From assembly GCF_019740355.2 (NCBI RefSeq), contig NZ_CP091819.1, positions 1,178,001 to 1,242,000 on the forward strand: a stretch of 64,000 nt of DNA, written 5' to 3'. A program made the position numbers and the translations under genes. Position 1 is the stretch's first letter. Every line of letters begins with the position of its first letter. This DNA comes from Paracrocinitomix mangrovi. GTDB lineage: Bacteria > Bacteroidota > Bacteroidia > Flavobacteriales_D > Crocinitomicaceae. The notes beneath the pieces were generated by a model that was not told the DNA's origin, searched no databases, and was given only the letters and a program-made list of their open reading frames with translations. Positions 1 to 64,000 of the stretch are shown here, one piece after another.

Positions 1-1
1 T

Positions 2-736
2 CCATCTCAGTGGTATGTTTCCACTGAAAATGGAAAATTCTTCCATTCAGAGGATGCCGGTTCAAGTTGGACACAAACTACAGAAGCTGGTGGACCGGGA
101 AATGATTGGATTTACAGTTCAGATATTTATGCATCCAGATTAACTCATGGATTGGTGTTTTTAGGAGGGACCAACTATTTTTCATCATGTGTTTACATGT
201 CTATAGACAGTGGGCAAACTTTTGTCCCATTGAACAATGGTGACTTACCAAATGCAACTTGCTATGAGCTGTGCATGGATCCTGAAGAGAACTTTTTATT
301 TGCAGCAACAGATGCCGGGCCGTATGTATATGATATGAATCAAGAAGAATGGTTTGATTTAAGTGGTGATGTAGCTCCTATTCAATATTACATTAGCTGT
401 GAATACATTGCTTCGCAAGACATTGTGAGATTTGCTACCTGGGGACGTGGTATTTGGGATTTTTACATGGCAGATGTAACAGGAACGGAGGAGATGGCTA
501 CTTATGACATCAATAAAATTTATCCGAATCCAAATAACGGTCAATTCAATATCAATTCAGAAAATGGTGCATTGCTAAAAGTATTTGACCTCAACGGTAA
601 GCAGCTTGCAAACCTAGCTTTGCTCCCAGGAATTAATCCAATTAACTTAAGTCACCTTTCAAGTGGCACCTATGTTTTGGTGAGCATGGATCAAAATGGA
701 ATCATGAGAAAAGACAAACTTGTTATTAGAAAATAA
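2..736 (+). CDS. C-terminal part of a T9SS-exported BNR/Asp-box repeat protein (5' truncated)
   Basis: The reading frame is already open at base 2, so the gene begins before the window; 244 residues are visible. Two Asp-box (BNR/sortilin-like) motifs, SEDAGSSW and SIDSGQTF, indicate beta-propeller blades. The last ~75 residues are a type A T9SS sorting domain: the NKIYPNPNNGQFNI strand, then a LKVFDLNGKQ strand, an LSSGTYVL strand and a basic KLVIRK end. Family knowledge: such domains route proteins through the T9SS, where they are removed on the cell surface. Inferred role: a secreted or surface-bound beta-propeller protein; its substrate cannot be told. The next gene follows after 14 bases in the same direction. 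Confidence 0.85.
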   Translation, partial: PSQWYVSTENGKFFHSEDAGSSWTQTTEAGGPGNDWIYSSDIYASRLTHGLVFLGGTNYFSSCVYMSIDSGQTFVPLNNGDLPNATCYELCMDPEENFLFAATDAGPYVYDMNQEEWFDLSGDVAPIQYYISCEYIASQDIVRFATWGRGIWDFYMADVTGTEEMATYDINKIYPNPNNGQFNINSENGALLKVFDLNGKQLANLALLPGINPINLSHLSSGTYVLVSMDQNGIMRKDKLVIRK

Positions 737-750
737 GTATCTTAACTCTT

Positions 751-1287
751 GTGAAACCCAAAGCTTTACTCATACTCATCTTTACTTATGTAGGATTTGC
801 CTATGGGCAAATGAAATTTGATAAGTGCCTAAAAAAACTTGGATTAACTAAAGAATCTGTAGTTTACACAGATGAGAACGTGATATTATTTCCAAGAGGT
901 TTTGTCTATAATCTAAGTGATAAGGACTCACTTACATATTTAGGTTGTCTTTCTTCTGATCAAGAAGATTTTGAAAATGCCATTGAGAATACATCTCACA
1001 AACAAAATATTGGCAGAAAAATTATTCGTCAGGGTTATGGAGTAAATGACACCATTGCTGTCGAATCCTGGGAACAAAAAGTAAAGCACTTTAAGTATGC
1101 CGATAAGAGCATATCCTTCATGATAGAGAAAGATGTGAAATTTGTTTTGGTTTATTACTGGTCAAAAGATGTTTTAGATAGGAGCATTCTCAAGAACTAC
1201 TATTTCTTTATAAAATATGCTGAAGAACATCTTGATTTAAAGATCAAGGTTTTACCTGTTTGCACAGACCCTGTTGTCAATTCATAA
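751..1287 (+). CDS. Secreted hypothetical protein
   Basis: 178 residues starting at GTG. The first 20 residues (MKPKALLILIFTYVGFAYGQ) form a signal peptide with a likely SPI cleavage after GYG or GQ. The mature part is mixed charged and aromatic, with no domain I recognise and three cysteines (in KFDKCLKKL, LGCLSS and PVCTD). It lies 14 bases after the T9SS-sorted protein and may be cotranscribed with it. No close alternative start exists, because the signal peptide begins directly at the GTG. Function unknown; likely periplasmic. Confidence 0.6.
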   Translation: MKPKALLILIFTYVGFAYGQMKFDKCLKKLGLTKESVVYTDENVILFPRGFVYNLSDKDSLTYLGCLSSDQEDFENAIENTSHKQNIGRKIIRQGYGVNDTIAVESWEQKVKHFKYADKSISFMIEKDVKFVLVYYWSKDVLDRSILKNYYFFIKYAEEHLDLKIKVLPVCTDPVVNS

Positions 1288-1375
1288 ATATTCTTAATTC
1301 TCTAGACTATTAAAGGCAATTTGTAATACATTACATGTGGCGGGTTTATATTTACGACAACCAAAAACCCAAATC

Positions 1376-2095
1376 ATGAAAACCCAATTTATTTTCTTGT
1401 TAAGTGTTTTGCTTTTAGCCACCGCCTGTGCAGATAAAGAAAAAAGAGAAATTCAAACTTACGACGAAGCAACAGGGCAACACGAAATTTTAACAAAAAA
1501 AGGTATTGACAGTGTACTTAATTCATTGGATGAAATTACCTATGCTGATTTGGATGATGACTATCTAAATTTTTCAGATCCCGATAGAAAATTTGAAAAG
1601 CAACTCCGCAACAAGAAATACAAAGTCATCAGAGGAAGAGATGTTTACAAAATCATAGTGGGAAAATATCGCATCAATGATTTTATCGCTCCTGACAAAT
1701 ACAAAATTGGTAATAGAGATAATCTAGACGCGAATACTAAAATATACTGGTTGTATGACAAAGATGTATTGTACATGCTTTTAGAGTTTATAGAAAAACT
1801 GGAAGAAAAAGGCTATGATAAATATGGATTTGAAGTAAGAGAAAGTCATAGACATCCATTGTGTAACAAAGTGCGTGGTGGAGCAAGTAAAAGTCAACAC
1901 ATTAATGGCAAAGCGATAGACCTGGTGATAAGAGACATAGACAAAAGTGGTCATTGGGATCAGGAAGATAAAGCCATTTGTTTAGATATTTTGGAACCAC
2001 TTATCGGTTCAAGAGGAGGGATTGGAAAATATCCGGGAACACAAACTATTCATATTGATTCAAGAGGCTATGCTGCCAGATGGGATTCGTATTAA
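1376..2095 (+). CDS. Lipoprotein with M15A-type zinc peptidase domain (DUF882/YcbK-like)
   Basis: 239 residues from ATG 1376. A frame-compatible GTG at 1337 would add 13 residues ahead of a clean lipoprotein signal (lipobox LATAC, Cys18), so the ATG is preferred. The C-terminal third carries the metal site of the VanY/M15A group: SQHINGKAIDL (His175, Asp182) and IHID (His226). Family knowledge: these enzymes hydrolyse peptidoglycan cross-bridges or stem peptides. Inferred role: a lipid-anchored periplasmic murein peptidase. The middle region (about residues 40-130) is charged and unassigned. A TATATTTA element at 1347-1354 is a possible -7 promoter. Its stop shares TTAA with the stop of the convergent phosphatase gene. 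Confidence 0.75.
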   Translation: MKTQFIFLLSVLLLATACADKEKREIQTYDEATGQHEILTKKGIDSVLNSLDEITYADLDDDYLNFSDPDRKFEKQLRNKKYKVIRGRDVYKIIVGKYRINDFIAPDKYKIGNRDNLDANTKIYWLYDKDVLYMLLEFIEKLEEKGYDKYGFEVRESHRHPLCNKVRGGASKSQHINGKAIDLVIRDIDKSGHWDQEDKAICLDILEPLIGSRGGIGKYPGTQTIHIDSRGYAARWDSY

Positions 2096-4248
2096 CTTTT
2101 GAAAAATAGGCTTAGTACAGTAATATCGTCCAACTGAGGGTTATCCCCCTTCCATTCTGCAAATGCATTTTCAATTGTTTTAGAAGATGGATTATCAACT
2201 TTGGCTAATATTTCAACGAATCTGGTTTTGCCCAACTTTTCGTTGTGCTCTCCTCCAAATTGATCTTCAAAACCATCTGAACTCATAAATATTGCTTCCA
2301 CTCCTTCTAAACTTATCTTTTCTTCATTAAAATGAGGAAGTCTAGATCGCTTTTTCACATATCCACCTATTGATCTGAAAACACTTTTTAGCTCAACTAT
2401 TTCTCCCTTTTTAACATACAGACTTTGGTTAGCACTGCTAAAAGTGAGTTCATTTTTTATATGGTCAATTCTTACAATTGACATATCCATCCCGTCATCA
2501 GAAGCATGTTCGTTGTGTTGTTTCAAGAATTGAATTACGCCTTCATCCATTTTCTCCAGCACTTTTGAAAGTTGAGATTCTTTTTGTTCAACTATAATAT
2601 CTTTTAAAAGATTGAATCCAATCAAACTCATAAAAGCGCCGGGCACTCCATGTCCGGTACAATCAGACAAAACCAAATAAGAAATATTATTCTCATGATA
2701 AAACCAATAAAAATCTCCACTTACAATGTCTTTTGGTAAATAGAATTTGGAGAAACCAGGTAAATGTTCTTTAATGTTATTGTCATTCGGTAGAATAGAG
2801 TTTTGAATATGTTTGGCATACCTAATTGAGTCTATTATTTTATTTCGGTGCTTTTCAACTTCCTGTTTTTGAATTTCAATGATTTGTTTTTGCTTTTGAG
2901 AATCTTTAAATCGCTTAATCATTAAGGCTAAAAACAGTATCAATCCAAATGACCCAACACTAAAAAAGATGATAATATTTCGTTTGTTCTGCGCTTCTTG
3001 CTCTGCTAATAATCTTTGTTGATTTTCAATTTCTTTTGCTCTTTTCTGCTCCATGTTGATTTGTGCATTTGCATACCCAACTCCGGCATCTCTAAGACTT
3101 GAAATTTCTTCTTTATGAGCCTTTTCTTTCTTTTCAATGTAGTTATTATAGGTTTCTGAAGCCTTTTTGTATAATCCAAGATTTAAATAAGCATCAGCAG
3201 CCATTTTATCAAACATCAGATCGTAGTATGAATGGATATTCAAAGAATCTATGCTTCTGATATACTCGATTAGGTCAACACTTTTTTGATCCATTCCCAG
3301 TTTTTGATAAGTCAACAAGGCATAAGGCTGATTGGTAATAGTAGTTAATTGACCATCCGGCAATTGGAATTTTTGAGCACCTTCAATTGGCTTTAAACCG
3401 TTTGAATGCTTTATCATTTCATCTAAATAAAATAAGGCACTATCTCTTTCTTCAAGAGCACTATAATTTAAAACGACCTGTTCTAAAAATCTTGCTTTGT
3501 AATTCGGATTCTCTGAAAACACCTCATTAGCACAATGTTTTGTAAGGATTAAAGCTTCTTCTCTTTTACCCGAACGAGCCAGTGAAAAACTGTAAATGAT
3601 TGCTGCTTCGCCAAAAACTGAATTATCTCCTTCGGGGGCATTTTCATAAACTATTTTATTGTAAAAAACTGCCGAATCCTGATAATTTCTGAATTCCTCT
3701 TGTTGTCCAATATTGGTGTAAAACCAGCCCGCAAACTTATATGATTGGATCAGAAGGCTGGAATCACTACTTTCTTCACCATTTCCAATTCTGTTTTTAC
3801 AAGTTTCTATAACCAGGTCATATAGGCCGTTTTCATAATACAAGTTACTTAAGGCCATGTAAACCACATCCTTTTTCTTGTAATCTCCAATTTGCGTTGC
3901 TATATCCAGACACTCTAAATAAACCATGTTAGCACCACCCACATTTTGTCTTACAGATTGAAAACCTGCCAATAAATTCAGCCAGAAATATTTTGATTCC
4001 TTGTTCTTAACTTTTTTTGATTTCTCTTCGATTAATGAAGCAAAATAATCACTCTCTTCATCAGTATATCCGGCCCAATTACTTCTGCTTGTTCTAATTA
4101 TTGAATCGCATTTAGCTTTTGATGTTATGGCAGGATAATCAATGAAATAAACAATAGACTCGAACTTAGAAGCGAGTGAATCTTTTTCCTGAGCCATACA
4201 GTTAAAAGCCAGGCCAAACATTGCCAATAACAGTAATGTGTACTTCAT
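2092..4248 (-). CDS. TPR-containing membrane PP2C (SpoIIE-type) serine phosphatase
   Basis: 718 residues: signal peptide (1-19), a TPR-rich periplasmic sensor (about 40-400), a coiled coil, one membrane helix (about 424-444), a cytoplasmic coiled coil, and a SpoIIE/PP2C domain (about 500-718). Metal-binding residues look intact: GDF (about 511-513), SDCTGHG (Asp about 529), SSDGFEDQ (Asp about 658) and LDD (about 707). Family knowledge: such phosphatases dephosphorylate anti-sigma-factor-antagonist or SiaC-type proteins in partner-switching pathways. A SiaB/SiaC pair lies about 41 kb away in this window; a functional link is only inference. Its 3' end overlaps the M15 lipoprotein gene by four bases. 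Confidence 0.85.
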   Translation of the reverse strand: MKYTLLLLAMFGLAFNCMAQEKDSLASKFESIVYFIDYPAITSKAKCDSIIRTSRSNWAGYTDEESDYFASLIEEKSKKVKNKESKYFWLNLLAGFQSVRQNVGGANMVYLECLDIATQIGDYKKKDVVYMALSNLYYENGLYDLVIETCKNRIGNGEESSDSSLLIQSYKFAGWFYTNIGQQEEFRNYQDSAVFYNKIVYENAPEGDNSVFGEAAIIYSFSLARSGKREEALILTKHCANEVFSENPNYKARFLEQVVLNYSALEERDSALFYLDEMIKHSNGLKPIEGAQKFQLPDGQLTTITNQPYALLTYQKLGMDQKSVDLIEYIRSIDSLNIHSYYDLMFDKMAADAYLNLGLYKKASETYNNYIEKKEKAHKEEISSLRDAGVGYANAQINMEQKRAKEIENQQRLLAEQEAQNKRNIIIFFSVGSFGLILFLALMIKRFKDSQKQKQIIEIQKQEVEKHRNKIIDSIRYAKHIQNSILPNDNNIKEHLPGFSKFYLPKDIVSGDFYWFYHENNISYLVLSDCTGHGVPGAFMSLIGFNLLKDIIVEQKESQLSKVLEKMDEGVIQFLKQHNEHASDDGMDMSIVRIDHIKNELTFSSANQSLYVKKGEIVELKSVFRSIGGYVKKRSRLPHFNEEKISLEGVEAIFMSSDGFEDQFGGEHNEKLGKTRFVEILAKVDNPSSKTIENAFAEWKGDNPQLDDITVLSLFFKS

Positions 4249-4423
4249 TAAATAATCATGGGAGATTGACTCATAAATTCAAGCAATCCAATTTCAAAAT
4301 CTAATTACTTGAGGCTCAATAGTGAAAAAATACAAATTATTTTAGATAAATAGTGCAATGACTTGAATTAAATGATTTAGATGGCATTCAAACTGACAAT
4401 TTTAGCCCTAAAATGATAAATAG

Positions 4424-4431
4424 TATATTTG
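4424..4431 (+). promoter_or_regulatory. -7 promoter element TATATTTG
   Basis: Perfect match to the Bacteroidota -7 consensus TAnnTTTG. A TTTA (4401-4404) lies 19 bases upstream, a fair -33 element. The expected start of transcription is about 20 bases before the TerB-like ATG at 4455. Confidence 0.6.
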
Positions 4432-4454
4432 TGTAAACCCAGAAATCTCACCAA

Positions 4455-4847
4455 ATGGACGAAAAGAAAAGCCTTATCTCTCAATTAATAGAATTATCAA
4501 AAGTTGACGGATATGTGGATGAAATGGAATCAGGATTAATTAAAACCATGGGCAACATGATAGGATTATCAGATGATGAAATCCTGGCATTATTTGAAAA
4601 ACCGGCTCCTTTTAATCCCCCAACTTCACATATTGAACGAATAATTCAATTTCATAGATTGGTTTTATTGATGAATGTTGACGGGGAAATAAGTCCAAAT
4701 GAATTGCAAATGATCAAATTATCCGGAATCAAACTTGGGTTGGATGAAGATGCAATTAAAGAGGTTTTAAATCGAATGCATGATTATCCAAACAATGTTA
4801 TTCCACCTGATGAATTGATTCGCATTTTCACTAAAAACATGAATTAA
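4455..4847 (+). CDS. TerB/DjlA-N-like helical protein
   Basis: 130 residues, all-helical by composition, no signal or membrane segment. Two acidic repeats, KVDGYVDEMESGLI and NVDGEISPNELQMI, have the spacing seen in TerB-like (DjlA N-terminal) folds, where acidic residues can bind metal. Family knowledge: TerB-fold proteins are often called tellurite-resistance proteins, but in Bacteroidota most are of unknown function. The RluA-family gene starts two bases after its stop, so the two are cotranscribed and probably coupled. Confidence 0.6.
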   Translation: MDEKKSLISQLIELSKVDGYVDEMESGLIKTMGNMIGLSDDEILALFEKPAPFNPPTSHIERIIQFHRLVLLMNVDGEISPNELQMIKLSGIKLGLDEDAIKEVLNRMHDYPNNVIPPDELIRIFTKNMN

Positions 4848-4849
4848 TT

Positions 4850-5737
4850 TTGAAGCTAATTGCTCAACACCAAGTTCCTGAATTAGTAGATCCAATTAGA
4901 ATTTACGATTACGTAAACGGGCTGTTTGATCAATTACCCAGTAGAAAAAGCGTCAAAAAGGCCATTGATAAAGGGGAAATTAAACTCAATGGAGAAAATA
5001 CACAAACCGGTTGGTGGTTAAAAGGTGGAGAATTAATTGAACTAATTGATTTAGAAGTTACTCCTCCAAAACCATATCACCTTAAGCTAAGGGTACTTTT
5101 TGAAGACCAATATCTTGCTGTTATTTTTAAGCCTGCAGGTTTATTAAGCAGTGGAAATGCCTTTAAAACAGTTACTAATGCTCTTCTTTATAACCTTGAA
5201 AAATCTAATGCTTCAGATGCTTTGCCATGGCCATTAGTAGTACACCGACTTGATCAGCAAACATCAGGATTATTAATCGTTGCAAAATCAAAAACTGCCA
5301 GAATTCAACTCGGAAAAGAATTTGAATCAGGTAATATTGGTAAAACATATCACGCAGTTGTTTTAGGCAAACCAGAAGCTTCTGGATTAATAGATTCAGA
5401 CATTGATGGAAAATCAGCTAAAACTGCATTTGAAACACTCAAAACTGTACCTAGTGTCAGATCTTCAAATTTAAGTTTGGTGAAACTCAATCCTCAAACA
5501 GGAAGAAAACATCAATTACGCATTCACCTTAGTGAAATGGGGCATGCAATTCTTGGAGATCCATTGTATAGTCCAAAAGAATTACAGCTAAAAAACAAAG
5601 GCCTTTTTCTGTGTGCAACGGACTTAAAATTTACACACCCAATTACACAAAATTTGATCTCAATTTCATGTGAAATTCCTAAAAAATTTGGCAAAAGAAT
5701 GGAATCTGAAAAAAATCGTTGGTTGAAGTATAATTAA
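4850..5737 (+). CDS. RluA-family RNA pseudouridine synthase
   Basis: 295 residues. Start is TTG at 4850, two bases after the preceding stop. An S4-like RNA-binding segment (about residues 15-70: SRKSVKKAIDKGEIKLNG) precedes the catalytic domain. The signature HRLDQQTSGLLI carries the catalytic Asp, and LNPQTGRKHQLRIHL is the conserved late motif. Reaction: isomerisation of specific uridines to pseudouridine in rRNA or tRNA. The target (RluC, RluD or TruC type) cannot be decided from sequence alone. The operon partner is the TerB-like gene. Confidence 0.88.
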   Translation: MKLIAQHQVPELVDPIRIYDYVNGLFDQLPSRKSVKKAIDKGEIKLNGENTQTGWWLKGGELIELIDLEVTPPKPYHLKLRVLFEDQYLAVIFKPAGLLSSGNAFKTVTNALLYNLEKSNASDALPWPLVVHRLDQQTSGLLIVAKSKTARIQLGKEFESGNIGKTYHAVVLGKPEASGLIDSDIDGKSAKTAFETLKTVPSVRSSNLSLVKLNPQTGRKHQLRIHLSEMGHAILGDPLYSPKELQLKNKGLFLCATDLKFTHPITQNLISISCEIPKKFGKRMESEKNRWLKYN

Positions 5738-5847
5738 GACTAATTCTACATAGACATAATATCTAGTTTAATCTTGTTTAAACATACTTTTATCTAAAAT
5801 TCTGAAAATATGTAATTTAAGTCACATTAAAACGTCTACATAAATGT

Positions 5848-5855
5848 TAAGTTTG
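5848..5855 (+). promoter_or_regulatory. -7 promoter element TAAGTTTG
   Basis: Perfect TAnnTTTG match, 20 bases ahead of the ATG of the 56-residue gene at 5876. The -33 region is weak (ATTA around 5825). Its presence supports treating the short gene as a separate transcription unit. Confidence 0.55.
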
Positions 5856-5875
5856 TATAAGCAAAATGAATGATC

Positions 5876-6046
5876 ATGGCACGTAAAAAGTCAAATGAAA
5901 AAGTAGAGAAAATAATTAATGAAATAAAAAACTCTAAGCCAAAGTTCAAATTGCAGTTGGATAGTAAAACTACTATCACTTTGAAGACGCAAGAACAGCT
6001 AAAAAAATGGATGGAATTATATCCTAAAGCACAGTTAATTTCATAA
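5876..6046 (+). CDS. Small basic hypothetical protein (56 aa)
   Basis: A 56-codon frame from ATG 5876 to TAA 6046. It has 13 Lys and one Arg against six acidic residues, and starts MARKKSNEKVEKIINEI. The N-terminal half is predicted helical. A beta-prone middle (FKLQLDSKTTITLKT) is followed by an amphipathic helix (EQLKKWMELYP). No cysteines, signal or membrane segment. It sits alone between a perfect -7 element and a strong terminator. The organised composition, independent promoter and terminator argue that it is real. Possibly nucleic-acid binding from its charge; not recognised. Confidence 0.65.
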   Translation: MARKKSNEKVEKIINEIKNSKPKFKLQLDSKTTITLKTQEQLKKWMELYPKAQLIS

Positions 6047-6066
6047 TTTAATTCTTAATTAGTTTT

Positions 6067-6101
6067 ATCCCGGTGAGCTTACGGCAGCCGGGATTTTTTT
6101 T
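6067..6101 (+). terminator. Rho-independent terminator
   Basis: A 7-bp perfect stem, ATCCCGG (6067-6073) with CCGGGAT (6088-6094), and a 14-base loop, followed by a run of eight T (6094-6101). It lies 20 bases after the stop of the 56-residue gene. Confidence 0.85.
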
Positions 6102-6146
6102 GTCTAAAATCAGGCAGATTACAAATCAAAATAGTACTTTCGGCAA

Positions 6147-6980
6147 GTGGTAGAAATAGGAAAAATAAATACACTTAAGGTTGTTAAAGAGGTAGACTTT
6201 GGACTTTATCTTGATGGAGGTGAAGATGGAGAGATCTTGTTACCTAAAAGATATGTAGAAGAAGGAACAGAAGTAGATCACTTTATTGATGTATTTATTT
6301 ATGTTGATTCTGAAGACAGATTAATTGCTACAACAGAAGAGCCTTTGGCTGAAGTAGACCAGTTCGCTTACTTAAAAGCAGTTCAGCTTACAAAAGTTGG
6401 TGCTTTTTTGGATTGGGGATTAATGAAAGATTTATTGGTTCCTTTCAACGAACAAAGAGAGGAAATGCGAGAAGGACAATATTATCTTGTTTATGTTTAT
6501 TTGGACGAAGAGACAGATAGAATTGTAGCATCTTCAAAGGTTAATAGATACTTAAATAATGTTCCCGTAGATTACGAAGAAGGCCAGGAAGTTGATCTAA
6601 TTGTGATGAACAAAACTGATTTAGGCGTAAATGTTATCATCAACAATTTGCATACAGGATTGATTTATGAGAACGAAATCTTTCAGGTATTACAACCGGG
6701 AGAGCATCTGAAAGGATTTATTAAAAAATTAAGAGAAGACGATAAGATTGATGTTGCACTTCAACCTTCGGGCTATGAGCACATCACTGGTGTGGCAGGT
6801 GATATCCTAAGAAAATTGCAAAAAGCAGGTGGATATATAGAAGCTCATGATAAATCTTCACCTGAAACCATTAAACACATGTTTGGTATTTCTAAAAAAG
6901 TCTTTAAAAAAGCAATAGGAGCATTATACAAAGACAGACTTATTTCAATTGATGAAAAAGGAATTAGGTTGAAAAACTAG
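6147..6980 (+). CDS. CvfB-family S1-like RNA-binding protein
   Basis: 277 residues from GTG 6147. Consecutive S1-like beta-barrels: residues 1-60 (VVKEVDFGLYLDGGEDGEILLPKRY), 65-130 (AVQLTKVGAFLDWGLMKDLLVP) and 145-205 (VNVIINNLHTGLIYENEIF). A C-terminal winged-helix follows (PETIKHMFGISKKVFKKAIGALYKDRLI), the standard CvfB layout at the usual length. Family knowledge: CvfB binds RNA and affects virulence gene expression in Staphylococcus; its role in Bacteroidota is unknown. The stop shares CTAG with the convergent ABM-like gene. Confidence 0.85.
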   Translation: MVEIGKINTLKVVKEVDFGLYLDGGEDGEILLPKRYVEEGTEVDHFIDVFIYVDSEDRLIATTEEPLAEVDQFAYLKAVQLTKVGAFLDWGLMKDLLVPFNEQREEMREGQYYLVYVYLDEETDRIVASSKVNRYLNNVPVDYEEGQEVDLIVMNKTDLGVNVIINNLHTGLIYENEIFQVLQPGEHLKGFIKKLREDDKIDVALQPSGYEHITGVAGDILRKLQKAGGYIEAHDKSSPETIKHMFGISKKVFKKAIGALYKDRLISIDEKGIRLKN

Positions 6981-7318
6981 TACGTTCTTACATTCTCATC
7001 AGATTCCAGGATCTTTTTCACTTCATTGAATTCAGGAACCAAAGTTCCTTCATAGTAAAGTAGTTTTATTTGAGAAGATAGTTCCTTAGCTTGTTTTATA
7101 GCTTCCATGTGGGCGCCGCTATGAGCAAACTGTTTCATACTATCAATGTCTTCCCAAACAGTAATGACGTAGAACTTTTTAATGCTTCCACCACTTAATT
7201 TTACGTCTAATACACCTTTTGAAGCTTTTGCTTGCTCCTCAATGCGTTTAGACATTCTTAAAAACCTGAAAAGTTTTGACGTTTTCTCTAACTCGAATTT
7301 GCCCAAAGAAATAATCAT
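6977..7318 (-). CDS. ABM-like dimeric alpha/beta-barrel protein
   Basis: 113 residues, cytosolic. The pattern of a beta strand, a helix containing SKRIEEQAKASKGVLDVKL, then FYVITVWEDIDSMKQFAHSGAH is typical of the ferredoxin-like antibiotic-biosynthesis-monooxygenase or DUF3291 fold. The W-E-D-I-D-S-M-K-x-F segment is characteristic. No substrate can be inferred; many such proteins are small-molecule-binding or heme-related. It lies 6 bases downstream of a WG-repeat protein, an arrangement repeated at 24.4-27 kb with a different ABM protein. Confidence 0.65.
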   Translation of the reverse strand: MIISLGKFELEKTSKLFRFLRMSKRIEEQAKASKGVLDVKLSGGSIKKFYVITVWEDIDSMKQFAHSGAHMEAIKQAKELSSQIKLLYYEGTLVPEFNEVKKILESDENVRTY

Positions 7319-7324
7319 AGATAA

Positions 7325-8548
7325 CTATTCACAGAAACAGGCATCACTCCCCTTCCCTCCTTTTTCAATCAGGGTACCGTTTTCATCATATTTATAAGAA
7401 ACTTCCTCTTTCTTGAATTCAATGTAATAATTTGAAGGAGCATAATAACTGAAGCCACAAAGGCACTCATAAGCAGGTTTAATGATTTCCGTTCCATCTG
7501 TTTTTATCAAACCATACTTACCATACTTAAGTACAATGTATGATCTGAACTCAGGATTTCCTTTAATTCTAGGACCATCCATTATTGTACTGTAAACAGG
7601 TTGAATAATCACTTTATAGTTTTCATCCATTATTCCCCATTTGCCTTTCACTTTATAGAAATATAAATCTCCCTTTCTTTCAAATGAATCATATCTAGGA
7701 CCTATTTGTTGTAGATTTCTATCCAAGAAATAAACATAATCCTCTGTCATTACAAAATTGGAATCTGTCAAAACTTTAGGAACCGACTCATACTTAAAGG
7801 CCAAGGTAGTTTGCCCATGTATGTTGATATACCCTCTTTTCAAATAGTCATTCATTGCATAAATGTGATCTTCATCTTCAATCACATAATTCAATAATTT
7901 CCATTTGAACGGTATTACAACTTTTCCTTTGTAATTAACCACTCCAAATAAACTACCAGCTTCATTTTTGCGGCATGTTAAATATCCTAAAGTGGAAAAA
8001 ATAAACTCTTCTCCTTTGTGATGAGGACCAATGTATTCAAAAGGCATCAAGGTTTTCATGTCTGACCCTAAAATCCCCCAGCTCAAACTATCTTCAGTAG
8101 CAAGAAATGAGCCTTTGTGCACATCTTCTACGATATACTTTGTTTTTTGCGCTCCGGTTGAATCTAAAACAGATAAATAACTATTAGGTGTGTCATCCCA
8201 TTCAAAGTTTTTATAACTGAAATTTTTAAGGATTACTTTTCCTGAATCTGTGTATAAGGTTGGATAAGCTGAATTAAAGTCATGCACTACATTCCCTTTT
8301 TTATCAATTGCTCCCCATTTGCCATCTTTCTCTACCGGTAATGGATACACAATTGGTTCTATAGAAATGATTGTATCTGTTCCCTTCTTGTATTTTGGAT
8401 ATCCCCATACTTTATCAAAAGTGAGTACGCCCGCTAATGTATTTTCTTCACAACAAAAAAATGAAACTTTATCTCCACTTGGAGTAAATTTTTGCGCCTT
8501 TAAAGACAGTTGTATTAATACAAATACTATGAATAATAAATACCTCAT
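7325..8548 (-). CDS. Secreted WG-repeat protein
   Basis: 407 residues with a signal peptide (MRYLLFIVFVLIQLSLKAQ). At least six WG-type repeats are visible: KWGAIDKKGNVV, SWGILGSDMKTL, LFGVVNYKGKVVIPF, RGYINIHGQTTLAFKY, KWGIMDENYKVIIQPVY and KYGLIKTDGTEIIKPAY. Family knowledge: WG repeats form beta-rich, probably propeller- or solenoid-like, envelope proteins; no biochemical role is established. It has a C-terminal Cys pair (ACFCE) and another early pair (FFCCEE), which could form disulfides. It is downstream of ruvX (21-base gap) and upstream of an ABM-fold gene (6 bases). Confidence 0.85.
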   Translation of the reverse strand: MRYLLFIVFVLIQLSLKAQKFTPSGDKVSFFCCEENTLAGVLTFDKVWGYPKYKKGTDTIISIEPIVYPLPVEKDGKWGAIDKKGNVVHDFNSAYPTLYTDSGKVILKNFSYKNFEWDDTPNSYLSVLDSTGAQKTKYIVEDVHKGSFLATEDSLSWGILGSDMKTLMPFEYIGPHHKGEEFIFSTLGYLTCRKNEAGSLFGVVNYKGKVVIPFKWKLLNYVIEDEDHIYAMNDYLKRGYINIHGQTTLAFKYESVPKVLTDSNFVMTEDYVYFLDRNLQQIGPRYDSFERKGDLYFYKVKGKWGIMDENYKVIIQPVYSTIMDGPRIKGNPEFRSYIVLKYGKYGLIKTDGTEIIKPAYECLCGFSYYAPSNYYIEFKKEEVSYKYDENGTLIEKGGKGSDACFCE

Positions 8549-8569
8549 TATAAATATTATACCTTTCTT

Positions 8570-8980
8570 TTATCGTTTGGTTTCAAGGTAAGATTGCAAA
8601 ATAATTGTCGCACTAATCTCATCTACCAATGCTTTATTTTGTCTTTGTTTCTTTTTTAACCCTGAATCAATCATGGTTTGAAAGGCCATTTTAGATGTAA
8701 ACCTCTCATCTACCATGTGCACAGGTAGACCAAAAGTTGTGCCTAACTTATCCTTTAATTTTCTAACATCTTCAGAGCTGTGTGTATCTGTTCCGTCTAA
8801 CTTTTTTGGTTCTCCTAAAACAATACTCTCCACTTGATTTTTACTCAAGTAATCTTTTAAAAAATCAAAAAGTTGTTTGGTATCTACCGTAGTTAAGCCT
8901 GAAGCTATGATTTGCAATTCGTCTGTTGCAGCAATTCCAGTTCTTTTTTTACCGTAGTCAAGTGCAATAATCTTAGCCAT
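8570..8980 (-). CDS. ruvX: Holliday junction resolvase-like protein RuvX/YqgF
   Basis: 136 residues, the normal length. RNase H-like fold: IALDYGKKRTGIA (catalytic Asp8), VLGEPKKLDG, VDERFTS, and a C-terminal DEISATIILQSYL helix with conserved Asp and Ser. Family knowledge: YqgF processes the 5' end of pre-16S rRNA in E. coli and has been proposed as a Holliday junction resolvase. Its start codon overlaps the nhaC stop by one base (TAATG), indicating translational coupling. Confidence 0.92.
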   Translation of the reverse strand: MAKIIALDYGKKRTGIAATDELQIIASGLTTVDTKQLFDFLKDYLSKNQVESIVLGEPKKLDGTDTHSSEDVRKLKDKLGTTFGLPVHMVDERFTSKMAFQTMIDSGLKKKQRQNKALVDEISATIILQSYLETKR

Positions 8981-10956
8981 TACTCCACCTTTTTTCCAAA
9001 GAATTCTACAACTGCAATTAATCCTCCAATTCCCAGAATAAAAGCCAAAATTGGTGGCATACCTAAAGCTGTAGAAAGTGTTCCTAATACAACGGAAACA
9101 CCTCCAACAGTAAGGGCATAAGGAATCTGAGTTCGAACGTGATCAATATGGTTACACCCACTGGCCAAAGAAGATAAAATGGTTGTATCAGATATCGGCG
9201 AACAATGATCTCCTAAAACTGCTCCTGCCAGCACAGCACTTACCGTATTATAAAAAATTGGCAATGCATCTGCGTCACCTAACTCACCCGAACTTATTAC
9301 CCAAGCTGCAGGCAAAATTAAAGGATATACCAATGCCATTGTCGACCATGAAGACCCGGTTGAAAAGGCTACAACAGCTGCTAAAATAAACGTCAAGGCC
9401 GGAATCAACCAATAAGCAATATCAGCTGCTTTCATTACACGGTACAAAAATTCTGCTGTATGCATTTCTTCTGTTACCATGGCCAAAGCCCAGGCCAAAA
9501 CCAAGATAAGTAATGCAGGAACCATTGTCTTAAATCCGGCAATAGTTGTGTCCACTGTTTTTTGTAAAGTCAAAATCTTTTGTCCAATAGTCAACATCAT
9601 GGCAGCAAATAAAGATGCCAAAGAAGCCCAAAGCAATGCAACATAAGAATCGGCTTCACCAATTAAAGTTCCTAATTTTCTAGTAAAAGAATCAATAGAA
9701 GGATCAATTACATGCATATTACCCCAAATCTCACTCCAGCTTCCTACTGCAGCACTTTCATCAATAGATGAGATTGTAGACTGTAAAGAATCAAAACCTG
9801 TAATCACAAGTCCAATTAAAGTTCCGAATACTATAATAACTACCGGAATCACTGCATTAAAAGCACGATATCTAATCCCTTCTACAGGTGCAACATCTTC
9901 CAATTCTGTTAAATCTCCGGTATTTTCTTCAGGATTAATAGTCTCACCTGCTCTGGCTCTTTTTTCTGCTTTGTACATTGAACCAAAATCTCTTTTTCTG
10001 TAAACCAAGTAGAAAATGAAGAACAATGTTAAAATTGGATAAAATGAATAAGCCAAACTATTCAAGAAGATGGAGTATACACCTTCTGAAATTTGTGTCC
10101 CATCACTGTTAATGTTATCTAATCCTTTACCGATATATCCTAACTCAGCCCCAATCCAGGTAGTTACAAATGCTATAGCAGAAACCGGTGCAGCAGTAGA
10201 ATCAACAATGTAAGCCAGTTTCTCTCTGGATACTTTTAATTTATCTGTAATTGGTCGCATGGTATTTCCAACTACCAACGTATTGGCATAATCATCAAAA
10301 AAGATGGCTATTCCTAAAAACCAGGTAGCCAATTGTCCATTTCGTGCATTGTTGGCGAATCGGGCAATAGAATTCACGATTCCTTGCATTCCACCATTCT
10401 TTGAAATAAGGGCTACAATACCACCAATTATTGTTGAGAACAGTATAACTGAGAGGTGTCCGGTATCGTGCATTGCACCAATTAAATAAGTTTCTATGAT
10501 CTTGAAAAAACCGGTAAAAATCCCAATAAATCCTTCGGCATAAAATCCTAAAATAGCTCCACCAATAAAAATTCCGGATACCAATGAGAATACAACTTCC
10601 TTAAAAATTAGTGCCAATAAAATCGCTAACAAAGGAGGAATAATCGACATCCAAAGAGGGATCATTGAAGGCTTATTGTTTGATACAACAACTTCGTATC
10701 CCTCAATATTTATATCACCATCTTTATTGAAATAGGCTGTAAACCCAGATTCTTCAATATCAACGGTGTCTCTTTTTCCTTCATCATCAGTTCTGACATA
10801 AAAAGCCGGAAGCTCGCAAGTAGCTCTGTCTAAAGTAACATCTGTTCCTATGTCATCAAAGGCAATATCAGGAACTGTAACGTACAAGGTATCTCTTGAA
10901 AACCCGCTAAAGTTCAGGATTAAGAATGTAAATATGACAACTGCTCTTTTTAGCAT
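8980..10956 (-). CDS. nhaC: NhaC-family Na+/H+ antiporter with N-terminal secreted domain
   Basis: 658 residues. An N-terminal signal or anchor (1-20) leads a ~75-residue extracytoplasmic segment containing one Cys and many acidic residues. About a dozen membrane helices follow (first: LWMSIIPPLLAILLALIF). NhaC signatures include FFDDYANTLVVGNTMRPI, DSTAAPVSAIAFVTTWIGAELGY, FSTGSSWSTMALVYPL and GDHCSPISDTTILSS. Function: sodium (or related substrate) export in exchange for protons at the inner membrane. Longer than ordinary NhaC proteins (~450-550) because of the front domain and an acidic cytosolic loop (~330-350). The -7 element ends four bases before the ATG, so the mRNA may be leaderless. 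Confidence 0.88.
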   Translation of the reverse strand: MLKRAVVIFTFLILNFSGFSRDTLYVTVPDIAFDDIGTDVTLDRATCELPAFYVRTDDEGKRDTVDIEESGFTAYFNKDGDINIEGYEVVVSNNKPSMIPLWMSIIPPLLAILLALIFKEVVFSLVSGIFIGGAILGFYAEGFIGIFTGFFKIIETYLIGAMHDTGHLSVILFSTIIGGIVALISKNGGMQGIVNSIARFANNARNGQLATWFLGIAIFFDDYANTLVVGNTMRPITDKLKVSREKLAYIVDSTAAPVSAIAFVTTWIGAELGYIGKGLDNINSDGTQISEGVYSIFLNSLAYSFYPILTLFFIFYLVYRKRDFGSMYKAEKRARAGETINPEENTGDLTELEDVAPVEGIRYRAFNAVIPVVIIVFGTLIGLVITGFDSLQSTISSIDESAAVGSWSEIWGNMHVIDPSIDSFTRKLGTLIGEADSYVALLWASLASLFAAMMLTIGQKILTLQKTVDTTIAGFKTMVPALLILVLAWALAMVTEEMHTAEFLYRVMKAADIAYWLIPALTFILAAVVAFSTGSSWSTMALVYPLILPAAWVISSGELGDADALPIFYNTVSAVLAGAVLGDHCSPISDTTILSSLASGCNHIDHVRTQIPYALTVGGVSVVLGTLSTALGMPPILAFILGIGGLIAVVEFFGKKVE

Positions 10957-10960
10957 TGTT

Positions 10961-10968
10961 CAAATTTA
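10961..10968 (-). promoter_or_regulatory. -7 element TAAATTTG, leaderless nhaC promoter
   Basis: Perfect TAnnTTTG on the minus strand, separated from the nhaC ATG by exactly four bases. A TTG (10991-10993, complement) about 22 bases upstream is a possible -33 element. The expected transcript begins at or within one or two bases of the start codon. Confidence 0.6.
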
Positions 10969-11012
10969 CGTATTTGTTGTTGGATTGTTTCAAGCATTAA
11001 GACACAATACAA

Positions 11013-11621
11013 TTAATGTCCCGCACTAAAAGCCGGCAAGAATATATTATTGATTGAATCTTTCATTTCAGGCTTCACGAAATGATTGTTAATCTCTTCT
11101 ACATCTACCGGCTCATATTTATGACCGTCCCATTCATGTCTAATAGCCACCATACCAACATCCGGATCTTTATATCCGATCAACAATTCACTGTGACCAT
11201 GCTCTGTAGTTCTCATTTCAATCATCCAACCTAAATATTGATTGGCTAATTTATATTCGTTATTGACGTTTTCTACAATGATAATTTGAGGAGTTGGTGC
11301 ACCATACAATCCTTGACGCATTTCAACTATGAATCCTCCTTTATAATCCTGTAAAGGTTTATGATCAAAAACTCTAAAATATTCGTAAGTACAGGGCGCT
11401 AATTTACTTGTATCTGAAGTGGTACACATCTGCAATTTCTCCATGATATCAATACAAACCGGATCTAATTGAGGACGAACGGTGTCTATCAATATCACCT
11501 CTCTTACAAAAGGTTTTGGTTCTTCAAATTGAACTTTGTCAGTATTATCTTGATTTTCAGAATCTCCGCCACAAGCAACTAAAAATGCTGCTAGAAAGAA
11601 AAAGAATGTGTATTTAATCAT
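11013..11621 (-). CDS. Hypothetical lipoprotein
   Basis: 202 residues with an SPII signal (lipobox FLVAC, Cys17) followed by an acidic linker (GGDSENQDNTDK). The body has Cys residues in PVCIDIMEKLQMCTTSDTS and APCTYEYF, a W-containing segment (LGWMIEMRTTEHGHSELLIGY) and a final charged stretch. No family recognised. It follows the GIN-domain gene with a one-base TAATG overlap and ends the pyrD operon, 56 bases before the nhaC start. Probably an envelope protein; function unknown. Confidence 0.65.
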   Translation of the reverse strand: MIKYTFFFFLAAFLVACGGDSENQDNTDKVQFEEPKPFVREVILIDTVRPQLDPVCIDIMEKLQMCTTSDTSKLAPCTYEYFRVFDHKPLQDYKGGFIVEMRQGLYGAPTPQIIIVENVNNEYKLANQYLGWMIEMRTTEHGHSELLIGYKDPDVGMVAIRHEWDGHKYEPVDVEEINNHFVKPEMKDSINNIFLPAFSAGH

Positions 11622-12316
11622 TAAGATTTAAATTTTTTGATCTCTCCTCCAGTAGTTTTTTCTTTAAAATTAGCTTCATCACCATCATAGATGTATTTGA
11701 TCACACCAGCGATAGTAACTTTAAGATCCATTTTTTCTTTTGCCCAGCAAGAAATTTCACCTCCAGAAGAAATTTTTGCAACTACTTCTTTAGCTTCTAA
11801 TGCTTTAGCTGTGATAAATCCACCGGTAGCAACTTTTAAATTAACGTAATCAGCTTTACCTCTTAATTTGATATTACCATTTCCTGTTGCTGCAATTGAT
11901 GCGTTCACGGTTTTGCAGTCTAACTCTGCAGAAATAATACCGTCAGTTGAACAGTTTAACTCAATTTCATTTCCAGTCAAAACATTTTCTACTTGAATCC
12001 AAGATCCTCCTTTAGCATCTATAGTAGAAAGTTCATTATACGTTACATAAATCTCCAACTCCAATTTTTTGAAAAGCGTCTTTTTGATATCCAAACTCAA
12101 TTTCCCTCCTTTTACTTCCCATACAATTTGATTATCCTCTAACTCTGGCTCGTTATTAATAACCTTAATGTGGTTTTTATCTCCCTTCTTTAAAAAAAGT
12201 TTAAAATTTCCGTTTGATTCTACCGAAGTAAAGTCTGATAAATCTTCTTCTTTTTCTCCTGCGAAAGAGATGTTAATACATAAAACTAAGGCTAATAAAG
12301 TGTATAAATTTTTCAT
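11621..12316 (-). CDS. GIN-domain (DUF2807) secreted protein
   Basis: 231 residues, signal peptide MKNLYTLLALVLCINISFAG. The rest is a repetitive right-handed beta structure with glycine-asparagine turns (VESNGNFKLFLKKG, IAATGNGNIKLRG, VATGGFITA, ISSGGEIS), the standard head GIN domain pattern. Family knowledge: these were called putative auto-transporter adhesins, but function is unknown. It starts ten bases after the HMG-CoA lyase gene and overlaps the lipoprotein gene by one base. Confidence 0.82.
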   Translation of the reverse strand: MKNLYTLLALVLCINISFAGEKEEDLSDFTSVESNGNFKLFLKKGDKNHIKVINNEPELEDNQIVWEVKGGKLSLDIKKTLFKKLELEIYVTYNELSTIDAKGGSWIQVENVLTGNEIELNCSTDGIISAELDCKTVNASIAATGNGNIKLRGKADYVNLKVATGGFITAKALEAKEVVAKISSGGEISCWAKEKMDLKVTIAGVIKYIYDGDEANFKEKTTGGEIKKFKS

Positions 12317-12325
12317 AGTGTTTAA

Positions 12326-13180
12326 TTAGTTTGGAAATACATTTTTTGCCATTTCCATTGATAAATTGAATTCATTTGAATCAATATTCGTTCCAATATT
12401 ATTTTGATTAAAATAAGACAACATGATTTCAGTTGGCATATTCCCTGTTAGATCATCTTTAGCCATTGGACATCCGCCAAAACCTTTGATTGCTCCATCA
12501 AATCTTCTACAACCTGCTTCATAGGCCGCAGAAACTTTTTCCATAACAGAATTTGGAGTACTGTGTAGATGCGCTCCTATTTCAGCATTAGGAAGCTCTT
12601 TCATCAATTCGGTAAACATTTTTGTGATGTTGTCTCTGTTAGAAACACCAATTGTGTCACCCAATGCCAAAATCTCAACTCCTAAATTTTTGTGCAATCT
12701 AGATCCCCAATAAGCTGCAATTTCAGTTTCCCAAGGATCTCCGTAAGGATTACCAAAAGCCATTGAAAGATATACAACCAGTTTTTTATTGTTCTGAACA
12801 CACAATTCTTGAATGCCCTCTACTCTTGCAAAAGACTCTTCAATTGATGAGTTGGTGTTTCTTTTTTGAAAAGTTTCAGAAATTGAAAAAGGGAATCCCA
12901 GATAATCTATCTCTTCAAATTGACAAGCATCCTCGGCCCCTCTTTTATTTGCGACAATTGAAAGTAGTTTTGAATTGGTGTAAGACAGATTTAATTTTGA
13001 TAAAACCTCTGCTGTGTCTCTCATTTGAGGAATAGCTTTAGGAGAAACAAAACTTCCAAAATCTATCGTATCAAAACCGGTTTTAAGCAATTGATTGATA
13101 TACCCGGCTTTCACATCAGTGGGTATAAAATCGTGCAATCCTTGCATTGCATCTCTAGGACATTCAATCAATTTTAACAT
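12326..13180 (-). CDS. Hydroxymethylglutaryl-CoA lyase
   Basis: 284 residues. A HMGL-like TIM barrel of the DRE-TIM class: IECPRDAMQG (metal and substrate Arg-Asp), IDFGSFVSPKAIPQM, ALGDTIG, IGAHLHS (metal His) and FDGAIKGFGGCPMAKD (catalytic-loop Cys). Reaction: HMG-CoA to acetoacetate and acetyl-CoA, the last step of leucine breakdown. Slightly shorter than the mitochondrial enzyme core. Its ATG overlaps the pyrD stop by one base. No other leucine-degradation gene is nearby, so the operon joins unrelated pathways. Confidence 0.85.
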   Translation of the reverse strand: MLKLIECPRDAMQGLHDFIPTDVKAGYINQLLKTGFDTIDFGSFVSPKAIPQMRDTAEVLSKLNLSYTNSKLLSIVANKRGAEDACQFEEIDYLGFPFSISETFQKRNTNSSIEESFARVEGIQELCVQNNKKLVVYLSMAFGNPYGDPWETEIAAYWGSRLHKNLGVEILALGDTIGVSNRDNITKMFTELMKELPNAEIGAHLHSTPNSVMEKVSAAYEAGCRRFDGAIKGFGGCPMAKDDLTGNMPTEIMLSYFNQNNIGTNIDSNEFNLSMEMAKNVFPN

Positions 13181-14217
13181 TATCGATTTCGGTTGATAAT
13201 TGCTTTATTAATCTTTTTTACCAATTTGGGTCCTTCATAAATGAAGCCTGTATATACCTGAACTAAATCAGCTCCTGCATCCAGTTTCTCCATAGCATCA
13301 TGTGCACTGTGAATTCCCCCTACTCCAATAATTGGAAAAGCTTTGTTTGACTTTTCCGCTAAATATCGAATCACATAAGTACTTCGATCTGTCAGTGGTT
13401 TACCACTCAATCCTCCTTTTCCTATTTGCTGGAGCTTGTCAGCTGAAGTTTGAAGATTATCTCTTGTTATAGTTGTATTGGTAGCAATTACACCATCAAT
13501 ACCACTTTTTTCAATCACTTCAATTACTTCATCTAACTGTCCATCATTTAAATCCGGAGCAATTTTAAGCAAGATAGGCTTTGGATTAGAATAAGTAGCA
13601 TTTAATTGCTTTAATTCTGTCAACAAATCCTCCAAAAAGTCCTGATCCTGCAATTTCTTTACATCTCCAATATTTGGACAACTTACATTAACTACAAAAT
13701 AGTCAACATATTCGTGCAGTTGCTTAAAATTAAAAATGTAATCTGCTTTTGCCTGACTGTTATCTGTGGCCGTATTCTTACCAATATTACCACCAATAGT
13801 CAACTTAGTTTTCTTGTTTTTCAATCTTCCGGCAATCACTTCGGCGCCATCATTATTGAAGCCCATTCTGTTGATTATTGCTTGATCTTTTTTAAGTCTG
13901 AACAATCTTGGTTTAGGATTTCCATTTTGTGGTTTAGGGGTAACTGTTCCTATTTCCACGAATCCAAATCCAAAATCTTCTAACTCGTCAAGTAAAAGCG
14001 CATTTTTATCAAACCCTGCGGCAATTCCTACGGGGTTTTTAAATTTTATTCCAAAGAGCTCTTTCTCAAGCGACTTATCATTTACACTGTAGATTAACCT
14101 TCTCCATGCTCCAACTCCGGGTATCTTACGACTTAATTTAATCGATTTGAAGGTAAAATGATGAACTGCTTCAGGATCAAAAAGAAATAAAATGGGTCGT
14201 AAAAAGAGTTTATACAT
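13180..14217 (-). CDS. pyrD: Dihydroorotate dehydrogenase, quinone type (class 2)
   Basis: 345 residues. The N-terminal membrane-associating helices typical of class 2 ([20 protein letters not shown]) precede the FMN-binding barrel ([61 protein letters not shown]). Reaction: dihydroorotate to orotate with ubiquinone or menaquinone as acceptor, in pyrimidine synthesis at the membrane. The active-site loop reads VNVSCPN, with Cys where class 2 enzymes usually have the catalytic Ser. First gene of a four-gene operon with a perfect -7 element upstream. Confidence 0.92.
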
Positions 14218-14236
14218 CTAGTCGCATATCTTTCTA

Positions 14237-14244
14237 CAAAAATA
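14237..14244 (-). promoter_or_regulatory. -7 element TATTTTTG of the pyrD operon
   Basis: Perfect TAnnTTTG on the minus strand, 19 bases before the pyrD ATG. A TTTG (14258-14261, complement) lies closer than the usual ~19-base spacing, so the -33 element is uncertain. Confidence 0.5.
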
Positions 14245-14346
14245 ATAGTTCTCTTCACAAATTATGCATACACAATGATTTATTTTTCAACCATGTGTTA
14301 ATTACGTTTAATTTCCTGAAATTCAATAATAAAAGCAATGATAGAA

Positions 14347-15270
14347 CTAGTATCTTGCACGGTAACGCCACTTCACTTTACCACCTTTTCCTTGTGTCAA
14401 GTTTCTGATGATTGAAACGTTGAAAAAGAAGTAAGCATCTTTTTGTTTAGAGTCTCCCCTTTGTTCTCCTGGATTTGTCCAATTTGGAAATGCGCCTAAA
14501 GAAGGGTCTGCATAATCAGGCTCAGTATATCCGTTACCAGCCCAATCATAGTAAACTCCAGATACGTCATCAAGATAATCTGTAAAAGTTTTGGTATAGC
14601 TCAATTCAAAGCTCATTCTCCATACCCTATCCAAACCAAGTTTGAAACCCATTCCGAAAGGAATTCCAATATTGACCAATCCATATTTTTTTGGACCACC
14701 AGGTAAACCCTGACCTTCTGTATTTAATGGACGTAAATTGGTTCCATCTTCAGCTTGAGGGATATAAGCAAAAACAGAGATTCCACTAAACAAATACAAC
14801 AAATCATTTTTGTTTCTATGTCCTTTTAGACCATATATTTTGTTTCTTCTACCGTAATGCTCGTTGTTATAAATAACTAACTCAAGATGTTGAGAAAATT
14901 CAATTAAATGCGTTTTAAAACTAAGATTTCTATTGTGTCTGAACGGCTCTGTTGTCAATTGATCTGAACCTCTTAAAACACCATATTGTAACAAAGATTT
15001 AGTTGCTACCCAAGGTCTCAGACGATATCTATAACCTAAGTGACCTGAAGGACGAGTAGTGACCCACTCAAGATCCATAAATGAATAATCGGTACCGATT
15101 TTATTTAAACCACCTAAATCCCCAAGGAAATTTGTAGCGCCAATACCAAACAACAACTCTTTACGTTGCCCCTTCCAATAATCAGAAGTGGTAAAGTTCG
15201 TATGAGTCTGAGACCATACGCCAGACACTACAGACAATGATATTAAACCAAGTAAGAGTTTCTTCATCAT
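14347..15270 (-). CDS. PorG-like (DUF6089) outer-membrane beta-barrel protein
   Basis: 307 residues, signal peptide ending VWSQ. Features I associate with DUF6089/PorG: ELLFGIGATNFLGDLGG at the mature start, YRYRLRPWVATKSLLQYG, RHNRNLSFKTHLIEFSQHLE, an FSGISVFAYIPQ strand and LNTEGQGLPGG, with a final barrel strand AYFFFNVSIIRN. Family knowledge: PorG is an outer-membrane component linked to the PorK/PorN rings of the T9SS. At 307 residues it is longer than the usual PorG (~230-280). It lies 123 bases downstream of a protein with a GldM-like domain, in the same direction. A TATTTTCG element about 28 bases upstream suggests its own promoter. Confidence 0.72.
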   Translation of the reverse strand: MMKKLLLGLISLSVVSGVWSQTHTNFTTSDYWKGQRKELLFGIGATNFLGDLGGLNKIGTDYSFMDLEWVTTRPSGHLGYRYRLRPWVATKSLLQYGVLRGSDQLTTEPFRHNRNLSFKTHLIEFSQHLELVIYNNEHYGRRNKIYGLKGHRNKNDLLYLFSGISVFAYIPQAEDGTNLRPLNTEGQGLPGGPKKYGLVNIGIPFGMGFKLGLDRVWRMSFELSYTKTFTDYLDDVSGVYYDWAGNGYTEPDYADPSLGAFPNWTNPGEQRGDSKQKDAYFFFNVSIIRNLTQGKGGKVKWRYRARY

Positions 15271-15393
15271 TTATAAATCACATACCTTCGGCAACGAAAA
15301 TAAGAAATCTATGTTAAAAATAAGCAGTTAATACCTAATTTGTCAAGTATTTTTTGAACAATTCTACTTATTTAACGATTTAGTAAACCGTTA

Positions 15394-16224
15394 TTAATTT
15401 AACAAAACATACCTCAAAGGGTTCAGTCTAACAACATCTCCTTCTTTGGTTTGTCCATCAATTTCTTCGAAAAATATAGTTTCTCCTGCTCCAATTTTTT
15501 CAATCGCCTCCTTCATTTCTTCATTCAATTGATTGCTTTCTTCTTTGTAGTGAACTTCTCCTCCAAGACCATCTATCACATGTAATTCAAAATGAATAAT
15601 GTTGATATCAGACTGTGTCGTTAAACCTTTGTTATCCATTAACTCTTCTTTTGAGATATAACCATTTAGTTTACCGCTAATCCTTGGCCACACATCAGTA
15701 TAATTAGTTGCTGTTTTAGCTTCTTCATGTTTTACCTCATGTGCTTCGATTTTCTCTACATCAATTTCCTCTACAGTTTCATCTGTTGACTCAATTTGAT
15801 CCTGGATTTTTTGGTTTTCTAAAGTATTAGTTTTATCATCTATATCTTCTGTTGTTGAGTTGTTAATTGAAATAATTTGTTTAGTGGACTGGTCATTTTC
15901 AACTTGCGCTAAATTTTCCAGATTTTCTGATACATCATTAAAAGCTATCAATTGTGGTTGGCTACTTGTTACCTCTACTTCCGGAGGTGCTTCGGTGTTT
16001 AAAACCGATTGATCCGCAAGTTGCTCTTCCCCGCTAAATGCTATCACTCCTCCAACGATTATTGAAACTGATGCTAAACCTGTGGTGCCGATAAACCAGG
16101 ACGATTTGTAAAAAGGCTTGGTCATCACTGCGTGGTTTTTTAACAAGCCATTAAAATCTTTATGAGCTTGTATGGATTTGGAATCGACTGGTGGTCTGTC
16201 CAAATTAATCTTTACGTTTTTCAT
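15394..16224 (-). CDS. Single-pass membrane protein with GldM-like C-terminal domain; candidate anti-sigma partner
   Basis: 276 residues. A ~40-residue basic cytoplasmic head (INLDRPPVDSKSIQAHKDF) is followed by one membrane helix (about 43-66), a long acidic linker (about 70-175, rich in Glu, Asp, Thr and Gln), and a compact C-terminal domain (about 182-276). That domain follows the pattern I know from the last domain of GldM/PorM: GKLNGYISKEELMDNKGL, HFELHVID, SNQLNEEMKEAIEKIGAGE, IFFEEIDG and VRLNPLRYVL. It sits after an ECF sigma gene, so the head may sequester sigma while the periplasmic end senses an envelope or T9SS state (inference). No classical RskA or zinc-finger anti-sigma motif is seen. 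Confidence 0.6.
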   Translation of the reverse strand: MKNVKINLDRPPVDSKSIQAHKDFNGLLKNHAVMTKPFYKSSWFIGTTGLASVSIIVGGVIAFSGEEQLADQSVLNTEAPPEVEVTSSQPQLIAFNDVSENLENLAQVENDQSTKQIISINNSTTEDIDDKTNTLENQKIQDQIESTDETVEEIDVEKIEAHEVKHEEAKTATNYTDVWPRISGKLNGYISKEELMDNKGLTTQSDINIIHFELHVIDGLGGEVHYKEESNQLNEEMKEAIEKIGAGETIFFEEIDGQTKEGDVVRLNPLRYVLLN

Positions 16225-16361
16225 TAGTAAATGTTTAATTCCTACTTACCGGGAGACATTTTCTTCGATAAATAAAATAACTGGCCCAGTAAGAACTACT
16301 TATTTTATTCATGTTGATTACTTCTCCTCTATTCATTATCTTATTAGCTGTAAAGCTTTAT

Positions 16362-16389
16362 TGCCTCGGCCACCGGAGCAACCGAGGCA
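16362..16389. other. Perfect 8-bp inverted repeat downstream of the sigma gene
   Basis: TGCCTCGG (16362-16369) pairs perfectly with CCGAGGCA (16382-16389) around a 12-base loop, seven bases after the stop of the ECF sigma gene. On the plus strand it is followed by ATTATTATTATTT, but no plus-strand gene precedes it. On the minus (sigma) strand it is followed by AATAAAGC with no U run. It could be an imperfect attenuator or a 3'-end stabiliser between sigma and its membrane partner. Confidence 0.5.
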
Positions 16390-16395
16390 TTATTA

Positions 16396-16968
16396 TTATT
16401 TAATCTTTTCAAAAATCTTTCTCATTTTCTTAACCACTCTATGAGATTTCACTTTTGCATTATTTTCAGTGAGATCTAATATATCTCCAATTTCACGGAA
16501 TGATCTTTTCTCAAAAAATCTTAATTCGACCATCTGAATTTCTTCTTCATTTAGTTTTTCGATAACCTTTAAAAGCTTTGCACGGTTTTCTAAGGTTTTA
16601 TCTTCATCCCATTCCTCAATCATTTCAAAGAGATGCATACTTTCAACATTAACTGTTCTACTCGCTTTTTTATCTCTAAAAGATTGATACAGTTCAGATT
16701 TTGCGATTCTATACAACCATGAAGCGAATGGCACACCACGATATTCATATTTATGAATGTTGTTTAGCGCTTTTAAAAACACCTGACTGGTTACATCATA
16801 TGCGGTGTCTTTGTCATCCATTCTTTGGTAGATATACCTAAAAATCTGTTCGTAATATTTGTTGTAAAGTGGCTCAAACCCCTTGGGATCCTCCTTCGCG
16901 TACTTTACCCACCTAAGCTCCTCCTGGAGCTTATCCTCTGTGTGATGATAAATAGGGTTGACTGGCAT
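16396..16968 (-). CDS. ECF-type RNA polymerase sigma factor
   Basis: 190 residues. Region 2 (EPLYNKYYEQIFRYIYQRM, DKDTAYDVTSQVFLKAL, FASWLYRIAKSELYQSFRDKK) and region 4 (IEKLNEEEIQMVELRFFEKRSFREIGDILDLTENNAKVKSHRVVKKMR) are complete and no C-terminal extension is present. Function: directs RNA polymerase to a stimulus-specific regulon. The gene 172 bases downstream encodes a single-pass membrane protein, the usual sigma/regulator layout in Bacteroidota. Divergent from sanA across a 243-base intergenic region with no clear TAnnTTTG, so its promoter may be of another class, possibly its own. Confidence 0.88.
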   Translation of the reverse strand: MPVNPIYHHTEDKLQEELRWVKYAKEDPKGFEPLYNKYYEQIFRYIYQRMDDKDTAYDVTSQVFLKALNNIHKYEYRGVPFASWLYRIAKSELYQSFRDKKASRTVNVESMHLFEMIEEWDEDKTLENRAKLLKVIEKLNEEEIQMVELRFFEKRSFREIGDILDLTENNAKVKSHRVVKKMRKIFEKIK

Positions 16969-17211
16969 AATTCTCTGTTTGGTTTTATTTCCTTTGCAAT
17001 TGTTATAATTCTGAATTGCCGGTTGGTTACAAATTATTTTCTATCTGTTATTGTAAAGCAATTTCTTTGCCATAATCATTGAACGAAGATAAAATCTATC
17101 TATTGTGTAGACTATACACGAATAATATTTCAAGAATAGCGGAAAAAAATTGGTTTTAATTGCACTAATAAGTTACAACAATAAAATCAAAATAAAAAAT
17201 CAAATTGCCGC

Positions 17212-17823
17212 ATGAAACAATTGATTTACAAATACTACGACCTTCCATTCATATTATTTTTAGCCATGACAGCTTGTCATCAGTACGTAATAAAAACATC
17301 TGATCACTACTTGTTTGACGACATTTCAAAGATTCCTAAAAAGAAAACAGCTCTTGTGCTTGGAGCTAGTAAATACAGTAGAAATGGCAATTTAAATCCC
17401 TACTTTGTTAATAGGATGTATGCTGCGGCAGATCTTTACTTTGAAGGTAAGGTTGAAAAAATTCTGGTAAGTGGGGATAACCACATTTCTTCCTATGACG
17501 AACCTACTGATATGGCAAACTTTTTAATCGAACTAGGTGTTCCAAAAAAGGATATCATTTTGGATTATGCAGGATTTAGAACGCTAGATTCCGTTGTTAG
17601 GGCCAAAAAAGTTTTCAATTGCGACGAGTTAATAATTGTCAGTCAAAAATTTCATAATCAAAGAGCTATTTACATTGCCAGACAATACAAGATTGATGCT
17701 GTAGCCTACAATGCTAAAGACGTAGCGAGCAGTAACAACTTCACACATTACCGCGAAATATTGGCGAAATTTGTTACAATTTTGGATGTTCATCTATTTA
17801 AAACCAAACCTAAATTTTTATAG
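17212..17823 (+). CDS. sanA: SanA-like envelope protein (DUF218/ElyC fold)
   Basis: 203 residues. N-terminal hydrophobic anchor (PFILFLAMTACHQYVI) and a periplasmic DUF218 domain: KTALVLGASKYSRNGNLNPYF, KILVSGDN, EPTDMANFLIELGVP, LDYAGFRTLDSVVRAKKVF, IVSQKFHNQRAIYIAR and the ending FKTKPKFL. These match E. coli SanA almost block by block. Family knowledge: SanA affects vancomycin sensitivity at high temperature and is linked to envelope integrity. The Cys in TACHQ could be a lipobox, but a transmembrane anchor is as likely. The ATG follows CCGC, four bases after a weak AAATTG element. Confidence 0.82.
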   Translation: MKQLIYKYYDLPFILFLAMTACHQYVIKTSDHYLFDDISKIPKKKTALVLGASKYSRNGNLNPYFVNRMYAAADLYFEGKVEKILVSGDNHISSYDEPTDMANFLIELGVPKKDIILDYAGFRTLDSVVRAKKVFNCDELIIVSQKFHNQRAIYIARQYKIDAVAYNAKDVASSNNFTHYREILAKFVTILDVHLFKTKPKFL

Positions 17824-17880
17824 TTCCGTATTATAAGTCATAAAGAGAATTTATAATTTTACCTCAGTATTGTTACTAAG

Positions 17881-18210
17881 ATGAAATTTAAGGCACTACT
17901 TCTTATATCCGGATTTGTATTTTTATTGTCTTGCAGTAAAGATCCTCAGGCTTGTATTGATTTAAGTACAACATCTGCTTCTGTAGGTGAAGAGGTTACT
18001 TTTACATCTTGCTCAAAAAATGCGCTTAGCTACATATGGAGCATAGAGGGACCAACCGGAGTTGAAGAAAATGATATGCAATGGTCTGAATCATCTTTTG
18101 TGCATGCTTTTGCGGTTGGAGGAAAGTATAAAATAGAGCTAAAGGCTTATAAAAAGTACTCTTGGATTGGACAACCTTCTACATCAGAAGCAACTATCAC
18201 AATTAATTAA
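17881..18210 (+). CDS. PKD-like small lipoprotein
   Basis: 109 residues with an SPII signal (lipobox FLLSC, Cys18). The mature part has a single PKD-like Ig fold: STTSASVGEEVTFTSCSKNALSYIWSIEGP followed by FVHAFAVGGKYKIELKAYKK. Two Cys (CIDLS and FTSCSKN) may form a disulfide. It lies 57 bases after sanA. Its stop (TAA in TTAA) is shared with the convergent beta-helix lipoprotein. Likely a surface or periplasmic carbohydrate- or protein-binding module; ligand unknown. Confidence 0.7.
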   Translation: MKFKALLLISGFVFLLSCSKDPQACIDLSTTSASVGEEVTFTSCSKNALSYIWSIEGPTGVEENDMQWSESSFVHAFAVGGKYKIELKAYKKYSWIGQPSTSEATITIN

Positions 18211-19583
18211 GGAACGTATTCATAGCATCCCAAGTCAGGTGATGCATCACGTAGAACACCTTCAATATCTAGAGCAGGAGAATAAGGAGCAAAATAATCT
18301 CCCCAATCTTTTAAAGGTGAGGTTTCTGACAAGTGAAAATCTTTGTTTGACACATCATAAAAAAGTGCATTCCCTTCCCAAATAGTATTTATATATGCAG
18401 GGTAATTATACGGTTCATCCCTTTTAAAGTAGTTATTACTAAAGGTCATATCCACTGAACAATCTACCGTATCCACTTCAAATTCCTTATCAATTGTGCC
18501 ATAAACCACATTGTTATAAAAGGTTGAATTATTAATAGATCTGCAATACAATGCCCCCTCATAAACCCAGTAATTACTTATTGCCAAAGCCGGGCCTGAT
18601 CTGCTTCCTGCCCAATAGTTTACAAAACTGCAATTGGTAAAGTGATATTCTCCACCAGCATACAAATAAGTTCCAATAAGACCGGCATCACCAAACAAAC
18701 AATTATTTGCTTCAACTATGGCCCCAGCGTTAACAAGTAAGTTGAAAAAATCGTGATTACTAATGATACTATTTGTTAATGTAAGTGTTATGGGGGCATT
18801 TGTAGTATCTACTTGCAAACCAACCGCGCCATTTTTAATTATTGCATAATTTATAGATGATGTATTTGCCTGCACCATATGGATTCCTCCCCATTGACCT
18901 GATATGTCATCATAAAAAGATTCCAATCTATCTCCTTGAAAAACTACTTCGTTACCATATGTTCCTTGAATATCTAATGATGATTTATAGATAATGAGCT
19001 TAGCATCTTTGTGTCCATAAACTTGCGTTCCAGCCGGAATGGTTAAAGTTTTTCCTGAGTCTAATCCAGGATAACCACAAGCTGCAATTCCGTAAATAAC
19101 ATGTGGTTTATCATTTGGCCAGGTTCCCTCCACCAATTCATTCGCATGAAAATAAGCATCTTGCCCCCAAACATCTAAATTGACATATTGATTCAAACCA
19201 TTGGTTAAAAATCTTACCGAATCTGAAACTACTAAAGGCAAATTCTGTCCATTGACATCCAAAGTCACCTCAACAAAAACAAACAATGAATCATTGGGAA
19301 GTATTTCAATACCTTCTATAAAATTCGTGTTATAACCATCTACATTTATTCTAAAAGGAGAACTTTCCCCACCCATTAATTGAATGGCGTCTATCTTAAT
19401 TTTTTGATTATTGCGGTTATATATTTTAAAAGACTGAGTAGTTGAACCTACTGTTGTAAACACAGTATCAAATAACAAAGTATCAACCGAAAAATCTAAA
19501 TGATCTTTAGTAAAAGGCAAATCTTTCTTACAAGATGTAATGGCCAAAGCACCTAAGAATAATATGACTAAAAATTTCTTCAT
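18207..19583 (-). CDS. Right-handed beta-helix lipoprotein
   Basis: 458 residues. SPII signal (ALAITSC, Cys18), then an N-terminal Ig-like region (VDTLLFDTVFTTVGSTTQSFKIYNRNNQKIKIDAI, about 30-130). A parallel beta-helix follows (about 180-440), with repeats such as GQWGGIHMVQANTSSINYAIIKNGAVGLQ, LTLTNSIISNHDFF and EANNCLFGDAGLIG. This layout is a common secreted lipoprotein of Bacteroidota. Such folds often bind or cut polysaccharides, but no catalytic motif is visible. A perfect -7 element lies 10 bases before the ATG. Confidence 0.75.
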   Translation of the reverse strand: MKKFLVILFLGALAITSCKKDLPFTKDHLDFSVDTLLFDTVFTTVGSTTQSFKIYNRNNQKIKIDAIQLMGGESSPFRINVDGYNTNFIEGIEILPNDSLFVFVEVTLDVNGQNLPLVVSDSVRFLTNGLNQYVNLDVWGQDAYFHANELVEGTWPNDKPHVIYGIAACGYPGLDSGKTLTIPAGTQVYGHKDAKLIIYKSSLDIQGTYGNEVVFQGDRLESFYDDISGQWGGIHMVQANTSSINYAIIKNGAVGLQVDTTNAPITLTLTNSIISNHDFFNLLVNAGAIVEANNCLFGDAGLIGTYLYAGGEYHFTNCSFVNYWAGSRSGPALAISNYWVYEGALYCRSINNSTFYNNVVYGTIDKEFEVDTVDCSVDMTFSNNYFKRDEPYNYPAYINTIWEGNALFYDVSNKDFHLSETSPLKDWGDYFAPYSPALDIEGVLRDASPDLGCYEYVP

Positions 19584-19593
19584 TTCAGTTGGT

Positions 19594-19601
19594 CAAAGGT
19601 A
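19594..19601 (-). promoter_or_regulatory. -7 element TACCTTTG
   Basis: Perfect TAnnTTTG match on the minus strand, 10 bases ahead of the ATG of the beta-helix lipoprotein (19583). Confidence 0.5.
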
Positions 19602-19681
19602 ATTACGTTATTTCACAATTATTATTTTTGACAGCACAGATTTTTTGATTGAAAAAAAATATTCAAAAAGTCTTGAAAAAA

Positions 19682-19712
19682 TTTATTGCGAATAAAAAAA
19701 TTCCTATCTTTG
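19682..19712 (+). promoter_or_regulatory. rpmE2 promoter, -33 TTTA and -7 TATCTTTG
   Basis: TATCTTTG at 19705-19712 is a perfect -7 element, and TTTA at 19682-19685 lies exactly 19 bases upstream. This is one of the best promoters in the window, as expected for a ribosomal protein gene. A CCCAA-ATA-TTGGG hairpin (19717-19729) falls at the predicted 5' end of the transcript. Confidence 0.75.
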
Positions 19713-19755
19713 CCCTCCCAAATATTGGGAAAACATTGTATTAAACAGAGATAAG

Positions 19756-20013
19756 ATGAAAAAGGGAATTCACCCAGAGGATTATAGATTAGTGATTTTT
19801 AGAGACATGACAAATGGTTACTCGTTTTTATGTAACTCATGTGCACCTGCAAAAGAAACTGATAAATGGGAAGACGGAAACGAATATCCATTAGTAAAAT
19901 TGGATATCTCATCTGAATCTCACCCATTCTTTACCGGAAAAATGCAATTCGTTGATACTGCCGGTAGAATTGATAAGTTCAAAAACAGATACGGAGATCG
20001 CAAGAAAGCTTAA
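19756..20013 (+). CDS. rpmE2: 50S ribosomal protein L31, type B
   Basis: 85 residues: [18 protein letters not shown] start, [33 protein letters not shown] end. The longer central loop ([15 protein letters not shown]) is the type B form. Component of the 50S subunit. Odd feature: residues 26-29 read CNSC, a CxxC pair where type B proteins I recall have no cysteines; the second Cys pair of zinc-binding type A L31 is absent. Flanked by a strong promoter and a strong terminator, hence monocistronic. Confidence 0.94.
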
Positions 20014-20032
20014 TCTGTCTGAAATAATTGTT

Positions 20033-20061
20033 AAAAGGTCCTGTTTACGGGACCTTTTTTT
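20033..20061 (+). terminator. Rho-independent terminator of rpmE2
   Basis: A 9-bp perfect stem, AAAAGGTCC (20033-20041) with GGACCTTTT (20050-20058), an 8-base loop, and a T run continuing to 20061. Confidence 0.92.
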
Positions 20062-20121
20062 GTTTATAACGCCTCAACTTAATACATGTAATCACTATAT
20101 TTATTGATTAAAATTTACCGC

Positions 20122-21282
20122 ATGAATTTAATCTTTGATGACAATCAGCTTCACATTGATTTGGCCCCTTTAACACTTACAAGACCTGTAAGCGAAATTA
20201 GAATGGGGATATTAACCAATACCGAATCATGGAAAAGACAATTAGCGGCTTTTATACCAATTGAAGAGATTGAATATAAAACAGAAAATTACCTGTATTC
20301 AAAGTTTAGAGAATCTCAATCGTTTGGTGTTAAAATTGCGGCAAATATTTTTCCTACACCCGAACTAGCAAAACTGGTTGCCGGATTAGAAAAAGAAGAA
20401 TCACTTTATGTTAATGGGCATTGGGTAGCTACCCATGGCATAGCACAACTTAAGAAACGTGAAGTCACAATTGATGATGATCAGTTCATTCGCATTACTA
20501 AACCTTGGCACATTTTTCAACAAAACGGAAAAGCCATACAAATTGACTTTGATCTCATCACCAAAGGAAGAACTACTCAACAACTAAGCAGTACCAATCA
20601 AGTAATTGGAAACGGAGAAATTTTCATTGAAGAGGGTGCGGTAGTTGAATGTTGCATTTTAAATACTTCAAAAGGACCTATTTATATAGGAAAAGATGCA
20701 GAGATTATGGAGGGCAGCATTGTGCGCGGACCATTTGCAATGGAAGAACATGCTGTTGTAAAAATGGGTGCCAAACTTTACGGTGATTCCACTATCGGCC
20801 CTTACTGTAAAGTAGGTGGAGAAATTGCAAACTCAATATTCTTTGGTTATTCAAACAAAGGACATGACGGTTATATGGGCAATTCCGTTATTGGCGAATG
20901 GTGCAATTTTGGAGCAGATACAAATACTTCTAATCTCAAAAATAATTATTCCAATGTCAGATTCTATTCTTATGAAACTCAAGCAATGGAAGAAACAGAC
21001 GTACAGTTTTGTGGGGTAATAATGGGAGATCATTCAAAAACAGGAATCAATACTATGCTTAATACTGCAACATTTGTTGGAGTTAGTGCCAACATATTTG
21101 GAGCAGGTTTTCCTAACAAGTACATCCCTTCATTTAGTTGGGGAGGTACTAAAGATTACAATGACAGATTTGAACTTGAAAAGGTATACGAAGTTGCAGA
21201 AAACATGATGGGTCGAAGATCAGTTGAATTGACTGAAGGTGACAAATCTATCCTTAAATACTTATTTGATCATCTGGCATAA
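20122..21282 (+). CDS. GlmU-like sugar nucleotidyltransferase family protein
   Basis: 386 residues from ATG 20122 (a TTG six codons earlier is less likely). The N-terminal part resembles a degenerate nucleotidyltransferase (FDDNQLHIDLAPLTLTRPVSEIRMG). A left-handed beta-helix of hexapeptide repeats follows (about 165-330: GNGEIFIEEGAVVE, PIYIGKDAEIMEGSIVRG, AVVKMGAKLYGDSTIGPYCKVGGE), with GEWCNFGADTNTSNLKNNY and GDHSKTGINTMLNTATFVG as in GlmU. Family knowledge: in Bacteroidota these are annotated GlmU family, but the exact activity is untested; the usual LAAGxGTRM motif is not seen. The ATG lies four bases after AAAATTTA, a weak -7-like element. Confidence 0.75.
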   Translation: MNLIFDDNQLHIDLAPLTLTRPVSEIRMGILTNTESWKRQLAAFIPIEEIEYKTENYLYSKFRESQSFGVKIAANIFPTPELAKLVAGLEKEESLYVNGHWVATHGIAQLKKREVTIDDDQFIRITKPWHIFQQNGKAIQIDFDLITKGRTTQQLSSTNQVIGNGEIFIEEGAVVECCILNTSKGPIYIGKDAEIMEGSIVRGPFAMEEHAVVKMGAKLYGDSTIGPYCKVGGEIANSIFFGYSNKGHDGYMGNSVIGEWCNFGADTNTSNLKNNYSNVRFYSYETQAMEETDVQFCGVIMGDHSKTGINTMLNTATFVGVSANIFGAGFPNKYIPSFSWGGTKDYNDRFELEKVYEVAENMMGRRSVELTEGDKSILKYLFDHLA

Positions 21283-21359
21283 TGATTGAATTATAAGTAA
21301 CGTAAGAGGTTGTAAAGCCTTATAAACAAACAGAATTAACAAAACATTTAAGCAAGAGT

Positions 21360-21384
21360 ACCTTTATTAATCACATTTAAAGGT
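21360..21384. promoter_or_regulatory. Inverted repeat upstream of lon
   Basis: ACCTTTA (21360-21366) and TAAAGGT (21378-21384) are perfect 7-bp arms with an 11-base spacer, ending 26 bases before the lon ATG. It could be an operator or a 5'-leader hairpin. It is not a CIRCE element. Confidence 0.4.
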
Positions 21385-21410
21385 GACAAACTGACTGAAA
21401 AACTGCATTT

Positions 21411-23858
21411 ATGTCTGACAAATTTGAAGTAGACTTTTTTGACTTAACAAACATTATAGATCAAGACTCAGAATTTATCCCTTTGATCTCTGAAGAAGAA
21501 GAGGATAACATGAACCGTGAAGAAGTACCTGATGTACTATCAATTTTACCTTTACGAAATAATGTCTTATTCCCGGGAGTTGTGATTCCTATTACAGTAG
21601 GAAGAGATAAATCCATAAAACTTATTGAAGATGCTTATAACACCAACAAAACGATAGGTGTTGTGGCACAAAAAAAGGCCTCAATTGAAGATCCTGATAT
21701 TTTAGATTTCAATAAAATTGGGACAGTTGCACATATCATTAAGCGACTTAAAATGCCTGATGGATCTACAACTGTTATTATTCAAGGAAAAAGAAGATTT
21801 GAAGTAGGAGACTTTGTTCAAACAGACCCTTATTTTAAGGCAGAGGTGAAAGGATTGATGGATGCAAAAATTGACGTTAGCAAGGACAAAAACATGGCCC
21901 TTGTTTCTTCTATGAAAGATATGTCAATGCAGATAATAAAGGAAAATCCAAACATTCCTTCTGAGGCATCTTTCGCTATTAAAAACATAGAGAGCCCAAC
22001 GTTTTTAGTAAACTTTATTGCGTCCAATTTGAGTAGTGAAGTTGAAAAGAAACAAGAAATGCTCGAGGTTAATTCAATTTCTGAAAGGATAGAATTAGTG
22101 TTGGAGCAATTATCTTATGAAATTAAGATGCTGAACATGAAAAACGAGATCAATTCAAAGGTCAAGTTAGACATGGATCGTCAGCAAAGAGAATATTTTC
22201 TAAATCAGCAAATGCGTACTATACAGGATGAACTTGGAGGCAATCCTGTTGAGAATGAAATCAATGAATTTAAAAAGCGCGCTGCTAATAAAAAGTGGGA
22301 CAAAAAAGTAAAAAAGGCATTTGAAAAAGAACTGGTAAAGTTGAGTCGTATGAATCCTCAAGCGGCTGAATATTCAGTTCAATTAAATTATATCGATTTG
22401 ATTTTGGAATTACCCTGGAGCGATTTTTCAAAGGATAACTTCAATTTAAAAAGAGCTCAAAAAATATTAGACAGAGATCACTTTGGATTAGAAAAAGTGA
22501 AAGAAAGAATTTTGGAACACCTTGCCGTTTTGAAACTAAAAGGTGATATGAAATCTCCAATTCTATGTTTATATGGACCTCCCGGAGTAGGTAAAACTTC
22601 ATTAGGAAAATCTGTTGCAGAAGCCCTTGGACGTAAATACGTGAGAATGTCTCTTGGAGGTTTACATGATGAGTCTGAAATTAGAGGACATAGAAGAACA
22701 TACATTGGTGCAATGCCCGGAAGAATAATTCAAAACCTGAAAAAAGCTACTACAGCCAATCCTGTTTTTGTACTGGATGAAATAGATAAAATTGGGACGA
22801 GTCATCAGGGAGATCCATCTTCAGCATTGCTAGAAGTTTTGGATCCAGAACAAAACTCACACTTCAACGACAATTTTGTTGAATTAGATTTTGACCTTTC
22901 TAAGGTATTGTTTATTGCTACAGCTAACAGTTTATCAACTATTCAGGCTCCACTAAGAGACAGAATGGAGATAATTGAAGTGAACGGATATACCATTGAG
23001 GAGAAAATTGAGATTGCAAAACGACACTTGATTCCAAAGCAAATTGAAGCACATGGAATTACAGCTAAAGACATTTCTATTCCAACTAAAGTACTTGAAA
23101 AAGTTGTAGAAGAATATACAGCAGAATCAGGAGTTAGAGGATTAGAGAAAAGAATTGCAAAATTGGTAAGAAACCGCGCCAAACAAATTGCAATTGGCGA
23201 AAAATTTACTGCAAAAATCTCAGAGAAAGATTTGTTAGATATTCTAGGACCTGCTCATTCAAAGGATAAATACATTGGCAACGAATATGCCGGAGTTGTA
23301 ACAGGTTTAGCCTGGACACAAATTGGTGGAGATATCTTAAATATTGAAACAAGCTTAACAAAAGGTAAAGGAAAATTAACCCTTACCGGTAGTTTAGGAG
23401 ATGTGATGAAAGAATCTGCAGTATTAGCGCATCAATATTTAAAAGCGCATGCAGATGAAATAGGACTCAAACAAGAATTATTTGACAATTGGGATGTTCA
23501 TTTACATGTTCCTGAAGGGGCAACACCTAAGGATGGACCTTCTGCCGGAATTACTATGTTGACAGCTGTGGCTTCAGCTTTTACTCAAAGAAAAATAAAA
23601 GCTAATTTGGCAATGACGGGTGAAATAACTTTACGTGGAGCCGTTCTTCCTGTAGGTGGTATTAAAGAAAAGATATTAGCTGCAAAAAGAGCTAACATTA
23701 AGGAAATTATCTTGTCAGATAAAAACCAGAAAGACATTAACGACATAGAAGCTAAATACCTAAAAGGAATGAAGTTTCATTATGTAAAGCACATGTCTGA
23801 AGTATTGAAAATTGCCTTGCTAAAGCAAAAAGTTGCCAACGCCAAGGAGATAAAATAG
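21411..23858 (+). CDS. lon: ATP-dependent protease Lon
   Basis: 815 residues, full length. N-terminal substrate-binding domain (VLSILPLRNNVLFPGVVIPI), coiled coil (MDRQQREYFLNQQMRTIQDELGG), AAA+ module (Walker A GPPGVGKTSLG, Walker B VFVLDEIDKIG, arginine-finger region PLRDRMEIIE) and the proteolytic domain with catalytic Ser711 (KDGPSAGIT) and Lys754 (GGIKEK). It degrades misfolded and regulatory proteins in the cytosol. An acidic N-terminal extension of ~30 residues (SEEEEDNMNREE) is typical of Bacteroidota Lon. An inverted repeat precedes the start. Confidence 0.97.
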   Translation: MSDKFEVDFFDLTNIIDQDSEFIPLISEEEEDNMNREEVPDVLSILPLRNNVLFPGVVIPITVGRDKSIKLIEDAYNTNKTIGVVAQKKASIEDPDILDFNKIGTVAHIIKRLKMPDGSTTVIIQGKRRFEVGDFVQTDPYFKAEVKGLMDAKIDVSKDKNMALVSSMKDMSMQIIKENPNIPSEASFAIKNIESPTFLVNFIASNLSSEVEKKQEMLEVNSISERIELVLEQLSYEIKMLNMKNEINSKVKLDMDRQQREYFLNQQMRTIQDELGGNPVENEINEFKKRAANKKWDKKVKKAFEKELVKLSRMNPQAAEYSVQLNYIDLILELPWSDFSKDNFNLKRAQKILDRDHFGLEKVKERILEHLAVLKLKGDMKSPILCLYGPPGVGKTSLGKSVAEALGRKYVRMSLGGLHDESEIRGHRRTYIGAMPGRIIQNLKKATTANPVFVLDEIDKIGTSHQGDPSSALLEVLDPEQNSHFNDNFVELDFDLSKVLFIATANSLSTIQAPLRDRMEIIEVNGYTIEEKIEIAKRHLIPKQIEAHGITAKDISIPTKVLEKVVEEYTAESGVRGLEKRIAKLVRNRAKQIAIGEKFTAKISEKDLLDILGPAHSKDKYIGNEYAGVVTGLAWTQIGGDILNIETSLTKGKGKLTLTGSLGDVMKESAVLAHQYLKAHADEIGLKQELFDNWDVHLHVPEGATPKDGPSAGITMLTAVASAFTQRKIKANLAMTGEITLRGAVLPVGGIKEKILAAKRANIKEIILSDKNQKDINDIEAKYLKGMKFHYVKHMSEVLKIALLKQKVANAKEIK

Positions 23859-23868
23859 TCTTTGAGAA

Positions 23869-24306
23869 TTAATCAAATTTATAGATAAAAAAACGGGCGC
23901 CTATTTCTTCGGCGTCTGTTTTTCTATAATAGGATAAGGCTTGTTCGTCATTGTCTTCTGCCGCCACGTACATCTCTTTAATTCCGTGTTCCAGGCAAAA
24001 ATTCTTGGTAAACTTTAATAATTCAATACCTACTCCTTTTCTTTGATGTTCAGTTTTAACCGCAATGTCATAGATAAATAGATCTAAACCTCCTTTGTAG
24101 TAATTAGGTACCAGATAAGCTGTTAAACCACCAACTAACTCAAAGCCCACTGTGGCTCCAACTACAACGAAGTTCCTATTATCTCTTAATTGAGCATACT
24201 GTTGTTCATTTAATGCCGGTGCATCAGACTTAAATACTTCAATGAAAATTTCACGGAGTTCTATGAACTTTTCAATTTCATCTGGTTTGATTCTTTCTAC
24301 TATCAC
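23869..24306 (-). CDS. GNAT-family acetyltransferase (AAC(3)-I-like subgroup)
   Basis: 145 residues from GTG. Acetyl-CoA site VKTEHQRKGVGIELL, strand IYDIAV just before it, and C-terminal EDNDEQALSYYRKTDAEEIGARFF. The block LVGGLTAYLVPNYYKGGLDLFIYDIAV resembles the AAC(3)-I aminoglycoside acetyltransferases. Family knowledge: chromosomal members are widespread and most have no proven resistance role, so I do not call it a resistance gene. It converges on lon with a 10-base gap. AAAATTTA lies four bases before the GTG. Confidence 0.75.
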   Translation of the reverse strand: MIVERIKPDEIEKFIELREIFIEVFKSDAPALNEQQYAQLRDNRNFVVVGATVGFELVGGLTAYLVPNYYKGGLDLFIYDIAVKTEHQRKGVGIELLKFTKNFCLEHGIKEMYVAAEDNDEQALSYYRKTDAEEIGARFFIYKFD

Positions 24307-24362
24307 AACATAAATTTTGCATTCAAAATATACTAAAGTGTTGTGAATTAAAACAATGGTTT

Positions 24363-24671
24363 TTAATATTCTTTTTCAACCAAAGCTATTCTGGCGATAT
24401 GTTTTACATACCAGTCTTTTTTACCTCGTTCTTTGATTGCCTTGTGTTGAAGATTATTTTTCCAGCTTTCAATTGAGGCTAAATCCTTCCAATATGAGAC
24501 TGTAATCCCTATTTCGCTCCTGGCTGATTCAGCACCTAAAAAGCCTTCTTGTTTGCTAGCCAATTGAAACATTTCAATGGCGTTTACATGATAATCTTCT
24601 GCCCCATCTTTTAAAACAGATGTAAATATTACGGCATAATAAGGAGGAGTTGGAGTTTTAGCAAACATCAA
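24363..24671 (-). CDS. Antibiotic biosynthesis monooxygenase (ABM) domain protein
   Basis: 102 residues. The ABM fold pattern is clear: YAVIFTSVLKDGAEDYHVNAIEMFQLASKQEGFLGAESARSEIGITVSYWKDLASIESWKNNLQHKAIKERGK. The YW-x-D-x-x-S-I-x-x-W block and the second helix with H are typical of small cytosolic ABM proteins that handle aromatic substrates or heme; substrate unknown. It starts three bases after the WG-like protein, the second case in this window of a WG-repeat gene followed by an ABM-fold gene. Confidence 0.8.
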   Translation of the reverse strand: MMFAKTPTPPYYAVIFTSVLKDGAEDYHVNAIEMFQLASKQEGFLGAESARSEIGITVSYWKDLASIESWKNNLQHKAIKERGKKDWYVKHIARIALVEKEY

Positions 24672-24674
24672 ATA

Positions 24675-26969
24675 TTATTTTTCAATACTGCCATCCGGTT
24701 TTAAAACAGCCTTTTCACCATTGGCATAAGTAATGTTCATTTTTCCCGTTTTTCTATCGTATCGATAATCCGTTAAAGAAATATCTACTATCCAGGTAGC
24801 TTGCTCTGTATCAGGATCTACTTTGATTATTCCATACATTTTATTCTCATCTTTAACAAGAAAGAAGTATCTAAATTCTTTTTGATACATGTTATAAACA
24901 CTCTGATATTTTGGAGCAATCAATTCTTTTCCGGATATAGAATATATTCCCTCATATGAATCATCCCCATCAAATTTTGTTATCTGGAAATATTTAAAAT
25001 TGTCATAATCTTCTTCTCTTTTCCAGATATATGTATCACTTAACGGAATTACTATTTCTCCTTCCGGATTTACTAAACCTGACATTTTAGGGTTTCCAAA
25101 ATCTCGTATTATGACACTTTCTTTCTTCTCACCTCCAAAATTGTAATCTTTTGTAACACTAAGTGTAGCCTTATCATATACAATAAACTTCTTCTTATTA
25201 AGGAATATATATGAATCCGCATTCATTGCCACTGGTTTTCCTTTTTTCACCATTAAGGTTTTGTCATGTGATTTATTGGTGATATAGCAGTCACTTCCAA
25301 TCCATCCAATTTCATTCATGTATTTATAATTCTCAGGATTATAGTTTTTGTAATCTTCATAGTACCATGAATACATTGCCGAGTCATAAATTGGTTGAAG
25401 CAAAGTATCGTTTCTATAATTAATCACCCCAACTTTACCATTGCATTCAATCAAGTATGAAACATCTAATCTTCTATTGGCTGCTCCTCCATCAATGTTA
25501 AAATCATTGAGTTTTTTAAATGACTCACTTAAAGGCACAAAAGACAAATCTATATTTGAAAACAAACCGGCTTTGTCACCATCAATCGCCAAATACATTC
25601 CTGGAGTGTATGATGGAATTACTGCGGTTACAGCATATGGATAAACGGCTTCATTTTTATTGTTGTAAAACTTTACTTTATCGTCTTCAAATTCTGGGTA
25701 CATATATCCGAATTTATCATAGATAATTCTAGGTTCAAATGGCTTCATCATTATTCCGGAGTATTCATCAAATAGAGCAAATTCTCCATCATGATTTTGA
25801 ATGGCCCTCATGTAACCATTATACTTTTCATTTAATTCAGCTTTTTCTTTGGTGATTACATCCCACATATAATATTCATCTCCTTTTCTAAGCCAAGCTT
25901 TTGTATCACTACTGCTGTATCCGTATGCATATCCAAATGAAACCCATTCATCAATATCCAACATCATATCCACTTCCAAGTCACTATTTAAAATTTCAAA
26001 TTGCCCGCCTTTATTTGTAACGATAAAATGCATTAGCTGATCAGGAACCTGATAAACAAAGATTTGATCATATTCAAATCCCAATTTTTGTTCACCTTTT
26101 AAATCTATTAAACCAACTTTATTAGACTCTTTATCAACTATAGGATAATAAGGCAATTCAGTCCATCTTTCAAAAGGAAAATAATAACCTCCTTCGTAAT
26201 CATCAGCCATACTCGCCAATTTCATCCAAACGTCACTATTTGGTGAAGCTATATTGAGATCATCTAGTGATGAATATATTGAATGGAAAGGCTTAAAGAA
26301 TTTATTGGGTAAAATATAAATTTCTTTATCAGGAGAAAAAATACCATTTGTCCCATCTTCAAACCACATTACAATTCTTTCTTTTCCTTCATGATATTGA
26401 TTTCCTTCAATGGTATATCTGCTTGCTACATGAGGATATATCAATTTACCTTCTTTTGAATAAAAATGAAATCCGCTATCTGACTCGCAAATAAGTAATT
26501 CTGGCTGTCCTTTTAATGAAACTCTATTTACTTTGTGAAAATTATATCCTGTCAGGTTATTTCTTCCATCAAATAATGCGTAACTGTTTTTCTTGTATTT
26601 TTTAGTAACGACCACACCAAAATAATCATTGACTTTGTGCCATGTTTTATCCCAATAGTAGACATCTCCTAAAGTATTTGATGCATAGATGACGTCATCC
26701 TCAGCCCACAGATAATGCAGAGAAGAATTCTCAATTTTCAGTGCCTTATCTTTTAACTTATAATTGTGATAAAAGAAATGAACGTTTCCGTCCGGGTGAA
26801 TAGCAGAATACCAGTCCTTAGCTACTTTATAAATAGAATCGTAATCAGACTCTACATCATCATCATTATAAAAGTCATAAAAGAAATAATCTCCTCCCTT
26901 CTTAACGATTTTCTGTGCCGAAACAAGAAATGGAGAAACTAACAAAATAAATACAAAGAGTTTTTTCAT
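24675..26969 (-). CDS. Large secreted WG-repeat-like protein
   Basis: 764 residues with a signal peptide (MKKLFVFILLVSPFLVSAQ). Rich in Tyr, Asp, Lys and Phe. Degenerate WG-type repeats are visible at NKVGLIDLKGEQKLGFEYDQI, GKVGVINYRNDTLLQPIYDSA, SGLVNPEGEIVIPLSDT and YGIIKVDPDTEQATW, separated by longer diverged blades. Probably a beta-propeller or solenoid in the periplasm or on the outer membrane. Operon order is DinB (6-base gap), this gene, then an ABM protein (3-base gap). No enzymatic motif seen. Confidence 0.65.
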   Translation of the reverse strand: MKKLFVFILLVSPFLVSAQKIVKKGGDYFFYDFYNDDDVESDYDSIYKVAKDWYSAIHPDGNVHFFYHNYKLKDKALKIENSSLHYLWAEDDVIYASNTLGDVYYWDKTWHKVNDYFGVVVTKKYKKNSYALFDGRNNLTGYNFHKVNRVSLKGQPELLICESDSGFHFYSKEGKLIYPHVASRYTIEGNQYHEGKERIVMWFEDGTNGIFSPDKEIYILPNKFFKPFHSIYSSLDDLNIASPNSDVWMKLASMADDYEGGYYFPFERWTELPYYPIVDKESNKVGLIDLKGEQKLGFEYDQIFVYQVPDQLMHFIVTNKGGQFEILNSDLEVDMMLDIDEWVSFGYAYGYSSSDTKAWLRKGDEYYMWDVITKEKAELNEKYNGYMRAIQNHDGEFALFDEYSGIMMKPFEPRIIYDKFGYMYPEFEDDKVKFYNNKNEAVYPYAVTAVIPSYTPGMYLAIDGDKAGLFSNIDLSFVPLSESFKKLNDFNIDGGAANRRLDVSYLIECNGKVGVINYRNDTLLQPIYDSAMYSWYYEDYKNYNPENYKYMNEIGWIGSDCYITNKSHDKTLMVKKGKPVAMNADSYIFLNKKKFIVYDKATLSVTKDYNFGGEKKESVIIRDFGNPKMSGLVNPEGEIVIPLSDTYIWKREEDYDNFKYFQITKFDGDDSYEGIYSISGKELIAPKYQSVYNMYQKEFRYFFLVKDENKMYGIIKVDPDTEQATWIVDISLTDYRYDRKTGKMNITYANGEKAVLKPDGSIEK

Positions 26970-26975
26970 GGGATT

Positions 26976-27482
26976 TTAATAAATATCTCTCATTAATCTT
27001 TTGCACATGGCAATTTGACCATTGTGCCACATTTGGTGTTTGAAAGTAAAAGCCAAAGCTTCATATTTACTGATTGCCACCGGATTTTTTATTTCTGTTG
27101 CAGCATCCAATCCTGCTTCATTCAGCAATGGTATCATTTCAACACAAACGTTATTGATAAAATTCAATTGTTTCATCAACACTTCTTTTCCTGGTCTTTC
27201 TAACCAATCAGCATTTGGTTGGCTTCCGGCAAAATAGTATTTGAAATATGATTCAATTGGGATTTCTTTATGAATTTCTTTGATGAGCACTCCGTCAGCA
27301 TTCAAAACTGACATAATTGAATGAAAATATTTAGATATAATCATGTGACCAACCAGCCAATTGATACTGGTTCCTGCACGTTCATTATACCCCCATTCTA
27401 CTTCTTCAACATCACTCAATATACTTTTGGTCCAGTTGTCTGTCCATTCATACTGTTCTTTCAAAAAATCTAGTCTGCTCAT
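26976..27482 (-). CDS. DinB-superfamily protein
   Basis: 168 residues from ATG 27482. An upstream TTG (27503) lies inside a perfect -7 element, so the internal ATG is chosen. Four-helix DinB/YfiT-like fold with likely metal His residues in INWLVGHMIISKYFH and KHQMWHNGQIAMCKRLM. Family knowledge: DinB-like proteins include thiol-dependent (bacillithiol or mycothiol) S-transferases; the substrate here is unknown. First gene of the DinB-WG-ABM operon. Confidence 0.75.
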   Translation of the reverse strand: MSRLDFLKEQYEWTDNWTKSILSDVEEVEWGYNERAGTSINWLVGHMIISKYFHSIMSVLNADGVLIKEIHKEIPIESYFKYYFAGSQPNADWLERPGKEVLMKQLNFINNVCVEMIPLLNEAGLDAATEIKNPVAISKYEALAFTFKHQMWHNGQIAMCKRLMRDIY

Positions 27483-27500
27483 GAAATTTATGGCTTTATT

Positions 27501-27508
27501 CAAAGCTA
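27501..27508 (-). promoter_or_regulatory. -7 element TAGCTTTG of the DinB-WG-ABM operon
   Basis: Perfect TAnnTTTG on the minus strand, 18 bases before ATG 27482. It fixes the start, because the upstream TTG would lie within the element. Confidence 0.6.
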
Positions 27509-27531
27509 ATAAAAAATGACAGCCTCACTAA

Positions 27532-28269
27532 TTATTGATCGGCTTGATGAACAAAAATGAAGTTTTGTTTGTGATCTGTTTTTGGATCAAATGGTTTTAA
27601 ACCTGATTCACTATTTACAAATGCACTATACCCCAGATTCAGAAGTGTATCGAAACATTTGGTTCTATTGTCATTGTCCCACAATTCAAGATAAATTACC
27701 GGTTGATGTGCTGAAATCAGTTTTTGTGCACCTTCCAGTGCAAAAGATTCATAATTCTCAATGTCCATTTTGATCCCGACAATTTTGATCCCTGTAAATA
27801 GGGTATCCAATGTTTCAGATTTTACCTTAAACTCTATTCCATCATTCCATTCAGTGATTGAATCATGTTTAATATGCGCCAGCCCTTGCATTTTTACTTT
27901 GCCTTGTTCAGGTAAAATCATAGACACTTCTTCTCCATCTTTATTTCCCACTGCAGATGTGATCACCTCAACATTTTTCACCTTGTACTTAGCAATTACT
28001 TTATATAAAACTTCAATATTTGAGGGAACGGGCTCAATAGAATAGATTTTTCTATTTGGGAATTTTTGAGCCAGGTGTATTGTCATAATCCCAATATTGG
28101 CACCAACATCTAATAAATCACCTTCTTTTTCAATAGCATTTAAAAAGGCGAAGAAATCCTTTTCTTTACGGTCAGATTTCAGATTATTGATTTTATATCT
28201 TGCGAAGACAAATAGATATCGCTTATACCCAAGCAATGACTGCAATATGTATTTGATAAAATTCTTCAT
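27532..28269 (-). CDS. FkbM-family methyltransferase
   Basis: 245 residues from ATG 28269; an earlier TTG (28287) lies upstream of the promoter -7 element and is rejected. SAM-binding: LLDVGANIGIMTIHLAQKFPNRKIYSIEPVPSN; second motif GIKMDIENYESFALEGA; LYLELWDN late motif. Family knowledge: FkbM enzymes O-methylate sugars or polyketides. Divergent from a glycosyltransferase, suggesting joint work on a surface glycan (inference). An amphipathic N-terminus (FIKYILQSLLGYKRYLFVFAR) may peripherally bind the membrane. Confidence 0.85.
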   Translation of the reverse strand: MKNFIKYILQSLLGYKRYLFVFARYKINNLKSDRKEKDFFAFLNAIEKEGDLLDVGANIGIMTIHLAQKFPNRKIYSIEPVPSNIEVLYKVIAKYKVKNVEVITSAVGNKDGEEVSMILPEQGKVKMQGLAHIKHDSITEWNDGIEFKVKSETLDTLFTGIKIVGIKMDIENYESFALEGAQKLISAHQPVIYLELWDNDNRTKCFDTLLNLGYSAFVNSESGLKPFDPKTDHKQNFIFVHQADQ

Positions 28270-28276
28270 TGGGACG

Positions 28277-28284
28277 CAAAAATA
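28277..28284 (-). promoter_or_regulatory. -7 element TATTTTTG of the FkbM gene
   Basis: Perfect TAnnTTTG on the minus strand, 7 bases before ATG 28269. Together with the opposite-strand element at 28315-28322 it forms a compact divergent promoter pair. Confidence 0.6.
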
Positions 28285-28314
28285 CAATCATATTCATTGA
28301 ATCATTAAAAAAGC

Positions 28315-28322
28315 TAATTTTA
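28315..28322 (+). promoter_or_regulatory. -7-like element TAATTTTA, leaderless glycosyltransferase promoter
   Basis: TAnnTTTA, one mismatch to consensus, ending four bases before the GTG start at 28327. Confidence 0.4.
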
Positions 28323-28326
28323 TTCC

Positions 28327-29460
28327 GTGCGAATTGCGATTAATACCAGATTCTTGCTGAAAAGCAAAATGGAGGGTTTCGGTTGGTTTACCTACGAAAC
28401 CGTTAAAAGAATTGTCATTGCCCACCCTGAGCACGAGTTCTATTTTTTCTTTGATCGCAAATATGACAACTCATTTATTTTTGCAAAAAATGTCACTCCG
28501 GTAGTATTAAATCCGCCAACAAGGACTGCTGTTTTAATAAAGTATTGGTTCAATATTTCTGTACCTAAAGCATTAAAAAAGTATAAGATAGATTTGTTCT
28601 TTTCTCCGGATGGATTTTTATCACTAAAAACTGATATACCACAAATCGGAGTGATGCACGATTTGAATTTTGAACATTATCCCAACGATTTGCCGGGTAA
28701 ATATTTGAGATTTTATAAGAAGTATTTTCCTCAATTCGCTGAAAAAGCCATTCATTTATTAACTGTTTCAAAGTACTCAAAACAAGATATAATAGAACAG
28801 TACGATATAAATCCTGATAAAATAACTGTAGCATATAATGGAGCAAATGATGCTTTTAAACCACTTTCAACAGAAGAAGTCCAAAGTGTAAAGCAAAAAT
28901 ATTCCAGTGGAGTAGATTATTTTGTTTTTGTGGGAGCATTACACGCTCGTAAAAATGTTCCTCGCCTTTTTGAAGCTTTTGATTTGTACAAGAAAAATAG
29001 TCAAAGCGATTTTAAGTTGATTGTTGTTGGAGAAAAGCTTTGGAAGGATGAGGCTTTAGAAAATGCATATAGCAAAATGCAGTTCAAAGGTGATGTGATT
29101 TTTACAGGACATTTATCCTTAGATGAGTTAACCAAAGTTGTAGCTTCTGCAAAATCACTGGTTTTTCCTTCTTATTTTGAAGGATTCGGAATTCCTGTAG
29201 TAGAAGCAATGAAAGCGGGATGTCCTGTTATTTGTTCAAATAAAACATCACTGCCAGAAGTTGCAGGAGATGCAGCCATTTTATTTGACCCTTTTTCAGT
29301 AGAAGATATGGCCAACGCCATGAATGAAATTGATGCCAATGAAATTTTGCGAACTGAATTGATAGCTAAGGGAACTGAACAGGCAAAGAAATTCAATTGG
29401 GATAAAACAGCTGAAAAAGTTTGGGAATCCATTTCCATGTGTTTACATGCGAAGTTCTGA
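28327..29460 (+). CDS. Glycosyltransferase family 4 (GT-B)
   Basis: 377 residues from GTG. GT-B fold: N-terminal RIAINTRFLLKSKMEGFGWFTYETVKRI with the glycine-rich acceptor loop; C-terminal domain FVFVGALHARKNVPRLFEAF, KLIVVGEKLWKD, IFTGHLSLDELTKVV and the donor site FPSYFEGFGIPVVEAMKAGCPVICSNKTSLPEVAGDAAILFDP with the EX7E pair. Transfers a sugar from a nucleotide donor during glycan assembly at the cytoplasmic face. Donor and acceptor unknown. Divergent from the FkbM methyltransferase (57-base gap). Confidence 0.9.
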   Translation: MRIAINTRFLLKSKMEGFGWFTYETVKRIVIAHPEHEFYFFFDRKYDNSFIFAKNVTPVVLNPPTRTAVLIKYWFNISVPKALKKYKIDLFFSPDGFLSLKTDIPQIGVMHDLNFEHYPNDLPGKYLRFYKKYFPQFAEKAIHLLTVSKYSKQDIIEQYDINPDKITVAYNGANDAFKPLSTEEVQSVKQKYSSGVDYFVFVGALHARKNVPRLFEAFDLYKKNSQSDFKLIVVGEKLWKDEALENAYSKMQFKGDVIFTGHLSLDELTKVVASAKSLVFPSYFEGFGIPVVEAMKAGCPVICSNKTSLPEVAGDAAILFDPFSVEDMANAMNEIDANEILRTELIAKGTEQAKKFNWDKTAEKVWESISMCLHAKF

Positions 29461-29570
29461 ATCTACCTGAAACCAGAAAATAAACTAGATCGTATATTTA
29501 TTTGTGATATATGTTGACATTTTAGTATATTGATGTTATCAACAGTATTTCATAGCAAATACAAGCGATT

Positions 29571-29942
29571 ATGGAGACCATGAGGATTTCTGACGATCAA
29601 CAACTTAGAGAAATAAAAGAGAAGTTTGTGGAGAAATTTCCACACTTGCGTTTAGAGTTCTTTTCTGAAGCACATGGCTTGGGAGAAGCAAGCACTTATA
29701 AAACCAAGTATGATGATGAGCTTTTATTAAAAGACATCAGATCTATTCATAACGAAGGGGATCTATCCATAGATGGACAGACATTGACTGGAGATTTTGA
29801 AAGTGGATTCAAAAGTTTATTCGGTGTTAACGTTCAGGTTCTTAGAAAAGCTGGAAATATGTGGATCCAAACTACTACAACAGATCGCTGGACATTAGAT
29901 CAACAGGAAAAAGAAAGCAAAGAAAAAGGTCTTTATAAATAA
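29571..29942 (+). CDS. Hypothetical protein, first of a tandem paralogous pair
   Basis: 123 residues, cytosolic, no cysteine. Blocks shared with the next gene: RISDDQQLREIKEKFVEKFPHL, EFFSEAH, GEASTYK, KDIRSIHNEGDLSIDG, FGVNVQVLRKAGNMWIQTTTTDRWTL. I recall similar proteins in other Bacteroidota but no assigned function. The fixed ATG is supported by alignment with the paralogue, which starts three residues before the matching KISDD. Lys/Glu-rich C-terminus. Same strand as its paralogue, 95-base spacing. Confidence 0.7.
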   Translation: METMRISDDQQLREIKEKFVEKFPHLRLEFFSEAHGLGEASTYKTKYDDELLLKDIRSIHNEGDLSIDGQTLTGDFESGFKSLFGVNVQVLRKAGNMWIQTTTTDRWTLDQQEKESKEKGLYK

Positions 29943-30037
29943 GTTTCCATTTAATCTGATAATAATCATGCCTTTAATTGACCTACGTTTAGGTTGAAAG
30001 TCTTATTTTGTGATGAAATTTGAAGAAAAAACACAAA

Positions 30038-30403
30038 ATGAACAGTTTAAAAATATCTGACGACATCCAATTAAAAGAACTTAAAAAAGCTTTTAATGAT
30101 AAATTCCCTCATTTAAAAATTGAGTTTTTTGCTGAAGCGCATGAAGAAGGTGAAGCAAGTACTTACAAAAGTATGTATGATGAAAATCTTTATTTAAAAG
30201 ATATCAGAAAATCTCATAACGAAGGAGAATTATCTATTGACGGTCATACTAAAACTGCTACGTTTGAACAGAACTTCAAAGACCATTTTGGTGTAAATGT
30301 TCAGGTTTGGAGAAAGTCGGGAAATATGTGGTTGCAAACTACAACTACAGATGACTGGACATTGTCTGAGCAAGAAAAAAAGGGCGAAGAATACGAATTT
30401 TAA
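30038..30403 (+). CDS. Hypothetical protein, second of a tandem paralogous pair
   Basis: 121 residues from ATG 30038; a TTG at 30020 would add MKKKHK, which has no counterpart in the paralogue. More than half of the positions match the preceding protein by eye, with conservation highest in the C-terminal VNVQVWRKSGNMWLQTTTTDDWTL. The region diverging most is the first 40 residues and the tail. Stop shares TTAA with smpB on the other strand. Function unknown; probably arose by tandem duplication. Confidence 0.72.
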   Translation: MNSLKISDDIQLKELKKAFNDKFPHLKIEFFAEAHEEGEASTYKSMYDENLYLKDIRKSHNEGELSIDGHTKTATFEQNFKDHFGVNVQVWRKSGNMWLQTTTTDDWTLSEQEKKGEEYEF

Positions 30404-30849
30404 TGCCTTTTCATAGCGCGATCCAAATCTCTCTTTGTATCCTTTGATTTCAAATCTTCACGTTTGTCGTGCAACTTTTTACCGCGCGCAAGGTGAATAT
30501 TGAGTTTTGCTAAATTGTTTTCACTGATAAACAACTTAGAAGCAATTATTGTCAAACCTTGATCTTTAAGTTTGCGTTGCAATTTTCTTAATTCAGTTCT
30601 TTGCAACAATAATTTTCTGTCTCTATTGGGTTTGTGGTTGTTGTATGAACCTTTGTCATACTCGGCAATGTGCATATTTCTGATGTAAAGTTCTTCTTTT
30701 ACAAATACGCAGTAAGCCTCTGTGATACTTGCTTTGTTATTTCTGATACTCTTTATTTCTGTACCAGTAAGCACAATACCCGCTACAAAGTCGTCTAAAA
30801 ATTCGTACTCGAACTTTGCTCTTTTATTTTTGATATCCACTTTTGACAT
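30400..30849 (-). CDS. smpB: SsrA-binding protein SmpB
   Basis: 149 residues, full length. NKRAKFEYEFLDDFVAGIVLTGTEIKSIRNNKASITEAYC start, HNEG-type loop replaced by YNNHKPNRDRKLLLQRTEL, and the basic C-terminal tail GKKLHDKREDLKSKDTKRDLDRAMKRH that enters the decoding centre. Works with tmRNA in trans-translation to rescue stalled ribosomes. The tmRNA gene (ssrA) is not in this window. A perfect -7 element lies 14 bases before the ATG. Confidence 0.95.
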   Translation of the reverse strand: MSKVDIKNKRAKFEYEFLDDFVAGIVLTGTEIKSIRNNKASITEAYCVFVKEELYIRNMHIAEYDKGSYNNHKPNRDRKLLLQRTELRKLQRKLKDQGLTIIASKLFISENNLAKLNIHLARGKKLHDKREDLKSKDTKRDLDRAMKRH

Positions 30850-30863
30850 TGTTTACAAAGGTG

Positions 30864-30871
30864 CAAAAATA
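30864..30871 (-). promoter_or_regulatory. -7 element TATTTTTG of smpB
   Basis: Perfect TAnnTTTG on the minus strand, 14 bases before the smpB ATG. Confidence 0.55.
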
Positions 30872-30919
30872 TTGGATAACTAATTCTTTCTATTATCAGA
30901 AGATAAGGTAGGAATTCCT

Positions 30920-30927
30920 TATATTTA
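30920..30927 (+). promoter_or_regulatory. -7-like element TATATTTA, leaderless yqgE promoter
   Basis: One mismatch to TAnnTTTG. It ends exactly four bases before the yqgE ATG (30932), predicting a leaderless mRNA. Confidence 0.45.
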
Positions 30928-30931
30928 CGGT

Positions 30932-31507
30932 ATGCTGGATTTGAATGTATACAATTCATTAGCGCCTAAAAAAGGTAGACTGTTAATCACAGAACCTTTT
31001 CTGGAAAACGAATTTTTCCAGCGAGCAGTTATTTTGCTGTGTGAGCACAATGAAGAAGGTACTTTCGGTTTTGTCCTCAACAATTATGTAGATATTGAAC
31101 TATCAGAATTTGAAGGGATGCCTGAGTTTGATACAAAAATATCTAAAGGAGGCCCTGTTAGCACCAAAAACCTATATTACATACATACACTTGGAGATGC
31201 TTTACCGGGAAGTATTCAAATCACAGGTAAACTATATGCCGGAGGTGATTTTGAAATTCTCAAAGAAATGATTGCCAGTAATCAAGTAGCCCACAATCAA
31301 ATAAGATTTTTCTTAGGCTATTCTGGCTGGGTAGAAAAACAATTGGAAGGAGAATTAAAACACAACTCCTGGTTAGTTTCAGATATCAAAAACATTGATG
31401 ACATCATGGATGTTGATTACAACAGTATTTGGAATGACTATATGGAGAGCATGGGTGGCAAATACAAAGCATTTGCTCACTTTCCTAAAGATGCCTCTTT
31501 GAACTAG
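30932..31507 (+). CDS. YqgE/AlgH family protein
   Basis: 191 residues. Conserved opening KGRLLITEPFLENEFFQRAVILLCEHNEEGTFGFVLN, then SKGGPVSTKNLYYIHTLGD and RFFLGYSGWVEKQLEGELKHNSWLV. All family blocks are present. Family knowledge: YqgE (DUF179) is widespread; AlgH was linked to alginate regulation, but the biochemical role is unknown. Often found near ruvX in proteobacteria; here ruvX is 22 kb away. Divergent from smpB, convergent with a TPR protein sharing the CTAG stop. Confidence 0.88.
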   Translation: MLDLNVYNSLAPKKGRLLITEPFLENEFFQRAVILLCEHNEEGTFGFVLNNYVDIELSEFEGMPEFDTKISKGGPVSTKNLYYIHTLGDALPGSIQITGKLYAGGDFEILKEMIASNQVAHNQIRFFLGYSGWVEKQLEGELKHNSWLVSDIKNIDDIMDVDYNSIWNDYMESMGGKYKAFAHFPKDASLN

Positions 31508-32706
31508 TGTTTTTCTCTAGTTTCCAATAAGTACTTATCAATGTAGTCTTCACATTTTTTGCGATTGTCCTCATTGGACATATAATCTTGTAACTGTGGT
31601 AAAATATCAATGTGAAACATAGAGATAAAAACAAAAGGTTCTAGATACCCATCTTCCATCATTCTTAAAGGAAATTCATAAATATCAGGCAAATCTTCCT
31701 GGTTTTCCTCTAACATTCTTCTAAAACTATACACTTCCAAATACCTGTCTTTTGTCAAACCATTCTCCTCAATAATACCATCTTCATTACAATATCTACT
31801 TACTTCTTTTTTTGCATCTCTATAATCTTTCCAATAAGTAGGTCCATATCTTTCTGCGTCATCTTCTCCAATAGTATTTGGATAAAAATACCGGGTAAAA
31901 CGACGGTCGTTCATCACTTTGTTCTCTACCGATAAAATTTCATTGTATTTTGACTTAATGTCATGTCCCGGATAAAGAAAAAGCATTTGTTGACATTCTT
32001 TTTTAGCTCTGTAAAACAAACCTTGTTGAACCAAACAATCTACAATACAAGTTCTAGGTAACATTTTATTAGGATAAGCTGTTCTTGATCGCTCATAAAA
32101 GAACATGGCTGAATCATAATTTTCTCTATAATAGAATGTGTGTCCCAGGTAAATATTAGCCAAATAAAATCCTGAATCTTTATCCATAGCTTTTCTGAAA
32201 TTCAGTTCAGCCAATTCAAATTCACCATCATCTATTTTTAACTTACCCTCATCAAAAAGCTCCCATCCATCATCAGAAACATTTGTATCAAGCTTCTCCT
32301 CTGCCACCATTTGTCTTAGATACATATCTGCATTTTGTGAAAAAGATGCTAACGAACTATAGCGGCATACATCCAGAAAGTTTTCTTTGCTAAATCTCTT
32401 TATGTCATCTATCAGTTGAACTCCGACAGAATCAAGTGGTTCCCCATCATTTTCCTCTATCATTGCCTCTTCAATTTCATCTCCTTTTGAAACATTGTAC
32501 AAGTATTTTAAATGTTCCATAGTTACAAGCACCTCAAAAGCATACAAGCTGGGATACTTTTCTTTGGACATATAAGTAGTTAACTTATCAAGGCCTTTGT
32601 CTATATCCTTGCCAAATACTTTAATTGCTTTGTTAACTTGCTTGGCTGTTTGAGCTTGAATTGAAAAAGAAAATAATAATGTAAGTAAAAGAAAAATGTG
32701 TCTCAT
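31504..32706 (-). CDS. Secreted TPR protein
   Basis: 400 residues from ATG 32706 (an ATG four codons earlier would disturb a clean signal peptide MRHIFLLLTLLFSFSIQAQ). At least two TPR units: FELAELNFRKAMDKDSGFYLANIYLGHTFYYRENYDSAMFFYERSRTAYP and KMLPRTCIVDCLVQQGLFYRAKKECQQMLFLYPGH. The C-terminal half is acidic and helical, without known motifs. Likely a periplasmic scaffold protein. It starts upstream of an unrelated operon (class IV aminotransferase and rhomboid). Function unknown. Confidence 0.7.
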   Translation of the reverse strand: MRHIFLLLTLLFSFSIQAQTAKQVNKAIKVFGKDIDKGLDKLTTYMSKEKYPSLYAFEVLVTMEHLKYLYNVSKGDEIEEAMIEENDGEPLDSVGVQLIDDIKRFSKENFLDVCRYSSLASFSQNADMYLRQMVAEEKLDTNVSDDGWELFDEGKLKIDDGEFELAELNFRKAMDKDSGFYLANIYLGHTFYYRENYDSAMFFYERSRTAYPNKMLPRTCIVDCLVQQGLFYRAKKECQQMLFLYPGHDIKSKYNEILSVENKVMNDRRFTRYFYPNTIGEDDAERYGPTYWKDYRDAKKEVSRYCNEDGIIEENGLTKDRYLEVYSFRRMLEENQEDLPDIYEFPLRMMEDGYLEPFVFISMFHIDILPQLQDYMSNEDNRKKCEDYIDKYLLETREKH

Positions 32707-32759
32707 AAAATAAGTCATGGGTAATTTGTAAATACTCCTTTAAGTTAATAATTCTACAG

Positions 32760-33602
32760 CTAAATCCACTGATCGTTTAATAATGAAGTCAGATTTTTAG
32801 CCATTTCCTTACCATAATGTTTTGTTCGATAGGAATCCACCCATATAACACCTTGAATGGCATTGGTTAAAAACACCTCATCAGCCACCAATAAATTTTG
32901 AGGTGAAATGTTACACTCATATACTTTAATTCCATTTTGCAAAGCGATATTAATGATCTGCATTCTCATGGTGCCTGCCAATGGACCTAAATCAAGTCCG
33001 GGTGTATATAACACTCCGTTACTTACAACAAATAAGTTAGAACTACCCCCTTCAATAATTCCCATTTTATAATTCTGAATCAGCAAATCATCTACCCCTT
33101 TTTCTTGAGAAGATAATTTTGCCATGATATAAATGAGGGCATTCTTTGTTTTATACTTTGCCAGTGGAGAGATATCTTTTTTAATCTCATCATACAAATC
33201 AATCTTGTAGCCCCTGTCATTTAACACAAACCTATTTTCATCATGATGATAGGCTTCAATGTAGTAATCTACATGACTGGAATTAGGCAAAAAATTTCCT
33301 CCGGGTTTTCTGTCTACACTCAATCTTACTCTTCCACCCTGCTCTATATTATTTTGCTCAACCAATTCATTGATTTGTTCTTCAAAAAATGATGCGGAAT
33401 AATTTGCCGGAGGTTTCATTTGCAGTGCTTCCATACCTTCAGACAACCTCATATAATGGTTATCCAGATTAATGGCTTTTCCGTTGATGACCCTAATTGT
33501 TTCAAATAGTCCATCTCCGTATAAATAAGCCCTATTACCGGCCATGATTGAATACTTATCAGCAGGCAACAAACTTCCATTAAAATTCACAAATCCACTC
33601 AT
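32760..33602 (-). CDS. Aminotransferase class IV
   Basis: 280 residues. PLP fold type IV: NRAYLYGDGLFETIRV, HYMRLSEGMEAL, KYKTKNALIYIMAK (PLP Lys within KTKNAL), DLLIQNYKMGIIEGGSSNLFVV (conserved Glu) and GPLAGTMRMQIINIA. Could be aminodeoxychorismate lyase (PabC), branched-chain or D-amino acid aminotransferase; residues separating these cannot be decided by eye. Overlaps the start region of the rhomboid stop by four bases (ATGA type), a coupled pair. Confidence 0.82.
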   Translation of the reverse strand: MSGFVNFNGSLLPADKYSIMAGNRAYLYGDGLFETIRVINGKAINLDNHYMRLSEGMEALQMKPPANYSASFFEEQINELVEQNNIEQGGRVRLSVDRKPGGNFLPNSSHVDYYIEAYHHDENRFVLNDRGYKIDLYDEIKKDISPLAKYKTKNALIYIMAKLSSQEKGVDDLLIQNYKMGIIEGGSSNLFVVSNGVLYTPGLDLGPLAGTMRMQIINIALQNGIKVYECNISPQNLLVADEVFLTNAIQGVIWVDSYRTKHYGKEMAKNLTSLLNDQWI

Positions 33603-34210
33603 AATCCAATTTTTTGAGGCAATTCCAAGAGCAAATGATAATCTACAATTATCATAAAGACGATTCCAAAGATTGCACCCGCAAAATGGGCATCATGTGC
33701 AATCCCGGTACCTCCCCTTTTAGCCATGAAATACTCCGCAATTAAAATAATTGGACCAAGTATGTACGCTTTGATAGGTATAGGGACAAAAATAAACATC
33801 AGCTCAACTGATGGATGAATCATAATAAAACCGAACATCACAGCCATAACTGCTCCGGATGCACCTAACGAATTATAGTGCATATTATCCTTATGTTGAT
33901 TTAATGATAACAAGGTTGAAAACAAAATTCCACCTACATAAAGGCAAGCAAAATACATGTACCCTTTTGGGCCGTATAAAAAGATCATACTCTTTTCTAA
34001 AGCTACACCAAACCCATACAATACATACATATTGAATATAAGGTGCATCCAGTTGGCATGAATAAATGCATGAGAAAATGAACGATACCACTGTTTATGG
34101 TGTACTACCTGATATGGATTCCACATCCACTTCCATTTAAAGTCATTATCGCTAAAGCCTTTAACGGAAATTAGAATAGTAACAACTAATAATAAATAGG
34201 TGATATACAT
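33599..34210 (-). CDS. Rhomboid family intramembrane serine protease
   Basis: 203 residues with about six membrane helices. Conserved HAFIHANWMHLIFNMYVLYGFG (N and H), catalytic Ser in SLGASGAVMAVMFGF and the dyad His in HDAHFAGAIFGIVF. It has the minimal six-helix core. Family knowledge: cleaves within or near membrane helices of substrate proteins; substrates unknown here. First gene of the pair with the class IV aminotransferase. A second, unrelated rhomboid lies at 49.5 kb. Confidence 0.87.
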   Translation of the reverse strand: MYITYLLLVVTILISVKGFSDNDFKWKWMWNPYQVVHHKQWYRSFSHAFIHANWMHLIFNMYVLYGFGVALEKSMIFLYGPKGYMYFACLYVGGILFSTLLSLNQHKDNMHYNSLGASGAVMAVMFGFIMIHPSVELMFIFVPIPIKAYILGPIILIAEYFMAKRGGTGIAHDAHFAGAIFGIVFMIIVDYHLLLELPQKIGL

Positions 34211-34268
34211 TTAATTAATAATTGATTATCTTATTAGATGAATTACTTACCTTGCATCAAATTATAAG

Positions 34269-35936
34269 ATGAAACGCTACTTACACTTTATACTGACCCT
34301 TGCCGTTTTTGTTTCATTAATTGGATGTTCTGGAAATTCAAGAGTACTTACTGAAGAAGAACAAGCCATCAGTGATGAATTAAAATCTAAATATAAATCA
34401 GCTGATTATTTGGTATTTGATGGAGATACATTGATGGCCTCATCTGAGGTGCTTTCTTTCTATCAAACAAATGATTTTCAACCTATTTGGATTGTTGACA
34501 ATAAACTTAATGACAAAGGTGAAGTACTTTATGATCTTATAAAAAATGCGCGTCATCATGGATTCATGCCTGAAATGTTCAATTACTCTTTAATCAGGGA
34601 AACAAAAAACACTTCGATTTTAGACGCTGAGATGATTTTATCTAACGGCTTTCTATTGTATGTATCACACATGGATGCAGGTTGTGTAGATCCAACAACA
34701 GGTAATTACACCTGGAAAAAAGACTCCTTAGATTTTGATCTCATAGCAGAACTTGACAAAGTACGAGAAGGATCAGATCCTGCTGAAGTCATTCTGGCGC
34801 ATCAACCGGAAAACTGGGAATATAAACAGTTACAAACAGGTTTAGTACAGTTTTTAGACACTTACACTTTGGATACAATGACTTATGACATTCCTGCATT
34901 TAAAGAAGATTCAGTTAAGTGTTATCATGCAGCTCATGAAGCTTTAATAGGTCATGGATATCTTGATGCTTCTATCAGTGATAAGGACAGTAATTTTATC
35001 CATGAACTTAAAAAATTCCAAAAATTAAATGGGTTGTTAGATGACGGAATCGTAGGTAAATGGACAGGAAGAGCATTAAATGAAAGTAACAATGAACGCT
35101 TTTATCACGCAGCCATTTCTATGGAAAAATGGAGATGGAAAAAGAAACCATATCCAGCGAAGTACATTCGTGTGAATATCCCTGAATTTACACTTTACTT
35201 TTTTGATAGTACTCAACTTAAAAGTAAACACAAAGTAATAGTTGGTGCATATGATACGCAAACACCAGAATTCCATGCATCTATGGAAAGAATGATCACC
35301 AATCCATTCTGGCATGTGCCTTACTCTATTGCTTCTACAGAGATTTTATACGGAGCAAGAAAAGATTCAGCATACTTTTCAAAAAGAGGATACAAGGTAT
35401 TTAAAGATGGACAACAGATTGATCCTACTGCTGTAGACTGGTCAGGTGTTGGTACAAATAGCTTTACTTATAGAGTAAGGCAGGATGGTGGTGCAGGAAA
35501 TAGTTTGGGGAAAATAAAATTCTTATTCCCAAATGTTCACTCAGTATTTATCCATGATACGCCTACTAAAAGATTATTTGAAAATGATGTGCGTGCCTAC
35601 TCTCACGGATGTATTAGACTTCACAGACCATTTGATTTAGCCAAATCTATATTATCATCTGAAGTTAACGCCATGGAAGCTGATACCTTAGACAGTCTTG
35701 TTTACAGAGGAACCCAAAGGGTTATTGAACTAAAAGATCCTTTTGAAGTTTATATAGAATATTTCACTGTAACAGGAGATAGTAGTGGAAATGTTATTTT
35801 TCATCCCGATATTTACGGAAGAGATAAAAAATACATTGACAACGCCTATAAAAAATTCTATCTACCAGATGATCAAACCCCCGATAGCGAAGAAGATCAG
35901 CAAGTTGCTGAAGATTCACCAATCAGAAAGGATTGA
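34269..35936 (+). CDS. L,D-transpeptidase (YcbB-like) lipoprotein
   Basis: 555 residues. SPII signal (SLIGC, Cys20). A YcbB-type scaffold region, a peptidoglycan-binding fold (HELKKFQKLNGLLDDGIVGKWTGRALN, about 240-270), and a YkuD catalytic domain ending SVFIHDTPTKRLF and AYSHGCIRLHRPFDL with catalytic Cys448. Forms 3-3 cross-links in peptidoglycan or attaches proteins. The last 22 residues (DDQTPDSEEDQQVAEDSPIRKD) are an acidic disordered tail that overlaps the start of ptrB in another frame for 68 bases. A weak -7 (TACCTTG) lies about 21 bases before the ATG. Confidence 0.88.
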   Translation: MKRYLHFILTLAVFVSLIGCSGNSRVLTEEEQAISDELKSKYKSADYLVFDGDTLMASSEVLSFYQTNDFQPIWIVDNKLNDKGEVLYDLIKNARHHGFMPEMFNYSLIRETKNTSILDAEMILSNGFLLYVSHMDAGCVDPTTGNYTWKKDSLDFDLIAELDKVREGSDPAEVILAHQPENWEYKQLQTGLVQFLDTYTLDTMTYDIPAFKEDSVKCYHAAHEALIGHGYLDASISDKDSNFIHELKKFQKLNGLLDDGIVGKWTGRALNESNNERFYHAAISMEKWRWKKKPYPAKYIRVNIPEFTLYFFDSTQLKSKHKVIVGAYDTQTPEFHASMERMITNPFWHVPYSIASTEILYGARKDSAYFSKRGYKVFKDGQQIDPTAVDWSGVGTNSFTYRVRQDGGAGNSLGKIKFLFPNVHSVFIHDTPTKRLFENDVRAYSHGCIRLHRPFDLAKSILSSEVNAMEADTLDSLVYRGTQRVIELKDPFEVYIEYFTVTGDSSGNVIFHPDIYGRDKKYIDNAYKKFYLPDDQTPDSEEDQQVAEDSPIRKD

Positions 35937-37911
35937 CAATTATTACTGGATGAACGACAGAGAACATCCAGATGTGATTTCATACTTAAATGCAGAAAAC
36001 GATTACACAAAAGCAATTCTGAAACCAACAGAAGAAGCTCAGGAATTGTTGTTTAAAGAAATGCGAGCACGTGTCAAAGAAGATGACATGTCAGCCCCTT
36101 ATTTAAAGAATGGTTACTGGTATTATTCTCGTTATGAAACCGGACAGGAACATCCTATCCACTGCCGCAAAAATGGATCTCTTGAAGCTGAAGAAGAAAT
36201 CTTAATGGATGAAAATGAAGAGGCAAAAAATCATCCCTATTATGAAGTAGTTTCTTTTACAATTAGCAAAGACAACACACTAATGGCCTTTGCTGAAGAC
36301 ATAACCGGTAGGAGATTGTATCAAATAAGATTCAAAAATTTAAAAACAGGTGAAATACTGGACCATAAAATAGAAAATTGTAGTTCAGACCTGGCCTGGC
36401 ACAACAATAATACTGATTTGTACTTTTGTTTAAGGGACGTAAAAACACTGCGTCCTTATCAAGTTCACAAGTACAATATTTCAGATAAATCAGACAACAT
36501 TATATATACAGAAAAAGATGATACTTACATCTGCTCTGTTGAAATCAATAAAGATTTTAAGCATCTACTCATAAGTTCTCACAGTACTTTAACTACAGAA
36601 TATCAAATAAAGAGTGCTGATGATGATAGCAATTTTGAATTGTTTCTAGCAAGAGAAGAAGACCATGAATACTATCCTGAGATGGATGGAAACATTGCTT
36701 TTATCAAGACCAATAAAAATGCAGAAAATTTCAGATTAGTAAAATGTAATCTATCTGACAGATCTTATGATAAATGGGAAGAAATTCAAGCACACAATGA
36801 TGATATTTACATAGAAGATTTTGAAGTATTCAAATCTCACATTGTGGTTGTTGAGAAAGAAAATGGTTTGTCTCAACTAAAGATATACGATAGAAAATCA
36901 AATAAAAACTTTGTGTTGCCTCCCAAAGAGGAAACCTACATGCTTTATCTGGGAACAAATCCTGAAATAGATCAAGATAATTTCAGAATTGGATATACGT
37001 CAATGACTACACCCCATTCAGTTTATGATGTTGATTTCAAAAACTTTCAATGGACACTTGTAAAACAGCAAGTTGTTCAGGGTGACTTTGATTCGACAAA
37101 CTATCAGTCTGAACGTGTATGGGCCAATGGACGTGATGGAGTTAAAGTTCCTTGTTCTCTTGTTTATCACAAAGACAAATTTAAAAAGGATGGTTCAAAT
37201 CCAATTTTAATTTACGCTTACGGATCTTACGGATCCACGATTGATCCTTACTTTTCATCTGTAAGATTATCACTGTTAGATCGAGGTTTTGTTTTTGCCA
37301 TTGCACATATAAGAGGTGGAGAATATTTAGGAAGACATTGGTATGACACAGGAAAGCTGTTGTTTAAAAAGAATACTTTTTACGATTTTATTGATGTGGC
37401 AAAGCATTTGGTGGATAACAAATTTGCTGATAGCGAAAACGTATTTGCCATGGGAGGATCTGCAGGAGGTTTGTTAATGGGAGCTATTGCTAATATTGAA
37501 CCTAAATTGTGGAAAGGAATCGTTATGCAAGTACCTTTTGTTGATGTAGTTACTACAATGTTAGATGACAGTATTCCTTTAACCACGGGTGAATATGATG
37601 AATGGGGTAACCCTAATAAAAAAGTGTATTATGATTATATGCTTTCTTATTCACCGTATGACAATATTGAAGCAAAAGATTATCCCTCAATGTTGATCAC
37701 CTCAGGATTACATGATTCACAGGTTCAATATTGGGAGCCAACAAAATACATTGCCAAACTGCGTGAATACAAAACAGACAACAACATTGTTTTACTTCAT
37801 ACCAACATGGATGCTGGACACGGAGGTGCAAGCGGAAGGTTTGAGTCAATGAAAGAAATAGCGCTTGAATATGCTTTCATTTTTTGGAGAAGCGGAATTA
37901 GCGTAAAATAA
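35869..37911 (+). CDS. ptrB: Oligopeptidase B-like S9A peptidase
   Basis: 680 residues from ATG 35869, which gives the normal family start PPIAKKISKLLKIHQSERIDNYYWMNDRE. A frame-open ATG at 35785 would add 28 odd residues. An N-terminal beta-propeller is followed by an alpha/beta-hydrolase domain with Ser531 (GGSAGG), Asp616 (SGLHDSQVQYWEP) and His651 (MDAGHGGASGR). Cleaves peptides after basic residues; no signal peptide, so cytosolic. The start lies inside the L,D-transpeptidase gene (68-base overlap). Confidence 0.9.
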   Translation: MIKPPIAKKISKLLKIHQSERIDNYYWMNDREHPDVISYLNAENDYTKAILKPTEEAQELLFKEMRARVKEDDMSAPYLKNGYWYYSRYETGQEHPIHCRKNGSLEAEEEILMDENEEAKNHPYYEVVSFTISKDNTLMAFAEDITGRRLYQIRFKNLKTGEILDHKIENCSSDLAWHNNNTDLYFCLRDVKTLRPYQVHKYNISDKSDNIIYTEKDDTYICSVEINKDFKHLLISSHSTLTTEYQIKSADDDSNFELFLAREEDHEYYPEMDGNIAFIKTNKNAENFRLVKCNLSDRSYDKWEEIQAHNDDIYIEDFEVFKSHIVVVEKENGLSQLKIYDRKSNKNFVLPPKEETYMLYLGTNPEIDQDNFRIGYTSMTTPHSVYDVDFKNFQWTLVKQQVVQGDFDSTNYQSERVWANGRDGVKVPCSLVYHKDKFKKDGSNPILIYAYGSYGSTIDPYFSSVRLSLLDRGFVFAIAHIRGGEYLGRHWYDTGKLLFKKNTFYDFIDVAKHLVDNKFADSENVFAMGGSAGGLLMGAIANIEPKLWKGIVMQVPFVDVVTTMLDDSIPLTTGEYDEWGNPNKKVYYDYMLSYSPYDNIEAKDYPSMLITSGLHDSQVQYWEPTKYIAKLREYKTDNNIVLLHTNMDAGHGGASGRFESMKEIALEYAFIFWRSGISVK

Positions 37912-37929
37912 TTCTAACTTAGTTCTACT

Positions 37930-38472
37930 ATGTTCAATTTAAACAACTACCTACATAAAGTGATATTGTCTCTAGTTTTATTATTGTCCACAGCAATAGT
38001 GAATGGACAAGAGAAATTCAAAAGTGATACCGCACATTTTCAAATTGAATTCCCAACTAATTATGATGACAAATTGGATGCAGAAGATGATATGACGGTT
38101 GTTACCGCAACTTGTACATACAAGGGAATGATTATTATGCTCAGTGCATTTATCTATAAAGAAAAGATTCCGACAGATGACTATGCCATGAAAATTGCAG
38201 AAGGAATCATTGTGACAGCAGACGCATTCAACTCAAAATTTGACCCTAAAAAGTGTATTCCCTGGGAAATTGAAGGAGGATATGCCGGACTACAAAACCC
38301 AATTAAAGGAAAAGTAAAAGACGGTCAAGGCAAAAAAGTCAAATTTTTTGGTAATATTTATATTACTATTATCAACGGAATAGAATACCGATTATCTATT
38401 TTTTCAGGAAGCAAAAGTAGCTTTGATAAAGAAGTAGAAAGAAAATATATTCAGTCTTTTAAAGTACTGTAA
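37930..38472 (+). CDS. Secreted hypothetical protein
   Basis: 180 residues with a signal peptide ending VNGQ. The mature protein resembles small periplasmic DUF-type proteins with an N-terminal strand FKSDTAHFQIEFPTNYDD and a final YRLSIFSGSKSSFDKEVERKYIQSFKVL, a fold reminiscent of PsbP/LpqN-like domains, where such F-x-I-x-F-P starts and S-F endings recur. Two Cys (TCTY, KCIPW). No reliable family assignment. It follows ptrB by 18 bases and precedes a strong terminator. Confidence 0.6.
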   Translation: MFNLNNYLHKVILSLVLLLSTAIVNGQEKFKSDTAHFQIEFPTNYDDKLDAEDDMTVVTATCTYKGMIIMLSAFIYKEKIPTDDYAMKIAEGIIVTADAFNSKFDPKKCIPWEIEGGYAGLQNPIKGKVKDGQGKKVKFFGNIYITIINGIEYRLSIFSGSKSSFDKEVERKYIQSFKVL

Positions 38473-38493
38473 AGCTTTAAACCAGAAGTATAA

Positions 38494-38534
38494 GGACGGA
38501 GGCAATGTAATTTTCATTGTCTCCGTCTTTTTTT
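38494..38534. terminator. Strong bidirectional terminator between the convergent genes
   Basis: A 13-bp stem: GACGGAGG-CAATG (38495-38507) with CATTG-TCTCCGTC (38515-38527), one G-T wobble, 7-base loop. A T run at 38528-38534 serves the plus-strand gene. The dnaE stop (38533) overlaps its right edge, so it can also end the leftward dnaE transcript, though the minus-strand U run is weak. Confidence 0.9.
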
Positions 38535-41500
38535 ATTCAATTACGTATTCAAATACTTGTAATTCTTCAACTTTTTTAATGAATTCATTGTCTACAGGAA
38601 CTTTCAAACTGCGACTTGGCATTTTAAGTTCTGTATTTGATTTATGATCTTTAACTATGAATTTTAAAGAACAGTTTCCTGTGTGGTCTTGAATAATGTG
38701 GTATAGTTCATCTATCATATGATCTGTCAGATCTGAAGACTCCACACTTAAACAAAGAGTTTTTGCTCTCTTGTCTCTTAACTCTGTGAGTAATTCTAGT
38801 TGTTGTACTTTGAATTCAAGATCTTCTCTATATCTGCTTTTTTGCACACGCCCGGTTAAGAACACAAACGTTCCAATGCTCAGCATATGCTTAAACTTCA
38901 TATAATCTTCACCAAAAACAAATAGTCTTTGACTGTCTGAATAATCTTCAATGTCAAACGTACCAAAAGGATTACCGTGTTTAGTAGTTCTATGTTGGGC
39001 GTCTGTAATTATTCCCGCCATTCTCAATTCCTGATTGGCAAACTTCTCTAATTGTACAATATCAGCTACTCTGGAATTACAAAAGCTGTTAATTTCCAAT
39101 TTAAAATCATCCAATGGATGCCCGGAAATATAGATTCCGACAACATCTTTTTCCTTACTCAATTTTGTTAAGGTTGGCCAATCATCTACTCTAGGGGGCT
39201 GTGGTTGTGGTACATCTTCAGCAGCAACACTTTCAAACATGCTTACTTGTGAAGAATCCTCATTTTCTTGAACGCGAGCACCAAACTTTAATACATTTTC
39301 AAGAAATACTTTTCCGTTTTGGTCTTCTGCAAAAAACTGCGCTCGACTGATATTACCAAATGAATCAAAACCTCCGGCCAGCACTAAATTCTCAAACACT
39401 TTTTTATTACAAGCTCTTAAATTGACACGAGAAACCATATCAAAAACAGACGCAAACGGTCCGTTCTCTGAACGCTCCTCAAAAATGGCCTCAACTGGTT
39501 TACTTCCAACTCCTTTAATTGCTCCTAATCCAAATCGGATAGCTCCCTCTTTGTTTACAGTAAATTTATATTGAGATTCATTTACATCTGGACCTAAAAC
39601 GGGGATTCCGGCACGCTTACACTCTTCCATAAACATGGTTACCTGTTTAAGGTCATTCATGTTATTACTCAATACTGAGGCCATGTATTCTGCTGGATAG
39701 TGCGCTTTTAAATAAGCAGTTTGATAAGCAATCCAAGCATAACATGTAGAGTGAGATTTGTTAAAGGCATAGGATGCGAATGCTTCCCAGTCTACCCAAA
39801 TTTTTTCCAGCACCTTTCTGTCGTGTCCATTGGCTTCTCCTTGATCCAAAAATTGAGGCTTCATTTTAGCAAGAAGATCAAACTTCTTTTTACCCATTGC
39901 TTTACGCAAAGTATCTGCCTCACCTTTTGAGAAGTTGGCCAATTTCTGCGACAAGAGCATTACTTGCTCCTGATATACCGTAATTCCGTAAGTTTCTTCT
40001 AAATATTCTTTGGTAGCTTCCAGGTCATATACAATCTCCTCTATTCCGTGTTTTCTTTTAATAAAAGAAGGAATATACTCCAACGGTCCCGGACGGTATA
40101 AGGCATTCATAGCAATTAAATCCGCAAAAACTGTTGGTTTCAGTTCTCGAAGATACTTTTGCATACCGGCAGATTCGTATTGGAATATCCCGATCGTTTC
40201 TCCCCGTTGAAAAAGCTCATAAGTTTTTTCATCATCAATAGGAAAGTTTTCAGGATCCAATTCAATCCCATGTCTTTCCTTGACAATTTTAACCGCATCC
40301 TTTATTAAAGTTAGCGTTTTCAATCCCAGGAAATCCATCTTTAACAGACCAGCATCTTCTGCCACAGAGTTATCAAACTGTGTACAGTACATGTCTGAAT
40401 CCTTAGCAAGTGCAACGGGAACAAAATTGGTAATATCATCCGGTGTAATAATCACACCACATGCATGGATACCAGTATTTCTCATTGAACCTTCAAGCAA
40501 AACTGCTTGTTGGATTACCTCTCCTTGTAAATCTTTTGATTTTATAAGCGACTTTAACTCATTCGCTTTTGTAATATCATCTTGATTGTTCTTTAACTTA
40601 TCTGCTAATTCAACCTCATCCAGGTTAAATATTTTGTTCAATTTAATATCCGGAACAAGTTTGGCCAATCTATCTGCGTCATGCAATGGTAAATCCAAAA
40701 CACGTGCAGTGTCCCTAATAGAAGACTTAGCCGCCATTGTACCATAAGTAATAATCTGAGCAACTTGATTTGAGCCATATTTATTAATTACCCAATCAAT
40801 AACTCTTTGTCTTCCTTCATCATCAAAGTCGATATCAATATCGGGCATTGACACCCTTTCAGGATTTAAGAAACGCTCAAATAGGAGATCGTACTTAATA
40901 GGATCAACATTCGTAATTCCGGTACAATATGCAACTGCTGATCCAGCAGCTGATCCCCTACCCGGTCCAACGGACACTCCCATATCTCTGGCAGCCTGAC
41001 AAAAATCCTGAACAATCAAGAAATATCCCGGATATCCTGTATTGGCAATTGTTGCCAACTCAAAATCTAAACGCTCTTTGATATCTTCAGTTATCCCTTC
41101 TTCTCCCCATCTTTTCTTGGCTCCTTCATATGTCAAGTGACGCAAGTAGTTATTTTCTCCACGTTTTCCTCCATCTTCCAAATCCTGCGGATCTTGAAAC
41201 TCTTCAGGTATATCAAAAGCCGGAAGTAATATTTCTCTTGCTAAATCATAAGCCTCACATTTAGCAACAATCTCATTTGTGTTTTCAATGGCCTGTGGCA
41301 AATCAGAAAACAATTTCTTCATCTCGTCCGGAGATTTGAAATAGTATTCATCATTTGGCAGACCGTATCTAAACCCTCTTCCTCTACCTTTTGGAGTAGA
41401 TTTTAATTCTCCATCTTTGATACACAATAAGATATCATGTGCATCTGAGTCTGATTTATTTAAATAGTAAGTTCTATTAGTTGCAACTATTTTGATGTCA

Positions 41501-42906
41501 TATTTCTCGGCAAACCTCAATAAAGTCTCATTTACTCTATCTTCTTCAGGTAAACCGTGTCTTATCAACTCAAGGTAAAAATCATCACCGAATTGCTCTT
41601 TCCACCATACTACCGATTCTTCAGCTTGATTTTCTCCTACATTCAGGATCAGGTTTGGTATCTCACCATTTAAACCACCACTCAATACAATAATTTCACC
41701 TTTGTATTGAGTGACAATGTTCTTGTCTATTCGTGGAACGTAGTAAAAACCTTCAGTAAACGCAATAGATGACATCTTTGCCATATTGTGATAACCGACC
41801 TTATTTTTAGCCAACATTACCACAGTATTCCCATTGTCTTTATTGCTTTTATCAGTACGATCTTTACAGATATTGAATTCACATCCAACAATTGGAATTA
41901 ATGGTCTTTTATTAAATATCTTGCCCTCTTCCTCCGCCTTTTTCTTCTCTGCTTCAAGCTCTCTGTTATATGATTTAACATCACTTACAAAGTGAAAAGC
42001 TGCCATCATATTTCCTGAGTCGGTAAGTGCAACTGCAGGACTATTCATTTCTCCTGCTTTGTATACCAGATTTCTAATTTTGGTAGTAGACTGAAGAATT
42101 GAGAATTGAGAATAATTATGAAGGTGGCTAAATGGGATATCTGATAATTGGTCCAGATTCTCCCTTACCTCTTCTTTTGAAATTGAAGGCTCAGTATCTT
42201 CAAGCTGTCTAAGTTTATCAGATTCAGCTTTTAAATTTTTGTGCTCTAAACCAACAGTAGCAATTTTATCCGGATGCTTTTCTAAGAAATTTTGGATATA
42301 GTTGTCTGTTGCCTCTAGCTCCTGATTACTGAAATTTCCTGTTCTGATTAGCTCAAAGAAACATCTGGTAGTAGCTTCAACGTCCGCAGTAGCATTATGA
42401 GCTTCTTGAAAAGCTTCTCCAAATAAAAATTCGTGCAACTCAGTTAGAGTTGGTAATTTAAACTTACCTCCTCTACCTCCAGGCAACTGACATAATTCAG
42501 CTGTTTTCTCTGTACAGGTATCAAGGATAGGCATTTCAATCATAGGTGTTTCTACACTATACCTGTAGAACTCACATCCCATTACATTGATATCAAAACC
42601 AATGTTTTGACCAACAACAAATTTTGCTTTAGAAAGTGCCTCATTAAATTTTTGAAGAACATCTTGAATCGGAACTCCTTGTTGTTCTGCTAACTCAGTT
42701 GAAATTCCGTGAATTTGCTCTGATTCAAACGGAATATTAAATCCATCCGGTTTGATAAGGTAATCTTGATGCTCAATCAAGTCTCCATTTTCATCATGGA
42801 GCTGCCATGCTATTTGAATACACCTTGGCCAGTTATCAGTGTCTGTAATTGGCGCATTCCAGTTCTTAGGTAAACCAGTAGTTTCGGTATCAAATATAAT
42901 GTACAT
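38533..42906 (-). CDS. dnaE: DNA polymerase III alpha subunit with N-terminal 3'-5' exonuclease
   Basis: 1457 residues. An N-terminal DnaQ-like exonuclease (about 1-200: FDTETTGLP, NIGFDINVMG, HNATADVEATTRCF) is joined by a coiled linker to a PHP domain (HLHNYSQFSILQSTTKI, PAVALTDSGNM), the C-family polymerase core (GPGRGSAAGSAVAYCTGI, PDIDIDF with catalytic Asp), the beta-binding and HhH region, and an OB fold near the end (GIITDAQHRTTKHGNPFGTFDIED). The main replicative polymerase. The fused exonuclease is usual in Flavobacteria, to my knowledge. A TATGTTCG element (42943-42950) is a plausible promoter. Confidence 0.95.
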   Translation of the reverse strand: MYIIFDTETTGLPKNWNAPITDTDNWPRCIQIAWQLHDENGDLIEHQDYLIKPDGFNIPFESEQIHGISTELAEQQGVPIQDVLQKFNEALSKAKFVVGQNIGFDINVMGCEFYRYSVETPMIEMPILDTCTEKTAELCQLPGGRGGKFKLPTLTELHEFLFGEAFQEAHNATADVEATTRCFFELIRTGNFSNQELEATDNYIQNFLEKHPDKIATVGLEHKNLKAESDKLRQLEDTEPSISKEEVRENLDQLSDIPFSHLHNYSQFSILQSTTKIRNLVYKAGEMNSPAVALTDSGNMMAAFHFVSDVKSYNRELEAEKKKAEEEGKIFNKRPLIPIVGCEFNICKDRTDKSNKDNGNTVVMLAKNKVGYHNMAKMSSIAFTEGFYYVPRIDKNIVTQYKGEIIVLSGGLNGEIPNLILNVGENQAEESVVWWKEQFGDDFYLELIRHGLPEEDRVNETLLRFAEKYDIKIVATNRTYYLNKSDSDAHDILLCIKDGELKSTPKGRGRGFRYGLPNDEYYFKSPDEMKKLFSDLPQAIENTNEIVAKCEAYDLAREILLPAFDIPEEFQDPQDLEDGGKRGENNYLRHLTYEGAKKRWGEEGITEDIKERLDFELATIANTGYPGYFLIVQDFCQAARDMGVSVGPGRGSAAGSAVAYCTGITNVDPIKYDLLFERFLNPERVSMPDIDIDFDDEGRQRVIDWVINKYGSNQVAQIITYGTMAAKSSIRDTARVLDLPLHDADRLAKLVPDIKLNKIFNLDEVELADKLKNNQDDITKANELKSLIKSKDLQGEVIQQAVLLEGSMRNTGIHACGVIITPDDITNFVPVALAKDSDMYCTQFDNSVAEDAGLLKMDFLGLKTLTLIKDAVKIVKERHGIELDPENFPIDDEKTYELFQRGETIGIFQYESAGMQKYLRELKPTVFADLIAMNALYRPGPLEYIPSFIKRKHGIEEIVYDLEATKEYLEETYGITVYQEQVMLLSQKLANFSKGEADTLRKAMGKKKFDLLAKMKPQFLDQGEANGHDRKVLEKIWVDWEAFASYAFNKSHSTCYAWIAYQTAYLKAHYPAEYMASVLSNNMNDLKQVTMFMEECKRAGIPVLGPDVNESQYKFTVNKEGAIRFGLGAIKGVGSKPVEAIFEERSENGPFASVFDMVSRVNLRACNKKVFENLVLAGGFDSFGNISRAQFFAEDQNGKVFLENVLKFGARVQENEDSSQVSMFESVAAEDVPQPQPPRVDDWPTLTKLSKEKDVVGIYISGHPLDDFKLEINSFCNSRVADIVQLEKFANQELRMAGIITDAQHRTTKHGNPFGTFDIEDYSDSQRLFVFGEDYMKFKHMLSIGTFVFLTGRVQKSRYREDLEFKVQQLELLTELRDKRAKTLCLSVESSDLTDHMIDELYHIIQDHTGNCSLKFIVKDHKSNTELKMPSRSLKVPVDNEFIKKVEELQVFEYVIE

Positions 42907-43011
42907 TAATCAGGTTTGTTATTGGTTATTCCTCGTTAAAAACGAACATATAAAATTAAGGAATTAAGGGCTTCCATAAAAGCATAGTTATTAAGAAAGT
43001 ATTAACATAGG

Positions 43012-43048
43012 AACACAAAAAAAGCCCTCGTGTTTCCACGAAGGCTTT
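43012..43048 (-). terminator. Rho-independent terminator (minus strand)
   Basis: On the minus strand: AAAGCCTTCGTG paired with CACGAGGGCTTT (43021-43048; one G-U wobble), loop of 4, then a U run (A tract 43017-43023 on the plus strand). It closes the Asn/Thr-rich lipoprotein gene, 21 bases after the stop. Confidence 0.9.
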
Positions 43049-43069
43049 CAATATTATATCTGCTAAATA

Positions 43070-43861
43070 TTATTTAACGATAGTCCAAGTATACCACTCT
43101 TCTGATTCATAAACGTCATCAGTTGAAGTGTTAGTAGTACCATTGTTAGTCCAGCTAGAAGTTCCAGAATTTTTCTCGATAATTTTCCAGATCATTTCTT
43201 TTCCTTTTAACTGATCAATTTCAATAGTCATTGCAACTTCACCACTGTAGTAGTTATTAGTCCAAGAGCTAGTACCATTTTGAGTAGTTTGTGTAGTACC
43301 TGCAGTTGTGTTGTTATCTACTTCATTTCCAGAAGAAGTTCCTGATGATACTAAAGTATTCATCATTGCTCTTTCTTTGTTTTTGTAAGTAACATCACCT
43401 TCTTTTACTTTTCCTACGAATGACCAGTTTCCTGATTCAGTAGATGTCCAGTTACTAGTTTCAGTTACTGTGTGATCATCTCCCCAGATATCAGTATAAT
43501 CATAAGTGTTAGTAGCAGTGTAATCCATTTCACTTGTCCAAGTACCATCTTTGTTAATTACATATTGAGCTTTGTTCAATGTAATTGTACTAGTGTTAGT
43601 AGTTGAAGTTCCATTACTTACATCAAAATCTGTGTCAGTACTAGTAATAACACCATTGGTTAATGTAGAAGCCGAAGTTTGGTAATCTCCATTTGGTTCA
43701 GTGTTAGTACTATTGAATGTGTATCCAGTCAAATCCCAAGTTCCAGCAAATCTTGCTTTTCTTGATGAAAGACTTAAGAAAGGGTCATTTTCACCTTTTT
43801 TACATGAAGGTGTAGCTAGCAATAAACCTGCTGCTGCAAACATTAAAACAACTTTTTTCAT
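43070..43861 (-). CDS. Asn/Thr/Ser-rich lipoprotein
   Basis: 263 residues with an SPII signal (lipobox TPSC, Cys20). After CKKGENDPF, a short conserved start (FAGTWDLTGYTFNST) looks lipocalin-like (DUF-type GTW motif). The rest is unusually rich in Asn, Thr, Ser and Trp (TSSWTNN twice, TSNWTST, ESGNWS), which may form a repetitive beta structure. Calcium- or glycan-binding repeats cannot be assigned. The -7 region has TAGATTG about 30 bases upstream. Own promoter and terminator, so monocistronic. Confidence 0.65.
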   Translation of the reverse strand: MKKVVLMFAAAGLLLATPSCKKGENDPFLSLSSRKARFAGTWDLTGYTFNSTNTEPNGDYQTSASTLTNGVITSTDTDFDVSNGTSTTNTSTITLNKAQYVINKDGTWTSEMDYTATNTYDYTDIWGDDHTVTETSNWTSTESGNWSFVGKVKEGDVTYKNKERAMMNTLVSSGTSSGNEVDNNTTAGTTQTTQNGTSSWTNNYYSGEVAMTIEIDQLKGKEMIWKIIEKNSGTSSWTNNGTTNTSTDDVYESEEWYTWTIVK

Positions 43862-44083
43862 TTTTTTGTTTAATTTTTATTTCAACAATCTAAACGCAAG
43901 TTATCCAAAAAGGTTTGGTATAGATTGCCAAATTATTGTGAACTAAATTTTGGTCAAAGATAATGTTATCAGTAAAATCTAAAACTGATTATCCTCAATA
44001 ACAACCATTGTTTTGGTCATTATTGTTTTAATTTCAATACTTTACAGATGTATCGAACCTAAAAGTTTTAGGATTTTTTATGA

Positions 44084-44794
44084 CTATGTCATTACCATTC
44101 CCATAGCAAAGCCGGCCAGAATAGCAATTAATTTTATGAAGTTCAATTTGTGACCTTCACTTGATTCAAAAATAATTGTGGTAGAAATGTGTAAAAACAT
44201 TCCAACTGCTACTGAAAGAATATAATCCGGATTAATACTTAAATTTTCAAGAATTGGCTCACCCATTAAAATTCCTAGCGGAGCTGTAAGTCCAAACAAT
44301 ATCAAATAAATCCAAGATTGTTTTCTACTATATCCTCCGGCAACCAGAATAGTCATCAAAGCAACAGCAACCGGAATTTTGTGTAGAATAACTCCCCAGT
44401 ATAAGTCGTCTACATGTGCATGCCCATGATGATCTAAAGGAACAGATTCTATAAAGGCGTGCAATGACAAACTAACAAAAATGGCAATGGGAAATGTTTT
44501 ATGCACATGGTCACCATCTTCATGGTGGATATGCGTATGTCCGTGTTCTGCTCCTTTTGAAAAGTACTCTAATATCAACTGCAACAAAAATCCTAAAAGG
44601 ATAAAATAACCTGTAATACTCCCATTATCTTTATATGATTCAGGAAAGATGTGAGTAAAGATTATAGTCAATAAAAAACCTCCTGAAAAGGATAACAGCA
44701 ATTTTAAATGTGAAGCCTTCTTAAACAACTCCACTAACACTCCTCCTGCAACAACAGACAAAAACAATCCAATTATTTTATACCAGATTTCCAA
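44084..44794 (-). CDS. ZIP-family metal transporter
   Basis: 236 residues, about eight helices. A His-rich cytosolic loop (HGHTHIHHEDGDHVHK, about residues 83-98) lies between helices 3 and 4. Metal-path motifs HAFIESVPL and HKIPVAVAL match ZIP helices 4 and 5. Imports zinc or a related divalent metal. It follows a class I methyltransferase by 1 base and may be cotranscribed with it. A short hairpin with weak T tail lies just beyond its stop. Confidence 0.85.
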   Translation of the reverse strand: MEIWYKIIGLFLSVVAGGVLVELFKKASHLKLLLSFSGGFLLTIIFTHIFPESYKDNGSITGYFILLGFLLQLILEYFSKGAEHGHTHIHHEDGDHVHKTFPIAIFVSLSLHAFIESVPLDHHGHAHVDDLYWGVILHKIPVAVALMTILVAGGYSRKQSWIYLILFGLTAPLGILMGEPILENLSINPDYILSVAVGMFLHISTTIIFESSEGHKLNFIKLIAILAGFAMGMVMT

Positions 44795-44795
44795 T

Positions 44796-45524
44796 TTACT
44801 TTAGTTTAGATATGATGATTAGACGTTCAGATTCATTTTCCTTAAAAGGATTTAATTGATAATCTCCAAAAACCGAAATTACTTCAAATCCTTCTTGGCG
44901 CAATAAACTCTCTAATTGTTCTTTAGTAAATAGTTTTACCTTTTCTTTAAAAGTGTACTCTTCTTGACCGTCATTAAATCTAATCTCCTTAACTACGAAA
45001 CCATTCAATATTTGTTTATCAATCGTAAAGGAAATACTGTCACATTTTTTAGTTTCATGTGCCACCAAGTTATCCTCCACGTATTTACTATTTAAGTAAT
45101 CTATGATAAATAGGCCATTTTGTTTGAGTGATTTCTTAACTGCTTGAATAACTCTTATATCATCCTTTTGGTCTTCAAAGTATCCAAAGCTTGTAAAGAG
45201 ATTAAATACTGCGTCATAATAATTTTCACCAACATTTTGACGCATGTCATGAACCCTAAAATCAACTAAATCTCCTGCTTTTCTTTTGGCTTCTTCAATA
45301 CTCTTTTCCGAGATGTCAATTCCAGATACAATAAGATTATTTTCTGCTAATTGAATGGCATGTCTTCCACTTCCACATGCTAGGTCAAGAACTTTACTTT
45401 GAGACGGTAATTCTAAATGAAATAAAAGGTTCGAAATGAAGGTTCTGGCCTCATCCAAATCTCTGTCTTTATATAAAAGATGATAATATTTTGTATTAAA
45501 CCAATCCTTGAACCATTCACTCAT
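44796..45524 (-). CDS. Class I SAM-dependent methyltransferase
   Basis: 242 residues. SAM site VLDLACGSGRHAIQLAENNLIVSGIDISEKSIEEA, motif II FRVHDMRQN, motif DAVFNLFTSFGYFEDQKDD. These look like small-molecule or metalloid methyltransferases; substrate unknown. Perfect -7 element 16 bases before the ATG. Precedes the ZIP transporter gene by one base. Confidence 0.85.
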   Translation of the reverse strand: MSEWFKDWFNTKYYHLLYKDRDLDEARTFISNLLFHLELPSQSKVLDLACGSGRHAIQLAENNLIVSGIDISEKSIEEAKRKAGDLVDFRVHDMRQNVGENYYDAVFNLFTSFGYFEDQKDDIRVIQAVKKSLKQNGLFIIDYLNSKYVEDNLVAHETKKCDSISFTIDKQILNGFVVKEIRFNDGQEEYTFKEKVKLFTKEQLESLLRQEGFEVISVFGDYQLNPFKENESERLIIISKLK

Positions 45525-45540
45525 ACCGAAGTATTTAGTG

Positions 45541-45548
45541 CAAAATTA
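45541..45548 (-). promoter_or_regulatory. -7 element TAATTTTG
   Basis: Perfect TAnnTTTG on the minus strand, 16 bases ahead of the methyltransferase ATG. Confidence 0.55.
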
Positions 45549-45612
45549 ACACTCTTTTTAGGACATTCTAAAAATTAGAAAGGTAATCTTCAGGTTGGAA
45601 GACTTAATTTTA

Positions 45613-45620
45613 TATATTTG
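45613..45620 (+). promoter_or_regulatory. -7 element TATATTTG of the siaB operon
   Basis: Perfect TAnnTTTG. A TTG (45595-45597) is a poorly spaced -33 candidate. It sits only two bases before the upstream TTG (45623), which makes that TTG unlikely as start and favours GTG 45638. Confidence 0.55.
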
Positions 45621-45637
45621 CCTTGCATGTATTAAGA

Positions 45638-46183
45638 GTGGATAAGGTTTACGAAATATATAAACAACTCGAAGAAAAGCACGTCTTGTTATCTTTCAAA
45701 GGCATGATTACTTCAGAATTGCTAACAACAATTCTGCAAATAATGGAGTCTAAAATGGAGCACATGGACGAAAAGCCAAAGGTTAAACGTAAAGTATTTA
45801 ACATTTTGGTTGAATGTCTTCAAAATCTATATCATCATATAGATCAAGAGGATAGAATACACATGCCATTAGAAGACAAATCAGCTCTTTTAATGATAGC
45901 GAAGAGAGAGTTTGAATATGAGATTACCACTGGTAACTATATGAAAGCTGAGGATGTTCAACCGTTAAAAGAGAAATTAGATCTTGTTAACAGTATGAAC
46001 AAAGATGAGTTAAAAGCCTATTACAAACAGGTTTTGAGTGAAGGATCTCTTTCACAAAAGGGGACTGCGGGGTTAGGAATGATTGATATTGCAAGGAAAT
46101 CAGGCGAAAAATTAGATTATAATTTTAGCCCAATTAATGATACAACCACTTTTTTTAGTTTGTCTGTTAAAATAGCAGAGTAA
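45638..46183 (+). CDS. siaB: SiaB-family protein kinase
   Basis: 181 residues from GTG 45638 (TTG 45623 would lie almost at the predicted transcription start). GHKL-type fold: NILVECLQNLYHHI (N box with Asn for Mg-ATP), and GTAGLGMIDIARKSGEKLDYNF (G box). The opening VLLSFKGMITSELLTTILQIMESKM is typical of SiaB. Family knowledge: in Pseudomonas SiaB phosphorylates SiaC, switching control of diguanylate cyclase SiaD and biofilm behaviour. Followed after 14 bases by siaC. Confidence 0.82.
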   Translation: MDKVYEIYKQLEEKHVLLSFKGMITSELLTTILQIMESKMEHMDEKPKVKRKVFNILVECLQNLYHHIDQEDRIHMPLEDKSALLMIAKREFEYEITTGNYMKAEDVQPLKEKLDLVNSMNKDELKAYYKQVLSEGSLSQKGTAGLGMIDIARKSGEKLDYNFSPINDTTTFFSLSVKIAE

Positions 46184-46197
46184 TTACATAAATTAAT

Positions 46198-46581
46198 ATG
46201 GAAAATTTAGTTTTAGAAGGATCAGCAAAAACACCTACAGTAAATTTTGACTCAGATAACGGTGTATTAGAATTGAAAGGGAGATCAATTCCAGAAAACT
46301 CTATCGAATTCTATAAACCTTTAAATGATTGGATTGATGCGTATGCCGCTAATCCAAAACCGAATACTATCGTAGATGTTAAGTTAGAGTACTTCAACAC
46401 TTCGTCTTCAAAATGTATTTTGGATTTGTTTAAACAATTAGAGAAATTGAACGCTGGAAATACTGAGGTTAGTGTTAACTGGTATTTTGAAGAAGATGAT
46501 GAAGATATGGAAGAAGCTGGAGAAGACTACCAGGCTATTATCGATCTTCCGTTCAAAATGATCGAAGTAGAAGAAATTTAA
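46198..46581 (+). CDS. siaC: SiaC-family regulatory phosphoprotein (DUF1987)
   Basis: 127 residues. LEGSAKTPTVNFDSDNGVLELKGRSIPENSIEFYKPLNDWIDAY and VKLEYFNTSSSKCILDLFKQLE are the family blocks; the Thr in NTSSSK aligns with the phosphorylated residue of SiaC. Small cytosolic switch protein acting with SiaB. No siaA or siaD homologue is seen beside it, although a SpoIIE phosphatase occurs at 2.1-4.2 kb. Highly acidic C-terminus (EEDDEDMEEAGED). Precedes coaE by 22 bases. Confidence 0.9.
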   Translation: MENLVLEGSAKTPTVNFDSDNGVLELKGRSIPENSIEFYKPLNDWIDAYAANPKPNTIVDVKLEYFNTSSSKCILDLFKQLEKLNAGNTEVSVNWYFEEDDEDMEEAGEDYQAIIDLPFKMIEVEEI

Positions 46582-46588
46582 TATTCTA

Positions 46589-46603
46589 ATCGCCCAAGGC
46601 GAT
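46589..46603 (+). promoter_or_regulatory. Hairpin abutting the coaE start codon
   Basis: ATCGCC (46589-46594), CAA loop, GGCGAT (46598-46603), then ATG at 46604. A perfect 6-bp GC-rich stem occupies the whole region where a ribosome would bind. Confidence 0.55.
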
Positions 46604-47188
46604 ATGAAAACATATTTATCAATCGGGATAACCGGTGGTATTGGTTCGGGAAAATCATATGTTTGCCGTATCATTGAAGCCATGGGTTATCCCGTTTTTT
46701 ATTCTGATCAAGAAGCTAAAAACATCACCAATTCTCATCCAAAAGCTATAGAACAAATTACTATACTTTTTGGCAAAGAGGCTTATATTGATCAAGCGCT
46801 AAATAGTCCTTTTATTGCAGAACAAGTTTTTAATGACCCTAATTTGAGGCTCAAATTAAATGAAATTGTTCACCCCTTGGTTCGCGATAAATATTTTGAA
46901 TGGGCCGAATCATCAGGAGCAAAACTGGTTTTTAATGAAGCAGCTATTTTATTTGAAACCGGAGCTTATAAACAATATGACAAAATGTGTTTAATTGTAG
47001 CTCCTAAGCAAATGAGAATTGACCGCGTAAAAAAAAGAAGTGGTTTAAGTGAAGAACAAATTCTAGAAAGAATGAGCTCGCAATGGACAGATGAACAAAA
47101 AATTCCGCTTGCAGATTTTGTTATAAACAATGATGAAAAATCACCTCTACTACCACAAATAAATAAAATGATTCAACAACTAAAATGA
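46604..47188 (+). CDS. coaE: Dephospho-CoA kinase
   Basis: 194 residues. P-loop GITGGIGSGKSYVCRIIE, DQEAKNITNSHP, HPLVRDKYFEWAE, RVKKRSGLSEEQILERMSSQW and ADFVINNDE are the family motifs. Transfers phosphate from ATP to dephospho-CoA, the last step in coenzyme A synthesis. ATGA overlap (four bases) with nnr links it to nicotinamide repair; the siaBC operon feeds into it from upstream. Confidence 0.94.
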   Translation: MKTYLSIGITGGIGSGKSYVCRIIEAMGYPVFYSDQEAKNITNSHPKAIEQITILFGKEAYIDQALNSPFIAEQVFNDPNLRLKLNEIVHPLVRDKYFEWAESSGAKLVFNEAAILFETGAYKQYDKMCLIVAPKQMRIDRVKKRSGLSEEQILERMSSQWTDEQKIPLADFVINNDEKSPLLPQINKMIQQLK

Positions 47189-48657
47189 GTATTGCTGTTT
47201 ACACATCAAAAGAAATGCAAGCATGGGATCAATTCACCATTGAACATGAACCTATCAGTTCTTTGAACTTAATGGAGCGCGCAGCCACTTTAGCTTGTAA
47301 ACAGATTTTAGGGAATCATTTTTTTAAATCAGCAACAATTTTTTGCGGACCAGGTAATAATGGAGGTGACGGTTTAGTTATTGCCCGACTTCTTGCCGAA
47401 ACAGGTAGAAAAGTTCAACTATACATCTTAGAATTTGGAAATAAAACCGCAGACTTTGAAAGCAATTTTAAAAAATTACCAAAGTCAGTAAAAATTGAAG
47501 TTTTAAATGAGAATCAAAATGATTTCTTGATAAAATCTGATATTGTAATTGATGCTGTATTTGGTTCAGGATTAAATAAGCCGGTAAGTGGCTGGATTGG
47601 TCAAACCGTAAAAAAAATGGGAGAAACTGAGGCATTTAAAATTGCCATTGATATTCCTTCAGGCTTATTTGCAACAGATAACAGATCCAACACTGAACTT
47701 CAAAATGTTTTTTTAGCTGACGAGACATTGACCTTTATGTCTCCTAAAATGTCATTCTTTTATCCTGAATATGGCAAGTATGTCGGGAAAATAAAGATTA
47801 TAGATATAGGTCTTCATCCAAATTTTCCAGTAAAATCTGATATTCAATTTCTTCAAGGAGAAACAATTGAATTGACCAAGGGAAAAACTTTTGATCATAA
47901 AGGAAACAATGGCTATTTGAGTTTAATTGGAGGATTAGAAGAAATGAGTGGAGCAATTTTACTTTCCACATCTGCTGCATTGAAATGTGGTGCAGGTTAC
48001 ACTTATACTATTTCTGAAAAATCAACAAAAACTCCTCTAAATATCAATTGCTCTGAAAGTATTTGGATCAATGTTGAACAAAACGAAATCCCCTCAAAAA
48101 CACAGGCTATTTCAATAGGACCAGGATTGGGTCAATCATCTGTTGCCAGAAAATTATTAGAAAAAGTACTTCAATCTAATTTACCTACAGTAGTTGATGC
48201 AGACGCGCTCAATTTAATTGCGAATAATCCTGATTTGGTTAGTCAATTACCTGAAAACTGCATTTTGACACCTCACATTGGCGAATTGAAAAGACTTATC
48301 GGAGAATCTAATTCATCTGAAGAATTACTGGAACAACAATTAGCTTTCAGTAAAAAATATAAAGTCTTTATTATACAAAAGGGAGCTTATTCAAAATTGA
48401 CTTGTCCTGATGGCAATATTTACATCAACAGTACAGGAAATCCTGGAATGGCAAAAGCAGGTATGGGAGATACTTTAACCGGAATAATTGGAGCATTATT
48501 AGCCAAATCTTATCCCGCTAAAGAAGCTGCAATTTATGGCATGTTTTTGCACGGAGCAGCTGGTGATGCAGCAGAGAGAAAGCAAGGTAGCATAAGTTTG
48601 CAAGCTTCTGATTTAATTAATGAACTACCAACTGTAATTCAACAATTTACAATCTAA
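47185..48657 (+). CDS. nnr: Bifunctional NAD(P)H-hydrate repair enzyme (epimerase/dehydratase)
   Basis: 490 residues. N-terminal YjeF_N epimerase (about 1-210: SLNLMERAATLACKQI, GPGNNGGDGLVIARLL, DAVFGSGLNKPV, AIDIPSGLF) and a C-terminal ADP-dependent dehydratase (about 225-490: ISIGPGLGQS, VVDADALNLI, LTPHIGELKRL, GNPGMAKAGMGDTLTGIIGALLA). Repairs hydrated NAD(P)H. Both halves look intact. Overlaps coaE by four bases and the convergent barrel gene by 11 bases. Confidence 0.93.
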   Translation: MSIAVYTSKEMQAWDQFTIEHEPISSLNLMERAATLACKQILGNHFFKSATIFCGPGNNGGDGLVIARLLAETGRKVQLYILEFGNKTADFESNFKKLPKSVKIEVLNENQNDFLIKSDIVIDAVFGSGLNKPVSGWIGQTVKKMGETEAFKIAIDIPSGLFATDNRSNTELQNVFLADETLTFMSPKMSFFYPEYGKYVGKIKIIDIGLHPNFPVKSDIQFLQGETIELTKGKTFDHKGNNGYLSLIGGLEEMSGAILLSTSAALKCGAGYTYTISEKSTKTPLNINCSESIWINVEQNEIPSKTQAISIGPGLGQSSVARKLLEKVLQSNLPTVVDADALNLIANNPDLVSQLPENCILTPHIGELKRLIGESNSSEELLEQQLAFSKKYKVFIIQKGAYSKLTCPDGNIYINSTGNPGMAKAGMGDTLTGIIGALLAKSYPAKEAAIYGMFLHGAAGDAAERKQGSISLQASDLINELPTVIQQFTI

Positions 48658-49435
48658 GTAATAATCCAGCATGAATTCCTAATCCATACATTTTGTGATC
48701 TATTGATTTAGTAGCATCATAAGTATTAAGCAATTGATGTCTGTATTCAGGATATAAAGTAAATCCGAACAAATCAAAATTATAGTTGATGCCAAATCCT
48801 GCAGAAGCCATTAAATTAAACATGGCCAATTTATCTTTCACAACGGTTACATCAGGATTTACCGGATCTCCACTATTTCTCGTATAATTCTCGTTATATC
48901 TTACGTTAATCAAATTAAGAGGAGTTATCCCTGCTACTCCAAAAAATTGAAACTTTTCTCCAATTGTATACCTCAACTTAATTGGAACCCCTATTTGCAT
49001 ATAGGTATTAGAAAAATGAAAAGTTGTATCTGTGGTCTCAGAAGCATAATCGTATTTCTCTTTGCTTCCAAAGAATGTAAAACCTAAATCCATATCCAAA
49101 TTCTTTGCAACAGGGACAAAAAATCCAATGGAAGCTCCCCCACTCATATCAGCTTTTTGATCATTCCATTCCTCATAACTTTGGTAGGGAGTATTGTCTG
49201 TGAAAGATCTATAACCATAAGTATACAAACCGGTCAGGTAATAAGTTGTACCAGTTAAACTATCTCTGTTCAGCGGTTCTTTCTCAGGTTTTTCTTTTTT
49301 TTCCTTTTCTTCTTTTTCATTAGGTGTTTCACCAGAAACTATTTGTGCATTAACATAAGTAGTAAATACAACAAAAGATAAAAGCAAGTATAATTTCATC
49401 CAGCTAGTTTTAGAAGCCTTATATTTGATAGACAT
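48647..49435 (-). CDS. Outer-membrane beta-barrel protein (porin-like family)
   Basis: 262 residues from ATG 49435. An internal ATG at codon 13 would give a shorter signal peptide, but the perfect -7 element ending four bases before 49435 favours the longer form. Signal peptide ending VNAQ, then a charged linker (EKEEKEKKEKPEKEP) and a barrel with alternating strands, ending in HAGLLLRL, a typical last strand. Reminiscent of OprF/OmpA-like barrels or PF13568. Function unknown. Confidence 0.72.
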   Translation of the reverse strand: MSIKYKASKTSWMKLYLLLSFVVFTTYVNAQIVSGETPNEKEEKEKKEKPEKEPLNRDSLTGTTYYLTGLYTYGYRSFTDNTPYQSYEEWNDQKADMSGGASIGFFVPVAKNLDMDLGFTFFGSKEKYDYASETTDTTFHFSNTYMQIGVPIKLRYTIGEKFQFFGVAGITPLNLINVRYNENYTRNSGDPVNPDVTVVKDKLAMFNLMASAGFGINYNFDLFGFTLYPEYRHQLLNTYDATKSIDHKMYGLGIHAGLLLRL

Positions 49436-49439
49436 AGAA

Positions 49440-49447
49440 CAAAAATA
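49440..49447 (-). promoter_or_regulatory. -7 element TATTTTTG, leaderless promoter
   Basis: Perfect TAnnTTTG on the minus strand, four bases before ATG 49435, predicting a leaderless transcript for the barrel gene. Confidence 0.6.
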
Positions 49448-49462
49448 GTAATATTCAACAGT

Positions 49463-50050
49463 ATGAAACTTACTTTTAACTCACCTGTAGTCCTCATCTT
49501 CTCATTTGTTTGTGGTATTGTGTATTTGTTTACTTCAAATGGGATTGGAACGGATTATTTCATTTTAGATCCGGTTTGGAACTTTTCAAGTCCAAGTTGG
49601 TATTTCAAAATGTTTTCTCACACTATTGGACATGCCAGCATTGAGCATTTTATGGGGAATATGGCTTTCTTTTTACTTTTAGGACCAATTGTAGAAGAAA
49701 AATATGGTAGTAAAAATTTAGTCATCATGTTTTTGACTACAGCCGTTGTTACCGGTTTAATACAAATCATGTTTTTTGACACCAGATTATTAGGTGCCAG
49801 CGGGATTGTGTTCATGTTGATATTGCTGGTTTCATTAGTTAATTTTAAAAACAAAGAAATCCCCCTGACATTTGTTCTAATCGTGATTATTTATATAGGT
49901 GGTGAAATTTGGGGAACCTTTGATGGTAGAGAAGATGGGATATCACATTCAACGCATATTATAGGAGGAATTGTTGGAGCTGTATTTGGATTTGCACTTG
50001 CCGGAAAGAAAATAAGGGATACTCCTAAAAGCACAGAAATACTCGGTTAG
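49463..50050 (+). CDS. Rhomboid-like intramembrane protease
   Basis: 195 residues, about six helices. FSHTIGHASIEHFMGNMAFFLLLGP (conserved H, N), RLLGASGIVFMLILL (catalytic Ser in GASG) and STHIIGGIVGAVFGFAL (dyad His). Diverged from the first rhomboid at 33.6 kb (no close pairwise match), so they are not a recent duplication. Divergent from the barrel gene across 27 bases. Substrate unknown. Confidence 0.82.
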   Translation: MKLTFNSPVVLIFSFVCGIVYLFTSNGIGTDYFILDPVWNFSSPSWYFKMFSHTIGHASIEHFMGNMAFFLLLGPIVEEKYGSKNLVIMFLTTAVVTGLIQIMFFDTRLLGASGIVFMLILLVSLVNFKNKEIPLTFVLIVIIYIGGEIWGTFDGREDGISHSTHIIGGIVGAVFGFALAGKKIRDTPKSTEILG

Positions 50051-50165
50051 ACTTTTTTAACAAATAATTACAAATTTTCGCGTTTATATAAAGTCTAAAC
50101 CCTTTATATTTTAGAAAAAAATTGAACCAAACTTATTATTAAATTTATCCAACTATAAAATTCAG

Positions 50166-51134
50166 ATGGAAAACATTTCAGATAAAGAAGGAGTTGACTT
50201 ACTCGTAAAGAAATACAATGAACTCAATTCAGAAATTCACAAGGTAATTGTAGGACAAAATGATGTTGTTCAGCAAGTATTAATGTCTATATTTTCAAAT
50301 GGACATAGCTTGTTAGTTGGTGTACCCGGATTGGCAAAAACATTGTTAATTCAAACCATCTCTGATTCATTAGGCTTGAGTTTTAAAAGAATTCAGTTTA
50401 CTCCGGATTTAATGCCTTCAGATATTGTTGGATCTGAAATTTTGGACGAAACAAGAAACTTTAAGTTCATAAAAGGACCAATTTTTGCCAATATTATTTT
50501 GGCAGATGAGATCAACAGAACGCCTCCAAAAACACAAGCAGCATTATTAGAGGCCATGCAAGAAAAGAACGTTACTGCTGCAGGGACTAGGTATGAATTA
50601 GAAAAACCGTTTTTTGTATTGGCCACTCAAAACCCAATTGAGCAAGAGGGAACTTACCCTTTGCCTGAAGCACAATTGGACCGTTTTATGTTCAATATTT
50701 GGGTTGATTACCCAACGTATGAAGAAGAAATCAACATTGTAAAAAATACAACCTCAGATTTGGATGTGAGTTTAAAACCGATCTTGAATGCTGAGGAGAT
50801 AATTTACTTTCAAAAGTTAATCAGACGAATTCCGGTTCCAGACGGTGTATATGAATATGCTGTTAAACTTGTAGGTAAAACCAGAAAAACAGGTGATTTA
50901 ACTCATCCTCTTACTGAAAAATATTTGGACTGGGGTGCAGGACCAAGAGCTTCGCAATATTTGGTTATTGGAGCAAAATGTCATGCAGCTATTAATGGTA
51001 AATATTCACCGGACATTGAAGATGTTAAAGCTGTTGCCTATCCTATTCTTCGTCATAGAATTGTAAGAAATTATCGTGCAGAAGCTGAAGGATTTACAAT
51101 AGAGAAAATTTTAGATGAATTAATGCAGTCTTAG
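50166..51134 (+). CDS. MoxR-family AAA+ ATPase
   Basis: 322 residues. Walker A GVPGLAKTLLIQTI, Walker B IILADEINRTPPKTQAALLEAMQE, sensor FFVLATQNPIEQEGTYPLPEAQLDRFMF, and lid domain LTEKYLDWGAGPRASQYLV. A chaperone-like ATPase that usually works with VWA-domain and DUF58 partners. Here the downstream gene is a Cys-rich membrane protein instead; no VWA or DUF58 gene is adjacent. The next start overlaps its stop (TAGTG, one base). Confidence 0.92.
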   Translation: MENISDKEGVDLLVKKYNELNSEIHKVIVGQNDVVQQVLMSIFSNGHSLLVGVPGLAKTLLIQTISDSLGLSFKRIQFTPDLMPSDIVGSEILDETRNFKFIKGPIFANIILADEINRTPPKTQAALLEAMQEKNVTAAGTRYELEKPFFVLATQNPIEQEGTYPLPEAQLDRFMFNIWVDYPTYEEEINIVKNTTSDLDVSLKPILNAEEIIYFQKLIRRIPVPDGVYEYAVKLVGKTRKTGDLTHPLTEKYLDWGAGPRASQYLVIGAKCHAAINGKYSPDIEDVKAVAYPILRHRIVRNYRAEAEGFTIEKILDELMQS

Positions 51135-51574
51135 TGGATCTTAACGACAGAATAAAAATATGTCAAAGCTGTACGAATAAGAAATTCGATAGAAAATTGG
51201 GAACCGTTTGTGGTCTTACAAATGATAAACCCACTTTTGAAGATACTTGTCCTTCATTTCATTTAGACGAAATACACGCTAAAAGACACGATAGATTCAC
51301 AGAGAATTTCAATAAAAAAGCCATTCGAAAAGAAAGTGGCGTAAAATACTTGACCACCGGGATTCCTGTCTTTTTGATTGGTATGCTTATTATAACAATG
51401 CCATCACTCAATATGAAATCTAATTTTATGATTTTAATTGGGGTGTTGGTGACTCTTGGAGGAATAGCCATGTTGGTTCTGTCTATCATGAGTTTCGTGA
51501 TGGAACCTGAAGACAAAAGTGTAAAAAAACCTGTGCAAGGAAATAAACCAATTGACGAAGAAGAGATTTATTAA
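51134..51574 (+). CDS. Membrane protein with N-terminal Cys cluster
   Basis: 146 residues from GTG overlapping the moxR stop by one base. N-terminus KICQSCTNKKFDRKLGTVCGLTNDKPTFEDTCPSF has four Cys (C-x2-C-x13-C-x13-C type spacing), a plausible zinc or iron-sulfur site. Two membrane helices follow (TGIPVFLIGMLIITMPSL and FMILIGVLVTLGGIAMLVLSIMSFV), and a charged tail. No signal peptide. Coupled to MoxR, it could be its membrane partner. Not recognised further. Confidence 0.65.
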   Translation: MDLNDRIKICQSCTNKKFDRKLGTVCGLTNDKPTFEDTCPSFHLDEIHAKRHDRFTENFNKKAIRKESGVKYLTTGIPVFLIGMLIITMPSLNMKSNFMILIGVLVTLGGIAMLVLSIMSFVMEPEDKSVKKPVQGNKPIDEEEIY

Positions 51575-51608
51575 CTCAATTCATTAGGTACTACTTTTAT
51601 CCTTTTAC

Positions 51609-51616
51609 TATCTTTG
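51609..51616 (+). promoter_or_regulatory. -7 element TATCTTTG of purB
   Basis: Perfect TAnnTTTG, 23 bases ahead of the purB ATG. TTAG (51584-51587) about 21 bases upstream is a weak -33. Confidence 0.6.
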
Positions 51617-51639
51617 CGTTTTCTTAAAATTCACGAAAG

Positions 51640-52992
51640 ATGAATTCATTAACTGCCATTTCTCCTGTTGATGGGAGATATCGTTCAAAAGTTGAAAATT
51701 TAGCGGCTTATTTCTCGGAGTATGCATTAATCAAATACAGAGTTTTGGTTGAGATAGAATACTTCATTGAACTTACTAAACTTGACATCAAAGGTCTATC
51801 AGATTTTCCTGAGGAAAAATATCAAGCTTTAAGAGCAGTTTATGAAAAATTTGAAGAAGAGGATGCTGAGAAGATTAAAGAAATTGAGAAAACAACCAAC
51901 CATGATGTAAAAGCGGTTGAATACTTCATCAAGGAAAGACTTGCCAAATTAGGTCTTACCAAATACGAAGAGTTTATACATTTTGGACTTACATCTCAAG
52001 ACATCAACAATACAGCAATTCCTCTTTCTTTAAAAGAAGCTGTATACAATGAATATATTCCATTACTGGATGATTTAATTCTAACTTTAAACGAATTGGC
52101 TCAAGAATGGAAAAACATTCCAATGTTGGCCAGAACACATGGTCAACCTGCTTCACCTACAAGATTAGGAAAAGAGATTTTTGTATTTGTTGAACGATTA
52201 GATATCCAAAAACAACAATTACTTGCTGTTCCTTTCTCAGCTAAATTTGGTGGAGCAACAGGAAATATGAATGCTCACTATGTTGCATTCCCTAAAATTG
52301 ACTGGGTTAAATTCGCTAATGATTTTATAAATGGATCTTTAGAAATTGAAAGAAGTCAAACCACTACGCAAATTGAGCATTATGACAATGCAGCAGCTTT
52401 GTTTGATGCCATGAAACGTATCAATTCTATTATTCTGGATTTGGATAGAGATATGTGGACCTATATCTCAATGGAGTATTTCAAACAAAAAATTAAAGAA
52501 GGAGAAATTGGATCAAGCGCAATGCCGCATAAAGTAAACCCAATTGACTTTGAAAATTCAGAAGGAAACATTGGTATTGCTAATGCTTTGTTTGAGCATT
52601 TATCAGCCAAACTACCGGTTAGCAGACTTCAACGTGATTTGACAGATTCAACGGTTTTAAGAAATGTTGGAATGCCTTTGGCGCATACAATGATTGCAAT
52701 TAAAGCTACTTTAAAAGGACTGAATAAATTGTTATTGAACGAAAACAAGTTAAATCAGGATTTAGAAGAAAACTGGGCCGTAGTAGCTGAAGCTATTCAA
52801 ACTGTTTTAAGGAGAGAAGGTTTTCCTAAGCCATATGAAGCTTTAAAATCTTTAACCAGAACTAATGAGGCGATTACAAAAGCAAGTATTGCTGCGTTTA
52901 TTGAAACATTAGATGTACCTGAAAACATTAAAGAGGAATTAAGATCTATTAGTCCTCAAAACTTTACCGGAATTAATATGGTAGATAGATAA
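51640..52992 (+). CDS. purB: Adenylosuccinate lyase
   Basis: 450 residues. The fumarase/aspartase-type signature GSSAMPHKVNPIDFENSEGN is complete; also THDVKA-like TTNHDVKAVEYFIKE, ARTHGQPASPTRLGKE, and TTQIEHYDN. Catalyses SAICAR to AICAR and adenylosuccinate to AMP. Opens with SLTAISPVDGRYRSKVENLAAYFSEYALIKYR, the standard N-terminus. Convergent with the zinc-finger gene, one base apart. Confidence 0.95.
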   Translation: MNSLTAISPVDGRYRSKVENLAAYFSEYALIKYRVLVEIEYFIELTKLDIKGLSDFPEEKYQALRAVYEKFEEEDAEKIKEIEKTTNHDVKAVEYFIKERLAKLGLTKYEEFIHFGLTSQDINNTAIPLSLKEAVYNEYIPLLDDLILTLNELAQEWKNIPMLARTHGQPASPTRLGKEIFVFVERLDIQKQQLLAVPFSAKFGGATGNMNAHYVAFPKIDWVKFANDFINGSLEIERSQTTTQIEHYDNAAALFDAMKRINSIILDLDRDMWTYISMEYFKQKIKEGEIGSSAMPHKVNPIDFENSEGNIGIANALFEHLSAKLPVSRLQRDLTDSTVLRNVGMPLAHTMIAIKATLKGLNKLLLNENKLNQDLEENWAVVAEAIQTVLRREGFPKPYEALKSLTRTNEAITKASIAAFIETLDVPENIKEELRSISPQNFTGINMVDR

Positions 52993-52993
52993 A

Positions 52994-53233
52994 CTAACAG
53001 TTTTCTGTTAGTGTTTGTCTTAATTGATCTTTCTCTTCTTGAGAAAGGCAGTGTTTGCTGTGCTTAATGTTGGCTAATTTGATAATCTTGCATAAGACAA
53101 CATTATCTTTTTCATAATCAGCACAAAGTCCACAAACTCTGATGTGAATTCGAAGTTTTCTTTTCTGAAACCAATTGAGTTTTTCGTACTCTTTTTTTTC
53201 AATTAATTGTCCTGCCCTTTTACAATCAATCAT
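52994..53233 (-). CDS. Small zinc-finger-like anti-sigma candidate
   Basis: 79 residues from ATG 53233, whose ATGA overlaps the sigma stop by four bases; a start at 53245 would overlap more. H-x3-C-x2-C motif in RIHIRVCGLCADYEKD, with upstream Cys (MIDCKRAG), matches the zf-HC2 anti-sigma pattern. No membrane helix, so a soluble regulator. Expected to bind and inhibit the ECF sigma factor upstream. Confidence 0.7.
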   Translation of the reverse strand: MIDCKRAGQLIEKKEYEKLNWFQKRKLRIHIRVCGLCADYEKDNVVLCKIIKLANIKHSKHCLSQEEKDQLRQTLTENC

Positions 53234-53790
53234 GTATTTAACCATTTAGCAGACAAACACTCACGTAACTGTACTTTAGCTCTGTGAACGATCACCCACA
53301 AGTTTGACGGAGTAATATCATGCTCCTTACATACCTCTTCACTTTTCTTTTCTTCTACTAATTTATCAATAATAATACCTTTCCATTTCTCAGGCAAATC
53401 TTGAATGCACCCCATGATAGCATCTCTTAACTCCATGTTATCATAGTTCACTTCAATTTCTGAAAAAGAGTTTTCATTTTGCTTTTGCATTGCTTTCTCT
53501 TCACCAGACTGCTCACCATTTCCTAATTGCGACATTGGCTTAGTTTTTCTAGACTCTTGTTTACGCCAATGGTCGATTATTTTTCTTTTCAATATAGAAA
53601 AAAGCCAGGTTTTAACACTACTCTCCCCTTTAAAACTTGCTAAACCTTTTAAAGCAGAAACAAATGTATCCTGAACTAAATCTTTGGATAGTTCATGATC
53701 ATTTACTCTGGTTATCGCATAATTATAGAGGATATCTGAGTAATTATCTACCCATCCTGATGTATCTAAATCTGCTTTGGTTGTTGACAT
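53230..53790 (-). CDS. ECF-type RNA polymerase sigma factor
   Basis: 186 residues. Region 2 (DILYNYAITRVNDHELSKDLVQDTFVSALKGLASFKGESSVKTWLFSILKRKIIDHWRK), Gln/Glu-rich linker, region 4 (AIMGCIQDLPEKWKGIIIDKLVEEKKSEEVCKEHDITPSNLWVIVHRAKVQLRECL). Coupled to a zinc-finger anti-sigma by ATGA overlap. TAACATTG, one mismatch to consensus, ends four bases before the ATG, so it may be leaderless and may or may not be autoregulated. Confidence 0.9.
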   Translation of the reverse strand: MSTTKADLDTSGWVDNYSDILYNYAITRVNDHELSKDLVQDTFVSALKGLASFKGESSVKTWLFSILKRKIIDHWRKQESRKTKPMSQLGNGEQSGEEKAMQKQNENSFSEIEVNYDNMELRDAIMGCIQDLPEKWKGIIIDKLVEEKKSEEVCKEHDITPSNLWVIVHRAKVQLRECLSAKWLNT

Positions 53791-53794
53791 GGAA

Positions 53795-53802
53795 CAATGT
53801 TA
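53795..53802 (-). promoter_or_regulatory. -7-like element TAACATTG, leaderless sigma gene promoter
   Basis: One mismatch to TAnnTTTG, ending four bases before ATG 53790 on the minus strand. Confidence 0.35.
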
Positions 53803-53849
53803 ATCAATATTTGTTGTTGCAACAAGTAATTTGTGACAAATGGTTGGAA

Positions 53850-54326
53850 TCATATTCCATTAAATCGATAGATATAAAAGTTTAAACTGATTGCAATTAA
53901 CAGCCATATTATATAAGGCAATAATAAAAATGATGTCCATTTTACTTTTTGCCAACCAACAATAAACATGATAATTACCACTATGGCCAATAGCGATATA
54001 ATCGCTAAAGAAAGAGGCACCATTTGAAGATCAAAAAAGATTGGATTCCAAGATACATTTAACAACCATTGCACAGAAAAAAGTCCCATTATAGCAATGC
54101 TAACCTCCTTTGAAATTTTTGCCATAAAGAATGATAAACATATCATGATGGTAAACCATGCCGCTCCAAATACCCATCCTGGAGGTGTCCAAGGTGCTCT
54201 GTTTAAATTTTGATACCACTCACTGGATGGACCTTCTCCTTGCAGCAAACCTCCTAAACCCAATGCCGCAAAATTCACTATCAAATAAATGAAAAGATAA
54301 ATTATATACTTTTTTTTAGCCGTCAT
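53850..54326 (-). CDS. TspO/MBR family protein
   Basis: 158 residues with five helices. APWTPPGWVFGAAW, WLLNVSWNPIFF and PYIIWLLIAISLNFYIYRFN are the signature blocks, including the conserved W-x-P-P and final helix Trp/Tyr. Family knowledge: TspO binds porphyrins and sterols and affects tetrapyrrole handling and stress responses. Located next to the second ECF sigma gene; a link to light or oxidative stress is only inference. Confidence 0.88.
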   Translation of the reverse strand: MTAKKKYIIYLFIYLIVNFAALGLGGLLQGEGPSSEWYQNLNRAPWTPPGWVFGAAWFTIMICLSFFMAKISKEVSIAIMGLFSVQWLLNVSWNPIFFDLQMVPLSLAIISLLAIVVIIMFIVGWQKVKWTSFLLLPYIIWLLIAISLNFYIYRFNGI

Positions 54327-54360
54327 ACCATTATAACAAATTACCTCTACAGTATGTTCA

Positions 54361-54388
54361 AAAAAAAGCCCCGATAAAATCGAGGCTT
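54361..54388 (-). terminator. Rho-independent terminator of the fatty acid operon
   Basis: On the minus strand AAGCCTCGAT pairs with ATCGGGGCTT (one G-U wobble) around a 3-base loop, followed by a run of eight U. It lies 8 bases after the acyl-CoA dehydrogenase stop. Confidence 0.92.
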
Positions 54389-54396
54389 ACTTTGTT

Positions 54397-56211
54397 TTAT
54401 TGATTTAATGCATCTGAGAAACAGTATTCATTTTTGTCTATCAGTTTTTGTGCAATTAATTGTCGTGCATTTTTGGTATTGTATGCTTCAACTTTTGTGA
54501 AACGTTTCATTCCCATCATCATCATTCTTAATTCATCTCCTTCAACAAATCCCATCAAAGCATCTTTACCTTGCTTGTTGATATAATCAGCAGCATCAAA
54601 AATGTATGTCTTAACTATAGCAATATATTCTTGACAAGCAGCTTCTCCTTTTGCCGCTACCATCTTCTCAACTCGTTTTAAAGTAGATTCAGCAACATAA
54701 GTGTAATTGATCATGTTGGCAATATTGATCAAGATTTCTTGCTGTTTTGCCAACTCCATCATCAATTTTTGAGCGGCAGAACCTGCTACCATCAAAATTG
54801 CTTTCTTGAAGTTCTCAATGTATTTTTTCTCTTCTGCAAACAATTCATCTGAACCACTATCAAAATCAGGAATGCTCATCAATTCTCCGGCAACTGCTTG
54901 TGCAGGTCCCATCAAATCCAATTCTCCTTTCATAGCTTTTTTAAGGATCATATCAACAGTCAACATTCTGTTGATTTCATTGGTTCCTTCAAAAATTCTG
55001 TTGATACGTGAATCTCTGTATGCTCTTTCTACTTTTGATTCAGCCGAATAACCCATACCACCATGTACCTGAACTCCTTCATCCACTACATAATCAAGCG
55101 TTTCAGATCCAACAACTTTAAGGATAGCGCATTCAGCAGCATATTCTTTGATTCCTTCCAAAGTTGCTTTTTGCTTATCCATTCCTTCTTCAACTAACTT
55201 GTGAATCAAATTTTCGATATCAAAACCAGCTCTGTAAGTAGCAGATTCTAATGCAAAAGTTCTGATTACTTGCTCTGCCAATTTTTGTCTGATCGCTCCA
55301 TATTTTGAAATAGATCTTCCAAATTGCTCTCTTTCATTAGCATATTGAACCGTATAATTGATAGTTTCTTTTGCGCCACCAAGTACTCCGGCAGCCAATT
55401 TAATTCTACCAATATTTAGAATGTTTACGGCAATTTTAAATCCACCTTGTCTTTCTCCTAAAAGGTTCTCTGCAGGAACTTTTACGTTATTGAAGAAAAC
55501 TTGACGAGTAGATGAACCTTTAATACCCATTTTCTTTTCTTCCGGGTTTAAGGAAATTCCTTCTGAATCAGCATCCACTATAAAACCAGTTAGATTTTCA
55601 TCATCACCAATTTTAGCAAACACTGTAAATACATTTGCAAAACCTCCGTTGGTGATCCACATTTTTTGACCGTTCAAAGTGTAGTATTTACCATCATCAG
55701 ATAAAATTGCTTTTGTTTTACCAGAGTTAGCATCAGAACCTGAACTTGGCTCAGTTAAACAATAAGCTGCTTTCCACTCGCCTGAAGCTAGTTTTGGAAT
55801 GTACTTTTGTTTTTGATCTTCTGTTCCGAAATATAAAATTGGTAATGTTCCGATCCCTGTATGAGCTCCATATGCAACAGAGAAAGAGTTTCCTCTTCCT
55901 AAATATTCCGTTGCCAACAAAGAAGTAGGAAAATCAACTCCCATTCCTCCATATTGCTCAGGTACAGACAAACCTAACATTCCTAATTCACCTGCCTTAT
56001 CTAATTTAGATTGCATTAACCCTTCAGTCATGGCATCTAATTTATCTGCATCCGGTTCAATTTCTTGTCTAATAAAATCCAAACAAGTTTGAGCAATCAT
56101 TCTTTGCTCTTCGTTGTAACCTTCAGGAGTAAAAATTTCATCAGTCTCTATTGATCTGATTAAGAATTCACCTCCTTTAATAGGCTTTTTACTTTCTTTA
56201 GTTTCTGACAT
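54397..56211 (-). CDS. Acyl-CoA dehydrogenase with C-terminal extension
   Basis: 604 residues. Standard core to ~420 (LTEPSSGSDANS, KMWITNGGFANVFTVFAK, NEREQFGRSISKYGAIRQKLA, QVHGGMGYSAESKVERAYRDSRINRIFEGTNEINRM with catalytic Glu in FEGTNEI) plus about 180 helical residues, the layout of very-long-chain (ACAD9/VLCAD-like) enzymes. First oxidation step of beta-oxidation, FAD-linked. Last gene of the operon, ahead of a strong terminator. Confidence 0.92.
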   Translation of the reverse strand: MSETKESKKPIKGGEFLIRSIETDEIFTPEGYNEEQRMIAQTCLDFIRQEIEPDADKLDAMTEGLMQSKLDKAGELGMLGLSVPEQYGGMGVDFPTSLLATEYLGRGNSFSVAYGAHTGIGTLPILYFGTEDQKQKYIPKLASGEWKAAYCLTEPSSGSDANSGKTKAILSDDGKYYTLNGQKMWITNGGFANVFTVFAKIGDDENLTGFIVDADSEGISLNPEEKKMGIKGSSTRQVFFNNVKVPAENLLGERQGGFKIAVNILNIGRIKLAAGVLGGAKETINYTVQYANEREQFGRSISKYGAIRQKLAEQVIRTFALESATYRAGFDIENLIHKLVEEGMDKQKATLEGIKEYAAECAILKVVGSETLDYVVDEGVQVHGGMGYSAESKVERAYRDSRINRIFEGTNEINRMLTVDMILKKAMKGELDLMGPAQAVAGELMSIPDFDSGSDELFAEEKKYIENFKKAILMVAGSAAQKLMMELAKQQEILINIANMINYTYVAESTLKRVEKMVAAKGEAACQEYIAIVKTYIFDAADYINKQGKDALMGFVEGDELRMMMMGMKRFTKVEAYNTKNARQLIAQKLIDKNEYCFSDALNQ

Positions 56212-56256
56212 AACTTAATTCAATTTACAATAAGCAATTTTTAATTGCTATTTGAT

Positions 56257-57438
56257 TTATAGTATTTCTAATACTCCAGCTGCTCCTTGTCCTGTACCTA
56301 CGCACATTGTAACAACTCCGTATTTTTGGTTTCTTTTCTTAAGTTCATTAATGATTTGTACCGATAATTTCGCTCCAGTACAACCTAGTGGGTGACCAAG
56401 CGCAATTGCTCCTCCATTTACATTTACTATATCCGGATTCAATCCTGTTTCTCTAATAACAGCAACAGATTGCGAAGCAAAAGCCTCATTCAATTCAACA
56501 AGGTTAATATCGCTTTGTTTTAATCCTGCCATTTCAATTGCTCCTGGAATTGCATCTACAGGTCCAATACCCATAATTCTAGGTTCAACTCCAACAACTT
56601 TATAAGACAGCATTCTTGCAATTGGCTCCACATTCAATTTCTTCACCATTTCTTCTGACATGATCAACAAAAACGCTGCTCCGTCTGACATTTGTGAAGC
56701 ATTTCCTGCGGTAACTGTTCCATCCGCCATGAAAACAGGTTTCAATTTAGACAAGCCTTCAACTGTGGTTCCCATTCTTGGTCCCTCATCTGTATCAACA
56801 GTGAAAGTTCTCTCTGCTCTTTTTCCATTAGCATCTATATATACTTCTGGAACTTCAATTGGAACGATATCATCCTTAAATCTATTCTCTTTTAAAGCAG
56901 CTAAAGCTTTCATATGAGAATTGTAGGCGAATTCATCCTGATCTTCACGGGTAACATTGTATTTTTCAGCTACAGCTTCAGCTGTATTTCCCATTCCCCA
57001 ATACCAATCAGCATGTTTTTTAGCCACCTTAGCATTTGGAACAACTCTCCATCCACCCATTGCAATTGCAGACATTGATTCAGTTCCACCAGCAATAATG
57101 ATATCTGCCATTCCGTTTTGGATTTTTGCAGAGGCAATTGCTATAGTTTCTAAACCTGAGGAACAGTATCTGTTAACTGTCATACCAGGTACTTTGTTTG
57201 TATCTAATCCCATCAGTGAGATAAAACGACCTACGTTCAATCCTTGTTCACCTTCAGGCATTGCATTTCCAACAATTACATCATCAATCATCTCGGGATC
57301 TAATTGCGGAACTTCTTTAATAATTTGCTTGATAACATCTGCAGCCAAATCATCAGGACGAGAAAATCTAAACCCGCCTTTATTAGCTTTTCCTACAGCA
57401 GTTCTATAGGCTTTTACGATATATGCTGTTTTACTCAT
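56257..57438 (-). CDS. fadA: Acetyl-CoA C-acyltransferase (thiolase)
   Basis: 393 residues from ATG 57438 (an upstream start adds 16 residues and overlaps the neighbouring gene). Catalytic Cys92 (NRYCSSGLE), His in GGAIALGHPLGCTGAK and second Cys in CVGTGQGAAGVLE. Cleaves 3-ketoacyl-CoA in the last step of beta-oxidation. It lies between the acyl-CoA dehydrogenase and the S23 protein in the operon. Confidence 0.94.
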   Translation of the reverse strand: MSKTAYIVKAYRTAVGKANKGGFRFSRPDDLAADVIKQIIKEVPQLDPEMIDDVIVGNAMPEGEQGLNVGRFISLMGLDTNKVPGMTVNRYCSSGLETIAIASAKIQNGMADIIIAGGTESMSAIAMGGWRVVPNAKVAKKHADWYWGMGNTAEAVAEKYNVTREDQDEFAYNSHMKALAALKENRFKDDIVPIEVPEVYIDANGKRAERTFTVDTDEGPRMGTTVEGLSKLKPVFMADGTVTAGNASQMSDGAAFLLIMSEEMVKKLNVEPIARMLSYKVVGVEPRIMGIGPVDAIPGAIEMAGLKQSDINLVELNEAFASQSVAVIRETGLNPDIVNVNGGAIALGHPLGCTGAKLSVQIINELKKRNQKYGVVTMCVGTGQGAAGVLEIL

Positions 57439-57460
57439 ATCTAGTAATAAGTTTTTAGTA

Positions 57461-57820
57461 TCAAGACACAAGAGTTGATTTTTCAAATGACCTGTTTAAT
57501 GCATAAATCATTTTTTGTACTTCAACCACTTGATCTATCATCTCTTTTGTATCTATTTTAAATATTCTTTCAATTAAAATCAATTGTGTTTCTAATTCAT
57601 AAGAAGAACCAGTAGCGATATCTAGAAATCTTTTAAACTCAGTTGAACTTTTCCTTCCCGCACCTTCTGCAATATTACTTGGAATAGACAGGGCGCAACG
57701 AGTGATCTGAGATCCGAAATTAAATTGTTCAGCTTTAGGCAATTCACTATAAATCTTGTAGGTATTCTCTACAAGCGTCATTGCTTTTTGCCAAACTTTT
57801 AATTCCTGATAATTATGCAT
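57461..57820 (-). CDS. Four-helix bundle (S23/IVP-like) protein
   Basis: 119 residues. YQELKVWQKAMTLVENTYKIYSELPKAEQFNFGSQITRCALSIPSNIAEGAGRKSSTEFKRFLDIATGSSYELETQLILIERI is the S23 ribosomal-protein-like / 23S rRNA intervening-sequence family. Family knowledge: pentameric four-helix bundles, often coded inside rRNA intervening sequences, but also free-standing with unknown role and possibly diversity-generating element accessory. It sits inside the beta-oxidation operon, 22 bases from fadA and 34 from fadN. Confidence 0.9.
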   Translation of the reverse strand: MHNYQELKVWQKAMTLVENTYKIYSELPKAEQFNFGSQITRCALSIPSNIAEGAGRKSSTEFKRFLDIATGSSYELETQLILIERIFKIDTKEMIDQVVEVQKMIYALNRSFEKSTLVS

Positions 57821-57854
57821 TTCTTGATACTCTTTACTGAATACTTGCTACTTT

Positions 57855-60257
57855 TTAATTTCTTAAAATTTTTCCTTTAGTGACAATTGACTGAATTCTT
57901 TCTAGAGTTTTTCTTTTAGTGCACAAGTCCAAAAACGCTTTTCTTTCAAGATCAAGCAAGTATTGCTCATCTACTTGTGTTAATTCAGATAAATCACCAC
58001 CTGCCAATACAAATCCTAATTGTTCAGAGATGTAAGCATCATGTTCTGAGATATAATGTCCATGTTCCATTGAATCAGCACCTACGTATACCAATCCAAG
58101 AGCTTCCTGCCCAAGAACTGTGATGTTCTTTTCTTTTACAGGTTGAGTATATCCTGCATTGTATAATGCTAAACAAGCTTCTTTAGCTCTTGTTAATTGA
58201 TAATCTCTATCAACAACTACTTCATCAATTCCTTTTCTTAGGTAACCTAAATCAAATGCTTCATACGCACTTGTTGAAACTTGCGCTTGTCCGATTGTCA
58301 AGAATTTTTCTCTAAATCTGTTCACCCTTACATCACCTTCTTTTAAATCATCAGACAATCTTTTAGCAAACTCTTTGGTTCCACCACCACCAGGGATCAA
58401 TCCAACTCCAAACTCTACTAATCCCATATAAAGTTCTGCGTGTGCTATCACTTTGTCTGCGTGCATAGACATCTCGCATCCTCCTCCAAGGGCCATGTTG
58501 TGTGGCGCCACAATTACAGGACAAGATGAATGTCTAATTCTCATCATTGTATCCTGGAACTGCTTAATCGCAAAATTTAATTCGTCATATTCCTGCTCGG
58601 CAGCCATCATAAAGATCATTCCTACATTGGCACCTGCTGAGAAATTTTGCCCGGTATTAGAAATCACCAATCCTTTGTATTCTGTCTCAGCTAAATCTAT
58701 ACCTTTTTGAATTCCTTGCAGAACTCCTCCACCAATAGTATTCATCTTTGTGTGGAATTCAAGATTTAAAATTCCATCACCTAAATCGATAATGTGACAA
58801 TCTTGATTTTTCCAAACAGTATTTGAATCTCTTAAATTGTCTAAGAATATTAGATCTTCTGTACCTGGAATCACTTTAAATTCACCGGCATTTTGATCAT
58901 AGAATTTCTTAACGCCATTTTCAATTTGGTAAAATTCTTTCACACCAGAAGCCACCATTTTGGTAACCCATTCTGCAGGAGTTTTACCATGTTCCTTCAT
59001 CACTTCTAATCCTTTTTCAACTCCTATCAAGTTCCAAGTTTCAAAAGGTCCTAATTCCCAACCAAAACCTGCTTTTAAAGCATCATCTACTTTGTAAATC
59101 TCATCAGAGATCTCAGGAATTCTATTTGATACGTAAGCAAATAAACCTGCAAAAGTTTTTCTATAAAATTCACCAGCTTTGTCTTTTGCAAAGAACAACA
59201 TCTTAGTTCTTTCATTTAAATCATCTACAGCCTTGGTAGCTGCCATGATAGGAAAATCAGCTTTTTGCTTACCTCTATATTCCAGTGTTTTCAGATCTAG
59301 AGATAAAATCTCTTTGTTTCCGTCAACTACCTCTTTTTTGTAAAAACCTTTTCCAGTTTTTGATCCCAACATGTTATTTTCAACCATCTTAGCTACATAT
59401 CCAGGTAACTCAAATTGGTCTTTTTCTTCGTCATTTGGACAATTATCCTTTAAACCATTGGCTACATGAACTAAAGTATCCAAACCAACAACATCACAAG
59501 TTCTGAAAGTTGCAGATTTTGGTCTTCCTAATACAGGACCTGTCAATTTATCAACCTCTTCAATGGTTAATCCCATTTCCTCAACAGTATGGAATAACGA
59601 CATGATTGAATATACTCCTACTCTATTAGCAATAAATGCAGGGGTATCTTTACATAATACTGTCTTCTTACCTAAAAATCTTGCTCCATATGACATAAAA
59701 AAGTCAACAATCGAAGGATCAGTTTTAGGTGTCGGAATAATTTCTAATAGTCTTAAATATCTTGGAGGATTAAAGAAGTGTGTTCCACAAAAGTGTTTTT
59801 GAAAATCATCACTTCTTCCTTCTAACATCATGTGTATAGGAATACCAGATGTATTTGAAGAAACTAAAGTTCCTTGTTTACGATACTTATCAACCTTTTC
59901 AAAAATGATTTTTTTGATATCTAATCTTTCAACTACTACTTCAATTACCCAATCACATTCAGCGATTTTTTCAAAATCATCATCAAAATTACCCGTAGTA
60001 ATTCTGCTTGCAAACTCCTTTTTGTAAATAGGAGAAGGTTTAGATTTAAGTGAAGCAGTTAGATAATCATTTACCATTCTGTTTCTAACAACTTTATCTT
60101 CTAAAGTTAATCCTTTGGCTTTTTCAGCATCATTTAATTCTCTAGGAACCATGTCCAGTAACAAAACATCAACTCCAATGTTTGCCAAGTGACATGCAAT
60201 CCCTGAACCCATAATTCCGGAACCTAAAACGGCTGCTTTTTTAATGTGTCGATTCAT
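57855..60257 (-). CDS. fadN: 3-hydroxyacyl-CoA dehydrogenase / enoyl-CoA hydratase (FadN-like)
   Basis: 800 residues from ATG 60257, preferred to TTG 60260. An N-terminal NAD-binding HAD module (KAAVLGSGIMGSGIACHLANIG, HFFNPPRYLRLLEIIP, KDTPAFIANRVG) is followed by a C-terminal hydratase (GANVGMIFMMA, PHNMALGGGCEMSMHADKVIAHAELYMGLVEFGVGLIPGGGG). HAD-first order is that of FadN rather than FadB. Two middle steps of beta-oxidation. Start follows the marR stop by 3 bases. Confidence 0.93.
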   Translation of the reverse strand: MNRHIKKAAVLGSGIMGSGIACHLANIGVDVLLLDMVPRELNDAEKAKGLTLEDKVVRNRMVNDYLTASLKSKPSPIYKKEFASRITTGNFDDDFEKIAECDWVIEVVVERLDIKKIIFEKVDKYRKQGTLVSSNTSGIPIHMMLEGRSDDFQKHFCGTHFFNPPRYLRLLEIIPTPKTDPSIVDFFMSYGARFLGKKTVLCKDTPAFIANRVGVYSIMSLFHTVEEMGLTIEEVDKLTGPVLGRPKSATFRTCDVVGLDTLVHVANGLKDNCPNDEEKDQFELPGYVAKMVENNMLGSKTGKGFYKKEVVDGNKEILSLDLKTLEYRGKQKADFPIMAATKAVDDLNERTKMLFFAKDKAGEFYRKTFAGLFAYVSNRIPEISDEIYKVDDALKAGFGWELGPFETWNLIGVEKGLEVMKEHGKTPAEWVTKMVASGVKEFYQIENGVKKFYDQNAGEFKVIPGTEDLIFLDNLRDSNTVWKNQDCHIIDLGDGILNLEFHTKMNTIGGGVLQGIQKGIDLAETEYKGLVISNTGQNFSAGANVGMIFMMAAEQEYDELNFAIKQFQDTMMRIRHSSCPVIVAPHNMALGGGCEMSMHADKVIAHAELYMGLVEFGVGLIPGGGGTKEFAKRLSDDLKEGDVRVNRFREKFLTIGQAQVSTSAYEAFDLGYLRKGIDEVVVDRDYQLTRAKEACLALYNAGYTQPVKEKNITVLGQEALGLVYVGADSMEHGHYISEHDAYISEQLGFVLAGGDLSELTQVDEQYLLDLERKAFLDLCTKRKTLERIQSIVTKGKILRN

Positions 60258-60260
60258 CAA

Positions 60261-60698
60261 TTACTTGTTTTCTTCTAAAAGTTCGTTCAAATAAGCGTCT
60301 ATCTTTTCAGATATCTCAAAAAAGGCTTTGACTTTAGTTTTAGGAAACTTTTCATACAAAGCCTGATTAAATTCTAATACAACATCTCTGGCCACTCTCC
60401 TTGCCTCTAAGCCTTCTTCCGTTAAAAACACCAAAGATTTTCTTTTATCGATAGCATCTGATTTTCTTTCTATCAACCCTTTGTCTTCCATATTTTTTAA
60501 TGTTCTAGACAAACTGGTAGGTTCCATTCCCATACGCGGCCCTAATGATGTACTAGGTGTTCCATCCTTTTCAATTGAAAGTAAAATATACCCCCAAGAA
60601 AAGCTCATATTGTACTTGGAAGCCAGTTGGTTATAATATCTGGAAATCTTAAACCAGTTATTCCTTACATGGAAATCAAAAAGTTGTTCTTTGTTCAT
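60261..60698 (-). CDS. MarR-family transcriptional regulator
   Basis: 145 residues. Winged helix: YNQLASKYNMSFSWGYILLSI, LGPRMGMEPTSLSRTLKNMEDKGLIERKSDAIDKRKSLVFLTEEG. First gene of the beta-oxidation operon, 3 bases before fadN; likely regulates this operon in response to a fatty-acyl-CoA (inference). No obvious operator palindrome seen; upstream bases include CTAAGATAGTGATTTG. Confidence 0.9.
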   Translation of the reverse strand: MNKEQLFDFHVRNNWFKISRYYNQLASKYNMSFSWGYILLSIEKDGTPSTSLGPRMGMEPTSLSRTLKNMEDKGLIERKSDAIDKRKSLVFLTEEGLEARRVARDVVLEFNQALYEKFPKTKVKAFFEISEKIDAYLNELLEENK

Positions 60699-60809
60699 TT
60701 CAAATCACTATCTTAGCATAAAGGTAAAAAGTTTTTCTTATGCACGCATAATTATTTAATTTTTTTTTACTTTTTATTATTCACACTTAACCTTCCTCCC
60801 AGATTTGAT

Positions 60810-63140
60810 ATGAGATTGCAACCTATTTACATTCTTTTTGTTCTATCATTTTCATTTTCAACTTTTTCTCAAACTCCACTTCAGCTTTCTGAAATAATGA
60901 AAGGAGATGATTTTATAGGTCATCAACCTTACAATGCAGTATGGTCTCCAGATGGCAACCATATCTATTTTAGATGGAACAATACACCTGAAGTTATTCA
61001 TAGTTATTACGATTACAATGTCAAATCAAAACGGTATAAAGTCCTTAAACCGGAAGAAACAAGAACTTTACCTGTTGAAGGGTATTATGAATCAGCTGAT
61101 CATCAGGTCTTCTACTACAAGCGAGGAGGTAATTTGTACGAATGGAATGACAAAAATTGCAAGCTCTTATTTTCAATTACCTCACCTTATAGTGTATATC
61201 GAATTCTAAATAATGGCAATGTAATCATTCAATTAGATGACGATTTTTATTTAATAGATAAAGTCACTAATCAATTCATACAATTAACCCAATTTTCAAA
61301 AGGAGAACCTTCAACTGATTCAAAAAAGACATCTTTTTTGGAGGATCAGCAAATAGAATTATTTGATCACGAACGCAAAATCAAATCAGAAGCCGAAAAA
61401 AGAGCAGTCGAAAAATCACGATACAAAACTCAATTACAACCCACACTATATTTATATAATACAAGTTTGGAATGGGCTGAAACTGACAACAACACAAATT
61501 GGATAGTTTATGAAACGGTAGAATATCCAAAAAATGAAGAAACCCAATACGCAAGTTTTGTAACAGCTGATGGATATACACAATTAAAGAATGCCAGACC
61601 TAAAGTGGGAAGCCAAGATCCAAGTCATTTTTTAGGTGTTTACTCGAAAGAATTGGATACAAGCTTTCTTGTAAGTACCGAAAACCTAAGTGGCATATAC
61701 AACAAACCGGAATACCTGGTTAAAGAAGGTGAAACTAAGAAGTGGAGCGAACCTAAAAACGTTATTTTTCATTCGCATGGTTTTAACTCTGAACAAAAAT
61801 CTTTATTAATAGAAGTAAAATCATACGATAATAAAGACCGTTGGCTAGCCCTGCTAGATGACAAAGGAGCGTTAACAGAAATTAATCATCAACATGATGC
61901 CACCTGGATAGGAGGACCCGGTATTTCAGGATGGAACATGGTTCCAGGAAACTGCGGTTGGATAGATAATGATGTGCTTTATTTTCAATCTGAAGAAAGC
62001 GGATACTCACATTTATATACTTATAACTGCACTACTAAAAAAACTACTCAATTGACTAGTGGAAATTTTGAAATACATGAAGCTAAACTTTCAAAAGATA
62101 AAAAGAGTTTTTTCATTTCGTCCAATAAGAATCATCCCGGAAACAGATCGTTTTACAGATTCAACATTAGCAGCAATACCTGGGAAGACATCTTGACTGA
62201 AAATGGCAACCATGAAGTAGCTGTATCACCAAATGAAAAACAATTAGCTATAAGATACTCTTACAAAAACAAGCCTTGGGAAATGTATATCTCCAATTTG
62301 GAAAAAGATGCCCAAAAACAGTCCTTCACAAAATCAACCACAGCCGAATTTGATAATTACAAATGGAGGGAACCGGAAATAATTACTTTCAAGGCAAAAG
62401 ATGGAACCACGGTTTATGCACGACTGTACAAACCCACTGAACAACTTAAAAACCAGGCAGGAATCATCTTTGTGCATGGTGCTGGCTACCTGCAAAATGC
62501 CCACAATTGGTGGAGCGGATATCACAGAGAATATATGTTCCACAATTTACTGGCAGATAAAGGATACACCATCTTAGACATAGATTATAGAGCTAGTAAA
62601 GGCTATGGTAGAGATTTTAGAACCGGAATCTACCGTCATATGGGAGGCTTGGACTTAAGTGACCAAATTGATGGTGCTGATTACATGATCAAAGAACTGG
62701 AAATTGACTCTGAAAGAATTGGTATTTATGGAGGCTCTTATGGCGGTTTCATTACATTGATGGCCATGTTAACCGAACCCAATAAATTCAAATGTGGTGC
62801 TGCCTTAAGGTCTGTTACTGATTGGGCACATTATAATCACCAATACACTTCTAACATATTAAATACACCTGAAACAGACCCTGAAGCCTTCAAAAAAAGT
62901 TCTCCTATTTATTTTGCAGAAAATCTTAAAAACAAACTCTTAATGCTTCATGGAATGGAAGACGATAATGTTCAATATCAAGATGTTGTAAGATTAAGCC
63001 AAAGATTTATTGAACTGGGTAAAGATAATTGGGATTTAATTGGTTATCCAGTTGAAAAGCACGGATTTCAAGAGGCTACGAGTTGGACAGATGAATATAG
63101 ACGCATTCTAAATTTGTTTGATTCCCAACTAAATCCTTAA
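60810..63140 (+). CDS. Secreted S9 family prolyl oligopeptidase (DPP-IV-like)
   Basis: 776 residues with a signal peptide (IYILFVLSFSFSTFSQ). N-terminal beta-propeller (about 40-520) and an alpha/beta-hydrolase domain with Ser643 (GGSYGGF), Asp719 (MEDDNV) and His751 (EKHGF). Releases dipeptides or cleaves prolyl bonds in the periplasm. A divergent promoter region separates it from marR. WDPDG-like WSPDGNHIYFRW repeat marks the propeller start. Confidence 0.9.
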   Translation: MRLQPIYILFVLSFSFSTFSQTPLQLSEIMKGDDFIGHQPYNAVWSPDGNHIYFRWNNTPEVIHSYYDYNVKSKRYKVLKPEETRTLPVEGYYESADHQVFYYKRGGNLYEWNDKNCKLLFSITSPYSVYRILNNGNVIIQLDDDFYLIDKVTNQFIQLTQFSKGEPSTDSKKTSFLEDQQIELFDHERKIKSEAEKRAVEKSRYKTQLQPTLYLYNTSLEWAETDNNTNWIVYETVEYPKNEETQYASFVTADGYTQLKNARPKVGSQDPSHFLGVYSKELDTSFLVSTENLSGIYNKPEYLVKEGETKKWSEPKNVIFHSHGFNSEQKSLLIEVKSYDNKDRWLALLDDKGALTEINHQHDATWIGGPGISGWNMVPGNCGWIDNDVLYFQSEESGYSHLYTYNCTTKKTTQLTSGNFEIHEAKLSKDKKSFFISSNKNHPGNRSFYRFNISSNTWEDILTENGNHEVAVSPNEKQLAIRYSYKNKPWEMYISNLEKDAQKQSFTKSTTAEFDNYKWREPEIITFKAKDGTTVYARLYKPTEQLKNQAGIIFVHGAGYLQNAHNWWSGYHREYMFHNLLADKGYTILDIDYRASKGYGRDFRTGIYRHMGGLDLSDQIDGADYMIKELEIDSERIGIYGGSYGGFITLMAMLTEPNKFKCGAALRSVTDWAHYNHQYTSNILNTPETDPEAFKKSSPIYFAENLKNKLLMLHGMEDDNVQYQDVVRLSQRFIELGKDNWDLIGYPVEKHGFQEATSWTDEYRRILNLFDSQLNP

Positions 63141-63234
63141 TTAATTTCAACCTTTTGAGTCTTTATTGCGTTTAACTAACAACTATTTTATCGTTAAAAT
63201 AATTGCATTGATCGATATAATTAATGTATTTACT

Positions 63235-63242
63235 TATTTTTG
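63235..63242 (+). promoter_or_regulatory. -7 element TATTTTTG
   Basis: Perfect TAnnTTTG, 33 bases ahead of the ATG of the IgGFc-domain protein. Confidence 0.5.
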
Positions 63243-63275
63243 GCGATTATAGCACTTAACTGCTTACTGGGAAGA

Positions 63276-64000
63276 ATGAAATATTCTTTAAAAATGCTTA
63301 CTAAAAGACTGATAAAGACAAAGCTAAGGTCATTTATTGTCACTGCAATTTTGTGTTGTGGAGTTACCTCCTTTGCACAACAGGATACCATTTTTTGGTT
63401 TGCTGCACCTGACATCTCTTCTGGTGCTGGTGACACACCTGTACATTTAAGATTATTGTCTTATGATCAAGCAGCAACAGTTACAATTTCGCAACCTGCA
63501 AATGGAGGTTTCACGCCAATAGTAGTGAATATTCCGGCTAACTCTGTCAGCAATGTTGATTTATCTTCTTTCTTGGCGGATATTGAAAGTCCGGCTGCTG
63601 ATGTAGTTTCCAATACAGGGTTAAAAATTGAATCAACAGAGATCATTAGTGCATATTATGAACTTTCTAATGCAAGCAATAAAGAAATTTTCTCTTTGAA
63701 AGGTAATAAAGGTCTGGGTGACAATTTTTACACCCCTTTTCAAAAAGCCTGGGACAATGCTTCAATTTCGCCTTCTACGTATTCTTCAATTGAAATTGTA
63801 GCAACAGAAAATAATACTACTGTTGTTATTACACCTAAAACTAACATTGTTGGTCATTCGGTTGGTGCAACTTTTAACATTACATTAAATGAGGGAGAAA
63901 CCTACAGTGCCAGAGATGTTAATCTATCTGCTTCAACTTCATTGGCCGGATCAATTGTTTCTTCTGACAAACCAGTTTCTGTGACAGTGTTCTCAGGAGC
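63276..64000 (+). CDS. Large IgGFc-binding-domain surface protein, N-terminal part (3' truncated)
   Basis: The frame is open from ATG 63276 to the window end (241 full codons). A long-n-region signal peptide (cleavage after SFAQ, about residue 35) precedes FWFAAPDISSGAGDTPVHLRLLSYDQAATVTI, an IgGFc-binding-protein N-terminal-type domain with a repeated ISQP-type strand pattern and SIEIVATENNTTVVITPK and SGxxSSDKPVSVTVFSGA. Family knowledge: such domains open giant T9SS-exported surface proteins of Bacteroidota with PKD or other repeats and a sorting tail. ATG 63294 is a possible alternative. Confidence 0.75.
   Translation, partial: MKYSLKMLTKRLIKTKLRSFIVTAILCCGVTSFAQQDTIFWFAAPDISSGAGDTPVHLRLLSYDQAATVTISQPANGGFTPIVVNIPANSVSNVDLSSFLADIESPAADVVSNTGLKIESTEIISAYYELSNASNKEIFSLKGNKGLGDNFYTPFQKAWDNASISPSTYSSIEIVATENNTTVVITPKTNIVGHSVGATFNITLNEGETYSARDVNLSASTSLAGSIVSSDKPVSVTVFSG

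Follow-up and report, generated by a model that had tools for sequence, protein, structure and literature searches.

The genome of Paracrocinitomix mangrovi (Crocinitomicaceae, Flavobacteriales) is a single contig of 4.37 Mb, from which we analysed a stretch of 64,000 nucleotides, referred to here as the window. Genes for a sigma factor, a single-pass membrane protein and an outer-membrane barrel lie in a row on its minus strand (Table 1), as an earlier note on this DNA had described; pyrD and an HMG-CoA-lyase-like gene come next. These last two were considered as possible parts of the same circuit and rejected as housekeeping genes, being conserved neighbours within the family that are absent at related loci in other genomes (L041, L045 and L047). 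Genes for a DUF2807 protein and a lipoprotein (window positions 11621-12316 and 11013-11621) lie on the same strand after the HMG-CoA-lyase-like gene, and no link between them and the circuit was found. The order of an ECF sigma factor, a protein with a cytoplasmic motif and transmembrane (TM) helix, a D4 domain and a PorG-like barrel recurs in relatives of several families. The sigma factor contains regions 2 and 4 only and passes the curated cutoffs of the corresponding models (PF04542, Sigma70_r2, 50.3 bits; PF04545, Sigma70_r4, 36.7 bits) and of the ECF family model TIGR02937 (sigma70-ECF, 77.0 bits against a cutoff of 42.9), which places it among the ECF sigma factors.

Table 1 Features of the sigma factor locus, in window coordinates
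Feature	Position	Strand	Basis
Sigma operon promoter, ECF-type (candidate)	17005..17031	-	Sequence; kept in 9 aligned orthologues
ECF sigma factor, 190 aa	16396..16968	-	Sigma models; orthologues in 103/199 genomes of the order
Putative anti-sigma factor, single-pass membrane protein, 276 aa, with GldM/PorM D4-like periplasmic domain	15394..16224	-	
Residues 1-42, cytoplasmic motif, putative sigma-binding segment	16099..16224	-	Low-confidence model and conservation
Residues 43-62, transmembrane helix	16039..16098	-	Sequence; modelled helix 42-59
Residues 63-172, periplasmic linker, poorly conserved	15709..16038	-	Column identity 0.19; pLDDT < 50
Residues 173-276, GldM/PorM D4-like Ig domain	15397..15708	-	Profile and predicted structure
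PorG-like 8-stranded outer-membrane barrel, 307 aa, without C-tail cysteine	14347..15270	-	PorG model, strand prediction

The membrane protein opens with a cytoplasmic segment of consensus MKNxKxNLDRPxxxSxxIxxxxxFxxxL, in which two short helices are predicted at low confidence (residues 15-21 and 24-33, pLDDT about 50-68). Among 199 genomes sampled from the order, 85 had this N-terminal motif and 103 the sigma factor, and 80 of the 81 parsed motif matches lay directly behind a sigma gene, at 0-175 bp and on the same strand, the one exception falling at a contig end; the conserved neighbourhood that had been predicted for the pair is therefore seen in relatives. Mean pairwise column identity was 0.48 for the motif and 0.46 for the D4 domain, compared with 0.19 for the linker. 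The first 42 residues matched no Pfam or NCBIfam model at E <= 1 and no known anti-sigma domain such as those of class I (zinc or RseA type), FecR or RskA, although short segments can escape such models. A scan of named genomes with the membrane protein returned two loci only, and no convincing match to the motif was found outside the order in a phylum sample covering other orders and families, where the five of seven matches that came from other orders were rejected as covering the TM part alone (query residues 29-66). The protein adjoins the sigma gene and has a single TM helix and a conserved cytoplasmic segment, as anti-sigma factors do, and it is because of its pairing with the sigma gene that we infer an anti-sigma role; judged on sequence, the two very probably constitute a sigma/anti-sigma pair.

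Relatives carry the module in several forms. The fused form, with cytoplasmic motif, TM helix, variable linker and D4 domain in one protein, is found in the window and at L031-L039, L042, L048 and L275. At a second group of loci (L040, L041, L045, L047, L049, L050, L277 and L284) the motif and TM helix are joined to a periplasmic region of about 500 amino acids and D4 is secreted as a protein of its own, mostly encoded by the next gene and 130-150 amino acids in length (291 in L045). This long periplasmic region matched no Pfam or NCBIfam family (L040:4511-6040, L041, L045, L047 and L049). The occurrence of D4 both as part of the membrane protein and as the product of a nearby gene makes a functional link between the two likely. 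The reduced form consists of the motif and TM helix only, about 55-61 amino acids, in open frames of 57-82 amino acids directly behind the sigma gene (L266-L269, L273, L274 and L276), several of which have a PorG-like barrel and pyrD downstream, an arrangement found also in most of the window's family. Two of the loci with a separate D4 protein, L045 and L284, carry an FGE-fold GldJ/GldK-like gene inside the operon. At L044 (3710-5448) a large partner is spread over three overlapping frames, probably through frameshifts or assembly errors, and two loci of genus g10 (L270 and L272) keep the sigma gene, the PorG-like barrel and pyrD with no recognisable partner, L270 having two barrels.

The earlier note had proposed that the periplasmic domain, at residues ~182-276, follows the C-terminal pattern of GldM/PorM. 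Alone, the window sequence scored 18.6 bits as a whole protein and 20.6 bits as a single domain against PF12080 (GldM_4th), below the gathering cutoff of 24.6, and a phmmer search of the PDB with the single membrane protein found nothing. A profile built from 17 relatives with fused and separate D4 domains, 14 of which match PF12080, was then compared with 177,635 PDB sequences, and its top five matches were PorM (E 4e-5) and GldM (E 0.065). In an AlphaFold model of the membrane protein built from 12 orthologues, residues 172-276 form a domain with a pLDDT of about 92 behind a disordered linker (pLDDT < 50). Foldseek searches with this domain gave PorM and GldM as the sole matches at E <= 0.001, and structural alignment to PorM D4 gave a Z score of 14.7 and an rmsd of 1.9 over 101 residues, the next unrelated chain reaching Z 5.8. 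The proposed domain assignment and the structural comparison suggested with it both held up, the residues named in the note agreeing with those of the modelled domain, and the C-terminal 104 residues almost certainly adopt the GldM/PorM D4 fold.

The similarity is confined to the D4 tip: Pfam models of GldM_1st, GldM_2nd and GldM_3rd had no match, so the protein is not itself a GldM. It shares with GldM/PorM the fold over the whole D4 domain and differs from it in sequence (17-19% identity), in the lack of D1, D2 and D3, and in its setting, the domain either sharing a protein with the sigma-linked cytoplasmic motif or forming a secreted protein of its own. D4 of PorM is sufficient by itself for PorN binding (PMC5790014), and its residue S460 crosslinks to PorN A241 (PMC12421860). 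In the profile alignment, with residue numbers assigned by offset, S460 lies opposite G219 of a hairpin, VIDGLGG, which is kept in close orthologues. The genuine gldM copies of P. mangrovi are located elsewhere in the genome, away from the window locus. D1-D3 are present in both GldM proteins, whose own D4 domains were missed by Pfam and by the 17-member profile; a PF12080 search of the genome yielded nothing above threshold, real GldM proteins included. The view that the membrane protein borrowed a machine domain stands as to the domain type, but such borrowing would not be recent, the sequence being not detectably similar to the D4 of either GldM protein. As the D4 of the host's GldM has diverged from that of the partner, GldN binding need not be conserved and simple competition for GldN is uncertain. 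A secreted 398-aa protein encoded elsewhere in the genome (L065:3064-4260) resembled the GldM model weakly over its C-terminal half, scoring 38 bits, which is below the cutoff.

Downstream of the membrane protein, the barrel had been named as DUF6089/PorG-like, a description that holds for its likeness to PorG, with eight predicted strands and about 80 bits (78.8-80.0) against the PorG model NF052316, but does not extend to PorG itself. We rejected that identity as the score falls short of the equivalog cutoff of 130, the periplasmic C-tail (...GGKVKWRYRARY) contains no cysteine, and the true PorG of this genome is encoded at C1:1760546 (172.5 bits), ending in ...KRGICDFGAPFH. PorG needs its tail cysteine in order to function and to form its bond with GldK/PorK (PMC12635249). 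One of several PorG-like paralogues in the genome, the window barrel returned generic 8-stranded barrels (OmpA, OmpX, OmpW) and no PorG entry in fold searches; it may partner the sensor at the outer membrane.

A candidate promoter for the operon lies 36 bp before the sigma ATG and comprises a -35 element TGTAACC (17031-17025), a spacer of 16 and a -10 element TTAT (17008-17005). The same TGTAACC-N16-TTAT is found upstream of sigma in nine aligned orthologues whose flanks have diverged. Of 25 relatives whose partner is full-length, 21 have the form TGTAAC-N17/18-TTAT no more than 200 bp from the sigma start, as do one of seven loci with a mini partner and one of six without a recognisable partner, against a background of 0.6% of random 200-bp windows from the same loci. 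The association of promoter loss with a mini or absent partner is a weak correlation, confounded by these groups being clades. By its upstream sequence, the operon appears to be autoregulated through an ECF-type promoter.

Exact matches to TGTAACC-N16/17-TTAT number three in the genome, at the sigma operon, at one coding site and 34 bp before gldJ, so that the two intergenic strict matches are those of the sigma operon and gldJ (TIGR03524, 460.6 bits, cutoff 458.2). Every one of the nine fused-clade genomes has the exact motif upstream of gldJ, 19-129 bp ahead of the gene and with spacers that differ between genera, and in each it accompanies the sigma operon motif, the operon at L036 being one base short of the strict form. 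Among 19 further gldJ loci from several families, 13 have a strict TGTAAC-N17/18-TTAT and the other six a degenerate form. The motif at gldJ is kept in two genomes despite the lack of a recognisable partner (G012 and G021), and also in G008, where the sigma operon has lost its own. No strict promoter match was found at gldK, gldL, gldM or gldN of P. mangrovi. From the promoter sequences gldJ is a likely target of the sigma factor, and the motif common to gldJ and the sigma operon gives independent support to the tie between this circuit and the type IX secretion system (T9SS) and gliding machine that had been proposed from gene content.

Only exact patterns were used to look for the wider regulon. 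Genome-wide counts were not above those of a reversed control (3 vs 14 exact and 32 vs 88 relaxed matches); little weight therefore attaches to any single match, the regulon must be small, and support comes from recurrence at the same genes rather than from the count. The pattern GTAAC-N-N16/17-TTATA was dropped as its 35 matches were no more than in the control. When the genes behind the motif were clustered, the dominant family was GldJ/FGE-like, with 14 sites in 10 genomes including that of P. mangrovi. A second family, of secreted proteins with the consensus CGxGSxxGFNGW, lies behind the motif in five genomes (L133, L141, L147, L150 and L159), and its member at L147 carries a T9SS sorting tail that scores below threshold (PF18962). 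P. mangrovi also has a relaxed copy of the motif 26 bp ahead of a gene for a 289-aa FGE-fold GldK-like protein (L314:1994-2863, G000:C1:2840440).

Since a membrane protein tipped with D4 pairs with a sigma factor whose promoter precedes gldJ, the simplest reading is that it senses the track or ring and thereby controls how much GldJ is supplied. GldJ, GldK and GldN have been modelled as a moving track, with PorG disulfide-bonded to GldK (PMC12635249). In this scheme the membrane protein would use its 40-residue cytoplasmic segment to keep the sigma factor at the inner membrane and would extend across the periplasm a copy of D4, the tip with which the GldM/PorM motor contacts the GldJKN track or PorKN ring on its GldN/PorN side. 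Whether or not this copy docks on the track may then alter retention of the sigma factor, whichever direction the response takes, and free sigma would transcribe gldJ together with its own operon including the PorG-like barrel. GldJ being a structural part of the track, such homeostatic feedback would bring the supply of this lipoprotein into line with the condition of the machine. These observations suggest that the cell keeps watch on the machine for gliding and secretion and tunes track supply accordingly, and we give a probability of roughly 0.55 to the reading as an autoregulated ECF sigma/membrane anti-sigma module for gliding and the T9SS, with a motor-tip domain as its sensor and GldJ supply as its output. 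Binding of D4 to the track is a tentative part of this scheme. More speculative still is the specific version in which the anti-sigma factor docks its GldM-type D4 on the GldJKN track (or on motor-free GldN) and so couples track occupancy to gldJ transcription, a form of mimicry feedback on T9SS/gliding assembly.

The same pair could instead carry a D4-like domain that is a general periplasmic Ig module with a different ligand, for example misfolded or unsecreted protein, gldJ being a target of an envelope response and not the thing sensed. The distance of the domain from the host's own GldM D4, the long periplasmic region without known family in the two-gene relatives and the presence of secreted proteins of unknown function among the targets all fit such a module, as does the L065 protein, whose GldM-like region is weak and which is no T9SS core gene. 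We consider it unlikely, however, as PorM and GldM are the only solved fold relatives at significance, the neighbouring genes are PorG-like and in two relatives also FGE-fold GldJ/K-like, and the most recurrent target family is GldJ-like. Less probable again is that another ECF sigma factor of similar promoter type transcribes gldJ and that the module controls only its own operon with the barrel. ECF promoters within one genome can look alike, the SM6 ECF promoters of Flavobacterium psychrophilum were considered possibly common to several sigma factors (PMC9723704), and in G008 the gldJ motif outlived that of the sigma operon; yet the two intergenic sites among the three strict matches in the P. 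mangrovi genome are precisely the sigma operon and gldJ, and both sites recur together in all nine clade genomes with the one-base exception at L036. That the membrane protein is a T9SS accessory or coactivator, adjacent to the sigma gene through co-transcription only, would agree with its matching no known anti-sigma family but is improbable given that the cytoplasmic motif is conserved like D4 while the linker is not, and persists without any periplasmic domain in mini partners directly behind sigma.

The preferred reading, a track or ring sensor acting on GldJ supply, has partial counterparts among known systems. CnrY, a class II anti-sigma factor, wraps CnrH with two helices (PMC7406223), and the short two-helix cytoplasmic segment before a single TM helix resembles this arrangement; the likeness is a lead only, no sequence similarity being established and the partner there being metal-sensing where a motor-tip domain is found here. 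SigP of Porphyromonas gingivalis is an ECF sigma factor that regulates itself as well as genes for T9SS components (PMC4800418, PMC7712824), as proposed for the sigma factor described here. SigP differs in being controlled by the response regulator PorX, with no anti-sigma factor known, and the motif proposed for its promoters, C(T)AAA... (PMC4800418), is unlike TGTAACC-N16/17-TTAT. In F. psychrophilum, SM6 promoters of ECF type with a CGT box in the -10 element precede T9SS genes (a PorG homologue and GldN) and an ECF/anti-sigma pair (PMC9723704), and many of the gldJ promoters found here likewise contain CGTTAT, but that sigma/anti-sigma pair has not been identified with the present family and no GldM domain was reported. 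We found no paper joining type IX secretion, an anti-sigma factor and GldM, and no description of such a circuit in the literature on anti-sigma factors, PorM and type IX secretion. Control of T9SS genes by ECF sigma factors therefore has precedents, whereas an anti-sigma factor with a machine-tip domain is new as far as could be checked.

Regulation of the T9SS has been worked out mainly in P. gingivalis (PorXY-SigP), and in the literature searched we found no account of how gliding Flavobacteriales match track supply to the machine. With a defined sensor, sigma factor and target, the locus makes it directly testable how the state of the T9SS/gliding machine is reported to RNA polymerase, the candidate regulator having, fused or separate and across several families, a domain of the very machine that it would control. 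The cytoplasmic motif and the promoter together provide a marker for finding the circuit in other genomes. Within the P. mangrovi genome, a second gldM-gldN pair lies about 11 kb from gldKLMN (L064, G000:C1:1575000-1594900), and about ten small genes for secreted or hypothetical proteins lie between the two gldM-gldN-bearing clusters.
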